This document shows, piece by piece, positions 1-64,000 of a stretch of 64,000 nt of DNA. Below the pieces are notes generated by a model that saw only the letters and a program-made list of their open reading frames with translations, did no database searches and was not told the origin of the DNA. How positions within the stretch are numbered: the first letter of the stretch is position 1; each line of letters begins with the position of its first letter. This DNA comes from Chitinophaga pollutisoli. Its GTDB lineage: Bacteria > Bacteroidota > Bacteroidia > Chitinophagales > Chitinophagaceae. The position numbers and the translations under genes were made by a program. Location: assembly GCF_038396755.1 (NCBI RefSeq), contig NZ_CP149822.1, positions 1,116,001 through 1,180,000 on the forward strand, given 5' to 3'.

Positions 1-2250
1 ATACCCCTGGTTCTTCACTTTTCCTGCGTTCTGGAATGCGGGCGTAGCGCCGTACAGTCCGGGTGCGGGCAGTTGCAGCAGGATGTTGTCGGTAATTTTA
101 TGGAAGTAATCGTAGCTGATGGTCAGCCGGTTGTCGAGCATCGACAGGTCGAAGCCGATGTTCGCCGAGTTGGCGGATTCCCAGGTGATCACGGGGTTGC
201 CCACCGCAAACGAGGAGCCCGACTGCGGGAGGTTGTTGAACCCGTACATATTGCTTACCGTCGTATACACATTCAGGTAGCCATAGTTGGAAATGATCTG
301 CTGGTTGCCCAACTGGCCCCAGGAGCCCCGCAGCTTCAGATCGCCCAATTTCTCTTTCACCACTTCCATAAACGGTTCGTCGGTAATGCGCCATGCCGCG
401 GAGAACGATGGGAAGAACGCGCCGCGGTTGCCTTTGGCGAAACGGCTGGAAGCGTCGTACCGGAAGTTGAATTCGAAATAATATTTATTGTCGTATGCGT
501 AGTTGAAACGCCCGAAACCGGAATTCAGCGCCCACTGGTCGATACGCGTACCATACGTGTCGTTGAAGCCTGTCAGCGTTTGGGTGCCTGCGGTAGAGTC
601 GCCGGTGATATTGTCTACATTGAGGCGGCGCGTCTGGTCATATTCGTTCTTCCATCCTTCCGTTGCGTAACCCAGCATCCCCTTCACTTCGTGCTTCCCG
701 TTGAAGGTGCGCTCGTAGTTCAGCATCGCCTGGAAGTTGTCCTGGATGCTGCGGGCGTGGTTCACGGTGCGGGAGCTTTGATTGTCGGAACCGGAATACG
801 GCGCGTAGTCGATCGACTTACGGAACTCGTCCATATTGTTCACGCGGACGTCGGCGCCATACACCACTTTGGCGGACAGGTGCTTGGTGATCGCGTATTC
901 GGCGTTGGCCATGTAGTTGTAGCTGTCGTTATTGTACAGCCTGCGGCCGCCCTGCTCCAGCTGCGCCAGCGGGTTGTTGGAAGCCGTGGGCGCCAGGAAA
1001 TATTTACCGTCTGCATCCTTGATCGGGTAGATGGTGGGGATGCGGATGGCGGTGGAGATCAGCCAGTCGGAATAATACGCATGCTCGCGGATCTTCTGTT
1101 TCGCGTAAGCAAAGTTACCACCCAGCTTCAGTTTGCCCAATTGGGTGCTGAGGTTGGCGCGGCCGTTATAACGTTTGTATCCGTAGTCAGGTCCCCGGTA
1201 CAGGCTGTTTTGGTCGAGATACCCGCCGGAAACGAGGTAATTCACTTTGCCCACTGCCCCGCTTACACCGAGGTTGTGGTTGTGCTGAAGGGCCGCGGAG
1301 CGCATCACTTCATCCATCCACCATTTTTCTGAACCCTTCTCCCCTTGCAGGCGGATCTGCTCTGGTGAGAACTGCGCGTTTTGCCCGGAGTTCACCAGTG
1401 CTTCGTTTTTCAGCTGCATGTATTCCACGCCGCTTACCGGTTTGATGAGGAAAGTCGGCTGCTGCGCTCCCATGATGCCGTTGTAGGTAACACGGGGAAT
1501 CTTGCTGGCCTTGCCTTTCTTCGTGGTCACGAGGATAACGCCGTTGGCCGCGCGCGAACCGTAGATGGCGGATGACGCCGCGTCTTTCAGTACGCTGATG
1601 CTTTCAATGTCGTTCGGATTAAGGAGATCCAGCGAACCGGGAACGCCGTCCACCAGGATCAGCGGACTGGAGTTGTTCACCGTGCTCACTCCGCGGACGT
1701 TGATATTGATCGCCGCACCGGGCTCGGTGGCATTCTGCTGGATGATGAGGTTCGGGGCGGCACCCTGCAGCGCCTGCACCGCACTGGTAACAGGCTTGCC
1801 TTCCAGGTCCTTGGCCGTTACCGTGCTCACGGCGCCGGTAAGGCTTCCCCGCTTCTGCGTGCCGTAACCTACCACCACCACATCAGAAAGTGTGCTGCTG
1901 GCGGTTTTGAGGGATACGTTCAGCGGGCCGCTCCCGATGGCCACTTCCTGGCTGGCGAAGCCGATGGAAGAGATGACCAGCACCTGGTTGGCGCCGGCGG
2001 GAATATTGAGGGAAAAGGTCCCTTCGGCCGTGGTCGCCGTTCCGACGGTCGTTCCTTTCAGCACGACGGAAGCGCCCGGGATGGGATCTTTGGATGCGTC
2101 GTCAGTGACGCGCCCGGTGATAGTCCGGGCATTTTGGGCGAGGGATGCGTGGGCCATCCCCAGCATCAGCAACAGCGCCATAATTTGGCGGCCGTTCTTC
2201 CGCAAGAGCCTCTCTACGATAACGTGACAATAACCAAGCATAGGCTTCAT
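1..2250 (-). CDS. SusC-type TonB-dependent receptor, C-terminus cut by window edge
   Basis: Outer-membrane TonB-dependent transporter of the SusC/RagA class, which imports oligosaccharides with a SusD lid. About 750 N-terminal residues are visible and the frame stays open to base 1. The product has a basic N-region and hydrophobic signal segment ending near residue 39, then a carboxypeptidase-D-like beta-sandwich (starting near RTITGRVTDD), the DVVVVGYGTQKRGSLTGAV TonB-box/plug junction, plug motifs LVDGVPG and VLKDAASSAIYGSRAANGV, and the start of the barrel. There is no STN domain, so it is not expected to signal to an anti-sigma factor. It lies 47 bases downstream of the GH92 gene, so it is probably the next gene of the mannoside operon; its SusD partner should follow outside the window. 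ATG at 2250 was chosen because it precedes the signal peptide. Confidence 0.93.
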   Translation of the reverse strand, partial: MKPMLGYCHVIVERLLRKNGRQIMALLLMLGMAHASLAQNARTITGRVTDDASKDPIPGASVVLKGTTVGTATTAEGTFSLNIPAGANQVLVISSIGFASQEVAIGSGPLNVSLKTASSTLSDVVVVGYGTQKRGSLTGAVSTVTAKDLEGKPVTSAVQALQGAAPNLIIQQNATEPGAAININVRGVSTVNNSSPLILVDGVPGSLDLLNPNDIESISVLKDAASSAIYGSRAANGVILVTTKKGKASKIPRVTYNGIMGAQQPTFLIKPVSGVEYMQLKNEALVNSGQNAQFSPEQIRLQGEKGSEKWWMDEVMRSAALQHNHNLGVSGAVGKVNYLVSGGYLDQNSLYRGPDYGYKRYNGRANLSTQLGKLKLGGNFAYAKQKIREHAYYSDWLISTAIRIPTIYPIKDADGKYFLAPTASNNPLAQLEQGGRRLYNNDSYNYMANAEYAITKHLSAKVVYGADVRVNNMDEFRKSIDYAPYSGSDNQSSRTVNHARSIQDNFQAMLNYERTFNGKHEVKGMLGYATEGWKNEYDQTRRLNVDNITGDSTAGTQTLTGFNDTYGTRIDQWALNSGFGRFNYAYDNKYYFEFNFRYDASSRFAKGNRGAFFPSFSAAWRITDEPFMEVVKEKLGDLKLRGSWGQLGNQQIISNYGYLNVYTTVSNMYGFNNLPQSGSSFAVGNPVITWESANSANIGFDLSMLDNRLTISYDYFHKITDNILLQLPAPGLYGATPAFQNAGKVKNQGY

Positions 2251-2297
2251 AATTTAAAAAAATCAGTTGTGGAATGATGTGTGGATGCGGCTTCGAT

Positions 2298-4625
2298 TTA
2301 TAAAGAAGCCGGCTTGTCTTTCAATTGATATTCCAGCGTTCCGCCCTGCGTGAGCAGGCTGAACGGAATGGCGTTCTGTTTCAGTTTTTTTCCGTTGAAG
2401 GATGGTTGATGGAGATAGATGTTGGCGGGCGCATTGTTGTGCGTCACGATTTCAATCTTATCGCCTTTGTAATATTTTTTATTCAGTTTGATCTCTACAT
2501 TTTCGAACAGGGAAGAACCGATCTGCATTTCGGGTTGCGCCGCGGCACCGCCCTGTACGTCGAACAGGCCGATCGCGCTCAGCACATACCATGCGCCCAG
2601 CTGGCCCTGGTCTTCGTCCTGGCCGTAACCATAACCATGAATCCCTTCCGTTCCGTAAAACTCATTGCAGATCGCGCGTACCCACTTCTGGGTAAGGTGC
2701 GGCTTGCCGGAGAAGTTGAACATCCAGGGCATCTGCAGGCAGGGTTGGTTGCCGTGGTTGTATGGCGCGGAAAGACCGGAGAACGCGTCGATGGTGGTAC
2801 CACCGCCGAAGGTGGTCTTCTGCGCGGCGGTGAAAATGCTGTCCAGCCGTTTGTTGAATTCGGCTTTGCCGATCTTGCTGACCAGGCCCTTCGGATCATG
2901 CGGTACATAGAAGGAATACTGTCCCGCATTCCCTTCCTGGAATCCGCGCCAGGGCTCGGTGGGATTGAAATTGTCCACAAAAGCGCCATCGGCCTTGCGC
3001 GGGCGCACGTATTTGGTAGCCGGGTCGAAGATGTTCTTCCAGCTGTCAGACATTTTCAGGAGTGTTTTGTAATCTTCCTTCTTCCCCAGTTTCTTCGCCC
3101 ATTGCGCTACCGCGAACGCGCTGAAGGAATATTCGAGCGTGTGGGAGCCGGAGAAGCACCATTGCCCTGGAGCAGGATCGATATGATCCACGTATCCGTA
3201 TTTGCGGAAGCGCTCCACATCATCCTTCCCTGCGCCTTCCGGACGGTTCTGGAATCCGATTTCGTTTTTCAGCGCCGCTTCATAAGCTTTGTTCACATCA
3301 AAATCGCGGATGCCGTAGTTATAGGCGCCGGCCATTACGAGGCTCACGAAGTTGGTGCCCACGCCGGACACGTATTTGCTGTTGGCGATGCCGTCGCCCA
3401 GCCAGCCGGCGTCGTTATACACTAACAGCTGGCTGCTCACGAAGTCGGAGTAATATTCCGGGTACACCAGCGCCCAAAGCGGTGTGAGGTTCCAGAATGC
3501 GCCCCAAACGGCATCGGTATTGTAATGGTTGTGCACCGGTTTCCCCTGGGCATTGAGGGGAATCTGACCGTTGCCGCCAGTATTTTTCGGATAAGCGCCG
3601 TTCACGTCGCTGGCGAGGCCGCGGCCCAGCACGGCGTGATAAAGGCCGGTATAGAATTTGGTCAGGTCCGCCTGGCTGCCGCCGGTTACGGTGATGCGGC
3701 CCAGGTAATCGTTCCATTTCTGGTGGTTTTGCTGGCGGGCTGCGTCGAAGGCGAGGTTGGCGGCTTCGGCCTGCAGGTTGCCGCGGGCGTTTTCGATGGA
3801 AGTGTAAGAAAGCCCCAGGCGCACAGTTACCGCTTCATCCGCTTTGGTGTCGAATGTGAGGTAGAGGCCGGCCCCTTTGCCATTAATGTCTTTCTCGCCG
3901 GGCGTTTGCTGCGTACCGCGGAAAGTCCCGAATGCAGAAGGTTGCTTGTCCAGCACAGCGGAAAAGTACATAGCTACCTCCGCGCCGGACTGGTATTTCT
4001 GTACGTAAGAAGGCAGGGTGATGACATACCCTTCGATCCGGCCGTCGGGCGTCAGGTACACGCGCGCGTCTTTCACTTCACCGCTTTCACCCTGTTTGTT
4101 GCCGATATCGAAAAGAATATGCGAGTCCGTTCCCTGGGGAAAGGTGAACCGCTGGAAAGCCACGCGTTCAGTGGAGGTGACTTCTGCACGGATACCGTAG
4201 CGTTTCAGCGTTACGGCATAGTATCCTGCGGTGGCTTTTTCCTCCGCACGATCAAATGCCGACCGGTAGCCCGACTGCACATCATCCAGTTTACCCGGAA
4301 CCGTCACCAGCGCTCCTTTCGTAGGCATCAGCACTACGCCTCCTACCTGGAACTCATGAAAATTGGGGAACCCTTCAATGGAGGTGTGCCTGTAATCGTA
4401 TCCTACTGCTTCCCAACCGTTGGGATTGCCGTAGCTGCCGTCGGTGGAGGGGCCTGGCTTGGCCATTCCGAACGGCGAAGCGCCGGGCGCAAAATGGAAC
4501 CAGCGGCAATGCGCCGTTCCGATCAGCGGATCTACATATCCGGTTAAATCCTTCTTTTCCTGCGCGCCAAGGCGGGATACCGAAACGAGCAGCAACAACC
4601 AGAGCATCCAATTTTCCTTTCTCAT
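2298..4625 (-). CDS. GH92 family alpha-mannosidase, secreted
   Basis: A 775-residue protein with a signal peptide (cleavage after about residue 21, LGAQ) and the two-domain layout of glycoside hydrolase family 92, calcium-dependent inverting exo-alpha-mannosidases. Visible family motifs: YVDPLIGT and ASPFGMAKPGP in the N-terminal beta-sandwich, then in the (alpha/alpha)6 barrel EGNAGQYSFYVPHD, YNHGNQPCLQMPW and GQDEDQGQLGAWYVLSAIG. By eye the Glu of EGNAGQY matches the proposed general acid of the family, and the acidic residues of GQDEDQGQ match the base and calcium region, so it should be active. The usual NEPSH motif reads NQPCL here, and the N-terminal GFSHTH motif is replaced by an EGFPNFHEF-type version, so linkage preference may differ from characterised alpha-1,2 enzymes. 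Neighbouring isomerase and kinase genes support mannose as the product. Confidence 0.9.
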   Translation of the reverse strand: MRKENWMLWLLLLVSVSRLGAQEKKDLTGYVDPLIGTAHCRWFHFAPGASPFGMAKPGPSTDGSYGNPNGWEAVGYDYRHTSIEGFPNFHEFQVGGVVLMPTKGALVTVPGKLDDVQSGYRSAFDRAEEKATAGYYAVTLKRYGIRAEVTSTERVAFQRFTFPQGTDSHILFDIGNKQGESGEVKDARVYLTPDGRIEGYVITLPSYVQKYQSGAEVAMYFSAVLDKQPSAFGTFRGTQQTPGEKDINGKGAGLYLTFDTKADEAVTVRLGLSYTSIENARGNLQAEAANLAFDAARQQNHQKWNDYLGRITVTGGSQADLTKFYTGLYHAVLGRGLASDVNGAYPKNTGGNGQIPLNAQGKPVHNHYNTDAVWGAFWNLTPLWALVYPEYYSDFVSSQLLVYNDAGWLGDGIANSKYVSGVGTNFVSLVMAGAYNYGIRDFDVNKAYEAALKNEIGFQNRPEGAGKDDVERFRKYGYVDHIDPAPGQWCFSGSHTLEYSFSAFAVAQWAKKLGKKEDYKTLLKMSDSWKNIFDPATKYVRPRKADGAFVDNFNPTEPWRGFQEGNAGQYSFYVPHDPKGLVSKIGKAEFNKRLDSIFTAAQKTTFGGGTTIDAFSGLSAPYNHGNQPCLQMPWMFNFSGKPHLTQKWVRAICNEFYGTEGIHGYGYGQDEDQGQLGAWYVLSAIGLFDVQGGAAAQPEMQIGSSLFENVEIKLNKKYYKGDKIEIVTHNNAPANIYLHQPSFNGKKLKQNAIPFSLLTQGGTLEYQLKDKPASL

Positions 4626-4651
4626 CCTAGCTATTTTTTGTTTGATGAAGA

Positions 4652-4678
4652 ACTGCCCGCGGACGCGCCGCGGGCAGT
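4652..4678 (-). terminator. GC-rich hairpin between isomerase and GH92 genes
   Basis: An 11-bp perfect inverted repeat (ACTGCCCGCGG / CCGCGGGCAGT) with a 5-base loop lies in the 61-base gap between the isomerase stop and the GH92 start. On the transcribed strand it is followed by TTCTTCATC, a poor U-tract. It could be a weak terminator or an mRNA processing/stability hairpin that lowers expression of GH92 and SusC relative to the upstream enzymes. Confidence 0.5.
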
Positions 4679-4686
4679 CCGGTAAA

Positions 4687-6465
4687 TTATTTGACGAAAG
4701 CCTTCACCACTTTAGCCGTGGCGCCGCCTTCATTGATGATCCTGTAAGATCCCGCAGCTGCGGGGATCGCGAATGTTTCGGCGTAGTTGTACCGCTGCCG
4801 GAAGCCATTGGCGGTTTCCACCACCACGGATTCCCCTTCCACCAGCATGAGCACATGGCATTTGCCCACCGTTTCCACCGTTACCGTTCCCTCGAACTCC
4901 AGGCGGTGCACATCGTAAAAATGCTGCTGGTGGGTGGGCGCGTGTACGAGCTGCCAGTTGTCGCCTTTTTCGATCACGCTTTGCTTCGAAATAAGCTCGT
5001 CCTCTACCCTGGTGCCTTTGCGGCTGAAATCCAGGTTGCGGAAAGCGTGGTCGATGTTGATGGGGCGCGGCTTCCCGTTGAGGTCGAGCCTTACCCAATC
5101 GTACATCTTAAAAGTGAAGATGTAAGGTGTGGCGCTGATCTCCAGCACCAGGTTGTCTTTCCCGGAACTATGCACGGTGCCGTTGGGGATGAGGAAAAAG
5201 TCGTGCTTGTTCGCCTCGAATACCCGTACGTATTTTTCGATGTCGATCGCCTCGTTTTTCGCCACGCTTCCTTCCAATGCCGCGCGGAACGCCGCCGGAT
5301 CGATGTCGTCCTGGAAGCCGAGGTACACCTTCGCGCCCGGTTTGCAATCCAGCATGTAATAGGTTTCGTCCTGCGTAATGGTTTCCCCAAAGTTCTCGCG
5401 GATGTACTGCACGCTGGGGTGGCACTGGATCGACAGGTTGCCGCCGTCGAACGTATCGAGGAAGTCGAATCGGATGGGGAAGTCGATACCGAAACGTGGT
5501 TCGTCGGCGCCCAGCACTTCCTTCGCGTGTTTTATCATCAGCCAGTCGAATGCCACTTCCAGCAAAACGCCGTCGCTTTCGAACACGAGGCCGTTCTCCG
5601 GAACGATCATTTCGAACGACCAGGCGTAATTCACTTCTTCTTTATTCAGGCCGGAAATTTTTTCTTTCATCCAGTCGCCGCCCCAGGCGCCGGCTTCGAA
5701 CCAGGGCCGTACACGGAACACGTTCTGCGACAGCTGTTGCAGCCCTTCGCTGATGGCTGCCTGCGGGGCCCAGGAGATGGTTTCTTTCCACTGCCCGTCC
5801 GCGATCACTTCGATGGCGGGGAGGATGGATTGTTTGTGCGCGTTGAGCAGCACCCAGTCCACGAAATAGAAACGCTTGTACGTTTCCTGGTTATCGTCCC
5901 ACCGCGATTTGCCGAGGTTATTGGCGGTGCGGGCGCGCATGCGGTATTGCAGTTCGTTTTTCGGAAGATCTACGTACACCACGGGCGCCTGTACATTGGC
6001 CAAAGCCGCGCCGGCGCCTACTACGAGGGTGATGCCGGTTGCGGGTATCTGTATATTGTCCAATTTGCTGGAATCGAATAAATCTTTCAGGGTCAGCGTC
6101 GTCCTGCGGCCCCAGACGGTTCCTTTTTCACCGAGGAAAGGCGCCACGAGGGCCTCTATCTCCGCTTCGGGTTTCATCAGGTTTGCAGTGTACACCAGGT
6201 TCACGGCTACACCGGCAGCCGTCAGCTCCCGCTCCAGGGAGCTGGCGATATACTCCCAGTCGTTACCGATATAACCGTCAATCAAAATGACATTCCTACC
6301 CTTCATCCAGTTAGCAAGCGTTGCGTATCCGGACTGAATACGGCCGGAACCCAGACTGGCGAAGGGGTACATGTCGTACCGGCCTGCCGGGAGCGGCTTT
6401 CGTTCTGCCGTTGTTGCCGGCAGAAGGGGTTGGGTTGTTTTTCTCCAATTCATGATGGTGTTCAT
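4687..6465 (-). CDS. class I mannose-6-phosphate isomerase with N-terminal degenerate kinase-like domain
   Basis: Converts mannose-6-phosphate to fructose-6-phosphate in the cytoplasm. The C-terminal ~350 of 592 residues carry the type I isomerase metal site: the Gln and His of LSIQCHPS, the Glu of TQDETYYML and the His of NGTVHSSG are the four expected zinc ligands. The N-terminal ~230 residues are not part of the ordinary ~400-residue enzyme: ILIDGYIGNDWE followed by alternating strands and helices resembles a uridine-kinase-like P-loop fold, but the Walker A lysine is missing, so nucleotide binding is doubtful. No signal peptide. The start lies 3 bases after the ROK kinase stop, so the two are probably co-translated; an alternative ATG at 6453 is possible. 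Enzyme assignment is strong, the N-domain reading is inference. Confidence 0.88.
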   Translation of the reverse strand: MNTIMNWRKTTQPLLPATTAERKPLPAGRYDMYPFASLGSGRIQSGYATLANWMKGRNVILIDGYIGNDWEYIASSLERELTAAGVAVNLVYTANLMKPEAEIEALVAPFLGEKGTVWGRRTTLTLKDLFDSSKLDNIQIPATGITLVVGAGAALANVQAPVVYVDLPKNELQYRMRARTANNLGKSRWDDNQETYKRFYFVDWVLLNAHKQSILPAIEVIADGQWKETISWAPQAAISEGLQQLSQNVFRVRPWFEAGAWGGDWMKEKISGLNKEEVNYAWSFEMIVPENGLVFESDGVLLEVAFDWLMIKHAKEVLGADEPRFGIDFPIRFDFLDTFDGGNLSIQCHPSVQYIRENFGETITQDETYYMLDCKPGAKVYLGFQDDIDPAAFRAALEGSVAKNEAIDIEKYVRVFEANKHDFFLIPNGTVHSSGKDNLVLEISATPYIFTFKMYDWVRLDLNGKPRPINIDHAFRNLDFSRKGTRVEDELISKQSVIEKGDNWQLVHAPTHQQHFYDVHRLEFEGTVTVETVGKCHVLMLVEGESVVVETANGFRQRYNYAETFAIPAAAGSYRIINEGGATAKVVKAFVK

Positions 6466-6468
6466 TTT

Positions 6469-7383
6469 CTATCGCGCATTGTTGTTATTGATATGAGTGC
6501 TGCAAATCCATGCGGCGCCTGAGAGAGCCGAGTTTTCTCCGCGTCCTGAAATGTGGACCGTAGTGGCGATGCCGTTATCCCGCAGGTAAGTTTCCAGCGG
6601 CGCCAGGAAATAGGGATGCGCCTTGCGGATGTTGCCGCCGATCACGAGCCTTTCCGCTTCATAATCCCTGAGCCAGGGAGCCAGCACTTCGCCCAGGCTG
6701 TTGCCCAGTCCGGCGAAGAGCGCCAGGGCCGTGGTATCCTGTTTTTCGGCCAGGTCCGCCAGGTCTTTCACTTCCGCGAGCCGTTGCCCGGTGCGTTGGT
6801 GATACCCGTTGAGCAGCCAGCGCGAAGAGATATAATCTTCCGCGATGCCGTCTTTGTAGGGCAGATGATAGATATATCCTTCCGGCGGGATGCCCGTGCC
6901 TTCGTGCAGGATCACATTATCCCGCAGGAAAGTGCCGCCGAGCCCGGTGCCGAGCGTTACGGCCACCATGCGGCTGGAACCTTTCCCCTCGCCCGACCAT
7001 GCCTCGCCGAGCGCGAAGCAGGACGCGTCGTTCTCGAAGTAAATCCCCGACGCAAAGCCCAGCGATGCCGCCAGCGCTTCCCGGATATTCATACCATAAA
7101 GTGATTCATATTTGGCAACGCCTTTGATCAGCGAAATCCCGCCGGGATAATCAAAAGGCCCCGGCATGGCTATGCCGATAGCCGCTACTTCCCTCCCCAC
7201 GGCCGCGAGCGTCCGGGCGATGCAAGCCGTCCACCGCGCCAGGATGTCTTCCGCACCGGCGCCGGCATCCACCGGCTCCTTGAACTTGCAATCTGCCGCC
7301 ACTTCACCGTTGGACAGGCTTATCAGGGCCGCCGTTATATGGGAACCACCGATATCCGCACCTATCACATAGTTATTGTTCAT
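6469..7383 (-). CDS. ROK family sugar kinase, likely acting on mannose
   Basis: A 304-residue cytoplasmic ROK kinase. The N-terminal phosphate-binding motif GADIGGSH, the catalytic-Asp motif FENDASCFALGE and the second nucleotide motif VTLGTGLGGTF are all present. The usual GEIGH and CxCGxxGCxE zinc-cluster stretch is absent; in its place is PPEGYIYHLPYKDGIAEDY, so this is a zinc-less ROK variant. Its place between a GntR regulator and mannose-6-phosphate isomerase, in a cluster with GH92, makes mannokinase activity the most economical guess; fructose or glucose kinase cannot be excluded. Upstream in-frame codons exist, but ATG 7383 puts the first strand (YVIGADIGG) at the normal place. Confidence 0.85.
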   Translation of the reverse strand: MNNNYVIGADIGGSHITAALISLSNGEVAADCKFKEPVDAGAGAEDILARWTACIARTLAAVGREVAAIGIAMPGPFDYPGGISLIKGVAKYESLYGMNIREALAASLGFASGIYFENDASCFALGEAWSGEGKGSSRMVAVTLGTGLGGTFLRDNVILHEGTGIPPEGYIYHLPYKDGIAEDYISSRWLLNGYHQRTGQRLAEVKDLADLAEKQDTTALALFAGLGNSLGEVLAPWLRDYEAERLVIGGNIRKAHPYFLAPLETYLRDNGIATTVHISGRGENSALSGAAWICSTHINNNNAR

Positions 7384-7394
7384 ATGTTTGAACA
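7377..7394 (-). promoter_or_regulatory. putative GntR operator overlapping the ROK start codon
   Basis: On the minus strand this reads TGTTCAAACATATGAACA, with a perfect TGTTC-N8-GAACA inverted repeat. It matches the element at the gntR start (8191-8208) at 14 of 18 positions, consensus TGTTNNAACATNNGAACA. Sharing between the regulator and its neighbour's start suggests the binding site of the local GntR protein. Confidence 0.55.
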
Positions 7395-7459
7395 TATTAA
7401 TAATGAAGAAAAAAATAACCTTTTCCTGCAAGGGAGCAAGAAAAGGAGTAGCTGTCGGA

Positions 7460-8191
7460 TCAGGGTTCTGACCTGATCTCTATCGAATACGTGAATTTAT
7501 CGGACCTGTAATAACCGATGTTGTACTCTACGGGCCTGTCGCCAGGGTCGTACACGAAGCGCTCCCGGAAAAGTACGGGATCTTTCGGGTCTACCTGCAG
7601 CTTCTTCGCCACACTGCCGGCCATCAATGCACTGATGTGCTCGCTGGAACGCACGACAATAATATCGAATTTCTCGGACAGGAGCTGGTACAGCGGACGG
7701 TTCAGATCGTCGCTTTCCGTAAGGATGATACGAGGATGGAAGTAACTTTCGAAATAAACGATTGGCTCGCCCTCGACGCCTTTCAGTTTACTGAGTTTGC
7801 AGACGGGCGTGTTGACGGGTATATTGAAAAACCCGGCCATCTTTTCGTCGGCCTGCACTTTTTCGAGCGTAAGCAAGAGATTGGAGGTAGCGATGCCCCG
7901 CTTGGACATTTCCTTGGTAAAGCTTTGCCAGTCCTGCAGGCTGGTGGATAACTGGCGTTGCGCCACTTTGGTACCCACGCCCTTCTTTCTGGCCAACAAA
8001 CCTTCGTACTCCAACTTGTTGGTGGCCTGGCGGATGGTGTTCCGGGAAACGCCCAGCCGGTTGGCCAGTTCCACTTCTTTCGGCAGGAAGGAACCGTTCT
8101 GGTACGCGGGCTGACTAATCAACTCGCGCAGCAGTTCCTCCACCTGGATGTGGAGCGGCATTTTGCTCTTATGGTCAATCTTCAAATTCAT
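7460..8191 (-). CDS. GntR family transcriptional regulator with UTRA effector domain
   Basis: A 243-residue regulator. Residues ~10-75 form the winged helix: PLHIQVEELLRELI, LPKEVELANRLGVSRNTIR (recognition helix) and LEYEGLLARKKGVGT. From ~90 to the end is a UTRA-type ligand domain (KLSKLKGVEGEPIVYFESY ... LFRERFVYDPGDRPVEYNIGYYRSD), which in this family usually binds a sugar or sugar phosphate. It probably represses the kinase-isomerase-GH92-SusC genes until a mannose derivative appears. Upstream in-frame starts at 8209 (ATG) and 8233 (TTG) exist, but MNLKIDHKSKMPLH at 8191 is the normal N-terminus and the upstream codons overlap the promoter. Confidence 0.88.
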   Translation of the reverse strand: MNLKIDHKSKMPLHIQVEELLRELISQPAYQNGSFLPKEVELANRLGVSRNTIRQATNKLEYEGLLARKKGVGTKVAQRQLSTSLQDWQSFTKEMSKRGIATSNLLLTLEKVQADEKMAGFFNIPVNTPVCKLSKLKGVEGEPIVYFESYFHPRIILTESDDLNRPLYQLLSEKFDIIVVRSSEHISALMAGSVAKKLQVDPKDPVLFRERFVYDPGDRPVEYNIGYYRSDKFTYSIEIRSEP

Positions 8192-8208
8192 GTTCGAATG
8201 TTCAAACA
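8191..8208 (-). promoter_or_regulatory. putative GntR autoregulatory operator
   Basis: Minus strand TGTTTGAACATTCGAACA, related to the element at the ROK start (7377-7394). It overlaps the candidate -7 element and touches the gntR start codon, a position where a bound repressor would block RNA polymerase. Confidence 0.55.
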
Positions 8209-8233
8209 TACTAAATTCCCAGACACAAAACAA
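8203..8233 (-). promoter_or_regulatory. candidate Bacteroidota-type promoter of gntR
   Basis: The -7 element TATGTTTG (8210-8203, minus) fits TAnnTTTG exactly; a TTG at 8233-8231 lies 20 bases upstream, the right distance for the -33 element. The predicted transcript would start only a few bases before ATG 8191, so the mRNA is nearly leaderless. Confidence 0.55.
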
Positions 8234-8245
8234 TGTCTTGTTAAA

Positions 8246-9832
8246 TTATTTTGAAATTTTCTTTCCCTTGAAAAATCCGTGATAGAGGTAGATCGCCCCG
8301 TAAGTCCAGTTGGGGCCGTGGATGCCGGGATAGTTGAAGCGATCCATCATGAGGGAGACGAATTTGAAGGGGTAACCGTCCGGCATTTGCACCACGTTAG
8401 GCCAAACACGGGTATTGGAAGCGTCGTCCCAGGGTGGAAGGTCCATTTTGAGGGTGCCGGCTTCCTGCAGGTCGGGGTAGGTATAGATATAGACCTGCCG
8501 TTCCGAGCTGCCGGAGAAGCAATACAGCTTGTCATCGATCCGCTGGATGGAGGTGCCGGTGGAGTTATGCGCCACTGGCCCCGCGATCGGCTTATAATCT
8601 TTGTTCCAACTGCCGGATTCGAAGAGCACAGCCTTGTAACCGTCACGGTTCACACAGGTGAGGAGGCGCCATTTTTTTACTTTTTCATCATACAGGATAT
8701 GCGGATCCTCGATATCGCCGACCAGCCCGAAAGCGGAGGCGTTCATCACCGAGAAGCCGAAACGGGGGTCGTGCCTGCTTTCCACCGCCAGCAACTGCTT
8801 CTTTTCCTTACCGGGACTGGCATACGCACTGAAACCGGTAGTGATGCCGCGCCAAAGGCTGGCCTTCCGGTCATAAAATATATGGGAAGCCACTTCATTA
8901 CGGAGTAATCCATCTTTCCGGTCGAACAGGATCACGCCTTCGAGCTTCACGTCAAAAACCGTCGGGTTCATGCTGAAAACGCCCTGGATATGGTGCGGCA
9001 GCGCCCTCCCGCGAACGGACATCGTGTACCACAACCGCCCCCTGTCCAGGTACGGCGAACCATCTTCATACGTAATCGGCCGTATGTCGGCGAGCCCCAT
9101 GCCCGTCGTGAGCGCGGCTTCTACCCTGCCGATCACCGCCCTGCCCGAGCGCAGGCCCACGATGAGGTTCGACTGATAAGTTTGTATGCGTTCCACGCTG
9201 CGGAGCTCAATGTACTGGCTGAAATCCACCTGCCCGATGACCTTCGGCAATCCCGCCGACTGATGATACAATACCAGTCCGCTGCCCAGCATCTGCAGGA
9301 TGATCTTCCCCTTTACCTCCACTTTTTCAGAACGGTTCACCCAGATCGAAGTATCGGTAGATACGCCGGAGAAAGTGCCGTTGGCGGTGAACTTCACCTC
9401 GTCGAGCAGGCCGTTCATAAAATCGAGGGTCACCATTACCTGTTCCCCTTCCTTTCCGTCCGCGAATTCAAACCCCACCCAACCGTTGCCGGTCAGGGTA
9501 TCGAGATCGATGGTATAGGTGGCGAAGGGATTGAATCCGCCGAACCAGATGGAGGTCACCGATTGTTCCCGGGAAGATACCACCAGCTTGTCTTCCTCCA
9601 CGCTCAGGATGGCGGGGTGGATCAGGTGGTGCTTGACGGGGTGCATGGCGATGATGCCTACAATATTAGCCGGCTCGAGCTTCGAGAGGGGAATGGATTG
9701 ATGGGGATCGAAAATCATCCTTTGTACGCCTTGCCGCACGAAGAAAATCTCATCCGGCTTGGTTTGAGCGGTAACAGGGGAGCAAATAAACGAGAGAATA
9801 GGGATTACAAAAATCAACAAACGTGGTTTCAT
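8246..9832 (-). CDS. secreted protein with C-terminal beta-propeller-like glycosidase region, function unknown
   Basis: A 528-residue protein with a clear signal peptide (cleavage near TAQ, residue 23). The N-terminal half is beta-rich (FGGFNPFATYTIDLDTLTGNG, GWVGFEFADGKEG). From about residue 250 on it has spaced blade-like repeats typical of five-bladed sugar enzymes: SPYLDRGRLWYTMSV, ASHIFYDRKASLWRGITTG, IEDPHILYDEKVKKWRLLTC and IQRIDDKLYCFSGSS. I cannot assign it to GH43, GH32 or GH130 with confidence and no catalytic triad is certain. It lies 54 bases upstream of gntR on the same strand at the head of the mannoside cluster, and may be the first step of glycan attack or binding. Confidence 0.7.
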   Translation of the reverse strand: MKPRLLIFVIPILSFICSPVTAQTKPDEIFFVRQGVQRMIFDPHQSIPLSKLEPANIVGIIAMHPVKHHLIHPAILSVEEDKLVVSSREQSVTSIWFGGFNPFATYTIDLDTLTGNGWVGFEFADGKEGEQVMVTLDFMNGLLDEVKFTANGTFSGVSTDTSIWVNRSEKVEVKGKIILQMLGSGLVLYHQSAGLPKVIGQVDFSQYIELRSVERIQTYQSNLIVGLRSGRAVIGRVEAALTTGMGLADIRPITYEDGSPYLDRGRLWYTMSVRGRALPHHIQGVFSMNPTVFDVKLEGVILFDRKDGLLRNEVASHIFYDRKASLWRGITTGFSAYASPGKEKKQLLAVESRHDPRFGFSVMNASAFGLVGDIEDPHILYDEKVKKWRLLTCVNRDGYKAVLFESGSWNKDYKPIAGPVAHNSTGTSIQRIDDKLYCFSGSSERQVYIYTYPDLQEAGTLKMDLPPWDDASNTRVWPNVVQMPDGYPFKFVSLMMDRFNYPGIHGPNWTYGAIYLYHGFFKGKKISK

Positions 9833-9865
9833 ACGTTGGTAAAGCTAAACAATCCGGGGAAAGTT

Positions 9866-9879
9866 TCCATTTTAAAATG
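9866..9879. promoter_or_regulatory. 14-bp perfect palindrome upstream of the propeller-protein gene
   Basis: CCATTTTAAAATGG lies 34 bases before ATG 9832. A perfect palindrome in a short upstream region suggests a dimeric regulator site; it does not resemble the GntR element nearby. A TAGCTTTA sequence between it and the start is a weak -7 candidate. Confidence 0.35.
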
Positions 9880-9934
9880 GATCAGGGGCAAATCCTTACC
9901 CGCCGGGAGGGCGACATGATTCCCTACTTCACGC

Positions 9935-9974
9935 AAAAAAAAGCGGCTACAAGCCCGGAGGCCTGCAACCGCTT
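9935..9974 (-). terminator. rho-independent terminator of the ABC transporter operon
   Basis: Just past the GldF-GldG stop (9995) the minus strand forms a 13-bp stem with G-U pairs (AGCGGTTGCAGGC / GCTTGTAGCCGCT) followed by eight T residues. Confidence 0.85.
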
Positions 9975-9994
9975 GTACTATATCCATCTGCATA

Positions 9995-12205
9995 CTATCT
10001 CCGTTTCCTGTACAGCAGTAAGGCTGCCGCAAAGATGAGGAGTGATCCGGGGATGAGGCCGAAGAAGATGATCCGCATGGTCATAATGCCTTTATCGTCG
10101 CTGTCGATCGCGTCTGTGGAACGGATTGCGCCGGTATTGACGGGGAAATCGCCGTAGGTGAACCAACGGAACATTTCGGTGATCAGCGGCTGGTTCCAGA
10201 TGTAAGGTTTACGCCGTCCCAGTTCGCCGGAGCTCATGAAATCCGCGTCGCCCGTTACCACGATCCGTTGCGTTTTGCCGTTGATCTCCCGTTGGGAGGC
10301 CACAGCCAGCGCGCCTTTCTCTTTCGATTCGAGCAGCGGAACAGTATGGAATCCGGCGGCGGCGCCGTATTGCAGCGGAAGGGTTCCCGGCATGGATACT
10401 ACGCCGTTGCCCGCTTTGAATGCACTTAACATGGGTGCGATGGCGCCGGCGCTGTCGGTAAAGCGGGCCAGGATGAAGTCGGGCGCATAGTCGCGGCTTT
10501 CTTCCTGCACCGGTGTGCTGCCGGGCCGGATCCCCATCTGCGTGAGCAAGGGTTGCAGCACCTGCGCGGATCCCGGTTCGGTGATCACGAACAGGTTCCT
10601 GCCGCTGGCGAGATATTGATCCAGCTTCAGCTGCACCGCCGGCGAAAAGGTCGTTTTCGGATCGGCGATCACCAGCACCGAGGTGGCATCGGAAATTTCC
10701 TGCTGATCCAGGTTGACCGTATCCACGTTAAAACCCTGGTTGATGAGCGCGCCGCGAAACGTAAGCTCGTTCACGAACCGCAGGAACTCCGCGTCGCCTG
10801 CTTTCGTAATGCTGCGCTCGCCATTACCGCGCAGGAACGTGATCACGGGAATTTCCCGCGGGGTCACAAGGCGCTTCAGCGCGGCGGTGAATTCCTGCTC
10901 GCCGGGATAAATCCGGATATCATTGTAATACCGCAGGAACGTCTGCCGGTCGCCATACTGCAAATGCCTAACCAGGCGGTTTTCTTCGGGATTGAGGTCC
11001 ACCAGCTTGCGAACCTCCTCCGGTTTCAGCACTTTTTTGTAATCGAGGTCCTGGATGTCGGCTACCTTTTTGGCGATGGCGGCGTCGCTTTCGCCGGGGT
11101 AATTCTTATAGAGCCCTTCGTTGTTGGAGAAGTCGTAGTAATACACATACTTCATCTCCATGTCGGGCATGAACCGGCGGTAAGGCGTGAGGATGCGCTC
11201 GTCCGCACTCTTCTTTTCCGGCGCGCCGAGGTAATAGTTGTTATCGAGGATGTTGACGTAGGTGGTCACTTTCAGGGGCTGGTCCATCGTGGCGATGAGC
11301 GCCCGGCTCTGGGGGCCGAGGGTATGCGTTTTGGTGGCCGTCATGTCTGCATAACCGGTGAAAGCCGGTATGGTGCTGACGTACCCCGCTGCGAAACAGA
11401 GGGCCACCAGCCCGAGGTACCGGGCGGTGCGGGCGCCGGCGCTCCGGGCTTCCCGCTGGTCTTGCAGCCGCATCCCGGTAATGGCGAGGAAGAAACCGAT
11501 GACGATCGCGAAGTACACAACGTCCTGTGTGCTGATCAACCCGAAAATAAACTGTTCCGTTCTTCCGGCGATCGACATGAAGTACGTGATATGCCGCACC
11601 GTATCGTTCCCCTGGAAGAGGCCTCCCACGAAATTCAAACCGGCCAGTACCGCCAGGGTACTGATTGCCGCCACTACCTGGTAAGTAGTCAGCGAGGACA
11701 TGAAAAGCCCGATGGCCGCGTATGCGCATATCAGCAGGTACAACCCCATCGCGCCGGAAACCAGCAGCATCCAGTCGATGTTGGTGATGAAAAACGAACC
11801 CGCGACACCATACGCTGCGATGATCAGCAGCAGCATGGCGCCATAGCCCATCATCGCCAGGTATTTGCCCAGCACGATGTCGCGCACTTTAATGGGCGAC
11901 GAAAGCAGCAGCTTGATGGAACCGCTGTGCATTTCGCGGCTGATCAGCCCCATTGTGAGCAGCGGGATATAGAAGTAGAGCGTGTTCTTCACCCCGGGAT
12001 AAAACCCTTCCTGCAGGCCCGCAAACACCATGGAGGTCACGTCGTTGAAGTGATTCCCCATCCTTTGCGCCCTTCCGATCATCTGGATGTAATAAAGGAA
12101 ATTCACCCCGATCTGGATAGGGAACACGATCAGGATCAGCCATGCCACCGGCGAATGAAACAACAGGCTCAGTTCCTGCCGGGCGATTCTGTATATGACT
12201 CTCAT
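9995..12205 (-). CDS. GldF-GldG-type fusion: ABC-2 permease joined to GldG-like auxiliary domain
   Basis: A 736-residue inner-membrane protein. Residues 1-~245 are an ABC-2 permease with six hydrophobic segments (e.g. PVAWLILIVFPIQIG, MMGYGAMLLLIIAAYGVAG). After a further segment near 260-280, residues ~285-690 form the soluble GldG/ABC-auxiliary domain (LKVTTYVNILDNNYYLGAP ... FVITEPGSAQVLQPLL ... RIVVTGDADFMSSGELG), ending with one C-terminal membrane helix (IIFFGLIPGSLLIFAAALLL) and basic tail. In Flavobacterium GldF and GldG are separate proteins of an ABC complex needed for gliding; fused versions occur in other Bacteroidota. The start overlaps the ATPase stop by four bases (ATGA). The role here, gliding or some other export, is not shown by the sequence. 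Confidence 0.85.
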   Translation of the reverse strand: MRVIYRIARQELSLLFHSPVAWLILIVFPIQIGVNFLYYIQMIGRAQRMGNHFNDVTSMVFAGLQEGFYPGVKNTLYFYIPLLTMGLISREMHSGSIKLLLSSPIKVRDIVLGKYLAMMGYGAMLLLIIAAYGVAGSFFITNIDWMLLVSGAMGLYLLICAYAAIGLFMSSLTTYQVVAAISTLAVLAGLNFVGGLFQGNDTVRHITYFMSIAGRTEQFIFGLISTQDVVYFAIVIGFFLAITGMRLQDQREARSAGARTARYLGLVALCFAAGYVSTIPAFTGYADMTATKTHTLGPQSRALIATMDQPLKVTTYVNILDNNYYLGAPEKKSADERILTPYRRFMPDMEMKYVYYYDFSNNEGLYKNYPGESDAAIAKKVADIQDLDYKKVLKPEEVRKLVDLNPEENRLVRHLQYGDRQTFLRYYNDIRIYPGEQEFTAALKRLVTPREIPVITFLRGNGERSITKAGDAEFLRFVNELTFRGALINQGFNVDTVNLDQQEISDATSVLVIADPKTTFSPAVQLKLDQYLASGRNLFVITEPGSAQVLQPLLTQMGIRPGSTPVQEESRDYAPDFILARFTDSAGAIAPMLSAFKAGNGVVSMPGTLPLQYGAAAGFHTVPLLESKEKGALAVASQREINGKTQRIVVTGDADFMSSGELGRRKPYIWNQPLITEMFRWFTYGDFPVNTGAIRSTDAIDSDDKGIMTMRIIFFGLIPGSLLIFAAALLLYRKRR

Positions 12206-13146
12206 GATTGTACGGAAGGTTTAAAGGTTTTGTTCGATAACTGGGCGAAAATGGCGTCGAGCGAGCTCTTCTCCAGCGTGATTTCCCTCAGGCGCCATTT
12301 GCGGTGAACGCTTGTTTCCACGAGGCTTTCAGCGATATCCGCCGCGGGTTCGAAACGGATGCGCACCGTCTTGTCCGAAATAAACGCCACTTCCCGGATG
12401 CCCGGGATGGATGTCAGTTCTTCGGCGGCCGGAGGGTTTTCCATCGTGGCCACCAGGCTATCCGGTTCGATGTAGTTGTTGAAAGTATCCATCGTGTCTT
12501 TGAACACGATCTTCCCCCCTTCGATCATAATAATATCCTGGCAGGTGGCCTGGATCTCGGAAAGGATGTGGGAGGAGAAGATCACCGCCCTGTCGGAAGC
12601 GATCTCTTTAATCAGCTGCCGTACTTCCAGGATCTGGTTGGGATCGAGACCGTTGGTGGGCTCGTCCAGCACCACGAGCAACGGCCGGTGGATGATTGCC
12701 TGCGCAATGCCCACGCGCTGGCGGTAACCGCCGGACAGGTTGCCGATGAGCCGGTTGCTGAAGTGCGCCACGCCGCAACGTTCCTTCACCACGTCTACCG
12801 CCGCTTTGATCTTGCTCTTTTCTATCAGGCGCAGGTGTGCGCAGTAAGTGAGGTATTCGTCTACGGTTTGTTCCAGGTACAACGGCGCATTCTGCGGCAG
12901 GAAACCGATTCTTTTCTTCGCTTCTTCAGGATCGGTGCGCATGTCGATGCCTTCGATGAGTACCTGGCCGCGGGTTTGACTGAGTACGCCGCAAAGGATG
13001 TTCATGGTGGTGGACTTCCCCGCACCGTTGGAGCCCAGGAGCCCCACGATGCCGTTCCGGTTGATTTCGAAATGGATGTCCTGCACCGCCCAGTCTTTGC
13101 TGTACCGGTGAAACAGCCCTTCAATTTTTACGATATTATCTTGCAT
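12202..13146 (-). CDS. ABC transporter ATP-binding protein, GldA-like
   Basis: A 314-residue cytoplasmic ATPase that should power the adjoining permease fusion. All motifs are intact: Walker A GSNGAGKST, Q-loop IGFLPQNAPLY, signature LSGGYRQRVGIAQA, Walker B LLVVLDEPTNGLDP and switch His in IFSSHILSEI. Residues beyond ~225 form the C-terminal extension common to GldA/CcmA-like ATPases. Translation is coupled to the permease through an ATGA overlap. It begins 84 bases after the SusD stop, with only a hairpin in between, so readthrough from the SusCD operon is possible. Confidence 0.9.
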   Translation of the reverse strand: MQDNIVKIEGLFHRYSKDWAVQDIHFEINRNGIVGLLGSNGAGKSTTMNILCGVLSQTRGQVLIEGIDMRTDPEEAKKRIGFLPQNAPLYLEQTVDEYLTYCAHLRLIEKSKIKAAVDVVKERCGVAHFSNRLIGNLSGGYRQRVGIAQAIIHRPLLVVLDEPTNGLDPNQILEVRQLIKEIASDRAVIFSSHILSEIQATCQDIIMIEGGKIVFKDTMDTFNNYIEPDSLVATMENPPAAEELTSIPGIREVAFISDKTVRIRFEPAADIAESLVETSVHRKWRLREITLEKSSLDAIFAQLSNKTFKPSVQS

Positions 13147-13177
13147 GTTCGGTTTTTAAACGTCAAAAGGAGATAGA

Positions 13178-13203
13178 TGGCGCCGCGGGAATGCGGCGCC
13201 ATA
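13178..13203 (-). terminator. hairpin between SusD and ABC ATPase genes
   Basis: ATGGCGCCGC / GCGGCGCCAT form a 10-bp stem with a 6-base loop in the 84-base gap. The downstream minus strand is CTATCTCCTTTT, not a clean U-tract, so it is either a weak terminator or a processing hairpin. Confidence 0.5.
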
Positions 13204-13230
13204 AAGGGTTATACGGACAGACAAAAACGT

Positions 13231-14661
13231 TTACGGATTCAGCGGCCAGTCCGGGTTAAACACCGTGGCGTTGGGCCACAGCTGCCGCAAGTATTGATCG
13301 CTGTTGGGCAGCAGTTCGTACTCTTTGCCTTCAGCCGTGTGTTTGATGGTTTTGGCGAAGCGGGGCTCCTTGTTCAATCGTTTCAGGTCGATCACGCGTA
13401 TGCCCGTGAACGCCAGTTCCCTCCTTCTTTCCTCCAGCACGAAACGCAGCACGCGCTCATTGTCGTCGCCGAAATCCCCGGGTGTGTAAGCCACATACGC
13501 CGCCGGCGTGATCCGGTGCTGGCGGAGCTTGTTGATATCGGCCAGTGCTTCCGCCTTTTTCCCTTCGCGGGCCAGGCACTCGGCGCGCACGAGGTACATT
13601 TCCGCCACGCCGAGGTAGTTGTTATAGTAATCCCCGCGCAGGAAGAGCTTCACGCCGTAGCGGTTCATGTAATTGAAAGGGGGCGCGGGCGGCCAGCCGT
13701 CGGCGTAGTAGAGCGTCCAGCGCTTGTCGTCGTTGGTGAAGAGCGCGGTCAGCTCCGGAGAAGCGCACACGTCCATCCCCAGCCCGAAAGGCCGGAGGAA
13801 GTGCCGGCCCACGATGGTCTCAGGGTTCTTTTGCACATCGGGGATATTCGTCCAGCCCAGCGGCGCGCCTGGAATGTTGGGGAATGGTCCCGGGATGATC
13901 ACGCTGTACGTGTTCATATCCTTCAGCTCGCCCTGCAATCCGATGGCCAGGTCGGCGTTCTTCCTCGCATTTTCATAATCGCCCATGAACAGGTACGTAC
14001 GGGCCAGCAGCGCATATCCGCCTGCTTTGGAGGCCCTGAACTTCGTGAGCTTGTTCTTCAGCGGGAGGTCCGCCACGGCGGCCTGCCCGTCGGCCAGGAT
14101 CTGATCATACACTTCCTTCACGGAGTTGCGCACGAACTTGGCGCTGATATCCGCGATCAGGGCGATGGGAATACCGGGCTGGGAAGCAGCCGTAGCTGCG
14201 TCGTAATGATGCGCATAGGTATTCACCAGCAGCAAATGCTCCATGGCACGGCCCAGCAAAGCTTCGGCGCGTACGGCCTTCCGGTTGGCATCTGTGCCTT
14301 CCGTGGCTTCCATGATATTATTGATGATGCTGTTGCAATAGAAAATCCGCTTGTAACCTTCGCTCCAGGTATAATCATTATCACCCTGCGTATACGGCGA
14401 CGGTGTGAACTTGTAGATCAACCGGGCGAAAGGCTGCGCCTTCGTAAACAGGTTGCCAGGTTCGCCTTCGGGAAGAAAGGCGTCGTCCGACATAAGATCC
14501 CAATACTGGTCCCCGAAGTTCACCATCGTACCGGAATTGAGCATATTCTCGTAATCAGCCACCGTAGTGGGGATGAACTTGTCCTTAGGCTTGATGTCCA
14601 GGAACTTGTCGCAACCGGATAATGCGATGATGGTGATGATATATATAGGTAATTTCTTCAT
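13231..14661 (-). CDS. SusD/RagB family outer-membrane lipoprotein
   Basis: A 476-residue surface lipoprotein that binds ligand and caps the SusC channel. The signal ends at a lipobox (IALSGCDKFLD, Cys ~17), followed by the typical N-terminal FLDIKPKDKFIPTTVADYENML. TPR-like helices follow (LGRAMEHLLLVNTYAHHYD, KAGGYALLARTYLFMGDYENA) and the conserved C-terminal pattern NKLRQHRITP ... VLRFVLEERRRELAFTGIRVIDLKRLNK. The start lies 11 bases after the SusC stop. The substrate is unknown; no degradative enzyme is in this operon. Confidence 0.93.
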   Translation of the reverse strand: MKKLPIYIITIIALSGCDKFLDIKPKDKFIPTTVADYENMLNSGTMVNFGDQYWDLMSDDAFLPEGEPGNLFTKAQPFARLIYKFTPSPYTQGDNDYTWSEGYKRIFYCNSIINNIMEATEGTDANRKAVRAEALLGRAMEHLLLVNTYAHHYDAATAASQPGIPIALIADISAKFVRNSVKEVYDQILADGQAAVADLPLKNKLTKFRASKAGGYALLARTYLFMGDYENARKNADLAIGLQGELKDMNTYSVIIPGPFPNIPGAPLGWTNIPDVQKNPETIVGRHFLRPFGLGMDVCASPELTALFTNDDKRWTLYYADGWPPAPPFNYMNRYGVKLFLRGDYYNNYLGVAEMYLVRAECLAREGKKAEALADINKLRQHRITPAAYVAYTPGDFGDDNERVLRFVLEERRRELAFTGIRVIDLKRLNKEPRFAKTIKHTAEGKEYELLPNSDQYLRQLWPNATVFNPDWPLNP

Positions 14662-14672
14662 GATTCCTCGTT

Positions 14673-17600
14673 TTAGAATGTGATGTTAAGTCCGGCCATG
14701 AAAGTACGCATCACCGGCAACGTCCTGCTGGCATAGGTACTGCCCAGCGTATATGCTTCGGGATCGATGCCCGAGCCGTTACGGAACCAGCTGAACGGAT
14801 TCTGCACCTGCAAGGTCAGCAGGGCCGACTGCAGCTTCGTAACCGGCGCCAGTACTTTCGCGAAGTTGTAAGTCAGCGCGATGTCCCTCACCTTGATATA
14901 ATCGGCCTTCAATACGTTCCGGTCGTTGGCGAACCAGATCAGGTTGTAATACTCGCGGCCGTTGTTCTTCAAATCAGGCGCTGGCAGCATACCCGGAATG
15001 TTCTCATCGCCGGGCTTGCGCCAGAAGTTGATCATCCGCGCATCCACATTCATTCTGCCGAAGTTAGACTGGATGGGGCTTACCACGTCCCTGATCACGT
15101 TACCGCCATTGGCGATGAGCATAATGTTTAGCGAGAAATCCTTGTAAGTAAAGTTATTAGTGAATCCGGTCGTGAATTTCGGGCGCAGCGTACCGTTATA
15201 TACCAAACCGTTCACATCCGTCATGTTCGGCACGATGGCGCCGGACTGGTCGTAATTGGTCACCACTTTCCCGTCCGCGTCGTACACCAAAACAGAGCCG
15301 TTCGTGGGATCAAGCCCTGCATACCGGAAGCTGAATACCGCATCCATGGGATATCCCACGCGGTTTACGCCATAGCCGTTGGTGAGCATGTCGTACCGGA
15401 CGTCGCGGAGATTGATGTCGGTCATCCGGTTCTTATTGAAACTCATCGCCAGCGAACTGCTCCAGGTGAAGTGCTTCCCTTCGATGTTGCGGGTATTCAG
15501 CGACACTTCGTACCCCCTGTTCTGCATGCTTCCGTAATTTATCAGTGCGAAGGGGAAAGCATTGGTAGGGTCGGTCAGTTTTTCGCCGAGCAGATCGGTG
15601 GATTTGCGGAGGTAGTAATCGAATGAAGCCAGAATGCGGTTGTTCAGCACCGCTACATCGATCCCTATGTTCGTAGTGGCTGTCTTTTCCCAGCGGAGGG
15701 TCTTGTTCGGCGGCAGGATGATGCTCGTGGCCATGGCGTTGGTTTCGTTGACAAAATCCGCCTGCGCCTGCAGGAAAGGCCCTACCTGCCGTGCCACATT
15801 ACCGCCCAGGCCGTAAGTTGTGCGGACAACCAGTGTATTCAGCCACTGCAGGTTTTTCATGAAATCCTCTTCCGTTATTCTCCAGCTCGCGCCTACCGAC
15901 CAGAGCGGCAGGTGGCGGTAACGGGGATCGCTGCCGAACAGGTTGGAATCATCCACCCGGGCGCTGCCCGTAATGTTATACCGGGAATTAAAGCTGTATG
16001 CGGCATTGGCGTATGCCGATACGTAGCGTTCTTCCGCATGCCTGAAATTCGTATTGTTGCTGAAATCCCAGAAGAAGGTGCTGCTCAGCGACTGCGTCCC
16101 TTTCAGGCTGCCGAGTACTGTCTCGTCTACCGGCCTGAAGGTGAGATTATTGTCGTTGTAACCCATTTTATACAGCGAAGTGCTGGTATTGAGGATGGCG
16201 CGGCGTTCCATACCTGCCAATGCCGTCAGCCGGTGCCTGGGCGCGATCTCCCGGTCGAAGTTCAGCTGCGCTCGCGCGGTGTAGGAAGTGGAGTTGCCGC
16301 GGGTTTCATAGATCTGTCCCCCTTCTGGCATGTTGAATACGGGGTTTCCCAGGCTATCGAGCGTTACGGCGTCGTTGATGAGGTTTTTCGCGTAATACGA
16401 ATCGCCGGTGTAATGTTCCTTATTGTAAGAAGTACCGCGCTCGGTCTGGTATTTGAGGTCGAGCGAAATGCCCTTGGCGAACTTCACCGTAAACCCGCCT
16501 TGCAGGCGGAAGTAGTTCGACCAGTACGACAAATGGGATTTCTCCATTTCATCGAGCGGGTTGTAAGTTTCGTCGTATAGCCCCATCGCCTTCAGCCTTT
16601 CGATTTCGTAAGGGGATTTCAGCATGGTAAAAGGTGCAAGGCTGCCATCGGCATAACGCATGATCTCGTAAGGCATGTTCCGGTAAAACGATTCCGGCCC
16701 CTGGCGCAGGAATTTCCCTTTGCGGATATTGGTGGTGGCGCCGATCTCGGCATCCAGCCATTTGAAGACTTTCACATTATCGCGAAGGCCGATGTTAATG
16801 TCTTCATTGCTGGTACGCAATCCGTACCCGCTGTTGCCGGTATAGTTCATGAAAATGTTATACCGGTGAATATCATTGCCGCCGCTGGCGGAGAAGCTCT
16901 GGCGGTGTTTGATGCGGTTGCGCATGTACAGGTCTTCCAGCTGGCCCTGCCCGTCGTAACCGCGCAGCTTGTCCAACGTTGCGTCGAGTTCCGCCTTGGA
17001 AATGACGCCCTGTTCATGATCGTAAAGTGCTTCCAGCGCTTTGCTTTTGCCTTCGCGGCGGATGCCGTCGTTGAAAGAAGGATGCCAGGTATTGAAAAGT
17101 TCCTGCTGGATGTCAACCATCTGCCGGGAATTGAGGAAGTTCTGGTAGCTGGCATCGGGCTTCGGCGTCACAAACAACGTGCTGCTGAAATTTACAGTCA
17201 GTTTCCTGGGGCTGCCGGTGCGCGTGGTAATGGAGATCACACCGTTGGCGGCCCGGGTTCCATAGATGGACGCGGCGGCCGCGTCTTTCATCACCGTAAC
17301 GTTCACCACATCGGCCGGGTTCAGGTAGTTGAGATCCCCTTCATACGGGAATCCGTCAACGACATACAAAGGCCGCTGCTCGGCGCGTAACGTCGCCAGC
17401 CCCCGGATATTCACATTCCCGTTCTGCATGAAAAGCCCCGGCACCGTGCCTTCCAGCCGGTCCAGCAGACTCGTCTGCATCCTGGCGCCGATCACTTCTT
17501 CCGTAATAATCCCGAAAGACCCGGTTGCCCGCTCTTTGGGGATCGACTGGTAACCGGTATTGGCCGTCACGTTCAGTTCCGTGAGGGTAGACGTTACGGC

Positions 17601-18227
17601 CGACAGCACCACCGTACCCACCGTCCCCGCTTTCAGCATGGCCTCCGTCACGGCTACCGATTTGGTGGTATACCCAATGAAACTGATGCGCATGACATTG
17701 CCGGCGTTTACCGGCAGCGAAAAGGCGCCGTTCACGTCTGTTATGGCCGAGCGCCCGCCAGCCACCGCGATGGTAGCCCCGATCAGCGGCATGCCCGTAC
17801 TGTCGGCAATGCGCCCGGTAACGGGGGTTTGCTGCACCTGCTGATCGTTTCGCAGGGCTGGATCGTTCTTCGCATACAGGAAAATCGTGTTGTCCGCGAT
17901 CTTGTACTGCAAGGGCTGATCCTTCAGGATCAGGTCCAGGAAGCTCAGCAGCGGCATGTTCTGTACCGATGCCGATACAGCGCCTGCCTGCTGCAGGAGC
18001 TCCGATTTTCCCCACACTACATAACCCGTCTGTTTTTTAATGGTGGCAAATACTTTTTTCATCGGCACTTCCCTTCCCGAAAACGTGACGCTCTGGGAGA
18101 AAGTGCTGGCAGATACATGTAAACAAATGGCAAGAAGGAGAATGCTGGTAAGTTTCATAAGCCGGAGCAATTTGGTCGGGAGCCGGCACGGCATGTCCCA
18201 ACGGCTCCAGAAAGCAGTTTTTTGCAT
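14673..18227 (-). CDS. SusC-type TonB-dependent transducer with STN domain
   Basis: A 1184-residue outer-membrane receptor. After an extended N-region and signal (LTSILLLAICLHVSASTFSQ) residues ~45-115 form a secretin/TonB short N-terminal (STN) domain (VPMKKVFATIKKQTGYVVW ... LSFLDLILKDQPLQYKIA), which in FecA-type systems contacts the FecR anti-sigma factor. A carboxypeptidase-D-like domain follows (VTGRIADSTGMPLIGAT), then the plug (ELNVTANTGYQ, PLYVVDGFPYEG, MKDAAAASIYGTRAANGV) and the barrel, ending FMAGLNITF. The plug junction reads ELNVTANTGYQSIPKERATGSF, unlike the more usual VVVIGYGT form. With the upstream sigma/FecR pair it should sense its ligand and induce its own operon. ATG 18227 gives the usual long N-region of this receptor class; 18290 is a less likely upstream start. 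Confidence 0.93.
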   Translation of the reverse strand: MQKTAFWSRWDMPCRLPTKLLRLMKLTSILLLAICLHVSASTFSQSVTFSGREVPMKKVFATIKKQTGYVVWGKSELLQQAGAVSASVQNMPLLSFLDLILKDQPLQYKIADNTIFLYAKNDPALRNDQQVQQTPVTGRIADSTGMPLIGATIAVAGGRSAITDVNGAFSLPVNAGNVMRISFIGYTTKSVAVTEAMLKAGTVGTVVLSAVTSTLTELNVTANTGYQSIPKERATGSFGIITEEVIGARMQTSLLDRLEGTVPGLFMQNGNVNIRGLATLRAEQRPLYVVDGFPYEGDLNYLNPADVVNVTVMKDAAAASIYGTRAANGVISITTRTGSPRKLTVNFSSTLFVTPKPDASYQNFLNSRQMVDIQQELFNTWHPSFNDGIRREGKSKALEALYDHEQGVISKAELDATLDKLRGYDGQGQLEDLYMRNRIKHRQSFSASGGNDIHRYNIFMNYTGNSGYGLRTSNEDINIGLRDNVKVFKWLDAEIGATTNIRKGKFLRQGPESFYRNMPYEIMRYADGSLAPFTMLKSPYEIERLKAMGLYDETYNPLDEMEKSHLSYWSNYFRLQGGFTVKFAKGISLDLKYQTERGTSYNKEHYTGDSYYAKNLINDAVTLDSLGNPVFNMPEGGQIYETRGNSTSYTARAQLNFDREIAPRHRLTALAGMERRAILNTSTSLYKMGYNDNNLTFRPVDETVLGSLKGTQSLSSTFFWDFSNNTNFRHAEERYVSAYANAAYSFNSRYNITGSARVDDSNLFGSDPRYRHLPLWSVGASWRITEEDFMKNLQWLNTLVVRTTYGLGGNVARQVGPFLQAQADFVNETNAMATSIILPPNKTLRWEKTATTNIGIDVAVLNNRILASFDYYLRKSTDLLGEKLTDPTNAFPFALINYGSMQNRGYEVSLNTRNIEGKHFTWSSSLAMSFNKNRMTDINLRDVRYDMLTNGYGVNRVGYPMDAVFSFRYAGLDPTNGSVLVYDADGKVVTNYDQSGAIVPNMTDVNGLVYNGTLRPKFTTGFTNNFTYKDFSLNIMLIANGGNVIRDVVSPIQSNFGRMNVDARMINFWRKPGDENIPGMLPAPDLKNNGREYYNLIWFANDRNVLKADYIKVRDIALTYNFAKVLAPVTKLQSALLTLQVQNPFSWFRNGSGIDPEAYTLGSTYASRTLPVMRTFMAGLNITF

Positions 18228-18297
18228 AGATTTGCAACGTTTGGTTGTTAAAAATGGAGGTCTCGAAACCTGTTTCTTTGCAACCGGCAATTTTTCT

Positions 18298-18322
18298 ACG
18301 GGGGTGTTCGCAGCACTCCCGT
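18298..18322. promoter_or_regulatory. imperfect inverted repeat in the SusC leader
   Basis: In the 189-base gap between FecR and SusC, ACGGGGGTG / CACTCCCGT form an imperfect stem ~70 bases before ATG 18227, next to a CCGGCCGG palindrome. No U-tract follows on the minus strand. It could be a leader hairpin or an operator; function unknown. Confidence 0.3.
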
Positions 18323-18416
18323 TTCTTTTACCGGCCGGCCTTTCTTTTTAGTTGATCATTAAAAGTCCATGTCCATGTGAAATATTACGTTTTATAGTAT
18401 AGGGATAAATGTTTCT

Positions 18417-19613
18417 TCAAGGCATCACTACCAAACGCCGGCCTTCTTCCAGCCTGAAATGCACGTTCGACCGCTCCAGCCCGCCCAATACGTCGGACAA
18501 CTTCAGTTTCCGGCTCATCTCCCCGAAAAACACCACTTCCGGCACATTTCCTTCGTACACCACTTCCAGGTCGTACCAGCGTGCCAGCTGCCGCATCATT
18601 TCCCGCAGTTCCACCCCATCGAAATTAAACAAGCCGTTCTTCCAGGCGATGGCTTTATCCACGTTTGCGTTTCTCATCACATCCATTCCGCTTCCGTCGG
18701 CCTGCAACTGCTCACCCGGCTTCAGCAACACCGACCCCGTTGGCTTCCCGGCCAGCGCTACCCGCACCGCGCCCGTTACCAACGTGGTATAACTATGCGG
18801 CTCATTGGCATACGCATTAATATTGAACGACGTTCCCAGCACCTCCAGATCGATCCTGCCCGGCACCTTCACGCGGAAAGGCTTCTTCACATCTTTCGCC
18901 ACCTCAAACCAACCTTCTCCGGAAAATTCCACCTGCCGGTCGGCCCCGCTGAATGCCACCGGGAACCGCAGGTAACTGCCGGCGTTGAGCCACACTTTCG
19001 TACCGTCGGGCAAAGTAACCGTAAACTGCCGCCCGTTGGAAGTAGCGATGGTATTGTATTTCACACCGCTTTCACTCCGGTCTTCCGGCTCGTATTGCAG
19101 CGCGCCATCCTGCAGCGTCACCGTAGTGCCGTTTTGCCGGGTAATCACGCCATTGCCGGCACTGTCCAGCGCCAGCTGCGATCCGTCTGCCAGCGTCAGC
19201 ACCGCGCCATTCTTCCCGGGTTCCACATCCTGCGGAAACACGTTGGCGATAACGGTTTCACCCCGCGGCGCCGGGCGGTTCAACAGCCATATGCCTGCCG
19301 CGGCGATCAGCACCGCCGCCGCTGCCCACCACCAGCGTTGCAGAGGATGCACCGTCCGCACTGCGACGGTTTCCGGGGCTGGACGAAGTTTATCCGCACC
19401 CAAAATCCCATCAGCCACCCGCATCCAATGCTGGTGATCGTAGGATGCCTGCACGTCCGGCTGAAGGTCTTCCAGCCTGCGCTCCGCCTCTTCGATACCG
19501 GCGCCGGGCTCGTCGCGGCCCACCAGGGCGGCCAGCTCGTCCAGCTCCGCGTCTGTGGCCGTATGGCCCGCGAGGCGTTGCAGTAAATATTGTAATCGGT
19601 CGTTGTTTTCCAT
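18417..19613 (-). CDS. FecR family anti-sigma factor
   Basis: A 398-residue single-pass inner-membrane protein. Residues ~1-85 are the cytoplasmic sigma-binding part, a hydrophobic segment (WWAAAAVLIAAAGIWLLN) crosses the membrane near 90-110, and the periplasmic part has the FecR domain (VTLPDGTKVWLNAGSYLRF ... VEFSGEGWFEVAKD ... LEVLGTSFNINAY) plus the C-terminal DUF4974 region (MMRQLARWYDLEVVYEG). It should hold the neighbouring ECF sigma factor inactive until the STN domain of the next-gene receptor reports ligand. It follows the sigma gene by 109 bases on the same strand. Confidence 0.93.
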   Translation of the reverse strand: MENNDRLQYLLQRLAGHTATDAELDELAALVGRDEPGAGIEEAERRLEDLQPDVQASYDHQHWMRVADGILGADKLRPAPETVAVRTVHPLQRWWWAAAAVLIAAAGIWLLNRPAPRGETVIANVFPQDVEPGKNGAVLTLADGSQLALDSAGNGVITRQNGTTVTLQDGALQYEPEDRSESGVKYNTIATSNGRQFTVTLPDGTKVWLNAGSYLRFPVAFSGADRQVEFSGEGWFEVAKDVKKPFRVKVPGRIDLEVLGTSFNINAYANEPHSYTTLVTGAVRVALAGKPTGSVLLKPGEQLQADGSGMDVMRNANVDKAIAWKNGLFNFDGVELREMMRQLARWYDLEVVYEGNVPEVVFFGEMSRKLKLSDVLGGLERSNVHFRLEEGRRLVVMP

Positions 19614-19722
19614 GTAAAAAGGGTGTAGTAAACGAATGATGTTTGTCCCCCTTATTTATACCAGACAATCGGGCAAACGGGTAGTACCGAAAAAAGCGAA
19701 ACTTTTTTTGGCAGGGGTAAAA

Positions 19723-20319
19723 TCAAAGCAGGATTTCGATCAGGATGAGGACAGACAATGGATAACCGGCTTTTTGCAGGGAGCCGCGAATGTGCTTCAG
19801 CGCCATGACCATGAGGTTTTTCACCGTACTGTCGGCCAGGCCCATCCGGTCGCTGATTTCGCGGATGCTGAGGGATTGCTCCCGGCTGAGGCGGTAAATC
19901 TGCCGCTGTTTTTCGGGAAGCTGCCGCACGGCGTCATTCACCAGCGCGAGCAATTGCCGGAACTCGACCATTTCTTCCACCGGGAGGTTCTGGTCCAGTT
20001 GCCGCTCATGCCCCACGGCATTCATGACTTTATCGCGGATTTGCTGGCGGCGGACGAGGTTGACGGCCAGGAAGAAGCAGATTTTCTTCACCCAGGATTC
20101 CGGTTGGGCCAGGCCGGTAAGCTGGTCGCGGGCGATCCAGACTTTCAGAAAAGTTTCCTGGACGAGGTCGTCGGCCACTGCGGGCGATCCGGTGATACGC
20201 AACGCCATGGCCAGCAACCGGGGCGCCAGCAGCCCGAAAAGCTGTCTGAACGCGTGCTCGTCGCCGGCTGCGATCCGTTGGTACAATGCTGGAGCGTCAG
20301 TAGTGTGTCCTTCGTTCAA
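19723..20319 (-). CDS. ECF RNA polymerase sigma factor (FecI-like)
   Basis: A 198-residue sigma-70 factor of the extracytoplasmic-function class. Region 2 is visible as GDEHAFRQLFGLLAPRLLAMA and DDLVQETFLKVWIARDQL, and region 4 as LPEKQRQIYRLSREQSLSIREISDRMGLADSTVKNLM. It pairs with the following FecR. No ATG lies upstream: the only start after an in-frame TAA is TTG at 20319, four codons on, so translation probably starts at TTG (a later TTG is possible). A short C-terminal hydrophobic tail (PLSVLILIEILL) is common in Bacteroidota members. Confidence 0.9.
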   Translation of the reverse strand: MNEGHTTDAPALYQRIAAGDEHAFRQLFGLLAPRLLAMALRITGSPAVADDLVQETFLKVWIARDQLTGLAQPESWVKKICFFLAVNLVRRQQIRDKVMNAVGHERQLDQNLPVEEMVEFRQLLALVNDAVRQLPEKQRQIYRLSREQSLSIREISDRMGLADSTVKNLMVMALKHIRGSLQKAGYPLSVLILIEILL

Positions 20320-20452
20320 TGAAGCGCTGGTTAATTAAAGAATGCTTGTCCTGGCAGATGGAGAAAACGAATGGGATGACAGAATTTGATGGAATCAACG
20401 GCGAATTTCGCCAAAATCATCCGGAAATGCAATGATTGCCCCGAAGACCACC

Positions 20453-20765
20453 TTAGTTACTATATACTAACAGTTAGGTTACTATAGGTATAAAGAGGGG
20501 TAAATGTATATCAAACGTATATCCGCATATATATTGGTATGCAGTAACCCTATAGTAACCATGCTGTTACGATGAAGTAACTACGCTTTACCCCCTATTT
20601 ACCTACATCCGATATACATTCCCATGCCTTATTCTAGCATGGGCTTGTCACTATTCCCACTATACGCTGCATATTTGCCAACAGGCCACTGCAACAGCCC
20701 TGCATGCACTCCGTACCCGCTCAGTAAGGACTTAGTAGGGATACCGTACTAAAACCGTAGTAAGC
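20453..20765. repeat. cluster of short direct and inverted repeats in a 510-bp gene-free gap
   Basis: The gap 20320-20829 holds no credible ORF and is richer in A+T than its flanks. It contains a perfect 12-bp inverted repeat GGTTACTATAGG (20477-20488) / CCTATAGTAACC (20549-20560); GTTACTATA twice as a direct repeat (20456 and 20478); CTAACAGTTAG (20467-20477); GTTAC-N6-GTAAC (20566-20581); AATGTATATC (20503) with its complement GATATACATT (20611); GGGGTAAA (20497) with TTTACCCC (20588); and TTAGTA-N9-TACTAA (20732-20752). Nested pairing could fold 20477-20620 into a structured RNA, or the arms could be protein sites. No terminator-like T-run is attached. Confidence 0.6.
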
Positions 20766-20829
20766 CAGGCACCTGAAAGCAGACAGCAAATTTTATATAG
20801 GTATTTTACGCTATACAAATGAAAGCTTG

Positions 20830-21288
20830 CTAGATCGGGTACGCTGTTTCGCTTTTGGTTTCGGAAAGGACGAAGAAGCTCTGCACCGTGGTGATATTGG
20901 GGAGGGCGGCGAGCTTGCGGTAGAAGACGTGGTATTCGTCCATATCGGCGCTGGCGATCCGCAGGATGAAGTCGAAGGTGCCCGTCATCTGGAAGCACTC
21001 CATTACTTCGGGGAATTTCACGACTTCTTTTTCGAAAGTGCTGAGGGTTTGGGCGGAGTGGTCTTTCAGCAGTACATGGCTGAAAGCGATCAGGCCTTTG
21101 TCGATTTTCTTTTTGTCGAGAATGGCGACCACGCGCCGGATGTACCCCTGCTCCTTGAGCCGCCGGATACGTTCGTGGATGGCGGCAACGGATTTATGCA
21201 GCTTGAAGGAAATCTCCTTGTTGGTGAGCTCCGCGTTGTGCTGGAGGAGGCGAAGGATCTCGAGGTCCGTCTGATCGATGTCTGGCAT
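20830..21288 (-). CDS. Lrp/AsnC family transcriptional regulator
   Basis: A 152-residue feast/famine regulator. Residues 1-60 form the helix-turn-helix (TDLEILRLLQHNAELTNKEI, AAIHERIRRLKEQGYI), and the rest is the RAM ligand/oligomerisation domain (VLLKDHSAQTLSTFEKEV, PEVMECFQMTGTFDFILRI, ITTVQSFFVLSETKSETAYPI). It is divergent from the cysteine desulfurase gene, so that gene is the likely target. It has the same length as, and is clearly paralogous to, the second Lrp at 23289. ATG 21288 (MPDIDQTD) is the normal start; an upstream ATG at 21360 would add 24 atypical residues. Confidence 0.9.
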   Translation of the reverse strand: MPDIDQTDLEILRLLQHNAELTNKEISFKLHKSVAAIHERIRRLKEQGYIRRVVAILDKKKIDKGLIAFSHVLLKDHSAQTLSTFEKEVVKFPEVMECFQMTGTFDFILRIASADMDEYHVFYRKLAALPNITTVQSFFVLSETKSETAYPI

Positions 21289-21357
21289 TGTGTACTGGTT
21301 GAAAATGGTCAACTGAAAGAAGTTCGGTATTCCGGCCCGGCGCGTAATCAATCCATT

Positions 21358-21365
21358 CAAAAATA
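21358..21365 (-). promoter_or_regulatory. candidate -7 element of the first Lrp gene
   Basis: TATTTTTG on the minus strand fits TAnnTTTG and lies 69 bases before ATG 21288. No convincing -33 TTG is at the right spacing. Confidence 0.35.
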
Positions 21366-21543
21366 GGCAATTATTGGTGCTTTACCGGAAAATTTACGGT
21401 TTAATACGGCATTGTGCCAAATATCAAAAACATTTTTCAATTTAGAGTGGAAATATTACAGCGTCAAGATAGGATTTTTCCGGTTACAAGGCCAAAGACC
21501 AACCGTTAAAAATATTACGATCAAAAACCAACCAACCATTAAC

Positions 21544-21576
21544 AACAAGAGTTTCCGGCTTGCGGGAACTCTTGTT
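21544..21576 (+). promoter_or_regulatory. strong 14-bp hairpin in the leader of the cysteine desulfurase gene
   Basis: AACAAGAGTTTCCG and CGGGAACTCTTGTT pair over 14 bp with one G-U and a 5-base loop, ending 35 bases before ATG 21612. No T-run follows, so it is not an ordinary terminator. It may be a leader stem controlling translation or mRNA stability, or the site of the divergent Lrp regulator. The rest of the 323-base gap 21289-21611 shows only the Lrp -7 candidate. Confidence 0.5.
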
Positions 21577-21611
21577 CCAACCAATCATTTCAATTCCCAA
21601 GATAATCTTAC

Positions 21612-22784
21612 ATGGACCATACTATTTACCTGGACAATGCCGCCACTACGCGGGTAGACGAAACCGTACTGGCCGAGATGTTGCCGTACCTGGCACAAAA
21701 TTACGGCAATCCCTCTTCGTCTTATTCTTACGGCCGGGTGGCCCGGATAGCGGTGGAGAACGCGCGCAGATCGGTGGCTTACCAGCTGGGCGTGAAGGCG
21801 GCCAACATCTTTTTCACCAGCGGCGGCACGGAGAGCAATAATACCGCCATTGCCGCCGCCGTCCGCGACCTGGGCTGCACCCACATCATCTCCTCTCCCA
21901 TCGAGCATCACGCAGTGTTGCACTCGGTGGAGTTTTACAGCCAGCTGCATGGGGTTCCGTATTCCATGGTAGCCGTGTCTGACGCGGGGATCGTGGATTA
22001 CGACGACCTGGAGCGGCAACTGAAAGAACAGGCGGCCGCGGGCCGGAAGTGCCTCGTTTCCCTCATGCACGCCAACAACGAAACCGGCAGCCTGCTGGAC
22101 GTGAAGCGCGTGGGCGCCCTTTGCCAGGAACATGGCGCCATTTTCCATTCGGATTGCGTACAGACGGTGGGGCACTACCCCCTGAACCTCCCGGAGATGG
22201 GCGTTCACTTCATCTCCGGCTCGGGTCATAAGTTCCACGGCCCCAAAGGCACGGGGATCCTGTATATCGCGCCGGGGCTCACCGTAAAACCGTTTATCCA
22301 CGGCGGCGGGCAGGAGCGCAATATGCGCGCCGGCACCGAGTGCGTGCACGGTATCGTAGGCTTCGCACGCGCGCTGGAACTGGCGATGGAACATTACAAG
22401 ACGGAAAGCGAGCACATCGCTTCCCTGAAAGCTTACATGAAAAAACAACTCGCGGCCAACATCCCGGGCGTTACTTTCAACGGGCCCGAGGCATCCCTGT
22501 ACACGGTACTGAGCGTTTGCTTCCCGAAATCGGAAGAAAGCGACAACCTGCTGCTCCGCCTCGACATGGAAGGCATCTGCGTTTCCGGCGGCAGCGCCTG
22601 CAGCGGCCCCTCCGGCGGCTCCCACGTAATGAGGGCACTGGGTAAAAACGAAAGCTGCACCACCATCCGGTTTTCTTTCAGCAAATACAACACCACCACG
22701 GAAATCGATCATGTGACCGAAGTCCTGAAGATTGCGCTGGGGTTGCATACCGCAGAAGGGAAACCCGCTACCTCGGCATGTTGA
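21612..22784 (+). CDS. cysteine desulfurase (class V aminotransferase, NifS/IscS type)
   Basis: A 390-residue PLP enzyme that removes sulfur from cysteine as an enzyme persulfide, leaving alanine. Family motifs: N-terminal IYLDNAATTRVDE, YGNPSSSYSYGR, FTSGGTESNNTAI, the HANNETGSLLDV loop, the PLP lysine in GSGHKFHGPKGTG, and the active-site loop SGGSACSGPSGGSHVMRALG with its catalytic cysteine. The loop has two extra Gly/Pro-rich residues compared with the usual GSACTS form. It is monocistronic: a divergent Lrp gene upstream, a terminator at 22846, and no iscU or sufE nearby, so its sulfur acceptor is not local. NifS, IscS or a catabolic role cannot be told apart from sequence alone. Confidence 0.92.
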   Translation: MDHTIYLDNAATTRVDETVLAEMLPYLAQNYGNPSSSYSYGRVARIAVENARRSVAYQLGVKAANIFFTSGGTESNNTAIAAAVRDLGCTHIISSPIEHHAVLHSVEFYSQLHGVPYSMVAVSDAGIVDYDDLERQLKEQAAAGRKCLVSLMHANNETGSLLDVKRVGALCQEHGAIFHSDCVQTVGHYPLNLPEMGVHFISGSGHKFHGPKGTGILYIAPGLTVKPFIHGGGQERNMRAGTECVHGIVGFARALELAMEHYKTESEHIASLKAYMKKQLAANIPGVTFNGPEASLYTVLSVCFPKSEESDNLLLRLDMEGICVSGGSACSGPSGGSHVMRALGKNESCTTIRFSFSKYNTTTEIDHVTEVLKIALGLHTAEGKPATSAC

Positions 22785-23089
22785 TTTAACAGATACAATA
22801 CACCAAAACAATCCGGTTACTACTCATTTGCAAGCCTGACAACTGAAATGGCCTCCCCGTGAGGCCATTTCCCTTCCCCCACTTCCCCGCATATACGCCC
22901 CGGCAATTCCCGTTCAGTCCTATAGGTTAGCCGATTTCTAACAAACATCTCCTAACAAGCTACAAAATTCATATCCATCAAACAAAAGGATATTTCATTA
23001 GATTATTTCTATTATTATTGACTTTTTATTAGATTTTTGATAACTAAACAAATACTTTGCGTAGATTGCATTCAGTTTCAAAGACACAT
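22785..23089. other. gene-free AT-rich stretch upstream of the tRNA-like RNA
   Basis: After the desulfurase terminator the sequence becomes very A+T-rich (about 22920-23060), as expected of a promoter region. TACTTTG at 23053-23059, about 30 bases before the RNA, is one base short of TAnnTTTG; no well-spaced -33 TTG was found. No ORF is supported. Confidence 0.4.
22846..22870 (+). terminator. terminator of the cysteine desulfurase gene
   Basis: AAATGGCCTC / GAGGCCATTT form a 10-bp stem with a 5-base loop 61 bases past the stop; the T-run is short (TTT then CCC). Confidence 0.65.
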
Positions 23090-23233
23090 TGTAGGGTGAT
23101 GAAACTGGCAGACATGCCCTCTCGTCTCGGGGGTGGAGATAACGGGATAAACGAATAGCATAATTAACTAACCATTTACTTCTTTGTGCTATCCGCTAAC
23201 TGCTCCGTGCAGGTTCGACTCCTGCTCCTACAG
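23090..23233 (+). ncRNA. tRNA-like RNA with ~75-base variable arm and abnormal anticodon loop
   Basis: The stretch folds as a cloverleaf. The acceptor stem TGTAGGG (23090-23096) pairs with TCCTACA (23226-23232). A 3-bp D stem ATG/CAT encloses AAACTGGCAGA, the bacterial tRNA-Leu type with A14 and G18G19. The anticodon stem CCCTC/GGGGG (23117-23133) closes a 7-base loop TCGTCTC. The T arm GCAGG-TTCGACT-CCTGC (23209-23225) has the conserved TTCGA. Between anticodon and T arms are 75 bases (23134-23208), closed by GGAG/CTCC with an inner ATAGCA/TGCTAT stem, far longer than the 15-20 of Leu or Ser tRNAs. Loop position 33 is C rather than U and position 37 is a pyrimidine, so normal decoding is doubtful; read strictly the anticodon would be GUC (Asp). 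Discriminator is G and no CCA is encoded. A perfect terminator follows. It may be a tRNA-derived regulatory RNA, an aberrant tRNA or a decaying gene. Confidence 0.65.
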
Positions 23234-23234
23234 C

Positions 23235-23265
23235 AAAAGCCCGGGAAGTAGTTTCCCGGGCTTTT
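23235..23265 (+). terminator. strong rho-independent terminator after the tRNA-like RNA
   Basis: AAAAGCCCGGGAA / TTCCCGGGCTTTT form a perfect 13-bp stem with a 5-base loop, beginning two bases after the RNA. Because it is symmetrical it can also end the second Lrp transcript arriving from the minus strand. Confidence 0.9.
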
Positions 23266-23288
23266 CCTATTTGGTTTGAATAGTAAGA

Positions 23289-23747
23289 TCAGACGTTGAA
23301 CGCCGTTTCGTGCTTGATCTCCGTCATCACAAACGAACTGCGGACCGTGCCGATGTTCCGCAGCCGGGAGAGCTTTTCCACGATAAACTGCTGGTATTCG
23401 TCCATATCCCGGACTGCCACCTTCAGCAGGTAATCGTCCGTCCCGGTCATGTGATAACATTCCATCACCTCTTCCGCATGCACGATTTCCTTTTCGAAGT
23501 CCTTGATCACATCATGCTCGTGGCGATCGAGGTGCACCGCCGTAAAAACCACCAGGCTGCGGCCCACTTTCTTATGATCCACCAGCGCCACGTATCCTTT
23601 CACCACGCCCGCTTCCTCCATTTTACGGATCCGCTCGTATACCGGCGTGGCCGAGCGGTTCACCGCATCGCCGATCTGCTTATGGCTCAGCTTCGCGTTC
23701 TGCTGCAGGATGCGGAGGATCTTTTTATCTGTTTCGTCCAGTGTCAT
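23289..23747 (-). CDS. Lrp/AsnC family transcriptional regulator
   Basis: A 152-residue regulator with an N-terminal helix-turn-helix (TDKKILRILQQNAKLSHKQI, SATPVYERIRKMEEAGVV) and a RAM domain (RHEHDVIKDFEKEIVHAEEV, VMECYHMTGTDDYLLKV, IGTVRSSFVMTEIKHETAFNV). It is a paralogue of the Lrp at 20830 and again sits divergent from a PLP enzyme gene, here the Cys/Met-metabolism enzyme at 23896, the likely target. ATG 23747 gives the standard N-terminus MTLDETDKK; the ORF could extend to 23807 but that would overlap the promoter. Confidence 0.9.
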   Translation of the reverse strand: MTLDETDKKILRILQQNAKLSHKQIGDAVNRSATPVYERIRKMEEAGVVKGYVALVDHKKVGRSLVVFTAVHLDRHEHDVIKDFEKEIVHAEEVMECYHMTGTDDYLLKVAVRDMDEYQQFIVEKLSRLRNIGTVRSSFVMTEIKHETAFNV

Positions 23748-23804
23748 AGCATAAAAATCTGTTTTCTTCGACAGCATCCACAATTTACAGCATATTCTTC
23801 CAAC

Positions 23805-23812
23805 CAAACCTA
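23805..23812 (-). promoter_or_regulatory. candidate -7 element of the second Lrp gene
   Basis: TAGGTTTG on the minus strand fits TAnnTTTG, 57 bases before ATG 23747; a TTTA about 19 bases upstream could be a weak -33 element. Confidence 0.45.
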
Positions 23813-23895
23813 TTTATAAAGTGTAAAACGCTAAATATTCTGCGTGTGCAAAAGATTCATCTTTAAAGTATGAGTTTTACAGACAAATCAACCTG

Positions 23896-25149
23896 ATGCA
23901 ACCACACGAATACGCACCCGAAAGCCTGATGATGAGTTACGGTTACAAACCGGAACTGAGTGAAGGCGCGATCAAATGTCCTATTTTCCAGACCTCGACT
24001 TTCGTGTTCAAAACCGCGGAAGACGGTAAGGCATTTTTCGAAATCGCTTACGGCAAGCGGCAAAAACAAGCCGGAGAAGAACCCGGATTGATTTATTCCC
24101 GTATCAACAACCCCGACCTGGAGATCCTGGAAGACCGCCTCGCCCTGTGGGACCGCGCCGAAAAAGCGGCCGTTTTCGAGAGCGGCATGTCCGCCATTTC
24201 CACCGTGCTGATGGAATTCCTCACGCCCGGGCAGGTAGTTTTGTACAGCACGCCCGTTTACGGTGGCACCCATCATTTCATGAACCACGTCCTGCAAAAA
24301 TTCGGCATTACCGCCGTTTCGTTTGACGTAGGCGCCAGCGATGCGGAGATCGAAACCATCATTCAGGCCAACGGGCCCGGGCGGCTGGGAATGATTTACA
24401 TCGAAACGCCTGCCAACCCCACCAACGCGCTGATCGATATGGCCATGTGCGCCCGCATTGCGCAGCGCCATTCCACCGACGGGCGCCGTGTGGTAACGGC
24501 GGTAGACAATACTTACATGGGCCCGCTCTGGCAGCACCCGCTGGCTCACGGGGCAGACCTGGTCATCTATTCCGCCACCAAATACATCGGCGGCCACAGC
24601 GACGTAATCGCGGGCGCGGTGCTGGGCCATGCGGCGGATATTCAAAAGATCAAAGTACTGCGGACGTTTTTGGGGAACATGTGCAGTCCGCATACCGGCT
24701 GGCTCCTCCTGCGCAGCCTCGAAACACTGAAGGTGCGCATGGAGCAGCAACAAGCGAATGCCGTTCAGGTGGCGGCATTCCTGCAATCGCATCCCAAGGT
24801 GGAGAAAGTGTATTACCTGGGATTGCTGGATGCGGAGAAAGACACGGCGCAATACGCCATCTATAAAAGTCAATGCCTCGGCAGCGGCGCCATGGTGAGT
24901 TTCGACGTGAAAGGCGGAGAAGCTGAAGCCTTCCGTTTCCTCAACCACCTGCGCCTCACCAAGCTGGCGGTGAGCCTGGGCGGCACGGAAAGCCTCGCGG
25001 AACATCCGGCTACCATGACGCATACCGATATCCCCGACGCGGAAAAGGACAGGATCGGGATCAGTGAAAAACTCATCCGGTTGTCGGTCGGTATCGAGCA
25101 TTACAACGACATCATCCACGACGTGCAACAGGCACTGGAATATGTATGA
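23896..25149 (+). CDS. Cys/Met metabolism PLP-dependent enzyme (cystathionine gamma-synthase / methionine gamma-lyase family)
   Basis: A 417-residue cytoplasmic gamma-family PLP enzyme. Signs: the substrate-loop YSRINNPDLEILEDRLALW, FESGMSAISTVLME, IYIETPANPTNALIDM, VTAVDNTYMGPLWQHPL, the Schiff-base lysine in VIYSATKYIGGHSDV, and SLGGTESLAEHPATMTH near the C-terminus. The active-site cysteine of classical methionine gamma-lyases (YGCT) is glycine here (VYGGTHHF), so gamma-lyase activity on methionine should not be assumed; synthase, cystathionine lyase or another C-S reaction is equally possible. It is divergent from an Lrp regulator, and a perfect terminator follows. Probably controlled by amino-acid supply. 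Confidence 0.88.
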   Translation: MQPHEYAPESLMMSYGYKPELSEGAIKCPIFQTSTFVFKTAEDGKAFFEIAYGKRQKQAGEEPGLIYSRINNPDLEILEDRLALWDRAEKAAVFESGMSAISTVLMEFLTPGQVVLYSTPVYGGTHHFMNHVLQKFGITAVSFDVGASDAEIETIIQANGPGRLGMIYIETPANPTNALIDMAMCARIAQRHSTDGRRVVTAVDNTYMGPLWQHPLAHGADLVIYSATKYIGGHSDVIAGAVLGHAADIQKIKVLRTFLGNMCSPHTGWLLLRSLETLKVRMEQQQANAVQVAAFLQSHPKVEKVYYLGLLDAEKDTAQYAIYKSQCLGSGAMVSFDVKGGEAEAFRFLNHLRLTKLAVSLGGTESLAEHPATMTHTDIPDAEKDRIGISEKLIRLSVGIEHYNDIIHDVQQALEYV

Positions 25150-25151
25150 GA

Positions 25152-25181
25152 ACGGGCCGCCAAATGGCGGCCCGTTTTTTT
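25152..25181 (+). terminator. rho-independent terminator between convergent genes
   Basis: ACGGGCCGCC / GGCGGCCCGT form a 10-bp stem with an AAAT loop followed by seven T residues. It fills the 30-base gap between the PLP enzyme stop and the stop of the convergent FAD oxidoreductase. Confidence 0.9.
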
Positions 25182-27455
25182 AATAACATCTCACGGCGCA
25201 GATCGCAGCCGGTATGTCGGCGGAAGGATGATCCACTTCAAAATGCAATTTGGCGGTGTGCACCGGTGTATCCAGTGCAATACGGTTGAAGGCCTGGTAA
25301 TTGCCCGATCTTTCGGCGATCACATTCCCGGCATCGTCTTTCACCCGGTAATTGCGGACACAGAAAGGCATCACGGTTTCGGGATGGGTCATCAGCACGG
25401 ATTCCATGGGATGGTCGTAATCGGTATCGAAAAACAATTCAATCTGGCGGATATCTTTCGGCGCATCCCATGCCAGCGTGAGCGTGGGTTTCGGATCGCT
25501 CCAGTCGGCCACCCAGGCGTTGGGCTGGCTCACGGGGCGTTCGATGCCATTGGCAACGTTGGCGGCGCCGAAGAGGGCCAGGCCGTCATTGACTTTGAAA
25601 TCGAGGTTGTGGCCTTCGGGCCGGCGCTGGGGGCACCAGAATTCGAACGCGTCCATCCCGATGTCTTCGGGCGGCGTTTGTTTACCGTAGTTGGATACGG
25701 CTTTGTTGATGGTGTTGAATACGGATAAAAGGCCGGTCACGCGTTTGCCGGTGTAATGCAACTGCACACCAGGGGTGCGGAAGAACATCACGAATGCATA
25801 GGCCGCTGCGGGCATGTGCGCATCAAACTCCAGCCGGAGGCAATTTCGGCCGGGTTGCAGCGCAACGGTCTGGCGGGCAAGTGTCACCTCGGGTGTATGG
25901 TTACCACTTTTATCGCTGATGCGCAATTCAATATCCAGTGAACATGCTGTGGCGGCTTCCGCGTGGAAGGCCATCACGGGTACCTTCCCCGCGGGAAGCG
26001 GTACCATCTGCGCCACGGATACGTCCAGCGGTTTGAGGATGGGCTCGCCTGGGAATTCACGGAACACCAGTTCGCTGCTCGCGGTGATTTGCGCGGAAGC
26101 GGCGAGATCACCGGGTGCGGAATAACGCAGCCCGGGGATGTATTGCCCGGTTTGCAGGAGGCGTTGTTGCAAAGTAGACACCTGGCCTTTGCCGATGATA
26201 TCCGCCGGGCGTATCCCTTGTTCTTTACAGATCACGGCGGCCATGGCGGCGGCCTGGGTTACGTGCGCGGAGGTCGCCATCACGCGTGTAGAACCGTATG
26301 CCACATGCGATGCGCTGATGGTACGGCCGCCCAGGAAGAGGTTCCGGATGTTGCGGCTATAAAGCGAGCGGTAAGGGATCTGGTAGATGCCTTTGCTATG
26401 CCACTGGTTGCAGCCGGGCTTTTCGCTGAAAACGCCGTCGGCCGGGTGCAGGTCGATGGACCAGCCCCCGAACGCCACCGCGTCCGTATGTTCGCGTTGT
26501 TCCACAATATCCTGCTGGATCATCATGTAATCGCCTTCGAAGCGGCGGCTTTCGCGTTTGCCGGGGATCATGCCCACCCATTCCAGCGTGAGGTTCCGGG
26601 CTTCGGGGAATTCGCCGGAGTTTTTAATGTGGTTCCAGACGCCGTAGACCACTTTCCAGAGTTCCCATTTGATGGTTTCGGTATCGTGCACGGTATCGAG
26701 CCGTCCGCCATACTCGATCCACCAGAGCTTGCAGCCGTATTCTTTGGCGTTGAAGCTGCGGAAGCGGGGCACTTTGGTAATATCGTGGAGCGCGAAAGCC
26801 GGCGGGGTAAAGGTAACGGGCCGGCCGGTGTCTTTGCTGTAAAAGTAGAGGCTATGGCCCAGGAGCTCGCCATATTCTTCGGAGGGAGCGAACAGTTCAC
26901 CGAATTCTTCTTTCTTCTCCGCGCCCATCCGGAACGCCGCTCCTGCCAGGAAGCCCACCACGCCGTCGCCGGAAGCGTCCAGGAACAGGGGGCTTTCAGC
27001 AGGTATTCGGTTTGGTTCTGGCTGCACCAGGCGCGCAGCGCGGAAATGGTTTCAGCGTCTTTCTTTTCCACCTGGTAAACGGCGGTATTGAGCAACAAGG
27101 TGATGTTGGGTTCCTGCGATACCTTGTCGAGCAGTATCATATCGAAAATTACCGGGTTGCCTTCGGGGTTGCGATACGTGTTTTCCACGAGCAGCTCATC
27201 TACCACACCTCCTTCGCGCGCCCACCGGTTATTATTACCCATGTGGGAGGTGGCGCCGAGTATCCACAGGCGCACTTCGCTGCTGGCGTTGCCGCCCAAT
27301 ACGGAACGGTCCTGCACCAGCACCACTTTCAGGCCCTGCCGCGCGGCAGTAATGGCGGCGCATACGCCGGAAAGGCCGCCGCCGGTGATCGCCAGGTCAA
27401 CAACAATGTCCTGTACCGGGAAAGTCCTCGACCCGGCTGCATCTTGCTTGATCAT
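25180..27455 (-). pseudogene. FAD-dependent oxidoreductase (FAD_oxidored type), interrupted by a one-base frameshift
   Basis: Two overlapping frames together encode one ~757-residue protein. The first (from ATG 27455) begins with the dinucleotide-binding motif LAITGGGLSGVCAA and VLVQDRSVLGGNASSEVRLW, then loses similarity after TEYLLKAP. The second frame resumes exactly with LFLDASGDGVVGFLAGAAF and continues through SLYSRNIRNLFLGGRTISAS and HVAYGSTRVMATSAH to a C-terminal beta-rich part. The break is at a run of five G on the plus strand (26988-26992); one more base would restore the frame. Family members oxidise or otherwise modify sugars or lipids, but the substrate here is unknown. It is the last gene of the LacI locus, 9 bases after the 939-residue protein gene. 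A sequencing error is as likely as a true mutation. Confidence 0.85.
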
Positions 27456-27464
27456 ATCTGTTTT

Positions 27465-30284
27465 TTATTTGCCTAAGGTTATTTTTTCACTGGTCACAAT
27501 GGTTCCATCCCGCTTTTCCAGCGACAGCCAGCATTGCACCGCGCCGGCATCCTGCAGCGGAACCGTAAATTCAAATGGATATGTATCATCCTTCAACCGC
27601 GTTTCTTTCCCCGCACCATCCGTATAATGCAATTGCACCTTGCGCCACCGGTTGTCATCGTCTTCCAGGAAAAGGAATAGTCTCCGGCCATATGCGCCCA
27701 GCCTGAAAAGCATCGCTTTCGCATTGCCGGCTGCTATCATGGCGTAATCGTTGCCGGCGTCGGCGCTGCGGGCCAACAGTTTATCCTGGAACTTCACCAC
27801 GGGCACCGCATTCTCCACCACAAACACCGCGATGCCTCCCGGCGCTACCGAACAATCGAATTCACCGTTATTGATTTTGCCGGCTTCGGCTCCGTTCAGC
27901 GACACTACTTTGCTGCGTGCAGCCGTGGCCACCAGCGAGGCATTGAGCCGTATCCGTGAGCGCACCGTTTCTTTACTTTGATTGGTGAACGCGAGGAACA
28001 GGCGGTTGCCTTTCCGGCCGGCGATGTAATTCAATTCGCGGCTGGTACTTGTCAACAGGCGGGCCGGCATCCATAATTGCACGTCTTTCTCATCATAAAA
28101 ATAGCCCGGCGCGCTGCCGTACATCTTGTTCTGCAGGTACGCATATCCCTCGATGTATTCCGCCGGGAAGCTGATCTGCCCTTTACTGCGGACAAATGCA
28201 TCCGTCACCAAATAGTCGATCAGCATCGAAGCCATGGGCAGGATGTGGTTGTAATGGAAAGAATTGACGCTTTGAGCTTTGTGCGCATGCAGCGGGAAAT
28301 CTTCCTGTTCATAGGCGGTCGTCCGTTCGGTATTGATATGATAGCCCGGAAAGTTGCGATATCGGCCGATGGTGGCGGCTTTCGCGACGTTCATCAGGAA
28401 CGTGTCTTTCGCATAGTAACCGATGCGCAGCATCCAGGGCGCGAAGTTGGTCATGAAGATGCCGCGGTGCCCGGTGGAAGTGCCCGACGATTCCGGCGTG
28501 AGCCCCGTTTCGGACAGGCGCCAGGCGGGCGCCTTTTCTTCGGGATAATACATCTGCGCATGGCCTTTGGAACGCAGGTACCAGTACATCGGCGCTTTCC
28601 CGCCCTTGTTGACCGTGATGGCGCTATCGGGGATACCGGGGCTCATCCAGGTGAACATCGTGTAGTGGCGGGCGCCTTGTACGGCAGCGTTGAGGTAGGC
28701 GGTGTCTCCCGTGAGCTCGTAGAGCTGCGACAATTCGATCCAGCGGTTGGTGAATGCCGGCCAGAAGAAGAAACTCCCGGCGAAAAGATCATCGAAAGCC
28801 GCCTGTGGCTGCGCCACGCGATCGCGGAGATAGGTGTTGGCATTTGAAATGGCGGTGGAAAGATAATGCCCTTCGCCCGTTGCCTTGTAGAGATGCATGG
28901 CATTGATCCAGCTGGCGCCGTCTTCCTTCACATCCAGGTTGCGGACGCGGGCCACTTTGTATTCTTTTTCCATCAGGCGGAGATAGAAAGGATTGGATTT
29001 TCCGAACACATTGTACAACGCCGCCAGCTCCGACAATGGCGCCACCGGCCCTTTCAGGCGCCGCGACGGACTTTGTATTTTTTGCAGACTGTCGAGGCTG
29101 AAGAGGAATTTCTCCCGGCTCAGCATGAATTCCGTCAGCGGGTAAGCCCGCTTTTCAAACATCACGGAATCGTCGCGGACGATGGACAGTTCCAGCGGGT
29201 TGAGGCTGGACACGTTTTTCACCGCGCCCGGAACGTCCGTGGAATAGGCAAATCCTTTCAGGCTGTCAACAAACCAGGCGTATTGCGTCATGGCGTAGGC
29301 GGTCATATTATCGAGCACGGTATTCAGCGATGCGATATCGTTGCGGCGGTAATCTTTAAACCCGAATACTTTCTCCGCGATGAATTGATAAGTATGCGTG
29401 ATGTCCTTTGCTTCCGCTACGAGCTGCACCGAAAAATCAAACCTGTCCCCTTTCTTCATCTGCGATCCGTAGCCGCCGGGAATGGGTGCGTATACCTGCG
29501 GTTGCAGCATGCCCTGATCGTTGAGCAATGCAATGCCGAATTGGCTGTTGGGCAGCATGGGCAAGGGTTGGAAAGGAAGATGCTCCGGCGCCGCGAGGAC
29601 ACCGATCGTGTGCCGGCCCGTATTGACCATCGTTGTCGGCAGTGGCGCCATGAAAGCCGGCGTGAGATAAGCGGCATCGGGGATGCGGCGTTCCTGCCAG
29701 ATGAGTGGCTGCCAGATTTCTTTCGCATCCGCGGCGCTGAGGGCCGGTGCACCTACGTAGCCGATGCTGTAGTAACCGTTGCGGGCGGGCTTGTATGTAA
29801 AATGTAATACCGGGTACGGCTTCGCCGAAGTAAGGAGATACGCGCTGAGCGCGGTGTCGGGGAAAGAAAAGAAAACGGTATCGCGCTTGGTGCGTATCGC
29901 GCTGGCGCGGAGGATCTCACTTTCACCGGCGTTGAAAATATTCGCTGTCCGCCATTCGGATTTGGTGCGCAGGATGCGGTCGTCGAACCCGTCGCCTGCC
30001 ATGGAGGCTTGAATCTTTTTCTGTTTGAAATCGGCGCGGCTGCTGTCTGCCACCTTCCAGGTGAGCACGTTGTATTCTACACGTTTGATGCCGGCAGGCT
30101 TGAGCGCCATACCGGGATCGCTGCCGTTATACAGCACGCGGAACGCCGGCGCGAAGGTAAATTGCCGCCCCGCCGAAGTAACCCGGATGCCTTCCGCAGC
30201 CGATGGTACGCGTACCTGCGCCTTCGTCGCCAGGTTTATCAGTAAAAGGCAGGCCGCCAGCCGTGGAATTCCGTTTTTCATCAT
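27465..30284 (-). CDS. large secreted protein of unknown function, paralogue 1 of 3
   Basis: A 939-residue secreted protein with a signal peptide ending near TKAQ. I do not recognise the family. It shares order and motifs with the 1110- and 848-residue neighbours: a beta-rich N-terminal half with a YYSIGYVGAPAL-type segment, then a helical half resembling an (alpha/alpha) toroid (WINAMHLYKATGEGHYLSTA, ELSQLYELTGDTAYLNAAVQ, NFAPWMLRIGYYAKDTF), the shared block GRYRNFPGYH and DYLVTDAFVRSKGQISFP (~residue 690), and a final beta domain. Such an arrangement is common in polysaccharide lyases and glycoside hydrolases, so a catalytic role is likely but unproven. A -7 element and LacI-type operator lie just upstream, giving this gene and the FAD gene their own promoter. 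ATG 30284 or 30281 precedes the signal. Confidence 0.75.
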   Translation of the reverse strand: MMKNGIPRLAACLLLINLATKAQVRVPSAAEGIRVTSAGRQFTFAPAFRVLYNGSDPGMALKPAGIKRVEYNVLTWKVADSSRADFKQKKIQASMAGDGFDDRILRTKSEWRTANIFNAGESEILRASAIRTKRDTVFFSFPDTALSAYLLTSAKPYPVLHFTYKPARNGYYSIGYVGAPALSAADAKEIWQPLIWQERRIPDAAYLTPAFMAPLPTTMVNTGRHTIGVLAAPEHLPFQPLPMLPNSQFGIALLNDQGMLQPQVYAPIPGGYGSQMKKGDRFDFSVQLVAEAKDITHTYQFIAEKVFGFKDYRRNDIASLNTVLDNMTAYAMTQYAWFVDSLKGFAYSTDVPGAVKNVSSLNPLELSIVRDDSVMFEKRAYPLTEFMLSREKFLFSLDSLQKIQSPSRRLKGPVAPLSELAALYNVFGKSNPFYLRLMEKEYKVARVRNLDVKEDGASWINAMHLYKATGEGHYLSTAISNANTYLRDRVAQPQAAFDDLFAGSFFFWPAFTNRWIELSQLYELTGDTAYLNAAVQGARHYTMFTWMSPGIPDSAITVNKGGKAPMYWYLRSKGHAQMYYPEEKAPAWRLSETGLTPESSGTSTGHRGIFMTNFAPWMLRIGYYAKDTFLMNVAKAATIGRYRNFPGYHINTERTTAYEQEDFPLHAHKAQSVNSFHYNHILPMASMLIDYLVTDAFVRSKGQISFPAEYIEGYAYLQNKMYGSAPGYFYDEKDVQLWMPARLLTSTSRELNYIAGRKGNRLFLAFTNQSKETVRSRIRLNASLVATAARSKVVSLNGAEAGKINNGEFDCSVAPGGIAVFVVENAVPVVKFQDKLLARSADAGNDYAMIAAGNAKAMLFRLGAYGRRLFLFLEDDDNRWRKVQLHYTDGAGKETRLKDDTYPFEFTVPLQDAGAVQCWLSLEKRDGTIVTSEKITLGK

Positions 30285-30305
30285 GTGTTTTAACTTCCTG
30301 TTTGT

Positions 30306-30313
30306 CAAATGTA
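30306..30313 (-). promoter_or_regulatory. candidate -7 element of an internal promoter
   Basis: TACATTTG on the minus strand fits TAnnTTTG and ends 21 bases before ATG 30284. Upstream lie a GCAGGG-N8-CCCTGC inverted repeat (30325-30344) and the paired operator (30361-30391). No clear -33 element. Confidence 0.45.
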
Positions 30314-30360
30314 ACATCGCGCAGGCAGGGCTGTTATACCCTGCAACGCAAAATTCAGAT

Positions 30361-30391
30361 GGGAACATTCCCAATTTGTGGGAGCATTCCC
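30361..30391. promoter_or_regulatory. paired operator, copy 2, inside the LacI-controlled locus
   Basis: Two 12-bp palindromic sites, GGGAACATTCCC (30361-30372) and GGGAGCATTCCC (30380-30391), with the 7-base spacer AATTTGT. The array matches the one in the lacI/susC promoter (45287-45317) in sequence, spacing and order, so the same LacI protein should bind both. Confidence 0.7.
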
Positions 30392-30401
30392 AAACTATTC
30401 C

Positions 30402-31790
30402 TCAGCCATCACCGCGCTGTAATGGAACGCCTTTCAGGAGAATACGGCCGAGGTACAATACCGACTGCGCGTACTTCTCCGGGTGTTTCGTGATATCTTC
30501 CCATTGCTGCGGACCAAGTATTTCCCGTTTATCCGATCGTTGGGACGAAAGGCGGATGACGACGGTGTATTCTCCTTCCTCCAGCGTGAAAAATTGATGT
30601 TGTCCGCGGTAGCGGTTGTTGCAGTAGGCGTTGAAGCGGTTCACCGGCAGGCCGTCTCCCATTGCCAGCCGGTAAACCTGCGTGCCGGGTACGGGCGGCG
30701 GTTGCACCTGCATGGGTTTTCCGTTTACTTCGATGGTGATCTGCCCTGCGTCGGGGCCGCCGATATCGAATATCCCGAAGCCGGTGCCACGGAAACGGAA
30801 GCGGAACGAGGCGCCTGGTGTGGCGGTCTTCTCCACAACCGGGAACCACGTGGCGAACTGCGGCAGGGTAACTTGTTCCCACGGCCCGCTAAATTGCGCG
30901 ATGTCGCGGGGGACGTACATGCTCCCGGTTTCCCAGTTATCCGGGTATATCGATGCGGGGAGTTGTTGCGTGGCGGATGCGCGGGGGATGTTCAGCATTT
31001 TTTCCAGGCTCCGGGCGATGGCGGATGCGTATAGATTCCCGCCCGCCTGCAGCGGGTGGATGCCATCGGTCGAGAAGAGTATATGACCCAAAGTGTCATT
31101 GGCAGGGCCTTTCCAAAGGAGCTTTCCGGCTTTCTCCAGGAAGGAGGCTTCCATGCCCAGGTGCACCGACGGCACGCCGTAATGCGCGGCCACGGCTTCC
31201 AGCCCCTGGACGGATGGCGGCACCTGCCCGGAGGCGTACAGGGCCGTCTGCTGCCCGGTGATCGTATAAATCATGCACACTTCGGCTCCCGCCGCTTTTA
31301 CCTGCCGCACGATCCCTTCCATCCCGGCGGCGTAGGCGCCGTTTACCGCGAACTCCACAAAAACGAGGTCCGGTTTGTATTGCAATACCTGTTCCTGCAC
31401 ACGGCAGGCGCCGAGGTCGGTGCCGGTGCCGGAAACACCCGCGTTGATAGCGGTGACGGTATTGCGGGGGAACATGTGTTTCATGTATTGCAATACCTGG
31501 GGCCGGTATCCCGCGTTGCCCTGGGTAATGCTGCCGCCGATAAAGGCGATCCGCAAAGGCGTCCCTGCTTTGGCTTTCGCAAAGAACACCGGCAGGCCGC
31601 CGCGGGGGATACATTCCTTTACGTTCGGGAAATCACCCGCTTTCACCAGCGGCGTGGCGGGCAGCACATCGAAGTACAAAGGCGATGCGCCACCCTGCGA
31701 TGCCGCAATCAGATCGTTGTTGCTTTGGGCCAGCGAGGGAGCGGCGGCGGTCAGCCACAAGGCGGCTATCAGCGTGCTTTTATGTCTCAT
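30402..31790 (-). CDS. secreted SGNH/GDSL-type hydrolase with C-terminal beta-sandwich
   Basis: A 462-residue secreted esterase-like protein (signal ends near SLAQ, residue 22). SGNH blocks: GGSITQG with the nucleophile Ser (~residue 87), the Gly block NAGVSGTGTDLGACR, the Asn block FVEFAVNGAY, and the Asp-His block STDGIHP (~residue 245). The C-terminal ~180 residues (WFPVVEKTATPGASFRFRF ... FGIFDIGGPDAGQITIEVNG) look like a beta-sandwich that may bind carbohydrate. Such enzymes commonly remove acetyl or similar esters from polysaccharides, so a deacylation step is likely. Its start overlaps the previous gene's stop by four bases (ATGA), so translation is coupled. Confidence 0.88.
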   Translation of the reverse strand: MRHKSTLIAALWLTAAAPSLAQSNNDLIAASQGGASPLYFDVLPATPLVKAGDFPNVKECIPRGGLPVFFAKAKAGTPLRIAFIGGSITQGNAGYRPQVLQYMKHMFPRNTVTAINAGVSGTGTDLGACRVQEQVLQYKPDLVFVEFAVNGAYAAGMEGIVRQVKAAGAEVCMIYTITGQQTALYASGQVPPSVQGLEAVAAHYGVPSVHLGMEASFLEKAGKLLWKGPANDTLGHILFSTDGIHPLQAGGNLYASAIARSLEKMLNIPRASATQQLPASIYPDNWETGSMYVPRDIAQFSGPWEQVTLPQFATWFPVVEKTATPGASFRFRFRGTGFGIFDIGGPDAGQITIEVNGKPMQVQPPPVPGTQVYRLAMGDGLPVNRFNAYCNNRYRGQHQFFTLEEGEYTVVIRLSSQRSDKREILGPQQWEDITKHPEKYAQSVLYLGRILLKGVPLQRGDG

Positions 31791-34700
31791 AAGCGCATGT
31801 TCTTTTCAAATACGCGGCCCTCCCGGGTGGTCACGGTAACTTTTAGCACGGCTTCTTCCCCGGCGTCCACGGGATGGAACGACCATTCAAAGGGATAAGC
31901 CGTCAACGTTGCTTCGCGGTGGTTCATCGACACCACTACCCGCGCGCCTTCCGGGAGCGTAGATTCCAGGTAACCGTAAATGGCATCCCATCCAAAAGGT
32001 GTGCGGATGCGGAAGCCGTAGCATTTCCCGATACCGGGGCCAAAATCGGTTGACTGCATGCCTGCCTTCAGCGGGGAAACTTTCGGGCGGAGGGCCTTCT
32101 TTCCCGCCACCGGAAAACCCAGCGCCGCGAAATGTTTCGGCGCGATGGTCACGGTAACCGTGCGCCCTTCCAGCCCCAGGTTTTCTTCCTTATCAGCATG
32201 CATCACACCACGGGCGTCGGCAGCCACGGGCGCTTCCGCACCCAATACAATCTGGCAGGTAACCGGAGTATCGGATTCGCTGTTGAGCAGGATCCAGAAT
32301 CGCTTATCGGAAATGGCCGTCACGTAATTCACTTCCGGGTGATCGATGGTTACGAGGCCACGTTTCATCCATAGCCGCACCCCATCATCCCCCATTACTT
32401 TCCCTTTTCCCGCACCGTAAACCCGGTTATTGAACCACACGAACCCATCCTGCTTCACATAGGGAAACTCCACTTTCCCGCCGCTACGCTGCTGCATTTC
32501 AGTTACCAGGTAATCGGTCGTGAAGGCGAGATGCGGGGGAATATGGTGATAGTAGATGGAACTGACATCCGGGCCTTTATAAGGAAAATCCGGTTGCAGC
32601 GTGATGTCCTGGAAACCGGTGGCATAATATCCCGGATAGTTGGTGAAACGCCCGATCACGGCGTTGCGGGCATATGTTTCGTAAATCTTGCGCGGGCGCT
32701 GCTGGTAGAGCCGGAGCAGGTGCGGCGCCCAATTGCTCATATAGACATGCCGCACCAGTTTACCCGGATCAAAAAACGTATACGGCTGCTCGAAGCCGAG
32801 GCCCACCGGCGACACCAGCGCCCGGGGCACCTGCTTCTCCGTTACATCTTCCGGTTTACGCGGGAATCCCAACCGGTACTTCTCACCTCCCTTCCACCAC
32901 ATGGTCGTGTTGCCTTCGTAAGTATTTCCGGGGTGGATGGTTTGCAGGGTATCTTTTACGGCAGGATAGCTCCGCACGCCCGCGATGGTATGGAAAGCCG
33001 CGGCTTCGGCGGCGTCGAGATAAGTTGTATCACCCGTTACATCATAGAGGTCGGACAGGTCCCACCAATTGGCGTAGAACGAAGTATTGTAGAATGGCTG
33101 CTTGGTAAGCGGGGTGCGTTTCGTGCCGTAGACTTCCTCCCGCAAAAATGCATCCGCATGTTTCACCGCGGAATCCAACCAGCTGCGCTGCCCGGTCATC
33201 CGGTATGCCGCCAGCGCCTGGGAAAATTTCGGGACAATCACCGAATACCCGTTTGCATCACGCAATTGGTTATCCGGCAACGCGACTTTCCGCAACCAGG
33301 GATTGGTGTTGCCCAACAGCCGGTGTAATCCTTCGAAGTACGCGGTCGTGAATTGGGAACCAAACGGACTGAGGGTCCCGGCTTTCTTGCTCATACCTCT
33401 TTGCGCCCAACGGAAACCGCTGCGGCTGAGGGTGTATTCGATCGCCGGTAACGCCCGGCTGATAAAAAGTTCCTCGTCGTGCCCCAGCACCGCGGCGGCG
33501 ATTACTGCCAGGGGCGCCGATTGCACCACGGTGGGCGCGGCTTTGGGATCCCCTTCGATATCGTAGAATCCCTTCAGTTGCGGCGCCCATCCCGCGGCGG
33601 CATCGTTCTTCATGAGATCGATGATATTAAACATGGTTTCCGTTAACGACAATGACTGATGCCGGTAATCGCGCACGCCGTAAATACTGTCTGAAACATA
33701 CTCCAGCGCCTTATTCCAGCCTTCCGGCGCCGCGCCGATGCTGAATGATCGGCGAAGCACGCCATCTTCGTTCAGTTGCGCGTTTTTCAATCCCGGAACG
33801 GGCGAAAACACGACCGGTTGCAAATCGTTCTTTTCGTTCTGCATGCCAAAACCCATTACGGAAGTACCCGCCTGCGCCCAATCGAGCGGGAAGCCGTCGG
33901 GCGTGCCGGAGATGAACAGCGCAACGTGGTTGTCTTTCCGTTCGGTGATGGCCACCGGTTGCGGCATCATGGCGCTGGGCAGCATCAGCGGCTGCTCCGG
34001 GATGCGCTGGTATTGGAACATGGGCGGCAGCAGGATATTGGACACCTGGCCCTGCCCCGCTCCCTGGAAAGCGGTGACCACCAGGCTGTAATATGCCCGT
34101 TTCGTTGCCGTGAATTGCAGATCGAGGCGGATGTGGCGGTGCCCGGGCAAGAGGGTCCATTCTCCGGTGATCACCTGTCCGTCGGCCGACTGGTAGCGCA
34201 CCTGCAGTTTTCCTTTTCCTTTGGGCGTAACGGAGGTGGCATGAAAGGCCGTCAACGTGCCGGACAGGAAAGGGTTCATCAGGTTGGCGGGCTCCATGAT
34301 CCGGTACGTTTTGCCTTTGCAGGCAAAGGTGCTGTAGCCTCTGGAACCGTTCCATCCCGGAAAGAAGCCGCCGAAGGTGATCTGGGGATTATCGGCGCTG
34401 AGGAGCATCACGCGGTGCTCTTCGTGCGAACCGGGCAGGTATTCCCAGCTTCCGTTGCGCTTTACGGCGGTGCGTGCTGCATAATGTTCGCCTTTCCGCC
34501 ATTCCAGTTTCAGGAATTCGTTTTCCAGGGCAACAGCTACCGGAGCATTGTCGGGAACCTGCACTGCCGGCAGTTCCGGCTGCGCGGCGGGCGTGGGCGT
34601 TATCGTTTCGTGCGGGGTTTTGTAGCGGGATGCTGTTGCGCCTTCGGGCCGGATATTTTCCGAAGTGAGGAAAACCGCATCCACCCGGGCGAAATTGCCG

Positions 34701-35119
34701 CGGCTGTCGCGCAGCTGCACCACGTTTTCCCCGGCTTCCAATTGTATGGTGCCGGCCTTTTCCCAGTGATAGCCTTCCTTGCCGTGGCGGCCGCATTCGT
34801 TTTCCAGCGGCGCGTCGTTCAGCATCACCTGGAACAGCCGCGTGCCGGGCCGGTCGTGCGGATAGTCGATCGTGCGGGCCCAGACGGTGTACGAACCGGC
34901 TTCCGCGATTTTTACGACGGTCAGCGCATCGGCGGCTTTCACCTGTCCGGATATGACGCGCAACACATGATGATTGGAGGCGCCGGCGCCGGGGGGCTTT
35001 TCCACGATCCAACCGCCCCGGATGCGGAAATCTTCCGCTTCGAGGAAATAACTGCGCTGCGCTTTCGCCGGTGCAAAAACGCCTACGCATAAGATCATAC
35101 TTATCAGAAACCACTTCAT
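31787..35119 (-). CDS. large secreted protein of unknown function with N-terminal CBM-like domain, paralogue 2 of 3
   Basis: An 1110-residue secreted protein (signal ends near APAKAQ). Residues ~22-160 form a carbohydrate-binding-like beta-sandwich (FLEAEDFRIRGGWIV ... SYTVWARTIDYPHDRPGTR ... LEAGENVVQLRDSRGNFARV), similar in style to CBM35-type modules. The remainder parallels the two neighbouring large proteins: AYYSLVVTAFQGAGQG, the helical half (DLSDLYDVTGDTTYLDAAEA, WAPHLLRLYQQRPRKI), GRFTNYPGYYATGF, DYLVTEMQQRSGGKVEFP (~residue 868) and a C-terminal beta domain (FGWDAIYGYLESTLPEGARV). No known catalytic motif was recognised. ATG 35119 (MKWFLISM) is preferred over 35128. The 91-base gap upstream holds no clear promoter. 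Confidence 0.75.
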   Translation of the reverse strand: MKWFLISMILCVGVFAPAKAQRSYFLEAEDFRIRGGWIVEKPPGAGASNHHVLRVISGQVKAADALTVVKIAEAGSYTVWARTIDYPHDRPGTRLFQVMLNDAPLENECGRHGKEGYHWEKAGTIQLEAGENVVQLRDSRGNFARVDAVFLTSENIRPEGATASRYKTPHETITPTPAAQPELPAVQVPDNAPVAVALENEFLKLEWRKGEHYAARTAVKRNGSWEYLPGSHEEHRVMLLSADNPQITFGGFFPGWNGSRGYSTFACKGKTYRIMEPANLMNPFLSGTLTAFHATSVTPKGKGKLQVRYQSADGQVITGEWTLLPGHRHIRLDLQFTATKRAYYSLVVTAFQGAGQGQVSNILLPPMFQYQRIPEQPLMLPSAMMPQPVAITERKDNHVALFISGTPDGFPLDWAQAGTSVMGFGMQNEKNDLQPVVFSPVPGLKNAQLNEDGVLRRSFSIGAAPEGWNKALEYVSDSIYGVRDYRHQSLSLTETMFNIIDLMKNDAAAGWAPQLKGFYDIEGDPKAAPTVVQSAPLAVIAAAVLGHDEELFISRALPAIEYTLSRSGFRWAQRGMSKKAGTLSPFGSQFTTAYFEGLHRLLGNTNPWLRKVALPDNQLRDANGYSVIVPKFSQALAAYRMTGQRSWLDSAVKHADAFLREEVYGTKRTPLTKQPFYNTSFYANWWDLSDLYDVTGDTTYLDAAEAAAFHTIAGVRSYPAVKDTLQTIHPGNTYEGNTTMWWKGGEKYRLGFPRKPEDVTEKQVPRALVSPVGLGFEQPYTFFDPGKLVRHVYMSNWAPHLLRLYQQRPRKIYETYARNAVIGRFTNYPGYYATGFQDITLQPDFPYKGPDVSSIYYHHIPPHLAFTTDYLVTEMQQRSGGKVEFPYVKQDGFVWFNNRVYGAGKGKVMGDDGVRLWMKRGLVTIDHPEVNYVTAISDKRFWILLNSESDTPVTCQIVLGAEAPVAADARGVMHADKEENLGLEGRTVTVTIAPKHFAALGFPVAGKKALRPKVSPLKAGMQSTDFGPGIGKCYGFRIRTPFGWDAIYGYLESTLPEGARVVVSMNHREATLTAYPFEWSFHPVDAGEEAVLKVTVTTREGRVFEKNMRL

Positions 35120-35210
35120 GGCGTGCAATAAAAATTTGGTAAAAGATGGCCTGTCAGGGCATACCGATGGCCCCGGCCGGAAGCCGTTCCATCATCTCTG
35201 CAATCATCTG

Positions 35211-37757
35211 TTATTTCCGCAAACTGATTTCTACAACCTGTATCCCATACGGCGCGATCTGCACCGGATAGCGGTCCTTCGCCCCTGCGGGCTTTACCGT
35301 CAGCTTGCTGAAATCAATATTCACAGTGGCATCCATTGGCTGATCGTCGTTATTGAGCAGGATGAGGAAGAGTTTTTTCCCATCCGTGCCCATCGCGCAG
35401 TAATAATCGAGGCAGGGATTGTCGCATTGCAACAGTCCCTGGCGCAACAGCAGGTTGGCGGGTTTTCCGTTCACCTTTCCCGGCGCGTGGCCGTAGGATT
35501 GATGCGGACCCACTTTCGGCGTGATGAACCCTCTCGGGAAAACGACTTTTCCGCCCGAGCGCATTTCCGCTTCCGCCAGCAGGTAATCCGTGATCCACCC
35601 GATCTGCCACCAGGCGTGGTGCGGGTAAGGGCCGGCGCCTTTGTTCATCACATCCCAGTAATACGACGCAACGCCGGTGGCATCGTCCACGAAAGCGTCG
35701 CGCCCCAGCGCGGCGGCCCGTGCCATATGGAGGAACAACGAATCTTTGGTGAGGGAGAACATCCGCACGAACATCCCGGCATGGCTCGCCAGCAGGATCG
35801 GCCCGCGGTAATTGGCGCTGCCGAAAGTACCGCCATGCTCGAAGCTCAAACCAGCCTGACTGATCTCCCAATCTTTCCGTTCCATGCCATTTACCCATTT
35901 TGTTTTTCCGTCGGGGATGGGATGTGTAAAGATGGAAGTCGTGTACATTTTCGCGGTTTTGACCGCCGCGTCACGGTATTTCTTTTCTTTCGTTACTTCA
36001 TACAATTCCAGCAAAGCCTGCGCGCTTTGGGCGGTGGCAAAGTCAGGCGCGAAACGCGTATCGCCGCAAACACCCAGGAACCTTCCGGAATCCACGGCGT
36101 GGCGCACGAACCAGTCCGCGCCCTTCCGTGCGGCTTCCAGGTATCGGGATTGGTTCAATATTTTGTAGGCGATGAGCATGCCGTAAAAAGTAGGCCGGAG
36201 ATCTTCAACTTCGCGAAACATCGGCGCCTGCGTGGCCTGATCATACGCCACCTGCCAGCGGCCCTGATCGTCCATCCAGCTGAGGAGGCGCTCCGCCGCG
36301 TCGGCCACTTCTTTTTTCATGGCGGCGTCACCGGGGTTGAACAGCAGGATGTTGCCCGCATCCATCAACACGTAATAGGTAGTGCCGATAGGCTCCACGT
36401 ACGGTCCCCACTCTTCGGTGAAGCGTTTGCTTTTGGAGAGGTAGTATTGTCCGGCCGCGGCGCCGTGGAAGAACCCGGGCGCAACGGTTTGTTGTTGCAG
36501 TTTGAAATTGCGGGCATAAGGAAGGCGCGTCTCCTTTAGTACGGGATCGTTCATGATGCCGGCGAGCATCCACATCGCGCCGTAATCGGAATTTTTCATC
36601 GCGTCTTTTTCCGAGCCGTGTACGCCGCCGAGATAAGCCTGCGCGCCGATCTTCATGCTATTGAAATCTTCGGTGCGCCAAAGCGAAGTGGAATCGTTGG
36701 TCACGTAGCGGTGCATCGCCAGGATACGATCCGTGAGCGAGCGTTTGGTGCTTTTCATCGCCAGGAAGTCAGGAAAGCGGTAAATATCGTTGACGGCATG
36801 CTTGTACACCTGGTACCAGCCGGCGTCCTGCAGGGTATAGCGGAAGGAGAAAGTGGCGGTTTGCCCGCGTTGGAGGAACGACCCCTCCTGCCCGAGTACC
36901 GGGTGGTACAGCGTGGGCGTCAGTTCGCCTTTGCGGTTCATGAGCGACAGGCCCAGGCGCCATACGGTTTGCGTTTTAGCCTTGCCTTCCCAGGGATCGC
37001 GGGCGGTGCCGGGGGCGGCGGTAACGGCCAGTGTAACGCGGTTCTTGCCCTCTATGAAAGGCGAAAGCGTGGATGCCGCCCTGTCGCGGACGATCAGCGG
37101 TTTATCGGGAATGCCCTGCATGTAAACGGCCGATTTGATAAAATCCTTCTCCACGGCGTTGCTTTGGTAATACCCGGGGATCCCGGCCCAGGAGAATCCG
37201 TTTTGCGGCCAGGTGGCCAGCGTGGGCGTAGCGATAGAGAAGTATCCGTCGGTTTTGGCGGTCAGTTGTATGGTAACGGTTACATCCGACGGAAAAGCGG
37301 GGTCCGTTTGCCAGAGGGCGCGCATGGAAGCGCGGTCGCTCTCCGAGGCAAATGCCTGTCCCTTCCCCTCCGACTTTACACCGGAGGGAAAGAAATGCAG
37401 CGCTTCACCGGCGGTATTCAGCTGCACGGGGCCCGTCAGCTCTTTCCACAATGGGATGACATACCGGTAAATACTTTCCGGGAAATTGATCTTATCACCG
37501 GCGGCATTGTATACCGGCTGCGGTTCTTTCGAAGGCGGTGCAGCTGAGTACAGCAGCGTGTATTCCCCGCCGGCATGCGGCAGGTCCGTCCAGCTGCCGT
37601 TGCGTTTGACAGATAGTTGGTTCAATGCATAGCCCTGGGGAGACTGGCTCCATCCCAGCCGGAGGGCGCTGCTTTCCAGCGACACGCGCTCCTGTGCGGC
37701 GGCGCTTCCGGCCGTCAGCCCGCACAATGCCCATATGATCGGAGATATTATTTTCAT
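35211..37757 (-). CDS. large secreted protein of unknown function, paralogue 3 of 3
   Basis: An 848-residue secreted protein (signal ends near GSAAAQ). It lacks the CBM-like domain of the previous protein and is the shortest of the three relatives. Shared points are the beta-rich N-terminal half (GYFSIATPTLATWPQNGFSW), the helical toroid-like half (LLELYEVTKEKKYRDAAVKT, LASHAGMFVRMFSLTKDSLF), DYLLAEAEMRSGGKVVFP (~residue 722) and a C-terminal beta domain. The GRYRNFPGY block is weaker here (GRDAFVDDATGVASYYWD), suggesting a different substrate or role. Its ATG overlaps the symporter stop (ATGA at 37754-37757), so the two are translationally coupled, which hints that its product is what the symporter imports. 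Confidence 0.75.
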   Translation of the reverse strand: MKIISPIIWALCGLTAGSAAAQERVSLESSALRLGWSQSPQGYALNQLSVKRNGSWTDLPHAGGEYTLLYSAAPPSKEPQPVYNAAGDKINFPESIYRYVIPLWKELTGPVQLNTAGEALHFFPSGVKSEGKGQAFASESDRASMRALWQTDPAFPSDVTVTIQLTAKTDGYFSIATPTLATWPQNGFSWAGIPGYYQSNAVEKDFIKSAVYMQGIPDKPLIVRDRAASTLSPFIEGKNRVTLAVTAAPGTARDPWEGKAKTQTVWRLGLSLMNRKGELTPTLYHPVLGQEGSFLQRGQTATFSFRYTLQDAGWYQVYKHAVNDIYRFPDFLAMKSTKRSLTDRILAMHRYVTNDSTSLWRTEDFNSMKIGAQAYLGGVHGSEKDAMKNSDYGAMWMLAGIMNDPVLKETRLPYARNFKLQQQTVAPGFFHGAAAGQYYLSKSKRFTEEWGPYVEPIGTTYYVLMDAGNILLFNPGDAAMKKEVADAAERLLSWMDDQGRWQVAYDQATQAPMFREVEDLRPTFYGMLIAYKILNQSRYLEAARKGADWFVRHAVDSGRFLGVCGDTRFAPDFATAQSAQALLELYEVTKEKKYRDAAVKTAKMYTTSIFTHPIPDGKTKWVNGMERKDWEISQAGLSFEHGGTFGSANYRGPILLASHAGMFVRMFSLTKDSLFLHMARAAALGRDAFVDDATGVASYYWDVMNKGAGPYPHHAWWQIGWITDYLLAEAEMRSGGKVVFPRGFITPKVGPHQSYGHAPGKVNGKPANLLLRQGLLQCDNPCLDYYCAMGTDGKKLFLILLNNDDQPMDATVNIDFSKLTVKPAGAKDRYPVQIAPYGIQVVEISLRK

Positions 37758-39439
37758 GACGCGGAATTCTTTCTTGACGCCCTGAGCGGAATCAGCGCGA
37801 GTAAAAGGATAATCGTGGCGATCACGGCGACCAGCGTAGCGCTTCCCGCCGCAAAAAAGCAAAGGATAAACAGTAAAACAGCGATGAACGCCAGCGAAAA
37901 GGAAATCACCTTCAACCCGAAAATATTCTGCTGCCGGATAGCGGCGGCTTCTTCGGGGTCCGTTGTTTTTGTTTCCACTTTTCGCTGCGCCCTCACCTGC
38001 TGCAAATGCAGGTATTCTTCACTGAGGCCGCCCTTCCAGCGGGCGTACAACTCGAACACCAGCAGCATGAGGAACGGCAAGCCCACGCCCATCAGCATTT
38101 CATCCGCCCGGTTCAGCCGGATGCCGGAAGTGAAAGGCAGGATGATTTTGAACAACAGGTTGGCCGCGAGGCTCAGCCCGGTGATGTACATGGTGGCCTT
38201 CCCCGTAAGCCGGCGCGAGAACAACGCCCAGATCGGCGGCGCCAGCAAAGGCCCGCCGGTAATGGCTGCGATGCTCAGCGTAAACTCAACGATACCGCCG
38301 ATGTAAGGAACAATCAGCGCCACGGCGATCATCCCCAGCCCAAAAAACCACGACGACAACCGCGCCACGAACATCAATTTGTTATCCGTAGCGGCGGGAT
38401 TGATACGGCCTTTGTAGATATCGTTCGTGAAAACGGCCGACACCACGTTCAGCGCCGTATTGGCGGAAGCGGAAGTGGAAAAATACATCCCGGTCAGGAT
38501 CAGTCCCATCAAACCGGCAGGCAGCACGTGCTTGCAGACCATCAGGTACGCATTTTCCGTGTCGGCGCCCTGCAGCGAGGGATCGATCAGCTTATACAAC
38601 ATGGGCGGCAGCATCCATAAAACGGGACTGATGATATACAGCGCCGCGAAGAGATACGCCACTTTAGAGGCGGAACGCGGCGTGTCCACGCTGGTATAGC
38701 GCTGCACGAACGTCCAGTTGCCGCCAATGTAGAAAATATGGTATAACGCAAAAGCGAAGATGAAACCCCAGGTATATTCACCGTTCACCACGTCGAAAAA
38801 ACCTTCGGGCGAGAAATGCAAAAACTTGTCCACGCCCCCCGCTGCGTCAAACGCCAGGGGAATAATGATCAATACAGCGGCCGTCAGGATAACGAATTGC
38901 AGGATATCGGTCACCATCACGGCCCAAAGCCCGCCCACGGCGGTATAGGCGATCATCAGCAAACCCAGCACCACCGTGCTCGGCATGAGCGGGAAACCCA
39001 GCGAAGAGCTGACCAGCCGCGCTACCGAATACAACACCGATCCTTTGATCAGCAGCGACACCGCCATGAAAATGTAGATGTACGATTGCTGCACGCCCAC
39101 GCCCAACCGCTCCCGGATGAATTCCGCGGCGGTCAGGTTGCCGGTGGCTTTCCATTTGGGTGCGAGGTAGAGGCCGGTAACAAGCCCGCCGATGCACATG
39201 GTCCACTGGATGGTAACGGCCACCCAGCCGTACTTGTAAGCGATGGAGCCCCAGGCCACGAAAGTACCGGCGGAGAAAAAGCTCATAAAGAGCGAAAGGC
39301 CGCCGATGAACCAGGGCACCGCTTCCCCCGCCGCGAAAAACGACTTCAGGTTGCGGCCCGTCCGGGAGAACGAAAAGCCCACCAGCATGATGAAAACCGA
39401 AAAAACTACTATTACCGATGTATCGATCGCTACGTTCAT
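37754..39439 (-). CDS. sodium:solute symporter (SSS family)
   Basis: A 561-residue inner-membrane transporter with about 13-14 hydrophobic segments, of the SSS/SLC5 family that couples Na+ entry to uptake of sugars, sugar acids, sialic acid or other small molecules. Typical features are the N-terminal helix pair with GRNLKSFFAAGEAVPWFIGG and LSLFMSFFSAGTFVAWGS (unwound first core helix), VGGLWAVMVTDILQFVIL, and MYFSTSASANTALNVVSAV. A cytoplasmic insert near residues 470-500 is charged (RAQRKVETKTTDPEEAA). It lies between surface binding genes and the secreted enzymes, so it likely brings the monomer released in the periplasm into the cytoplasm. The precise substrate cannot be read from the sequence. 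Confidence 0.92.
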   Translation of the reverse strand: MNVAIDTSVIVVFSVFIMLVGFSFSRTGRNLKSFFAAGEAVPWFIGGLSLFMSFFSAGTFVAWGSIAYKYGWVAVTIQWTMCIGGLVTGLYLAPKWKATGNLTAAEFIRERLGVGVQQSYIYIFMAVSLLIKGSVLYSVARLVSSSLGFPLMPSTVVLGLLMIAYTAVGGLWAVMVTDILQFVILTAAVLIIIPLAFDAAGGVDKFLHFSPEGFFDVVNGEYTWGFIFAFALYHIFYIGGNWTFVQRYTSVDTPRSASKVAYLFAALYIISPVLWMLPPMLYKLIDPSLQGADTENAYLMVCKHVLPAGLMGLILTGMYFSTSASANTALNVVSAVFTNDIYKGRINPAATDNKLMFVARLSSWFFGLGMIAVALIVPYIGGIVEFTLSIAAITGGPLLAPPIWALFSRRLTGKATMYITGLSLAANLLFKIILPFTSGIRLNRADEMLMGVGLPFLMLLVFELYARWKGGLSEEYLHLQQVRAQRKVETKTTDPEEAAAIRQQNIFGLKVISFSLAFIAVLLFILCFFAAGSATLVAVIATIILLLALIPLRASRKNSAS

Positions 39440-39447
39440 GATCCTGC

Positions 39448-40338
39448 TTAAGGTGTAATGGTTAAATTGATTTCACGCGTCAGGCGCTTTTCGCCGTTGT
39501 AACGCACCGCCGAAGCCTCGAACACCACTTTATAAGTGCCGGGCTTCGTGTATACGTAACGATGGCCGTCGAGACGGGTGCTGATGTTTTTCAACGCCGT
39601 ACCCACATCCGGCGCGATCTGCCAGGGATTAAAGCCTTTGGAAATCACCCAATCTTCATTATCATCCACCGTTGCGCTGCTGTTTTGCATGAGCAATTGG
39701 GCAGAGGTAATGGTCCAGACGCGCACGGGATTCAGGAAATCCACCTGCTGCCACCCGCCGGTGCTCATCACGGCCAGGGGCGATATCACGCCATCGTCCG
39801 ACACATTTTTGGCGCTAAAGGTACGTACAGCCCAAAGGTTCTGTCCCTGCGGCTTCTTCGTATCCGTATACCGGAAAGCTACGTATACCCTGGCGGAATC
39901 CGACTGCTGCGGCGTAAATTCTTTCAGGCTGATCACGCCGGAAGGCGTATTATCCGCACCGCTGGAAAATACCGCGCGATCGGAAATATCGGTCCAGGTG
40001 GCGGCCTGTACGTCACCCACCGTTGCTTTGCCGTTGAAGTTGTTGGAGACCATCAATTGCAGGTTGGGATAAATCACGCCACTCCTGACCAGCGTGGAAA
40101 ACTCCACCTGCAGGTCGTTGGCCGCGCGCGTCCTTTTCCGGAACTCGAAATTATGTCCCGGTTCTCCGGAATAGAACGTGATGTTGTCCGGATTGCCTTT
40201 GAAGGAGAAGAGAACCGAGTCGCCCGCCTTGTAGGTCAGGGATGCGGTCGATACTTCGAAGTCCGGCGTTTCGACATTGTCTTTTTGACAGGCTGCCAGC
40301 GCTATGGCGGCGGCGAGTGTATATAAAAGCTTGCGCAT
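39448..40338 (-). CDS. DUF5017-type surface lipoprotein, probable glycan-binding protein
   Basis: A 296-residue lipoprotein with lipobox IALAACQK (Cys ~17). The N-terminal ~90 residues form an Ig-like/PKD-type beta domain (LTYKAGDSVLFSFKGNPDNI, FYSGEPGHNFEFRKR), followed by the DUF5017 region (WTDISDRAVFSSGA, ARVYVAFRYTDTKKPQGQN, WTITSAQLLMQNSS). In PULs such genes occupy the SusE/SusF place just after SusD and encode surface glycan-binding proteins. The start is 3 bases after the SusD stop region. Ligand unknown. Confidence 0.82.
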   Translation of the reverse strand: MRKLLYTLAAAIALAACQKDNVETPDFEVSTASLTYKAGDSVLFSFKGNPDNITFYSGEPGHNFEFRKRTRAANDLQVEFSTLVRSGVIYPNLQLMVSNNFNGKATVGDVQAATWTDISDRAVFSSGADNTPSGVISLKEFTPQQSDSARVYVAFRYTDTKKPQGQNLWAVRTFSAKNVSDDGVISPLAVMSTGGWQQVDFLNPVRVWTITSAQLLMQNSSATVDDNEDWVISKGFNPWQIAPDVGTALKNISTRLDGHRYVYTKPGTYKVVFEASAVRYNGEKRLTREINLTITP

Positions 40339-40341
40339 GGT

Positions 40342-41913
40342 TTACCAGTTCGGGTTTTGAATGATGAGATGGTTGACCGTGGTTTCCGTATTCGGAATGG
40401 GGAACACCAGGTTTCTTTCGGTCACGTTTTTGGCGGCGTTGGCGGCATAGCGGAATGCCGACGGCGCCGTACTGGTGATTTCTGCGGCGAGTGTGCGCAT
40501 CTTTTCGAGATACAAACCCCAGCGCATGAGATCGTGCTTGCGCATGCCTTCGAACGCCAGCTCGCGGGCGCGCTCGTTTTGCAGGAATTCCCGGAAAGCA
40601 AGATCATTCATTCCGGCCGGGGCATCCACAGCCGCATCCGGCGTATTCACCGGTTTGCCGTATCCCCTTCTGCGCACCTGATTCAATGCGCTGTAGGCCG
40701 CAGCGTTCGGGCCGTTCACTTCATTCTCCGCTTCGGCTTTCATCAGCAGCACATCCGCATAGCGGATCACGGGGAAGTTAGTGGAATTGTAGGTCCTGTT
40801 CTTGGGCGTGGCCGTTTCGTACTCGCGGCGCCACTTGCCGATCGTGCGGTCATAGATCTGCACATCGGTGTAATTGGATTTGGACGTTATGCCGTTCGAT
40901 ATCACGTATTTATAGGGTGCGATGGCCCAGTCGCGGCGGATGTCGCCGGAATCGTACATTTCGAACATCCGCGCAGTCGGATGGATCCCCCCGCCGCTAT
41001 AACCGATTTTGTCATCCGGGCACTCCAGCCCGTTTTCGATCCCCACGGCGCCGGCCAGCTGCGAACTGCCCAGCTGGTTGCCGAACATGCCGACTTCCCA
41101 TAGGCATTCCTGCAGATCGTATTTATCCTGCGAATGATTGATGAAAATCTGTTTGTAGTCGGGATTGAGGGAATGGCGGCCCGAGGCGATCACGGAATCC
41201 GCGTAATCCAGCGCATCCTTGTACCGGGCGGTTTCCTTCAGCGGCTCGCCGGCCATGGTGAGGTACACCCGCGCGAGGATCGCCTGCACGGCGGTTTTGG
41301 TCACAGTTTCGTTGTACGCATAGTTACTGATATCGCTTACCAGCCCTTCCGCCTCTTTCATATCCTTCACGATCTGCGTATATACATCCTTCACGGTGGA
41401 ACGCGGCAGGAAATTATCGGTCGGGGATTTGGTAGACACCAGTTTCAGCGGAACGCCGCCGAAATTATCCACCAGCAAAAAGAAATAATACGCCCGGAGG
41501 AACAACGCCTCCCCGCGGATCATGTTGCGGCGGGTTTCATCCATTTTCGGCTTGTTCACATTCTCCAGCAACAAATTCGCCCGGTCGATGCCCTGGTAGC
41601 ACGTTTCCCAGAAACGGCCCACATCCAGCTGCCCCGCGTCAAATTCCATCACCTTGATATTATTGATGGTGATATTCTTGTAAAAAGATTCATCGCTGAT
41701 AGACAAATAGCTGAACAGCCCCCGGGAATACATCCGCCCGAAATTGTCGATCAGCCGGTTGTACACCCCGTTCAGCGCCCGGCGCAGATCAGCTTCCGTG
41801 TTGTAATAATTATCCGGCGTCACGAAATCTTCCGGTTCCGTTTCCAGGAACTTCTTGCAGCCGCCCAGCAAACCGGCCGCGATCAGTAAACATATGAGGA
41901 TGCGATGCTTCAT
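40342..41913 (-). CDS. SusD/RagB family outer-membrane lipoprotein
   Basis: A 523-residue surface lipoprotein partner of the upstream SusC. Lipobox AAGLLGGCKKF, then FLETEPEDFVTPDNYYNTEADLR, the TPR-like helices (LFLRAYYFFLLVDNFGGVPL, AVQAILARVYLTMAGEPL) and the C-terminal NQVRRRGYGKP ... FLQNERARELAFEGMRKHDLMRWG. Start choices are ATG 41913 (MKHRILICLL, best signal N-region), ATG 41919, or ATG 41934, which overlaps the SusC stop as TAATG and would give translational coupling. Any of them yields the same mature lipoprotein. Confidence 0.92.
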   Translation of the reverse strand: MKHRILICLLIAAGLLGGCKKFLETEPEDFVTPDNYYNTEADLRRALNGVYNRLIDNFGRMYSRGLFSYLSISDESFYKNITINNIKVMEFDAGQLDVGRFWETCYQGIDRANLLLENVNKPKMDETRRNMIRGEALFLRAYYFFLLVDNFGGVPLKLVSTKSPTDNFLPRSTVKDVYTQIVKDMKEAEGLVSDISNYAYNETVTKTAVQAILARVYLTMAGEPLKETARYKDALDYADSVIASGRHSLNPDYKQIFINHSQDKYDLQECLWEVGMFGNQLGSSQLAGAVGIENGLECPDDKIGYSGGGIHPTARMFEMYDSGDIRRDWAIAPYKYVISNGITSKSNYTDVQIYDRTIGKWRREYETATPKNRTYNSTNFPVIRYADVLLMKAEAENEVNGPNAAAYSALNQVRRRGYGKPVNTPDAAVDAPAGMNDLAFREFLQNERARELAFEGMRKHDLMRWGLYLEKMRTLAAEITSTAPSAFRYAANAAKNVTERNLVFPIPNTETTVNHLIIQNPNW

Positions 41914-41933
41914 CTGCATAAATTTTTCAGTCA

Positions 41934-44900
41934 TTAAAAAGTAAGATCCAGACCCAATGTAAGCGTGCGCGCCTTGGGGTAAGCCGACCAGTCGAAGCCC
42001 GGCGTCAGCGCCGAATGGCGGACAGACACCTCGGGATCCAGCCCCGTGTAATTCGTCCAGGTATAGAGGTTCTGCGCTGCCGCATACAACCGTAAGGCCT
42101 TGATATGCGCCCTGCGCAACACGGCCGGCGGAATGGTATACCCCAGCGCCACGGTCTTCAACCGCAGGTACGAACCATCTTCGATCGTGCGCGACGAATA
42201 CACCTGCGGGCCCTGTCCGCCCACGCGGTACAGCTCGTTGGTCTGGTTCTCGGGCGTCCAGCGGTTTTCGAACGACTTGAACATGTTCAGGTAATTCCTC
42301 ACCACGTCTCCACCCTCGAACTCGATGCGGTTGGCGTTGAGGATGTCGTTCCCGTAGCTCCACTGGAAAAATACGTTCAGGTCGAAACCGCCATAGGTGA
42401 AGTTGTTGGAGAAACCGCCGATGTGTTTCGGGTTGGGATTGCCGATGATCGTGAGATCGCTGTTGTCCACCTGTCCGTCACCGTTGATATCCTTGTACTT
42501 GATATGGCCCGGCGTGATATTGGCGCGCGGCATGGTATTGTTCGGCACGTCGTCTCTCAGCACGTAGGAACCATTCGGCAGCTTGTTGAAATCGCTGTAC
42601 TGGTACACGCCATCAAACAGGAACCCGTAAAACAGCGCGATCGGCTTGCCGGGAATGGCGATGTAGGGGAATGCGTTATTGAAATTCCCCCAGGTGATGC
42701 GCGACTGGTAACTGGGTTCGCCTTCGTTGAGCTGTATCACTTTATTGCGGTTGAAGGAGATGTTGAAGTTGGACGTCCAGCTGAATTTTTTGCTTTGGAT
42801 GTTGGTGGTATTGAGGGTGAATTCGAAGCCCTGGTTCGACACTTCCCCTACGTTCCGTATCCCGCTGAGGAACCCGGTGGAACCGGGAAGCGTAGCCTGC
42901 AGCAGCAGGTCGCGGGTGTTTTTCTTGTAATAATCCGCTGTCAGCGCGATGCGGTTATTGAAGAAACCCAGATCCACACCGACGTCCGTTTGCCCGGTGG
43001 TTTCCCATTTCAGGGTTTTATTGCCGATACCGTTGGGAATGATCCCCGCTTCCATGTTATTGCCGTAGGAGTAACCGGAGTAGATGAACATCTGCATTTG
43101 TTGGTAGGACGCGAAATCCCCGACGCGGTTGTTCCCCGTCATACCATAGCCCAGCCGCACCTTGGCGTCGGAAATCCAGTTGATGTCTTTCATGAAAGGC
43201 TCGTCGCTGATCCTCCAGGCGAAGGCGCCGGAGGGGAAGCTCGCCCATTTGTTGCCCACCGCGAATTTAGAAGATCCATCCTCCCTGAACGAAACGGTAA
43301 ACAGGTACCGCGAGTTGTAGGTATAGTTCACACGCCCGAGGAAGGAAGCCAGCGCGCTGCTGGTCTTCTCGTTGGGGGCGGTGGACACGATGCCTTCGTC
43401 GAGCCCGCTCATGCCCAGCGCTTCGTTGGGCACCTGGGTGGAAACGAAACCGTGGCGGTAAGAGCGGATCTTCTGCACGGTGGCGCCAACCACCACGTTC
43501 AGGCTGTGCTTCTTGTTGAAGGTGCGCACATAGCTGAGGGTGTTTTCGTTGAGCAGGTTGGTGATCTCGGTATTGTCGAGAGAACCGTTGACGCCCTGGG
43601 CGCTGCTTTTGGGATTGCCGAGGCGGGTTTGCGAATTGTTGAAGATCTCGCGGCGGATATTGATTTTGGTCATACCGCCGGTGAGCCGCAGCGTGAAATA
43701 CTTCAGTGGCTTGATTTCCACATAGGCGTTCGAAATAAACGTATTGTTGAAAGCGGGATTGTATTCGTTGCGGGTGGAGATGATAGGATTGATGCGCCAT
43801 TCACTTAGCGGGTCCACATCGGGATCGAAGGGTTCTTCGAGCAGTGAGCCGTCGCTTTCGGAGTCGCCGGTCACCGGCCGGAAGCCCCACACGCTGTACA
43901 TCAGGCTCGCCGTAGGACCGGAAGCCGGGCCGCTCACCGTGCTGTTGGCGAAAACGCCGAAAGTTTTGGTGCCGGTATAGTTCAGGTTGATGCCGGCTTT
44001 CACTTTATCGGAGATGGTCTGGTCGATGACAGCGCGGCCCTGGTAGCGGCGGAAACCGCTGTTAATGATGATCCCGTCCTGCGAGAAAACATTTCCGGAT
44101 ATGGAATACCTCGTTTTGTCGGTTCCGCCGCGCAGGGAGATGTTATGATTCTGCCCCAACGCGTCGCGGAACACCTGGTCTTGCCAGTTGATGCCTTTTA
44201 CGTTGCGGTAATCTTCCAGTGTTTTGCCATCTTTCAGGTAGATGGGGGTGTAGAGCGTGGGGTTCATTTCCAGCTGATATTTGACGAACTCGTAGGGGTC
44301 CATCATTTTCTGCTGGCGGATATTTTGCATCATGCCCACCCAGGTTTGGTAATTCACGACAGGCGCGCCGATCTTCCCCTTTTTGGTGGTGATCATGATC
44401 ACGCCATTGGCGCCCCTGGCGCCGTAGATCGCCGTGGCTGATGCATCTTTCAACACTTCGATCGATTCGATTTCGGCGGGGTTGATAACGTTGTTATCGG
44501 GGCTTTCAATGGGGAAACCATCGATCACGTAGAGCGGCGAGTTATCCTGCGTCACGGAGTTGTTGCCGCGGATAACGATCTGCATGCCCTGGCCGGGCTG
44601 CCCGTCGGCCGCGGAAACCTGTACCCCCGCTACCCTGCCGGCCAGCGCCTGCTCGAAGCTGGCGACCGGTGCTTTTTGCAGGTCCTCTATTTTCACTTCG
44701 CCCACGGATCCCGTAAGGTCTTTACGTTTCACCGTGCCGTAGCCGATCACCACCACATCGTTCAATCCTTTTACGGATGGTTCGAGTTTGGTGTTGTAAA
44801 CCGTGGCCGTGGGCGCGAGCCGCGCTTCTTTAGTGTGGTAACCGATGAAGGAAAACACCAGCACCGCTTCGGCAGATGATGCGATGCGGATGGAATACAC

Positions 44901-45095
44901 GCCTTCGTCGTTCGTCATGGCATTTGTTGTGCCGCCTTTGAGGACAATCGTCACCCCGGGGAGCGGCTCCCCTTCCATGTCTGTGATCTTCCCGGTGATG
45001 GTGCGCGTTTGGCCCTGGGAAGGCTGCGTTTGTGCATAGGTAGTCCGGATAAGCACCATACACATCAACAGCATTAAAAAGATCTTTGCATTCAT
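41934..45095 (-). CDS. SusC-type TonB-dependent receptor of the LacI-controlled locus
   Basis: A 1053-residue outer-membrane importer. Signal peptide to about TTYAQ, then a carboxypeptidase-D-like domain (TRTITGKITDMEGEPLPGVT), the plug with VVVIGYGTVKRKDLTGSV, PLYVIDGFPIESP and VLKDASATAIYGARGANGVI, and a barrel ending LTLGLDLTF. There is no STN domain, in keeping with regulation by a cytoplasmic LacI protein instead of sigma/FecR. It is the first gene of a minus-strand run reaching 25180. ATG 45095 was chosen over 45104 as it starts the signal peptide. Confidence 0.94.
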   Translation of the reverse strand: MNAKIFLMLLMCMVLIRTTYAQTQPSQGQTRTITGKITDMEGEPLPGVTIVLKGGTTNAMTNDEGVYSIRIASSAEAVLVFSFIGYHTKEARLAPTATVYNTKLEPSVKGLNDVVVIGYGTVKRKDLTGSVGEVKIEDLQKAPVASFEQALAGRVAGVQVSAADGQPGQGMQIVIRGNNSVTQDNSPLYVIDGFPIESPDNNVINPAEIESIEVLKDASATAIYGARGANGVIMITTKKGKIGAPVVNYQTWVGMMQNIRQQKMMDPYEFVKYQLEMNPTLYTPIYLKDGKTLEDYRNVKGINWQDQVFRDALGQNHNISLRGGTDKTRYSISGNVFSQDGIIINSGFRRYQGRAVIDQTISDKVKAGINLNYTGTKTFGVFANSTVSGPASGPTASLMYSVWGFRPVTGDSESDGSLLEEPFDPDVDPLSEWRINPIISTRNEYNPAFNNTFISNAYVEIKPLKYFTLRLTGGMTKINIRREIFNNSQTRLGNPKSSAQGVNGSLDNTEITNLLNENTLSYVRTFNKKHSLNVVVGATVQKIRSYRHGFVSTQVPNEALGMSGLDEGIVSTAPNEKTSSALASFLGRVNYTYNSRYLFTVSFREDGSSKFAVGNKWASFPSGAFAWRISDEPFMKDINWISDAKVRLGYGMTGNNRVGDFASYQQMQMFIYSGYSYGNNMEAGIIPNGIGNKTLKWETTGQTDVGVDLGFFNNRIALTADYYKKNTRDLLLQATLPGSTGFLSGIRNVGEVSNQGFEFTLNTTNIQSKKFSWTSNFNISFNRNKVIQLNEGEPSYQSRITWGNFNNAFPYIAIPGKPIALFYGFLFDGVYQYSDFNKLPNGSYVLRDDVPNNTMPRANITPGHIKYKDINGDGQVDNSDLTIIGNPNPKHIGGFSNNFTYGGFDLNVFFQWSYGNDILNANRIEFEGGDVVRNYLNMFKSFENRWTPENQTNELYRVGGQGPQVYSSRTIEDGSYLRLKTVALGYTIPPAVLRRAHIKALRLYAAAQNLYTWTNYTGLDPEVSVRHSALTPGFDWSAYPKARTLTLGLDLTF

Positions 45096-45232
45096 AAAAA
45101 CCAACGTGTTTTAGTGTGAACTATGCGTACTGTGCGGTAAAAACGGAACATTCAGTAAACGTGGCATAAGCCGGCGCCGGAAAGCCGACGGTAAGCAACC
45201 CCTTTTTCATACGTGTGAATTTAGTTGAACAC

Positions 45233-45267
45233 CAAAGATTACAACTAACAACTATTCCGCGAACAAA
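45233..45267 (-). promoter_or_regulatory. weak candidate promoter for the SusC-led operon
   Basis: Minus strand: TTTG (45267-45264) and TAATCTTTG (45241-45233), the latter one base longer than TAnnTTTG and with 22 bases between. The operator pair lies immediately upstream of it. Confidence 0.3.
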
Positions 45268-45286
45268 AAAATGACTTTTCCAAATT

Positions 45287-45317
45287 GGGAACATTCCCAA
45301 TTTGCGGGAATGTTCCC
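45287..45317. promoter_or_regulatory. paired operator, copy 1, in the divergent lacI/susC promoter
   Basis: GGGAACATTCCC (45287-45298) and GGGAATGTTCCC (45306-45317), each an inverted repeat GGGAA-N2-TTCCC, separated by AATTTGC. The array lies between divergent susC and lacI and ends 30 bases before the lacI ATG, a natural place for autoregulation and for control of the operon. The same array recurs at 30361-30391. Confidence 0.75.
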
Positions 45318-45347
45318 ACGAATGGAAATAATTTGTTTCTTAGCAGC

Positions 45348-46361
45348 ATGAAAAGGCACCAGGTAACCATTATCGACATCGCGAAGGAGCTCAACCTGTC
45401 CAAATCCACTGTTTCCAGGGCATTGACGGGCCATAAGAGCGTGAAACCGGAAACACGGCAGGCCGTGCTGGAACTGGCCGAAAAACTCGACTACCAGCGG
45501 AATATGCTCGCCATCAGCCTTATTACCAAAAAAACAAATACGATCGGGATTATCGTCCCCGAGTTCAAAAGCTCCTACTTTCCCACGGCGATCATCGGCG
45601 CGCAGGAAGTGGCCAGCAAAGCCGGTTACACAACGGTCATCTGCCAGTCCGACGAGCGCTACGAAACCGAAGTCGCCAACACGCGCGTAATGCTGGCCAA
45701 CCAGGTCGACGGCGTGCTGGTGTCTATCACCAAAGAAACGCTGAACTACGATCATCTGAAGATCTTCCAGCGCAAGGGGATCCCCATCGTCTTCTTCAAC
45801 CGCGTGTGCGACGAAATGGAAGTGCCCAAAGTGATCGTGGACGATTACGACGGCGCCTACCGGGCCGTTAATTACCTGATTGAATCGGGCCGAAAGCGCA
45901 TCGCCCACCTGGCCGGACCGTTTTCCCTCAAGATCAGCGAAAAACGCATCAACGGCTACAAAGCCGCGTTGCGCAAGCATAACGTGCCCTACGACGAAGA
46001 GCTGCTCATCTCCTACGACCTCAACATCGAAAAGGTAAAGATCTACGTCACCCACCTGCTCAACCTCGATAATCCTCCCGACGCCATCTTCGCCGTCAAC
46101 GACCCCACGGCCATCGAAGCCATCCAGGTTATCCGCAAACGCGGGCTGCGCGTGCCGGAAGACATTGCCGTTGTCGGGTTCAGCAACGATTTCGTCTCGG
46201 GCCTCATCGATCCGCCGCTCACCACGGTTTCCCAACCTGTCCGCGAAATCGGCAGAACCGCCGCCCAGCTGCTGATCGACCAGATCAACCGCGAAGTGGC
46301 CGACTGGAAAACGATCATTAAAGTGCTGAAAACGGAGCTGGTGATCCGTAAATCGTCCTGA
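45348..46361 (+). CDS. LacI family transcriptional regulator
   Basis: A 337-residue repressor-type regulator. The N-terminal helix-turn-helix is VTIIDIAKELNLSKSTVSRA, followed by the hinge region (LDYQRNMLAISLITKKTNT) and a periplasmic-binding-protein-like effector domain (IGIIVPEFKSSYFPTAIIG, HLAGPFSLKISEKRINGYK, PDAIFAVNDPTAIEAIQVI, AVVGFSNDFVSGLIDPPLTT). It is divergent from the SusC-led locus, and twin palindromes lie between. Its effector is probably a sugar freed by that locus. ATG 45348 (MKRHQV) is the standard start. A -7-like ATAATTTG at 45328-45335 overlaps the region just after the second operator. Confidence 0.93.
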   Translation: MKRHQVTIIDIAKELNLSKSTVSRALTGHKSVKPETRQAVLELAEKLDYQRNMLAISLITKKTNTIGIIVPEFKSSYFPTAIIGAQEVASKAGYTTVICQSDERYETEVANTRVMLANQVDGVLVSITKETLNYDHLKIFQRKGIPIVFFNRVCDEMEVPKVIVDDYDGAYRAVNYLIESGRKRIAHLAGPFSLKISEKRINGYKAALRKHNVPYDEELLISYDLNIEKVKIYVTHLLNLDNPPDAIFAVNDPTAIEAIQVIRKRGLRVPEDIAVVGFSNDFVSGLIDPPLTTVSQPVREIGRTAAQLLIDQINREVADWKTIIKVLKTELVIRKSS

Positions 46362-46489
46362 CCGGCGCGGCAAACCGCTTGCATGGGAAAGACAAAACCA
46401 ATACATTTAACACGAAAGAAACATCCCTCCGGGGGATATTCCCGGAAAATCGCCGCATCTTGCCGGCACTAAACTATCCGCGCAATACC

Positions 46490-47347
46490 ATGAAACGCAT
46501 GCTCGCCGCCTTATTCCTCGTCTTTTCCATCCCGGCCGCCAACGCACAAAGCTCCCGGGCCGACAGTCTCCTGAACGATCTCCGCCACCATCCCGAATAC
46601 GTGCTCGTGGCCGCCCACCGCGCCGCGCACGCCGATTACCCGGAAAACTCGGTGGCCGCCATCCGGGAAGCCATCCGCCTCGGGGCCGATATCGCGGAGC
46701 TGGATGTGCAACGCACGAAAGACGGCGTTTTCGTGCTGATGCACGACCGTACCATCACCCGCACCACCGGCCAGCCGGGCTCCGTGGCGGATTATACGCT
46801 CGAACAACTGCAGCAATTTCCGCTCCTTCATAACGGCCAGCCCACTCAGCACCGCATCCCCACGTTCAGGGACGCGCTGCTCGCAGCGAAAGGGGAAATA
46901 CTCGTGGATGTGGATTTCAAGGTAGACGGTCTCGACGCGGCCAAAGAAGCATATCCTGTCATCCATCAGGCCGGCATGGCCCCATACGTGCTGTTTTTCC
47001 TCTACGACCACCCGGATGCAAAGGTGCTCCTTGCTCACGACGCGCGCATTCCCATCCTGCCCCGCGTGCGCGATGCCGCGGCCACCAGGGAAACGCTGGG
47101 TTTCGGCAAATTCCCCGCGTTGCATCTCGATGAAACCTTTTACAGCAAAGCAATTGCGGAGGATGTACGCGCTCAGGGCGCGCGCGTGTGGATGAATGCG
47201 CTCGGATCATTCGACAAAGAAGAGAAAGTGAAGCCCGGCGCAGGGTTCGACCGCTTCTTCAGCAGCTTCCCGCTTACCGGCATCGTGCAAACGGACCTCC
47301 CGGGCGAGCTGGTCGTTTATCTGCGGAAGAAAGGCAAACACCGCTGA
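46490..47347 (+). CDS. glycerophosphodiester phosphodiesterase family protein, secreted
   Basis: A 285-residue protein with a signal peptide (IPAANAQ, ~residue 19) and the GDPD TIM-barrel pattern: AAHRAAHADYPENSVAAI, ADIAELDVQRTKDGVFVLMHD, IPTFRDALLAAKGEILVDVD and a C-terminal GFDRFFSSFPLTGIVQTDLP. The first motif is normally HRG; here it is HRA, while the Glu, Asp and second His of the metal/catalytic site are present. The family hydrolyses glycerophosphodiesters from lipids to glycerol-3-phosphate and an alcohol. It follows lacI by 128 bases and may be a separate unit. ATG 46490 precedes the signal peptide. Confidence 0.85.
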   Translation: MKRMLAALFLVFSIPAANAQSSRADSLLNDLRHHPEYVLVAAHRAAHADYPENSVAAIREAIRLGADIAELDVQRTKDGVFVLMHDRTITRTTGQPGSVADYTLEQLQQFPLLHNGQPTQHRIPTFRDALLAAKGEILVDVDFKVDGLDAAKEAYPVIHQAGMAPYVLFFLYDHPDAKVLLAHDARIPILPRVRDAAATRETLGFGKFPALHLDETFYSKAIAEDVRAQGARVWMNALGSFDKEEKVKPGAGFDRFFSSFPLTGIVQTDLPGELVVYLRKKGKHR

Positions 47348-47420
47348 CCGGTCCCGGGAATTGCGGTAAAAATTAGTTAATTTGGTCATGATATAGGCAG
47401 CCCCCTGTCCCTGACATACC

Positions 47421-47783
47421 ATGACTTACGTTAACAAACTGATTCTCGCTTCCATCGGGTTCATCCTCTGTTTTTTATCCGCCCGCGCGGATACTTTTAC
47501 CGTTACCTCAAATGCCGAGAGCCGCCCGGGTTCCCTGCGCGCGTGCCTCACGCAAACTGCGGCCAACGGTATCGCCATAAAAGACTACATCTATTTCAAT
47601 ATTCCCGGCGCCACCTGGGCCGACAGGACCATCATCCTGCAATCCGAGCTTCCGGCGGTTTAGGGCAACCTGGTGATCGACGGATCAACCCAGCCAACGG
47701 CAAACGCCTATAAATTTCCCCTTGTCATTAATTTTCGTAAATTTTGCCCGGAAACAGGTCAGACCAAAATCAAAAAGGATTAA
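47421..47783 (+). pseudogene. decayed N-terminal fragment of a secreted repeat/beta-helix-type protein
   Basis: An 80-codon ORF begins with a good signal peptide (LILASIGFILCFLSARA) and FTVTSNAESRPGSLRACL, the opening typical of long secreted adhesin-like proteins (FTVTSNADSGPGSLR). It stops at TAG 47661, but the same frame carries on with NLVIDGSTQPTANAY, also typical of that family, for 39 more codons to TAA 47781, after which the similarity ends. So the gene carries a nonsense codon and has lost its long remainder. A functional small secreted peptide is less likely. Confidence 0.65.
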
Positions 47784-47924
47784 CTTATCGTTAATTCCGG
47801 CACTATCAGTCCGGGGGTTTTTCCACGTTAATTGCAAGCCACCGGCCGTTTTGAGCGGTTTCCGGACCGGGGGCGCGACATGAGACCGCGTAATGGACGG
47901 CTGTCAGTTTCCAGCCGGCGAAAT

Positions 47925-47932
47925 TATATTTG
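47925..47932 (+). promoter_or_regulatory. candidate -7 element for the sigma/FecR/SusCD operon
   Basis: TATATTTG fits TAnnTTTG and ends 17 bases before ATG 47950. No convincing -33 TTG at standard spacing. Confidence 0.45.
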
Positions 47933-47949
47933 CAAACTAAATTCATTGG

Positions 47950-48549
47950 ATGTCTGAGCGGAAAGAAGATATCGGGCGGGGCTTGTTGCAAGCAGTTGCG
48001 GAAGGCGATGAAAGGGCTTTCAGCGAAGTGTTTCACCATTTCCGGAATAAAGTGTACGCGATCGCCTACAAGGTGACCGATTCGGAAGCGCTCGCCGAAG
48101 AAGTGCTGCTGGACGTATTTCTGAAAGTCTGGCTGAAGCGCGAGCAGTTGCCGCAAATCGAGCATTTCACGGCCTGGCTCTTCACCATCACCCGCAACCA
48201 TCTCTTTAATCTTCTCAAACAAACCGCCATGCGGATGCAGGCCGCGCCGTTGACCGGCCAGGAAGACTATTCCTTCCCCTGTTCCGACAATCCCGCCGCC
48301 ATCCTGCAGGAAAAAGAATACCGTAAAGTACTCCGGCAAGCCGTGGACCGGCTTCCACCTCAACAGAAGAAAGTTTACCGGCTCATCAAAGAACATGGCC
48401 TCAAGCGCGAAGAAGCCGCCATGGAACTGAACCTCTCCCCCGAAACCGTAAAACGCCATTTGTCGGACGCCATGCAGTTTATCCGCGTGTACTGCGTTTC
48501 GCACCTCGGCGCCTGGGCGGCCCTGACGATTGTTAAGGGAATATTATGA
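47950..48549 (+). CDS. ECF RNA polymerase sigma factor (FecI-like)
   Basis: A 199-residue ECF sigma factor. Region 2: GDERAFSEVFHHFRNKVYAI and LAEEVLLDVFLKVWLKREQL with FTAWLFTITRNHLFN; region 4: LPPQQKKVYRLIKEHGLKRE, AAMELNLSPETVKRHLSDAM. It starts a plus-strand cassette of sigma, FecR, STN-type SusC and SusD, and should be released by its FecR when the receptor binds its ligand. The hydrophobic C-terminal tail (LGAWAALTIVKGIL) is like that of the sigma at 19723. Confidence 0.92.
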   Translation: MSERKEDIGRGLLQAVAEGDERAFSEVFHHFRNKVYAIAYKVTDSEALAEEVLLDVFLKVWLKREQLPQIEHFTAWLFTITRNHLFNLLKQTAMRMQAAPLTGQEDYSFPCSDNPAAILQEKEYRKVLRQAVDRLPPQQKKVYRLIKEHGLKREEAAMELNLSPETVKRHLSDAMQFIRVYCVSHLGAWAALTIVKGIL

Positions 48550-48629
48550 ATGAAAAATATTTTCCCGCCGGCTGACCCGCTCCCGATTTTATACTGTCTC
48601 CTTTATTAGAACGCACAATCAAGCACCGA

Positions 48630-49769
48630 ATGTCCAGACTAGACGAGTTGTTCCATAAGCTGCTGTCGGGCTCCTGCACGCAACAGGAAAAACAGGAGCT
48701 GTACGCCCTCCTGGCCACACCGGACCACGACGCCGACCTGCAACGACTGCTGGACGAAGCCATGGTTTCGGACACCAGTGGCAAAGCAGTTGAAGACGGG
48801 CGGGCCCAAGAGATCCTGTCCATCATCCTGCAGGCACAGGCGCGGCCAGCCCGGCGCAGATCACTGTACCGCACCCTCCGCATTCCCGCGGCGGCAGCGG
48901 CAGTGCTGGCGCTTGCCTACTTCGGCATCAGGGAGCTGCGGCAGCCGTCGGCCGTCGACACCCTTGCGGCAGCGAAAACGGCCGAACAGGAAATCCTCCC
49001 TGCCGCGGAAGGCGCCATCCTCACTTTGGGCGACGGCCATTCCATATCGCTCGACAGCCAGTCGCAGGGCGTGATCGCCCGGCAGGGCGGCGCTACTGTT
49101 AAACTTTCCGGCGGCGCGCTGGCATACGACAATGTGCAAACCGGCGAGGCCACTTTCAATACCCTCACCACGCCCCGCGGCCGCGTGTTCCGCGTAACGC
49201 TTCCGGACGGATCGGGCGTGTGGCTGAATGCGGCCAGCCGACTGCGGTACCCGACGCGTTTCGACAAATCCGACAGAACGGTGGAGCTGGACGGGGAAGC
49301 CTATTTCGAGATCACGCCCATGGCCAACAAGCCTTTCCGCGTGAAGGCCGGCGGGAAAACGGAAGTGCTGGTGCTGGGCACGCGCTTCAATGTTTCCGCT
49401 TACGGCAACGACGCGCAGATCGCCGCCACGCTGCTCCAGGGCAAGGTGTCAGTGAACCAGCGGGTACTGCAACCCGGCGAACAGGCGAGGATCGAAGGAA
49501 CGGCGCTCCGGGTCCTGAAAGCGGATACACTGCAGGTTACAGCCTGGCGGAACGGGATGTTCAACTTTGAAAATGCCGACATCCGCGAAGTCATGAACCA
49601 GCTCGAACGTTGGTACGATATAGATGTAGTATTTGAAAACGGCGTACCGCCGCTGCGATTTGGCGGCAAAATGGAACGCGGCCTCACCCTCCAGCAGATC
49701 ACCCGGATACTGGCCATATCCGACGTGCATTGCAGGCTCGAAGGCAGAAAACTGATCATCACACCATAA
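48630..49769 (+). CDS. FecR family anti-sigma factor
   Basis: A 379-residue single-pass membrane anti-sigma factor. Cytoplasmic residues 1-~83, a membrane segment (IPAAAAAVLALAYFGI), then the periplasmic FecR domain (RVFRVTLPDGSGVWLNAAS, VELDGEAYFEITPMANKPF, VLVLGTRFNVSAYGNDAQI) and C-terminal DUF4974 region (VMNQLERWYDIDVVFENG). Paired with the sigma factor 80 bases upstream and the STN-carrying receptor downstream, forming a complete cell-surface signalling chain. Confidence 0.94.
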   Translation: MSRLDELFHKLLSGSCTQQEKQELYALLATPDHDADLQRLLDEAMVSDTSGKAVEDGRAQEILSIILQAQARPARRRSLYRTLRIPAAAAAVLALAYFGIRELRQPSAVDTLAAAKTAEQEILPAAEGAILTLGDGHSISLDSQSQGVIARQGGATVKLSGGALAYDNVQTGEATFNTLTTPRGRVFRVTLPDGSGVWLNAASRLRYPTRFDKSDRTVELDGEAYFEITPMANKPFRVKAGGKTEVLVLGTRFNVSAYGNDAQIAATLLQGKVSVNQRVLQPGEQARIEGTALRVLKADTLQVTAWRNGMFNFENADIREVMNQLERWYDIDVVFENGVPPLRFGGKMERGLTLQQITRILAISDVHCRLEGRKLIITP

Positions 49770-49859
49770 AAATTTCCAAACCGGCAATTCCACGCCCGTT
49801 CGCCGAAACCATTGGTTGAGGCCGGGCATCCCATGCCTCTTAAATCCTGACAACGGATC

Positions 49860-52800
49860 ATGTCTTACTTTAACTTGCGAAAACTTCGAATGAAACCTAA
49901 ACTGACAGTCATGAAGCTGATGTTTATGCTGGCGACCGTCCTCAGCCTGCAGGTGCAGGCCAGGGTTACCGCCCAGACCATTTCCATGACGGGCCGGCAG
50001 CTCTCCTTCAAGGAAATCTTCGCCCGGCTCGAAAAACAGACTGGCTACGTCGTGTTCTACAACCTTTCGCTGCTGGATAAAACCAGGCCGGTGAATGTAG
50101 ACGCGCGCAACATGCCGGTGGAAACTTTCCTGACCACCATCATGAGCGGCCAGCCGATCGATTACGAAATCAACAACAAAACCATCACGATCAAGGAACG
50201 GCCGCGCGCCGCCACTCCCTCCCCGGAGACCTCCGGCAGCCAGTCCAAAGCGCCGCCGGTGAAGGGCCGCGTAACGGACGAAGAAGGAAACCCGCTGCCC
50301 GGGGCCACCGTGGCCGTTGCGGGGACCAGCCGCGGTGTGCAAACCAACGACAAAGGCGAATTCACCATTGAAGCCGAAAGCAAAGACATCCTGTTCATCT
50401 CCTATCTCGGTTTTGAAAGGAAAGCGATCGCGGTGAAGGATATTAAAGCCCCCCTGGTCGTGAAACTCGCCGCATCCAACAAAAGCGTCAACGAAGTCGT
50501 GGTAATCGGTTACGGGTCCGTGGCGAAGAAAGACCTCACGGGCGCCGTTTCCTCGGTGAAAATGTCAGACCTCGCGGACGTGCCGGTTGGCAGGGTGGAC
50601 CAGATGCTGCAAGGGCGCATCGCCGGCGCGGAATTCGTGTCGGCAGACGGGGAACCCGGATCGGGCACCACCGTCCGCATCCGCGGCACCCGCTCCATCA
50701 CGGCCAGCAACGAACCGCTGTATATCGTGGACGGATTGATGGACGCCATCACCTCGCTCAATGAACTGAACCCCTCCGACATCGAATCCATCAGCGTACT
50801 CAAAGACGCATCCTCCACCGCGATTTATGGATCCCGCGGCAGCAACGGCGTCATCATCATCACCACCAAATCCGGCGGCGATAAAAAAGGGAAAACCAAC
50901 TTCACGCTCCGCAATGACCTCGGCTTCTCCGAGCTTCCGCGCTACCTCGACCTGATGAATGCCACCGAATTCGCGCAGCTGCAGAACGACCGGTATTACT
51001 TCGCCAGCACGGCCAACCAGACCAAACCGCTGGAAGACTACCCCTATCCCGATCCGCTTTCCCTCGGCACCGGCACCAACTGGACCCAGGAGATCACCCG
51101 CAGGGCGCCCTACCACAACCTCACGCTGTCGGCCACCGGCGGCGACAAGGCCACGCAGTACTACTTCTCCGTCAACTATAACAATAACCAGGGCATTATT
51201 AAAAACAGCGGCATGAAGCGCTACCAGGTTCGCCTCAACCTCGACCGCACCATCAGCCAGCATGTGAAAGCCGGCGTTCGTTTCAACTATTCGAACGTAG
51301 ACCGGGCGCTTAACAATGCCGATGTGGGCACGCAGACGTTGTGGTACCGATCCACCATCTTCCTCGCTCCCACCATCGCCGCCTACAAACCGGATGGGAG
51401 CTTTAACGACTGGAACTCCCAATGGTACAGCGGCACCCTGTTCGATTCCCCGCTGGCCAACGTCATCCTCCGCACCAACGACCGCCTGGAAAAAAGCCTC
51501 AGTTCCATGGCCTACCTGGAAGTGACGCCGATCAAAAACCTGCTGATCCGTTCCACGATTTCGTATTCCGATCTTTCGCGGACCAACGACCAGTACACGC
51601 CTTCCACCATGCCCTCCCGCATGAACGCCAATTCCGGCGGCTATGCATACAAAAGCAGCTACGCGGAAAACAACCTGCTGAACGAAAATACCATCACGTA
51701 TAAAAGCACCTTCAACCGTCACCATAACTTCGACGCGATGTACGGCTTCACCGTGCAGAAGCGCCAATACAACAACATGACGGCCAATGGACAGGGGTAT
51801 TTCATCGACGACATTGAGAACAACGACCTTGGGGCGCTGCCTTCCAAGGAAACGATCAACCTCAGTTCCTCGCTGGAAACCCTCGGCCGGATGAGCCACC
51901 TCGCCCGCGCCAACTACAACTACCGCGGACGGTATTACCTCACCGCCACCATGCGCCGCGACGGGGCTTCCAACTTCTCGGCCGACAACAAATGGGCTTT
52001 CTTCCCCTCCGCCGCCTTTAAATGGAACATCAGCAGCGAACCTTTCATGGAGCGCTTCTCCAAACTCAGCACGCTTTCATTCCGCCTCAGCGCCGGCACC
52101 TCCGGCAACGACGCCATCAGCCGCTACCAGGCGCTGTCCAGGCTTTCGTCGACCACCGGCGGATACCTTTTCAACGGCGCGCAACCCGTGGCCTATTATC
52201 CCTCACGCATCGCCAACGAAGGGCTGACCTGGGAAAAGACCACCACCTACAACGCCGGCCTCGACCTCTCGTTCTTCAACAAGCGGCTCGACATCGTGCT
52301 GGAAGCTTACCAAAGCTCCACGTCAGACCTGCTGCTGACGGTACAATTGCCAACGCACGTGGGCTTTGGCTCCCGCCTGGCCAACATCGGCAAAACCTCC
52401 AACCGCGGGATCGAACTTACCGTGAACCACGAAAACATCCGCCGGAAAAACTTCTCCTGGTCTACTTCCGTAACCGCGGCGCACAACTCCCAGCGCGTCG
52501 AAGATATCGGGGGGCTGGAAAGGGTGTCGGTTTACGACAACCCGTATGGCGCGCAATATATGATGTATGGTTATGTGAAGGGCCGTCCGCTCAACGCGCT
52601 TTGGGGCATGCAATACGCCGGCGTGTGGAAGAATACTTCTGAAATAGAAAAGAACAAGGAAACGAAGGAATACGCTTCTTCCGCTGTAAATTTCTACCAG
52701 CCGGGCCGCCAGCGCTATATCGACCAGAATAAAGACGGCGTGCTCGACAACAACGACCTCGTTTATCTCGGCAACGCCGACCCTTATGTGTACGGCGGTA

Positions 52801-53273
52801 TCCAGAACAGTTTCCGGTATAAGAAGATCAGCTTCTCGTTCTACTTCAACTATTCCCTCGGCGGCAAGATTTACAATCCCACCGAATTGTTCATGGGGAC
52901 CGGCACTTACCTCAGCAACCAGTACCGGTATATGGTGAACGCGTGGCACCCGGTTCGCAATCCTACGTCCGATTTCCCGCGGGCGGATTCGAAAGACGAT
53001 ATCCCGAACGACCGCTTCCTGCACGACGCTACGTTCCTGCGGTTGAAGAACGTATCGATCGGGTACCCCGTCAACCTGAGCAACATTACCGGCAAAAGGC
53101 TGCAATCGCTGTACCTGGCGCTCACGGGCAACAACCTCTACCTCTGGAAGCATTACAACGGTTACGACCCGGAAGTATCGACCCAGAGCGGTGGTTCCAC
53201 GATCCGCAGGATGGACAACGGTGCTTATCCCACCAGCAGAACGATCACTTTTAGCGCAGAACTGAAATTCTAA
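49860..53273 (+). CDS. SusC-type TonB-dependent transducer with STN domain
   Basis: A 1137-residue outer-membrane receptor. Signal peptide to ~residue 39, STN domain at ~41-111 (LSFKEIFARLEKQTGYVVF ... VETFLTTIMSGQPIDYEI), a proline-rich linker, carboxypeptidase-D-like domain (VKGRVTDEEGNPLPGAT), plug (VVVIGYGSVAKKDLTGAV, PLYIVDGLMDAI, VLKDASSTAIYGSRGSNGVI) and barrel ending ITFSAELKF. The STN domain links it to the upstream FecR and sigma factor. It is followed 11 bases later by SusD. ATG 49860 is used; a start at MKPKLTVMK ten codons in is also possible. Confidence 0.94.
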   Translation: MSYFNLRKLRMKPKLTVMKLMFMLATVLSLQVQARVTAQTISMTGRQLSFKEIFARLEKQTGYVVFYNLSLLDKTRPVNVDARNMPVETFLTTIMSGQPIDYEINNKTITIKERPRAATPSPETSGSQSKAPPVKGRVTDEEGNPLPGATVAVAGTSRGVQTNDKGEFTIEAESKDILFISYLGFERKAIAVKDIKAPLVVKLAASNKSVNEVVVIGYGSVAKKDLTGAVSSVKMSDLADVPVGRVDQMLQGRIAGAEFVSADGEPGSGTTVRIRGTRSITASNEPLYIVDGLMDAITSLNELNPSDIESISVLKDASSTAIYGSRGSNGVIIITTKSGGDKKGKTNFTLRNDLGFSELPRYLDLMNATEFAQLQNDRYYFASTANQTKPLEDYPYPDPLSLGTGTNWTQEITRRAPYHNLTLSATGGDKATQYYFSVNYNNNQGIIKNSGMKRYQVRLNLDRTISQHVKAGVRFNYSNVDRALNNADVGTQTLWYRSTIFLAPTIAAYKPDGSFNDWNSQWYSGTLFDSPLANVILRTNDRLEKSLSSMAYLEVTPIKNLLIRSTISYSDLSRTNDQYTPSTMPSRMNANSGGYAYKSSYAENNLLNENTITYKSTFNRHHNFDAMYGFTVQKRQYNNMTANGQGYFIDDIENNDLGALPSKETINLSSSLETLGRMSHLARANYNYRGRYYLTATMRRDGASNFSADNKWAFFPSAAFKWNISSEPFMERFSKLSTLSFRLSAGTSGNDAISRYQALSRLSSTTGGYLFNGAQPVAYYPSRIANEGLTWEKTTTYNAGLDLSFFNKRLDIVLEAYQSSTSDLLLTVQLPTHVGFGSRLANIGKTSNRGIELTVNHENIRRKNFSWSTSVTAAHNSQRVEDIGGLERVSVYDNPYGAQYMMYGYVKGRPLNALWGMQYAGVWKNTSEIEKNKETKEYASSAVNFYQPGRQRYIDQNKDGVLDNNDLVYLGNADPYVYGGIQNSFRYKKISFSFYFNYSLGGKIYNPTELFMGTGTYLSNQYRYMVNAWHPVRNPTSDFPRADSKDDIPNDRFLHDATFLRLKNVSIGYPVNLSNITGKRLQSLYLALTGNNLYLWKHYNGYDPEVSTQSGGSTIRRMDNGAYPTSRTITFSAELKF

Positions 53274-53284
53274 AAACAACAGAC

Positions 53285-54796
53285 ATGAAAACGAACAGAC
53301 TCCGCATACTTCCCATGTTGCTCATCGGCGGCACGCTCGCGCTGGGCGGCTGCAGCAAACTGCTGGAAGAAAAACCGCACAGTTTCGTGGACGGCAGCGG
53401 GTTCTTTAAAAACGAGAACCAGGCCATCGCCGCGCTGAACGGCTGTTACATGGATTTGACCAATATTTTCGCGCAGGATCTCATGATCGCCATCGAAGGC
53501 GTTTCCGACCTGGCGTTCCTCAATTCCTCCAACCTCGACGCCAAGCTGGAAATTTCCCCTGCCAATCCCGGCATGGGCGATAATATCTGGACCGCCTGTT
53601 ACCGCGGCGTGATGTACTGCAACGCCGCCATCGCCGGTATCGACAACTCCGCGATACCCGACGACCGCAAACCCGCGCTGAAAGGCGAAGCCGTAGCACT
53701 GCGCGCCTTGTATTATTACATTCTCACCAGTTCCTTCGGCGACGTGCCTTTTTATACCGACGACGTCAACAGCCTGAGCGCCCTGAAATCCATCGCGAAG
53801 CTGGGCCGGATGAGCGCCACCGAAACGCGCACCAAACTGATCAACGAACTGAAGGAATATGCGCCGCACCTCCCGATGATGCGGACCTCCGAGGTAAAAG
53901 ACAACCGCATTTCCGCGCCCATGGCGTATATGCTGATCGGCAAACTGGCGTTGTGGAACAAGGATTACCCCACCTGCGTGGACGCCGTGGAAGAAATCCG
54001 CAAGATTTACGGTCAGCTGGTGCAATATCCGCTCACGGATACCTACTTCCGGAATAAGAACACCCCGGAGTCCATTTTCGAGGTGCAGTATACGTGGTCG
54101 GCGGCCGGGTTGAAGAAAACCTCCCAGGTGGCGGCCTTCTTCACCCCTACCAAAGCCTCCGGCACCAGTACTTACGATGGGGTGAACATCCCGGAACTGG
54201 GCAGCGCGGCCAACCCCTTCAACTCGGTTACGCCGTCGGAATATATGATGTCGCTCTACGAACTGGAGGATCCGCGCAAGGAAATCATTCTCGCCTATTC
54301 CTACAATGGCACCTGGTTCAAACGGCCGATGGCCAACAATGGCACCGGCAAACCCTGGATGGGGCCCAAATTCTGGTACCCGGGCATGACCAACATCGCG
54401 GACGGCAACAACCAGAAAGTTTTCCGCTATGCAGATGCCTTGCTGATGCTGGCGGAAGCCGCCAACGAAACGGGGAACACCGATCTGGCCATGCAATGCA
54501 TCAACGACGTAAAATCCCGCGCCAGCGCTGATTTTGTTTTGACCAGCTATCCCGGCAAAGCCGAATTCCTGGAAGAAGTGAAGAAAGAACGCGCCCGCGA
54601 GCTGATGGGTGAATACGGCCGGAAATGGGACCTGGTGCGCTGGGGCGAATGGTTCAGCAGGATCAGCGAAACCATTGCGGAAGAATATCCCGTGATCAAG
54701 GAAAACGCCATGCCCTACCACGAATTTTACCCGATTCCTGACAAAGAAGTGATGCGCTCCAACGGCATCCTCACCAATCCTGCCTACAACCAATAA
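53285..54796 (+). CDS. SusD/RagB family outer-membrane lipoprotein
   Basis: A 503-residue surface lipoprotein with lipobox TLALGGCSK, followed by LLEEKPHSFVDGSGFFKNE and helices typical of the family (GEAVALRALYYYILTSSFGD, APMAYMLIGKLALWNKDY), ending with EVKKERARELMGEYGRKWDLVRWG and YPIPDKEVMRSNGILTNPAY. It caps the preceding receptor. The next two genes follow at 4 and 5 bases and probably belong to the same operon, so a phosphodiester-containing ligand is possible. Confidence 0.94.
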   Translation: MKTNRLRILPMLLIGGTLALGGCSKLLEEKPHSFVDGSGFFKNENQAIAALNGCYMDLTNIFAQDLMIAIEGVSDLAFLNSSNLDAKLEISPANPGMGDNIWTACYRGVMYCNAAIAGIDNSAIPDDRKPALKGEAVALRALYYYILTSSFGDVPFYTDDVNSLSALKSIAKLGRMSATETRTKLINELKEYAPHLPMMRTSEVKDNRISAPMAYMLIGKLALWNKDYPTCVDAVEEIRKIYGQLVQYPLTDTYFRNKNTPESIFEVQYTWSAAGLKKTSQVAAFFTPTKASGTSTYDGVNIPELGSAANPFNSVTPSEYMMSLYELEDPRKEIILAYSYNGTWFKRPMANNGTGKPWMGPKFWYPGMTNIADGNNQKVFRYADALLMLAEAANETGNTDLAMQCINDVKSRASADFVLTSYPGKAEFLEEVKKERARELMGEYGRKWDLVRWGEWFSRISETIAEEYPVIKENAMPYHEFYPIPDKEVMRSNGILTNPAYNQ

Positions 54797-54800
54797 TATC

Positions 54801-55652
54801 ATGAAAAGAAATATCTCCGTTACCGTTTGCCTGCTTCTGCTCGCCGCGCTTTCCGCCGGTGCGCAGGACACGCTCAGGGTCCTCAGTTACAACATCCTCG
54901 AAGGAATGGTGAAAGACACCACCAAAGGAAAACAGGTGTTCGTGGAATGGGTGAAAAACCACCATCCCGACGTAGTGGCGCTGCAGGAATGCAACGCCTT
55001 CACCCAGAAATCCCTTGAAGAGCTCGCGCTTAGTTACGGCCACCCATACGCGGTGATCGTAAAAGAAAACGGGTATCCGACCGGTCTCACTTCCCGCTAC
55101 CCCATCGCCGACATCAAAAAGATCAACGAGAACATGACCCATGGCTTTATCATGGGCAGGATCGGCAAGTACAATTTCGTAGTGCTGCACCTCAACCCGC
55201 ATAAGCATAAGAAAAGAAGGGCAGAGATCGCGCAGGTGATCGCCAACATCGAATTGCAGGCCGATAAAAAGAACTGGCTGATCATGGGCGACTTCAATTC
55301 CGTGTCGCCGCTGGATAAAGACCGCCTGGAAAAATCCGGGTACCTCGCCCGGCAGCAAGCCGCCGCCGCCAAAAGGCCCGTGCTGGACAACCTGGCAGAC
55401 AACGGCGCCGCGATCGATTACCAGGTGCAGCAAAGCATGCTCACGGCAGGATTCACCGACGCCGGAAAAGCGTACGACGACAAGCAAAAGGAAAGCACCG
55501 GCAAAACCGTGATCGCATCCGATTCCCGGATCGACTACATCTACCTGAGCGGCGATCTCAAAAAGAAGATCATCCGCTGCGCGTTCCTGTATGATCCGTT
55601 TACGGCCGTGCATTCCGACCACAAGCCCATTCTTCTCGAACTCAAACAATAA
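54801..55652 (+). CDS. secreted endonuclease/exonuclease/phosphatase family protein
   Basis: A 283-residue secreted protein (signal to SAGAQ, ~residue 20) with the full Mg2+-dependent EEP active site: LSYNILEG, VVALQECNAF, VLHLNPHKHKKR, MGDFNSVSP, DSRIDYIYLSG and SDHKPILLEL. The family includes nucleases, sphingomyelinase-like enzymes and sugar/inositol phosphatases, so the bond cut is a phosphodiester or phosphomonoester; which one cannot be told here. Its location inside a SusCD operon suggests the substrate is a polymer or conjugate gathered by that system. Confidence 0.9.
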   Translation: MKRNISVTVCLLLLAALSAGAQDTLRVLSYNILEGMVKDTTKGKQVFVEWVKNHHPDVVALQECNAFTQKSLEELALSYGHPYAVIVKENGYPTGLTSRYPIADIKKINENMTHGFIMGRIGKYNFVVLHLNPHKHKKRRAEIAQVIANIELQADKKNWLIMGDFNSVSPLDKDRLEKSGYLARQQAAAAKRPVLDNLADNGAAIDYQVQQSMLTAGFTDAGKAYDDKQKESTGKTVIASDSRIDYIYLSGDLKKKIIRCAFLYDPFTAVHSDHKPILLELKQ

Positions 55653-55657
55653 CCGGC

Positions 55658-57712
55658 ATGAAGCAATACCTGAGATACATCCTGGCCGCGGGCGCAATGG
55701 CATCGCTGTTTGCCGCCTGCCGCAAGACGGAAGATTATAAATTCACCACCGAACTGGCGATCGACCAGCGCATCGTGCGCCTGAACGCCGCCGCCGACAC
55801 CACGCAGCTCATCGTTTACGCCGAAGGCCCCTGGACCATCGCACCCATCGACAACGCGGAATGGGTAAAACTGCAATCCTCCTCCGGAGACGGGAAGGGC
55901 AGCATCCGCGCGGAAGTGACCAGCAACGAGGGCAACCTCCCCCGCGCCGTGAAGCTCCTCGTGAAAGCAGGCAGTCTCACCGACACCATTTCCCTGCAAC
56001 AGCGCGGCCTTGTGCCGCAGGTGGCCATCGCAGACACCACCGTGCAAAGCATCTCCAATGGCGGCATGCTCAAAACCGTGATCGCCACCAACGTGCCCCT
56101 GGAGCAAATGAGCATCAGCTACCGCTACGATGCTCCCGCAACCGAAAACTGGCTGAGCAACCTCACCATCAGCAATGGTTACCTCCTCGTAAAAGCGGAT
56201 ACCAATCGTTCAGCGGACGCGCGCTCGGGGGTCGTAACCCTCAGCTACCTCGACGCCCTCGGCACCACCACCCGCGATTCCGTCCGCATCCGCCAGCACC
56301 CCGGCATCAGCTTCGAAGGCGCCATTCAAAAGGATTTTGCGTACATCAAACAGCTCCTGGCCGCCGGCACCATCGATGAGAACATCTACATCGAAGGCAT
56401 CGTGATCAGCGACAAAGGGCACCCTAACATCGCGCGCAACGCCAACTCCGCCAGCAACAAGCATGTGATCGACAAAACGGAAAACGCCGTGGCCATTTAC
56501 GTGCAAAGCCTCGACGGTACTTCGGGCCTCTACCTGAAAGCGAAAACCGCCGGCGACAATATCTTCAGCTTCAACGATCATGTAAAGATCTGGCTGAAAG
56601 GCGCCACGCTTTCCCGCATCAGCAACCCCGACCACGCCATCGTTTCCGGAATCGTAGCCCAGCAGGTGATGCAAAAGGACAGTCGCACCACCCCGCTCCT
56701 GCCCCGTGAAAAATACATCGGCGACCTCACCGACGCGGACCTCTATACTTACCTGAAACTCCGGGAAGTGGAGATTTCCGTGCCTTTCGGCGCCTTCACC
56801 AATATCAACGAAGGATATGTGGCGCGGACGGATTGTTATCCCACCCATATCCGCGACATTCATGGCGACGGCCTGTACATGCTCACCAACCTCGATGTGC
56901 CTTACCGCCGCAACGGGGAGCGTGTGCCCCAGGGCTCGGGAACCATCACCGGCATCCTCGTGCATGAAAAACACGACAGGTATGGCGGCAACATCGGCAA
57001 ATACGCTATCCGTCACCTCAGCCGCGAAAACATCGCCCTGCAGGACGCGCGCGAAAACGGATTCTCGAACGTGCTGGTAGAATGGAGCCGTTTCCGGAAC
57101 GAATACGCCGCCACTCCCACCGCCAGCCTCAACCCGCTCACCCCCGAAACCGGCGCTGGACGGATCTGGCAGACCACCAAAACCGGCCTCGATTTCACCG
57201 GCGGAACCGGCATTGGCGCCGCAACGGATTATAACGGCCTGCTACAGGAACCCTCCACCGTGAAAGGCGCGATAAGCAACGGCGGATGGTCTACCAAAAA
57301 CTGGTGGAACGCTACTGCCAACCGTGGCGAATCGTGGATGATCGAAGTATCGACCGCAGGTATCAGCCAACCTGTTTCCCTCCAGCTGGAAGGCAACTCC
57401 GACATCGGAGGGCCGCGCAACTTCATCGTGGAATGGGCTTCGTCCAACGATGCCGATACGGATTGGAACAGCGTGGGCACCTTCACACTCCAGGACGTCA
57501 CCAACTGGTCGAACACTTTGCTGACGCAGGTCCCTGGTTTCAAAGTGGTGAACTTCCAGTTCCCGCAGGCGGCCAGCGGACTGCAGCAACTGTACATCCG
57601 GGTGCGTGTGGCCAACAAGACGGCAGGCAACACCACCAACCCCAGTGGAGCCTCCATCGGCGCGAACGTCCTTAGCAGGCTGGCGCACGTTTCGGTGAAG
57701 TACAACAAATAA
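55658..57712 (+). CDS. BACON and DUF5689 domain surface lipoprotein
   Basis: A 684-residue lipoprotein (lipobox SLFAACRK, Cys ~22). Residues ~40-115 form a BACON-type beta domain (YAEGPWTIAPIDNAEWVKL ... DTISLQQRG), another similar domain follows (~120-215), then a DUF5689 region (VIYVQSL-like AVAIYVQSLDGTSGLYLK, FSFNDHVKIWLKGATLSRI) and a C-terminal beta-sandwich (GGWSTKNWWN, ISQPVSLQLEGNSDIGGPRN). It has the look of a surface binding protein that hands ligand to SusD/SusC or to the neighbouring nuclease-like enzyme. Last gene of its operon, with a terminator 26 bases on. Confidence 0.85.
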   Translation: MKQYLRYILAAGAMASLFAACRKTEDYKFTTELAIDQRIVRLNAAADTTQLIVYAEGPWTIAPIDNAEWVKLQSSSGDGKGSIRAEVTSNEGNLPRAVKLLVKAGSLTDTISLQQRGLVPQVAIADTTVQSISNGGMLKTVIATNVPLEQMSISYRYDAPATENWLSNLTISNGYLLVKADTNRSADARSGVVTLSYLDALGTTTRDSVRIRQHPGISFEGAIQKDFAYIKQLLAAGTIDENIYIEGIVISDKGHPNIARNANSASNKHVIDKTENAVAIYVQSLDGTSGLYLKAKTAGDNIFSFNDHVKIWLKGATLSRISNPDHAIVSGIVAQQVMQKDSRTTPLLPREKYIGDLTDADLYTYLKLREVEISVPFGAFTNINEGYVARTDCYPTHIRDIHGDGLYMLTNLDVPYRRNGERVPQGSGTITGILVHEKHDRYGGNIGKYAIRHLSRENIALQDARENGFSNVLVEWSRFRNEYAATPTASLNPLTPETGAGRIWQTTKTGLDFTGGTGIGAATDYNGLLQEPSTVKGAISNGGWSTKNWWNATANRGESWMIEVSTAGISQPVSLQLEGNSDIGGPRNFIVEWASSNDADTDWNSVGTFTLQDVTNWSNTLLTQVPGFKVVNFQFPQAASGLQQLYIRVRVANKTAGNTTNPSGASIGANVLSRLAHVSVKYNK

Positions 57713-57738
57713 TCATCGTCGACAGCACATACAAAAAG

Positions 57739-57766
57739 AAACCCCGCTCAGTTGAGCGGGGTTTTC
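57739..57766 (+). terminator. rho-independent terminator of the sigma/SusCD/EEP operon
   Basis: AAACCCCGCTC / GAGCGGGGTTT with an AGTT loop, followed by TCTATTTT. The next gene is convergent. Confidence 0.88.
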
Positions 57767-57831
57767 TATTTTATATATTCCTCGCAGGCAGCCAACATAC
57801 CGTTGACCCACGCATCCGTCAAATTTTGCAA

Positions 57832-58830
57832 CTAAACCAGGATTACCGCTTCGTCCAGCGGCTTCCCATTGCAAAGCTGGTCAACGCTCCGCAGCGTGAC
57901 CTGCGCGATCTGTTGCAGGGCTTCTTCGGTGAAGAAAGCCTGGTGGCCGGTGACGAGCACATTCGGGAAGCTCATGAGCCTTTGAATCGTGTCGTCTGCA
58001 ATGATGCTGCCCGACAGATCCTTGAAAAACAGCTTTTCTTCCTGCTCGTACACATCGATCCCCAGGTAAGCGATCTGCCCGGATTTGAGGCTCTCGATCA
58101 CATCGGCGGTATGGAGCAGCCCGCCGCGGCTGGTATTGATGATGGTGACGCCCTTTTTCATGAGCGCCAGGGAGTCGCGGTTGATGAGATATTGGCTTTC
58201 GGGCGCGAGTGGACAGTGCAGCGAAATGATATCCGACATGGCGAAAACTTCCGTCAGCGGCAGGTATTCTACGCCCGCGGCGGTCAAATCCGCGTCCGGG
58301 AAGGGGTCTGCGGCGATTACCCGGCAGCCGAAGCCCGCCATGATGCGGCAAAAGGCCTTCCCGATCTTACCGGTGCCAACCACGCCTACGGTTTTGCCAT
58401 GGAGATTGAAGCCCAGTAGGCCGTTGAGCGAAAAGTTCTGCTCCCGCACACGGTTGTACGCTTTATGGGTTTTCCGGTTGAGCGTCAGCAGCATAGCCAC
58501 GGCATGTTCCGCCACGGCTTCCGGCGAATACGCCGGCACGCGGCAAACGCGAATGCCATGTTTCCGGGCCGCTTCCAGGTTCACGTTATTGAATCCGGCG
58601 CAGCGCAGCGCCAGTACTTTCACGCCTTTCGCCGCCAGGATGCCGATCACCTCTTCTGTCAGCTTGTCGTTCACGAACGTACATACTACCGGTGTCCCCT
58701 CCTCCACGGCGTTCACGATATGCGGCCCCAGGTGGGTTTCCAGGAATTCCAGCTCGAAACCGTACTGCTCGTTTTCCCGGATGAAAAAATATTTGTCATA
58801 TGGCATGGCGGAGAAGAAAAGTATTTTCAT
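57832..58830 (-). CDS. D-2-hydroxyacid dehydrogenase, D-lactate dehydrogenase-like
   Basis: A 332-residue cytoplasmic NAD-dependent enzyme interconverting a 2-keto acid and its D-2-hydroxy acid, most like fermentative D-lactate dehydrogenases. Motifs: RCAGFNNVNLEAARKHGI, YSPEAVAEHAVAMLLTLNR, the NAD fold GVVGTGKIGKAFCRI with ADPFPD as acidic end, HCPLAPESQYLINRD, INTSRGGLLHTADVIE (substrate Arg), the Glu of DVYEQEEKLFF, and the catalytic His in VTGHQAFFTEEA. It would regenerate NAD+ by reducing pyruvate. A strong terminator of the upstream operon ends only 14 bases before its ATG, so its promoter must overlap that hairpin or it depends on readthrough. Confidence 0.92.
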   Translation of the reverse strand: MKILFFSAMPYDKYFFIRENEQYGFELEFLETHLGPHIVNAVEEGTPVVCTFVNDKLTEEVIGILAAKGVKVLALRCAGFNNVNLEAARKHGIRVCRVPAYSPEAVAEHAVAMLLTLNRKTHKAYNRVREQNFSLNGLLGFNLHGKTVGVVGTGKIGKAFCRIMAGFGCRVIAADPFPDADLTAAGVEYLPLTEVFAMSDIISLHCPLAPESQYLINRDSLALMKKGVTIINTSRGGLLHTADVIESLKSGQIAYLGIDVYEQEEKLFFKDLSGSIIADDTIQRLMSFPNVLVTGHQAFFTEEALQQIAQVTLRSVDQLCNGKPLDEAVILV

Positions 58831-58844
58831 ATCCCCTAAAATAC

Positions 58845-58877
58845 AAAAAGGCGGCCCTATTGCAAGGCCGCCTTTTT
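58845..58877 (-). terminator. rho-independent terminator of the thioredoxin-like operon
   Basis: AAAAAGGCGGCC / GGCCGCCTTTTT form a 12-bp stem with a 9-base loop and a run of five T on the minus strand, 20 bases past the stop at 58898. Confidence 0.88.
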
Positions 58878-58897
58878 GAACGTCAGTGAAACGCGCA

Positions 58898-60004
58898 TCA
58901 GTTCAGTACTTCCGCCAGTTTCTTTTCCAACTCCTCCCCTCTCAGGTTCTTCCCGATGATCCGGCCCTGCGGATCGAGGAGGAAGTTGGCGGGGATGGAA
59001 CGGATGTCGTATTGGCGGGACACGGCGTTGTCCCACCAGTTCAGGTCGGAAACATGCGTCCAGGTGAGGTTGTCGTCGTGGATAGCTTTGAGCCATTTAT
59101 CCTTTTGCCCCTGGCGGTCGAGCGACACGCCCAGTACGGTGAAGTTTTTATCCTTGAATTGCTGGAAAGCCTTTACCACCGCCGGGTTCTCGTGGCGGCA
59201 AGGCACGCACCAGCTGGCCCAGAAATCGATCAGCACGTATTTGCCGCGGAAATCCCTCAGGGATACGGGTTTGTCCAGTGTATCGTTCTGCGTGAATTCA
59301 GGCGCGACTTTCCCGATGGCCGTTGCCTTGGCGGCTTCTATGCTATGCTGCATCTTCCGGGCCATTGCATTGTCTTTCGCGGCGGGCGACAGGGATTTGA
59401 GGCGCTTTTCCAGCTGGTCCATGTCTTTATTCCGCAGGTAGAACGACAACACCATGGCACTCACCGGCGACGCAGTATGGTCATCTACCCATTTCTCATA
59501 CACCAGGCGGGCAGCGGAATCCAGCCTGTTATATTCACCTTGCAGGGATTTCAGGCTCACCGTGTCTTTTACCCTGTACGCTTCGTTCATCTTCGCAGAA
59601 ACTTCCGCCCTTTTACGGAACAGGGGCAATGAATTCAGCGCCTGCAGCGTGTTGAGATCTTTCGCGTAGGCGGGTCCGGCAAATGCCAGATCCTTCAGCA
59701 AAGGCCCCTTCCCCGACACCTTCAGCGTTCCCGGTTCCAGGTAAAAGAACGTAGTGCCATACTGCGCCATCCGGTCATTGCCGGCGCTCAATATGTACAT
59801 ATCGCCTTCCGCGACTTTCGCCTGAATGCGGAATGCGCCGCTCCTGGCTACGGCGGAATCGGTGCCGCCGCTGCTGCTAAACGAACGGAGATAGATTTTC
59901 GTGTCGTCGGGCAGCCCTTTGATTTTTCCTTCCACAACCGCTTCCTGCGCCAGTACTGGCAATGCCAGCAGGCAACAGGCTACTATCTGACTGATTCTTT
60001 TCAT
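58898..60004 (-). CDS. secreted TlpA/ResA-like thioredoxin-fold protein with N-terminal DUF4369-like domain
   Basis: A 368-residue exported protein (signal to VLAQ, ~residue 20). The N-terminal ~110 residues resemble DUF4369 (VVEGKIKGLPDDTKIYLRSF, FFYLEPGTLKVSGKG), a helical middle part follows, and residues ~235-368 are an AhpC/TSA-redoxin domain with the active site FWASWCVPCRHENP (CxxC) and cis-Pro region SIPANFLLDPQGRIIGK. It probably reduces or exchanges disulfides in the periplasm. The adjacent gene encodes a protein of the same architecture; both follow a SusCD pair. Confidence 0.88.
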   Translation of the reverse strand: MKRISQIVACCLLALPVLAQEAVVEGKIKGLPDDTKIYLRSFSSSGGTDSAVARSGAFRIQAKVAEGDMYILSAGNDRMAQYGTTFFYLEPGTLKVSGKGPLLKDLAFAGPAYAKDLNTLQALNSLPLFRKRAEVSAKMNEAYRVKDTVSLKSLQGEYNRLDSAARLVYEKWVDDHTASPVSAMVLSFYLRNKDMDQLEKRLKSLSPAAKDNAMARKMQHSIEAAKATAIGKVAPEFTQNDTLDKPVSLRDFRGKYVLIDFWASWCVPCRHENPAVVKAFQQFKDKNFTVLGVSLDRQGQKDKWLKAIHDDNLTWTHVSDLNWWDNAVSRQYDIRSIPANFLLDPQGRIIGKNLRGEELEKKLAEVLN

Positions 60005-60028
60005 ATCGATGATTTTGCTGTGTTGAAA

Positions 60029-61186
60029 TTATTTGCCACCGAACACTTCCGCCAGTTGCGCGTCCATCTTCGCATCGTCGCGGTCGCCGCCTTCGAAGCG
60101 GCCGATGACCTTGCCTTGCGGATCAATGAGCACTTTAGTGGGCAGCGTGGCGATGCCGTACCGTTTGCTGATGTCTTTCGGGTTGAAGACGCCCGCCATG
60201 AGCTTCTCCCGGTCCAGCCCGCGGAGCACATGTTTCCACACGCCGATCTTGTCATCATTTACCGCCTTGCGCCAGGCGTCCGGTTTGGAATCGTCGTCAG
60301 ACACGCCCACGATCTCCAGGCCTTTGTCTTTATACGCCGCGTACAGCTTCAGCAGGTGCGGATTGCCTTTGCGGCAGGGCAGGCACCAGCTGGCCCAGAA
60401 ATCGAGCAGCACGTATTTGCCTTTGTAATCGGCGAGGTTGAAGGGCTGGCCGTTGATATCGGTCGTCGCGAAAACGAAGGCCTCCGTACCTGGCACGCCA
60501 ATCTTCCTGCGGGCCAGTTCGTCTCCGATCATCTTCGCGTCCTTATTGCGGATGGATTCGGGAAACTGCGCGTAATACGCCTCCAGCTTGTCTGTGGGCA
60601 TAGACATGGAATATCCACGCAGCAGAAACGCACTCAGGTAAGCGCCGGGGTGCTGGTCGATGTAAGCCATATCGATCTTTTCCATCGCGGCGTAATACGG
60701 CTTCAGGCCGGATTTGAACTCCTGCGCCTTGAAGTTGTCGATCTTATTGATGGAATCCAGCGATTTGAAAAATGGCTCCCATTCTTTTCTTATGGGCGCT
60801 TTCTGCGCCTGCACCTTGTTATAATCCGACTGCACCGCGCCACCGTCGACTTTCATCTTTTTAAATGCATTTTCCGAAACGGTGATGGTGGTTTTACCTG
60901 GCTCCAGGAAGAACCACTCGATATTCGGATCATCCATATTGCGGGACTGCAGGCGCCCGTTCAGGCTGGCGTATGCCGGTCCGCTCACCGCTCCCCTGAA
61001 GGCAAACCGCCCGTTTTTCACCGGCGTGCTGTCGTTAACATATTTGCCGTCGGCCCCGGGGTACCGGAGGTAAATCCAGGGCAGCTCACCGCCGGAGTAA
61101 TGCCCTTCCAGGGTAAACGCTCCCTGGGCTGAGGCTCCCAGGCAACTCCCCATGGCCGCCAGGGAAAGGAAAAGGATTTTCTTCAT
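60029..61186 (-). CDS. secreted TlpA/ResA-like thioredoxin-fold protein with N-terminal DUF4369-like domain
   Basis: A 385-residue paralogue of the next gene downstream. Signal to LGASAQ (~residue 20), DUF4369-like domain (FTLEGHYSGGELPWIYLRY, WFFLEPGKTTITVSENAF), helical middle, and a redoxin domain with FWASWCLPCRKGNP (CxxC) and LPTKVLIDPQGKVIGRFEGG. It lies 11 bases after the SusD stop, so it is co-transcribed. The ATG at 61186 begins the signal peptide; the frame extends upstream to 61240 without plausible coding. Confidence 0.88.
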   Translation of the reverse strand: MKKILFLSLAAMGSCLGASAQGAFTLEGHYSGGELPWIYLRYPGADGKYVNDSTPVKNGRFAFRGAVSGPAYASLNGRLQSRNMDDPNIEWFFLEPGKTTITVSENAFKKMKVDGGAVQSDYNKVQAQKAPIRKEWEPFFKSLDSINKIDNFKAQEFKSGLKPYYAAMEKIDMAYIDQHPGAYLSAFLLRGYSMSMPTDKLEAYYAQFPESIRNKDAKMIGDELARRKIGVPGTEAFVFATTDINGQPFNLADYKGKYVLLDFWASWCLPCRKGNPHLLKLYAAYKDKGLEIVGVSDDDSKPDAWRKAVNDDKIGVWKHVLRGLDREKLMAGVFNPKDISKRYGIATLPTKVLIDPQGKVIGRFEGGDRDDAKMDAQLAEVFGGK

Positions 61187-61196
61187 GGTTTTGATT

Positions 61197-62663
61197 TTAT
61201 TGTTCGTTTTGGGTAAGGTTCGGGTTACCGGTGATTTCATCTGAAGGGATACGCATGAGGATTTTCGGGTCCGTTGCCTGAACAGTCATCGCCCCGGAAT
61301 TCCCTGAAGCGTAATCGCGCACCATTGGCAGCCCGTTCCGGAAATAATCGTAGCTCACGTGCCCTTCGAACGCAAATTCTATCCGCCGTTGTTTCAATAT
61401 TTCGTTGAACAAAGGCTGCCCGGTGATATTGGAGGTATCCCCGATGCCGGCGCGACGCCGGATCACATTCAGGTCACTGAGCGCGGCGGCATTGTCGCCC
61501 GCTTTCACGGCGGCTTCCGCACGGTTCAGGTACATTTCCGCCAGGCGGAGGTAGCGGTATGGCGAAACGCTGTACAGCGATACGTAATTGATCAGGTATT
61601 TCACCGTGGCCAGCGAATCATCCGGCCATCCCGGCGTAACATTGCGCTTGTAAAACTGGCGGCGCAAATCCTGCGGCTGGATGAGGGCAAGCAGGTTCGG
61701 GGAAGGACGGTACAGCCCGCCCGTATAATTAATCTGCGAAGGCATGGCGAACAGATTGGCGATGAGGCCCTGGTGTTGCTGGGTATTGACCGCGAAGATG
61801 TCTTCCCGGTTCCCCGGCGCGTCGGTGCTGTAGTAACTGGTATACGCCGCATCCTGCAACAGTGTGTAACCGCCGTGGAGGATCACCGAATCCGCATACT
61901 CCCGCGCCTTTTTGTTGGCATTGGCTTCGGGGGATGCAAAAGTGCCGCCCATATACAGGTACACCCGCGACAGCAGCCCGAAAGCCGCGTACCGCGACGC
62001 ATAAGCGTTGCCGGCATTGGCTTTCAGCAGGGGAACCGCTTCGTTGAGGTCCGCCACCACCTGGTCGTACACCGCTTTCACCGTTGCGCGCGGCGGTGCG
62101 AACGCAGCGCCGTTGTTATCCGTCGTGATCAGCATCACACCGGGATTATTGCCACTGTTCTGGTAATACGGTTTGCCGTACAGGCGGATGAGATTGAAAT
62201 ACACGTACGCCCGGAGGAACAGCGCCTCGCCCTTCGCCTGCAGGATCACCGCGTTCGATTCCCCGGCTTTCACATTGGCGAGTATCTTGTTGATGAGCAA
62301 CGAAGCGTTGTAAGCTCCGCGCCAGTATTCGTAGGTATACGAAAGGTCTTTCTCCCCTGAATTCAGGTAGTTAAAAGCATTTGTATACCGGTTCACACCC
62401 GCATCGAGCGCCTTGATATTGTTGCCATGCGCTTCGCCGAAAAACACCTGCATGTCATTAAAGCTGAAACCGCTGTTGGTTACCGCCGCACCGGCAATCG
62501 CCGCATAGGCGCCGAATACCGCTTTGCGGAAACCTTCAGGCGTTGCAAACTGCTGCTCTTCATACGTTACGTTGTGTGGCCGGAGCTTGTCGAGCTCCTT
62601 GTTGCAGGCGCTGCCTGTTAACAAAAGCCCCGCCGCCGCGATATAATGGAAGATGGATTTCAT
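61197..62663 (-). CDS. SusD/RagB family outer-membrane lipoprotein
   Basis: A 488-residue lipoprotein (lipobox LLTGSACNK, Cys ~20) with KLRPHNVTYEEQQFATPEGF, helices GEALFLRAYVYFNLIRLYGK and AAFGLLSRVYLYMGGTFASP, and the C-terminal pattern NVIRRRAGIGD ... ILKQRRIEFAFEGHVSYDYFRNG. It partners the SusC that begins beyond the window and precedes two thioredoxin-like genes. ATG 62663 (MKSIFHYI) was preferred over 62672. The substrate is unknown. Confidence 0.92.
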   Translation of the reverse strand: MKSIFHYIAAAGLLLTGSACNKELDKLRPHNVTYEEQQFATPEGFRKAVFGAYAAIAGAAVTNSGFSFNDMQVFFGEAHGNNIKALDAGVNRYTNAFNYLNSGEKDLSYTYEYWRGAYNASLLINKILANVKAGESNAVILQAKGEALFLRAYVYFNLIRLYGKPYYQNSGNNPGVMLITTDNNGAAFAPPRATVKAVYDQVVADLNEAVPLLKANAGNAYASRYAAFGLLSRVYLYMGGTFASPEANANKKAREYADSVILHGGYTLLQDAAYTSYYSTDAPGNREDIFAVNTQQHQGLIANLFAMPSQINYTGGLYRPSPNLLALIQPQDLRRQFYKRNVTPGWPDDSLATVKYLINYVSLYSVSPYRYLRLAEMYLNRAEAAVKAGDNAAALSDLNVIRRRAGIGDTSNITGQPLFNEILKQRRIEFAFEGHVSYDYFRNGLPMVRDYASGNSGAMTVQATDPKILMRIPSDEITGNPNLTQNEQ

Positions 62664-62681
62664 ATGTCGCATTTTGATGGA

Positions 62682-64000
62682 TTAAAAACTTACGTTGATA
62701 CCTGCCAGGAACCTGCGGGGATTCGCGAACGATGTGCCCACACCGCTGTACGCCGTGCTGGATCCCAGGGACGCGCCTTCAGGATCCGCGCCCACGAAAT
62801 CCTTGTGCTTGATCACCGCCAGGTTGTCGCCGCTCAGGTAGGCCGACAGCTGCCGGATCTTCAGCTTGCGCAACATTGCATCGGGCACGTCGTACGACAA
62901 CCGCACGTTTCGCAGGCGCAGATGGCTCGCGTCGCCCCACAGGCGGGAAGAACGGTACGTCAAGGCGCTCCAGGCATTCGGGTTGGTACTGAACACATCC
63001 GGATAGTTCGCATCCGTGTCTCCTTTCCCCTGCCACAACCGCTGGTTGCTGCCGAACACCACGTTGTTGCGGCCCAGGCGCGGCGCGGTCGGCGACTGGA
63101 AATTATTCACCAGCGACATCATCACGTAGTTTCCATACTGGAACCACCACTCCGCACTCAACGTAAACCGCTTGTATTTAAACGTATTGGTAAAACCGCC
63201 GAAGAATTTCGGCGTAGCCGAGCCCACCGTTTCCCAGTTCGCCAGGTTAGTGGTGCTGCCAATGCCTTCCACTTCCACCGGCTTGCCCGAAGCATCGTAG
63301 TTGCGGTGGATCATATTGCCGTTTTCAGGATTGATGCCGATGTATGTGATCGCCTTGATCACGTTGATATCCTCCCCGATCTTGCGGTAATAGGCATTGG
63401 AATAGCTGTCGCGCAGGGAATCCTGGTAAAGGGCGGAGATGTGGTTTTTGTTGAAGCTGATATTGAAATTCGCATACCAGTTGAAGTCTTTCGTTTTCAC
63501 CACATGCGCATTCAGCATGATCTCCACGCCGCGGTTGATGATCTCCCCGATATTCTGGTATTGGCTCAGCGAACCCTGAGCGGACGTGAGGCTCACGTTC
63601 TGCAACAGGCCGGCGCTGCGCTTGCGGTAAATATCAGCTGTCAGGTCGATGCGGTTCCACAATCCCAGGTCCAGCCCAACGTTCGTGCTGTACATCGTTT
63701 CCCAGGAAATAACCGGGTTGGCCAGTTGGGAGATTGTTGAACCGATATTGGTGGTGGAACCGTAACGGCGCCCGTCGCTGTAAAATGTCGTATTCAGGTA
63801 ACCGTCGCCCAGGTCGCGGCCCGAGGTGCCGTACACCGCGCGGAGCTTCAGGTTGTTGATGGTTTTATTGTCTCTCAGAAACGCTTCGTTCGAAAGCAGC
63901 CAGCCGCCGCTGATGGAGTAGAAAGTACCGTAACGCTTGTCGCGCCCGAAGTTGGTGGTGGCATCGGAACGGACGGACGCCGCCGCGAAATACTTCTGGT
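62682..64000 (-). CDS. SusC-type TonB-dependent receptor, N-terminus beyond the window
   Basis: The last ~439 residues of a SusC barrel. Visible hallmarks: RYGTFYSISGGWLLSNEAF, LKLRAVYGTSGRDLGDGY, VISWETMYSTNVGLDLGLWN, ADIYRKRSAGLLQNVSLTS, GVEIMLNAH, and the end LSAYLSGDNLAVIKHKDF with RRFLAGINVSF, where the terminal aromatic is the usual outer-membrane signal. The frame is open to the window edge, with the signal, plug and TonB-box parts outside. Whether it carries an STN domain cannot be seen. It is 18 bases upstream of SusD. Confidence 0.92.
   Translation of the reverse strand, partial: QKYFAAASVRSDATTNFGRDKRYGTFYSISGGWLLSNEAFLRDNKTINNLKLRAVYGTSGRDLGDGYLNTTFYSDGRRYGSTTNIGSTISQLANPVISWETMYSTNVGLDLGLWNRIDLTADIYRKRSAGLLQNVSLTSAQGSLSQYQNIGEIINRGVEIMLNAHVVKTKDFNWYANFNISFNKNHISALYQDSLRDSYSNAYYRKIGEDINVIKAITYIGINPENGNMIHRNYDASGKPVEVEGIGSTTNLANWETVGSATPKFFGGFTNTFKYKRFTLSAEWWFQYGNYVMMSLVNNFQSPTAPRLGRNNVVFGSNQRLWQGKGDTDANYPDVFSTNPNAWSALTYRSSRLWGDASHLRLRNVRLSYDVPDAMLRKLKIRQLSAYLSGDNLAVIKHKDFVGADPEGASLGSSTAYSGVGTSFANPRRFLAGINVSF

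Follow-up and report, generated by a model that had tools for sequence, protein, structure and literature searches.

The window, by which we mean the whole 64,000-nt stretch of the Chitinophaga pollutisoli genome analysed here, contains on its forward strand a complete type II tRNA cloverleaf (23090-23233) with a 75-nt structured variable arm, followed by a terminator (Table 1). A preliminary description of this DNA had reported a 7-bp acceptor stem, a Leu-type D arm, a 5-bp anticodon stem and a TTCGA T loop, and every one of these elements was found in the sequence. The 75-base variable region with its internal stem was recovered as well, and its helices P1-P3 covary across the members of the family presented below. 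The terminator was indeed a perfect stem downstream of the RNA, but it comprises 14 pairs instead of 13 and starts one base after G73 instead of two. All 185 unique copies have C as that single base (23234 and homologous positions), and a full CCA is mostly not encoded. The anticodon loop UCGUCUC of the window copy places C at 33, GUC at 34-36, U at 37 and C at 38, and in the D arm the second base after G18G19 (20a by our numbering) is A, not U. A single-sequence fold of the RNA gave z = -2.41, with 3 of 200 shuffles being equally stable. ARAGORN called no tRNA gene in the window, and the comparison with Rfam 15 that had been proposed yielded no match at gathering score, be it to tRNA, tmRNA or any other family. 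A sigma-70 scan detected no promoter on the plus strand at the RNA; the TTTG and TACTTTG elements upstream are near what we take to be the Bacteroidota -33/-7 consensus. Elsewhere in the window (14673-20319), a large outer-membrane gene (SusC/TonB-like by eye), FecR-like and sigma-factor-like genes are arranged consecutively.

Table 1 Features of the tRNA-like RNA and its flanks in the window
Feature	Position	Strand	Remarks
Promoter-like TTTG (23036-23039) and TACTTTG (23053-23059)	23036..23059	+	read by eye
tRNA-like RNA	23090..23233	+	144 nt including G73; R1 covariance model 132.9 bits
Acceptor stem, 5' strand UGUAGGG, 7 bp with 23226-23232	23090..23096	+	U1, G2 and U3 near-invariant
D arm, Leu-type, AUG-AAACUGGCAGA-CAU	23099..23115	+	sequence, covariation
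Anticodon arm CCCUC-UCGUCUC-GGGGG	23117..23133	+	stem 23117-23121/23129-23133 (5 bp), loop 23122-23128
Variable region, 75 nt	23134..23208	+	P1, P2, internal loop, P3, tip loop
Variable-region P1	23135-23138/23203-23206	+	covariation across members
Variable-region P2	23143-23145/23200-23202	+	covariation across members
Variable-region internal loop GAUAAA/CUAA	23146-23151/23196-23199	+	
Variable-region P3, one A-C mismatch, then tip loop	23152-23162/23185-23195	+	by eye here; covariation from other members
T arm GCAGG-UUCGACU-CCUGC	23209..23225	+	stem 23209-23213/23221-23225
Acceptor stem, 3' strand UCCUACA, and discriminator G73 (23233)	23226..23233	+	
Rho-independent terminator	23235..23265	+	14-pair stem, loop of 3

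Homologues of this RNA were found by blastn in all 36 genomes of the genus Chitinophaga and in 43 of 59 relatives overall. Across the phylum Bacteroidota, 40 of 395 sampled genomes carried it, and it occurred on 110 stretches of IMG/VR viral contigs. Since the covariance model also matches ordinary tRNA-Leu with up to 61 bits, genomes were scored as RNA-positive at 85 bits or more, counted by hand; the 69.5-bit short form at host locus L309, the only member that looks reduced, was left out, and seven of seven weaker matches checked were ordinary tRNA-Leu. A pattern scan of GTDB species genomes gave at least 120 matches, and the 80 listed among them belonged mostly to genera of Chitinophagales, Saprospirales and Cytophagales type and to some Flavobacteriales MAGs, a placement that is in part presumed from general knowledge; four matches under other phyla in this list did not score as members. 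The first IMG/VR scan returned 100 stretches, of which 99 reach at least 90 bits in the covariance model. The second, the pattern of which did not use the anticodon region, returned 84 new loci with 11 members, among which a 90-nt form has a plain variable arm; the 34 of its loci that were searched later account for two members and lie outside the 64-copy set used below. Tandem copies are frequent and paralogs occur. The usual locus of the C. pollutisoli genome is L031 (C1:2854054), and the window copy represents a second paralog.

Existing tools largely pass these genes by. Rfam 15 left the RNA unmatched at nine homologous loci, its sole match being a different tRNA gene in L173. ARAGORN misses most members and calls the short forms alone, as tRNA-Asp (viral loci L186, L200, L216, L221, L232, L260, L264, L265, L324, L326, L344, L359, L365 and L375; host locus L309), so that existing phage annotations may hide further members; two queries against named phage records gave no match. 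In the parts of the open-access PMC literature consulted, no paper described such an RNA, and a description in subscription papers or preprints is possible. The tRNA-like RNA is a widespread, strongly structured family with no Rfam 15 match for the copies searched.

The preliminary description had suggested looking for covariation among homologues, and compensatory changes were indeed present, the variable arm included. In an alignment of 55 diverse homologues (A2; selected from 185 unique copies at no more than 82% identity and 166 nt), 98.6% of the pair cells at 27 pairs were standard and 15 pairs changed on both sides. Two-sided changes amounted to 192 cells; shuffling gave 46.7 on average and slid structures 10-19. 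Two of the covarying helices form the base of the variable arm and adjoin an internal loop, GAUAAA/CUAA, which most members keep. For the outer helix P3, 31 sequences with the tip motif GACCAC (alignment A4; 31 of 38 listed sequences) gave 29 two-sided cells, compared with 8.8 after shuffling and 3-9 for slid structures, the helix having been drawn from looking at these same sequences; many members possess other or shorter variable arms. A mini-ORF, AUGGGUUGA, seen by eye in the tip of the arm was rejected, since it is broken in several members. Pairing of the loop with 16S rRNA was likewise considered and given up. A subgroup of second copies (L001, which is the window copy, L003, L034 and L038) has a changed arm tip with no GACCAC and is found without the usual Lrp gene described below; it possibly constitutes a specialised paralog.

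This pattern bears on two other possible origins, a tRNA pseudogene in decay and a mobile element bounded by TGT...ACA. Tandem copies and paralogs would suit such an origin, and TGT/ACA ends resemble some inverted repeats. We rejected the mobile element since positions 4-7 of the acceptor covary in the manner of stem pairs, and in place of the relaxed pairing without compensatory change of a pseudogene we found strong covariation. Functional bases are near-invariant, L309 alone looks reduced and, at loci that have it, the linked regulator lies upstream in divergent orientation. We regard decay or mobility as extremely improbable.

In 64 unique model-found copies, which derive from 100 loci and overlap the training set of the covariance model, the ends UGU...ACAG as well as G73, G2:C71, U35, C36 and C38 were present without exception, and G34 in 60. 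The pair U1:A72 was seen in 55 of 55 aligned and 64 of 64 model-found copies, G1:C72 in none; the base numbered 20a was A in 242 of 242 cases. Position 37 was occupied by U (54 copies), C (six) or G (four), never by A. U33 was kept in 52 of the 64 copies and replaced by A, C or G elsewhere. Among the 185 unique copies (81 of 302 anchor sites had been dropped for want of an identifiable acceptor and T arm), host copies had it in 115 of 143 cases and viral copies in 42 of 42; the loop counts of this set are partly by construction because the pattern of the GTDB and first IMG/VR scans demands GTC, a pyrimidine at 37 and C38. The earlier statement that the loop breaks the U33 and purine-37 rules therefore holds for the window copy but does not extend to the whole family, as four of the 64 copies (loop UUGUCGC) obey both. 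Four copies have an anticodon other than GUC, namely three in family f28 (CUC, CUC, AUC) and one in genome G377 of family f27 (UUC).

Asp identity has been assigned to G73, G34, U35, C36 and C38, with G2-C71 as a minor element and G1-C72 as crucial in bacteria; amidation of Asp-tRNA-Asn needs U1-A72, and G1-C72 and U20a prevent it in tRNA-Asp (PMC9976931). With five strong Asp elements, G2:C71, U1:A72 and no U20a, the RNA looks chargeable by AspRS and amidatable by GatCAB, and mostly like a poor decoder. Our preferred reading of these sequence features, with a probability of roughly 0.6, is that of a dedicated type II tRNA which would decode poorly or not at all and act as the carrier of a tRNA-dependent asparagine pathway. 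The lack of G1-C72, and hence of one bacterial Asp identity element, counts against a carrier.

The RNA might instead be a slow or specialised decoding tRNA-Asp (GUC) that phages carry in tRNA arrays for translation. It shares G73, G2:C71, G34, U35, C36 and C38 with tRNA-Asp, and its commonest loop, CUGUCUC, deviates from the CUGUCAC of host tRNA-Asp at position 37 alone; ARAGORN, too, labels the minimal forms tRNA-Asp. The high retention of U33, particularly in viral copies, and the four UUGUCGC loops leave room for decoding, which weighs against the carrier reading. Unlike tRNA-Asp, the RNA is of type II with a Leu-like D arm and usually a long structured variable arm, it has U1:A72 in place of G1:C72 and no U20a, its position 33 is variable, position 34 varies in four copies, and 60 of 64 copies have a pyrimidine at 37. 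Four RNA loci (L086, L214, L222 and L230) already contain an ordinary tRNA-Asp gene with G1-C72, U20a and A37, and a decoding function would leave the link to GatB reported below unexplained. A decoding tRNA-Asp is thus very unlikely in our judgement. The idea of a dedicated non-decoding tRNA-like RNA, first put forward from the window alone, gained support from the wide conservation, the compensatory changes in the variable arm, the non-purine at 37 in 60 of 64 copies, the frequent regulator and the terminator; the RNA may never decode.

The regulator in question is a gene of the Lrp/AsnC family, which lies near the RNA in 113 of 168 host loci. Of 125 pairings, with tandem copies counted separately, 124 place it upstream in divergent orientation; in the remaining one, that of the window copy, the Lrp gene is unrelated. 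When loci were recounted with tblastn, 113 of 155 assessable host loci had a divergent Lrp gene no more than 1.5 kb away and 42, each with at least 700 nt of upstream flank, had none (nine short-flank loci were set aside and four chance matches dropped); its absence from these 42 speaks against the carrier reading. The Lrp-less loci include L001-L003, L034, L038 and many of Saprospirales and Cyclobacterium type (e.g., L054, L060, L064, L069, L079 and L092). At 16 further loci the Lrp gene was present in 14 and absent from L298 and L309.

The RNA-linked Lrp proteins form one ortholog group, with 171-323 bits in three RNA-positive genomes tested and no match in two RNA-less genomes of the same family as C. 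pollutisoli; RNA-less genomes of other families had only Lrp paralogs of at most 129 bits, or none. Four RNA-less or reduced genomes, three of family f22 (173-183 bits) and G129 of f28 (162 bits), have kept the Lrp gene with no RNA opposite. At L405, L406 and L407 (f22 genomes G179, G416 and G060), a promoter-like sequence, a short stretch with AATTGGTT and a terminator hairpin can still be recognised by eye, which looks like the loss of the RNA gene with the transcription unit left behind. The preliminary description had seen meaning in the position of the window RNA between Lrp/PLP-enzyme pairs of cysteine and methionine metabolism. This setting turned out to be incidental, since among eight related loci L002 of the close relative G006 alone shares it and the two window Lrp genes are only 22-28% identical to the RNA-linked Lrp.

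Of 149 unique host upstream regions, 28 had a site resembling TTTG-N15-21-TANNTTTG within their last 90 nt, compared with 1.1 in shuffles, and none of 45 viral upstream regions had one. A terminator of its own follows the RNA in 104 of 150 unique host copies versus 5 of 47 viral ones, the latter as expected in tRNA arrays. Where it is divergently placed, the Lrp/AsnC-family regulator may control transcription of the RNA. In E. coli, asnA is regulated by AsnC; there as here, a regulator of the Lrp/AsnC family is divergent from a supposed asparagine-supply gene, but in Bacteroidota this gene is the RNA and not a synthetase.

The Asp identity set combined with U1:A72 predicted a linkage to GatCAB. 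The determinant and the plan of the test were fixed before the first GatB search, and the presence of GatCAB was judged from its GatB subunit. C. pollutisoli itself has GatB, and in the class GatB was detected in 26 of 26 chosen RNA-positive genomes compared with 1 of 19 chosen RNA-negative genomes. Across all 98 genomes of the class, 37 had both RNA and GatB, none had the RNA without GatB, four had GatB without the RNA and 57, a number obtained by subtraction, had neither (Fisher p about 8e-23, uncorrected for shared ancestry). In the family of C. pollutisoli and in f22, where both states are cleanly present, 19 of 19 RNA-positive genomes have GatB and 5 of 5 RNA-negative genomes are without it. 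Overall, GatB was found in 40 of 40 RNA-positive genomes, including three of another class. Outside the class, 278 other genomes have GatB and no RNA; we assume that these use GatCAB in the usual indirect routes.

Among the exceptions with GatB and no RNA, G098 has no GlnRS over the cut-off and would thus need GatCAB for Gln, and G129 holds only a 76-nt reduced form with AUC. Two others, G211 and G259, are unexplained and count against the proposed carrier. In both, which belong to f24, GatB matched at E about 1e-94, and their genus is otherwise without the RNA in our sample; horizontal acquisition of their GatB is possible.

AsnB, AsnA, AsnRS and GlnRS were searched in 51 genomes that we chose from the 395. 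AsnRS exceeded the cut-off in all class members among them and GlnRS in all but G223 and G098; C. pollutisoli has both. Where AsnRS and GlnRS are present, GatCAB is needless for decoding Asn or Gln codons. The C. pollutisoli genome contains no AsnA and nothing above 50 bits for AsnB, and 5 of 26 RNA-positive genomes have neither enzyme over the cut-off. The remaining 21 possess an AsnB-family protein that exceeds the cut-off in one continuous match, and AsnA is present in two, which counts against the carrier reading. An AsnB whose match is split into about 385 and 80 model positions, and which we take to be the E. coli-like form, occurred in 15 of 19 chosen RNA-negative genomes of the class and in none of the 26 RNA-positive ones. 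Within the genus, 23 of 36 genomes have an AsnB-family match over the cut-off and nine have nothing above 53 bits. The RNA pathway may therefore be the sole asparagine source in some hosts and one of two in others. One genome, G075, has none of RNA, GatB, AsnA and AsnB over the cut-off.

A 2014 survey lists Bacteroidetes among 18 genera that have AsnRS, GlnRS and GatCAB and no Asn synthetase, finds U1-A72 in all tRNA-Asn of those genera and supposes asparagine synthesis on tRNA-Asn (PMC4206432). In such a scenario GatCAB would serve the classical route on tRNA-Asn, and the RNA would be a regulator or scaffold, for instance a transamidosome scaffold, for which the extra arm would be suitable, or a competitive sensor. 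We read tRNA-Asn for 20 of 21 RNA-positive genomes (all but G106; base 72 was obtained in all but G172, G247 and G332), and it begins with U1 in 15 of the 20, where the classical route with a non-discriminating AspRS could thus operate. In family f18, however, tRNA-Asn has G1-C72 in four of four genomes (loci L443, L444, L445 and L446 in G219, G235, G121 and G052), and yet GatB, GlnRS and the RNA are kept. As the known rule excludes a G1-C72 tRNA-Asn, the RNA is the sole U1:A72 Asp-type candidate known to us in f18. The tRNA-Asn genes that were read also carry U20a, a reported antideterminant, which the search pattern favoured. A scaffold, in turn, would not need Asp identity elements, and minimal viral forms do without the arm. 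We consider the classical route combined with a regulatory or scaffold RNA unlikely, though it is the rival to be taken most seriously.

The carrier proposed here resembles the tRNA-Asn that serves as GatCAB substrate in Deinococcus, Thermus and Bdellovibrio in its U1:A72 pair and in the expected conversion of Asp to Asn by GatCAB. It differs in that it is not a decoding tRNA-Asn and has an Asp anticodon, so that an ordinary AspRS would suffice, and its product should be free Asn. The f28 copies have lost GUC; G223, the one f28 genome tested, has no GlnRS over the cut-off, AsnA is present and tRNA-Asn has G1-C72, a combination that fits relaxed selection on the Asp step. This explanation does not apply to G377 of f27 with its UUC.

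In 54 of the 100 viral loci of the first scan ARAGORN called tRNAs; in eight of these the RNA itself was the only one, called tRNA-Asp. The occurrence of the RNA in loci with tRNAs speaks for the decoding alternative. One cluster of neighbouring ORFs, present in 58 viral loci, has a representative that matches the PHROG terminase large subunit, and the representative of another, in 37 loci, matches a portal protein. The ten representatives scanned comprised terminase, portal, exonuclease, PhoH-like and thymidylate synthase families and unknowns, and no shared transferase was recognised near the viral copies. We speculate that viral copies keep the asparagine supply running during infection.

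The search for a transferase is relevant to a further possibility, in which an Asp- or Asn-charged RNA would be the donor for non-ribosomal transfer to a lipid, peptide or cell-wall acceptor. In staphylococci, Gly-tRNAs serve peptidoglycan synthesis, and like them the RNA would be a tRNA with weakened decoding features kept for non-ribosomal use; it differs in its amino acid and partner enzyme, in its spread over many families of one phylum and in often having its own regulator. Charging elements that are kept while decoding elements are relaxed in most copies, together with conservation across families, would agree with such a donor. No transferase was recognised among the most-shared neighbour clusters inspected, though, the GatB link would be unexplained unless Asn were the moved group, and viral carriage fits less well. 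Transfer of this kind appears distinctly unlikely to us.

For the carrier of an asparagine pathway we envisage the following sequence of steps. In many hosts, the divergent Lrp/AsnC-family regulator would control transcription of the RNA and tune it to asparagine supply. The transcript would be processed like a tRNA, and the ordinary AspRS would charge it with Asp via G73, G2:C71, GUC and C38. Having U1:A72 and neither G1:C72 nor U20a, Asp-RNA would be a substrate of GatCAB, which would convert it to Asn-RNA. A pyrimidine at 37 in most copies, and sometimes the lack of U33, would keep Asn out of Asp codons. Asn would finally be released from the RNA and used by AsnRS, the weakest step of the scheme. 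The long variable arm might serve GatCAB or AspRS as a docking site or scaffold, a speculative role given that some viral copies are plain-armed.

Extended to the phylum, the model would be that Bacteroidota and their phages employ a stand-alone RNA as a carrier for the synthesis of a free amino acid: AspRS would load Asp, GatCAB would turn it into Asn, the ribosome would be avoided, and the RNA, often beside an AsnC-like regulator, would replace asnA/asnB, with phages carrying spare copies for asparagine during infection. We put forward this broader version more tentatively, at slightly short of even odds. The RNA gives a concrete and testable answer to the retention of GatCAB in Bacteroidetes, as noted in the 2014 survey (PMC4206432), that would do without a relaxed AspRS. 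If true, the model would provide a clear example of a tRNA repurposed as a dedicated carrier for biosynthesis, of which viruses have copies too.
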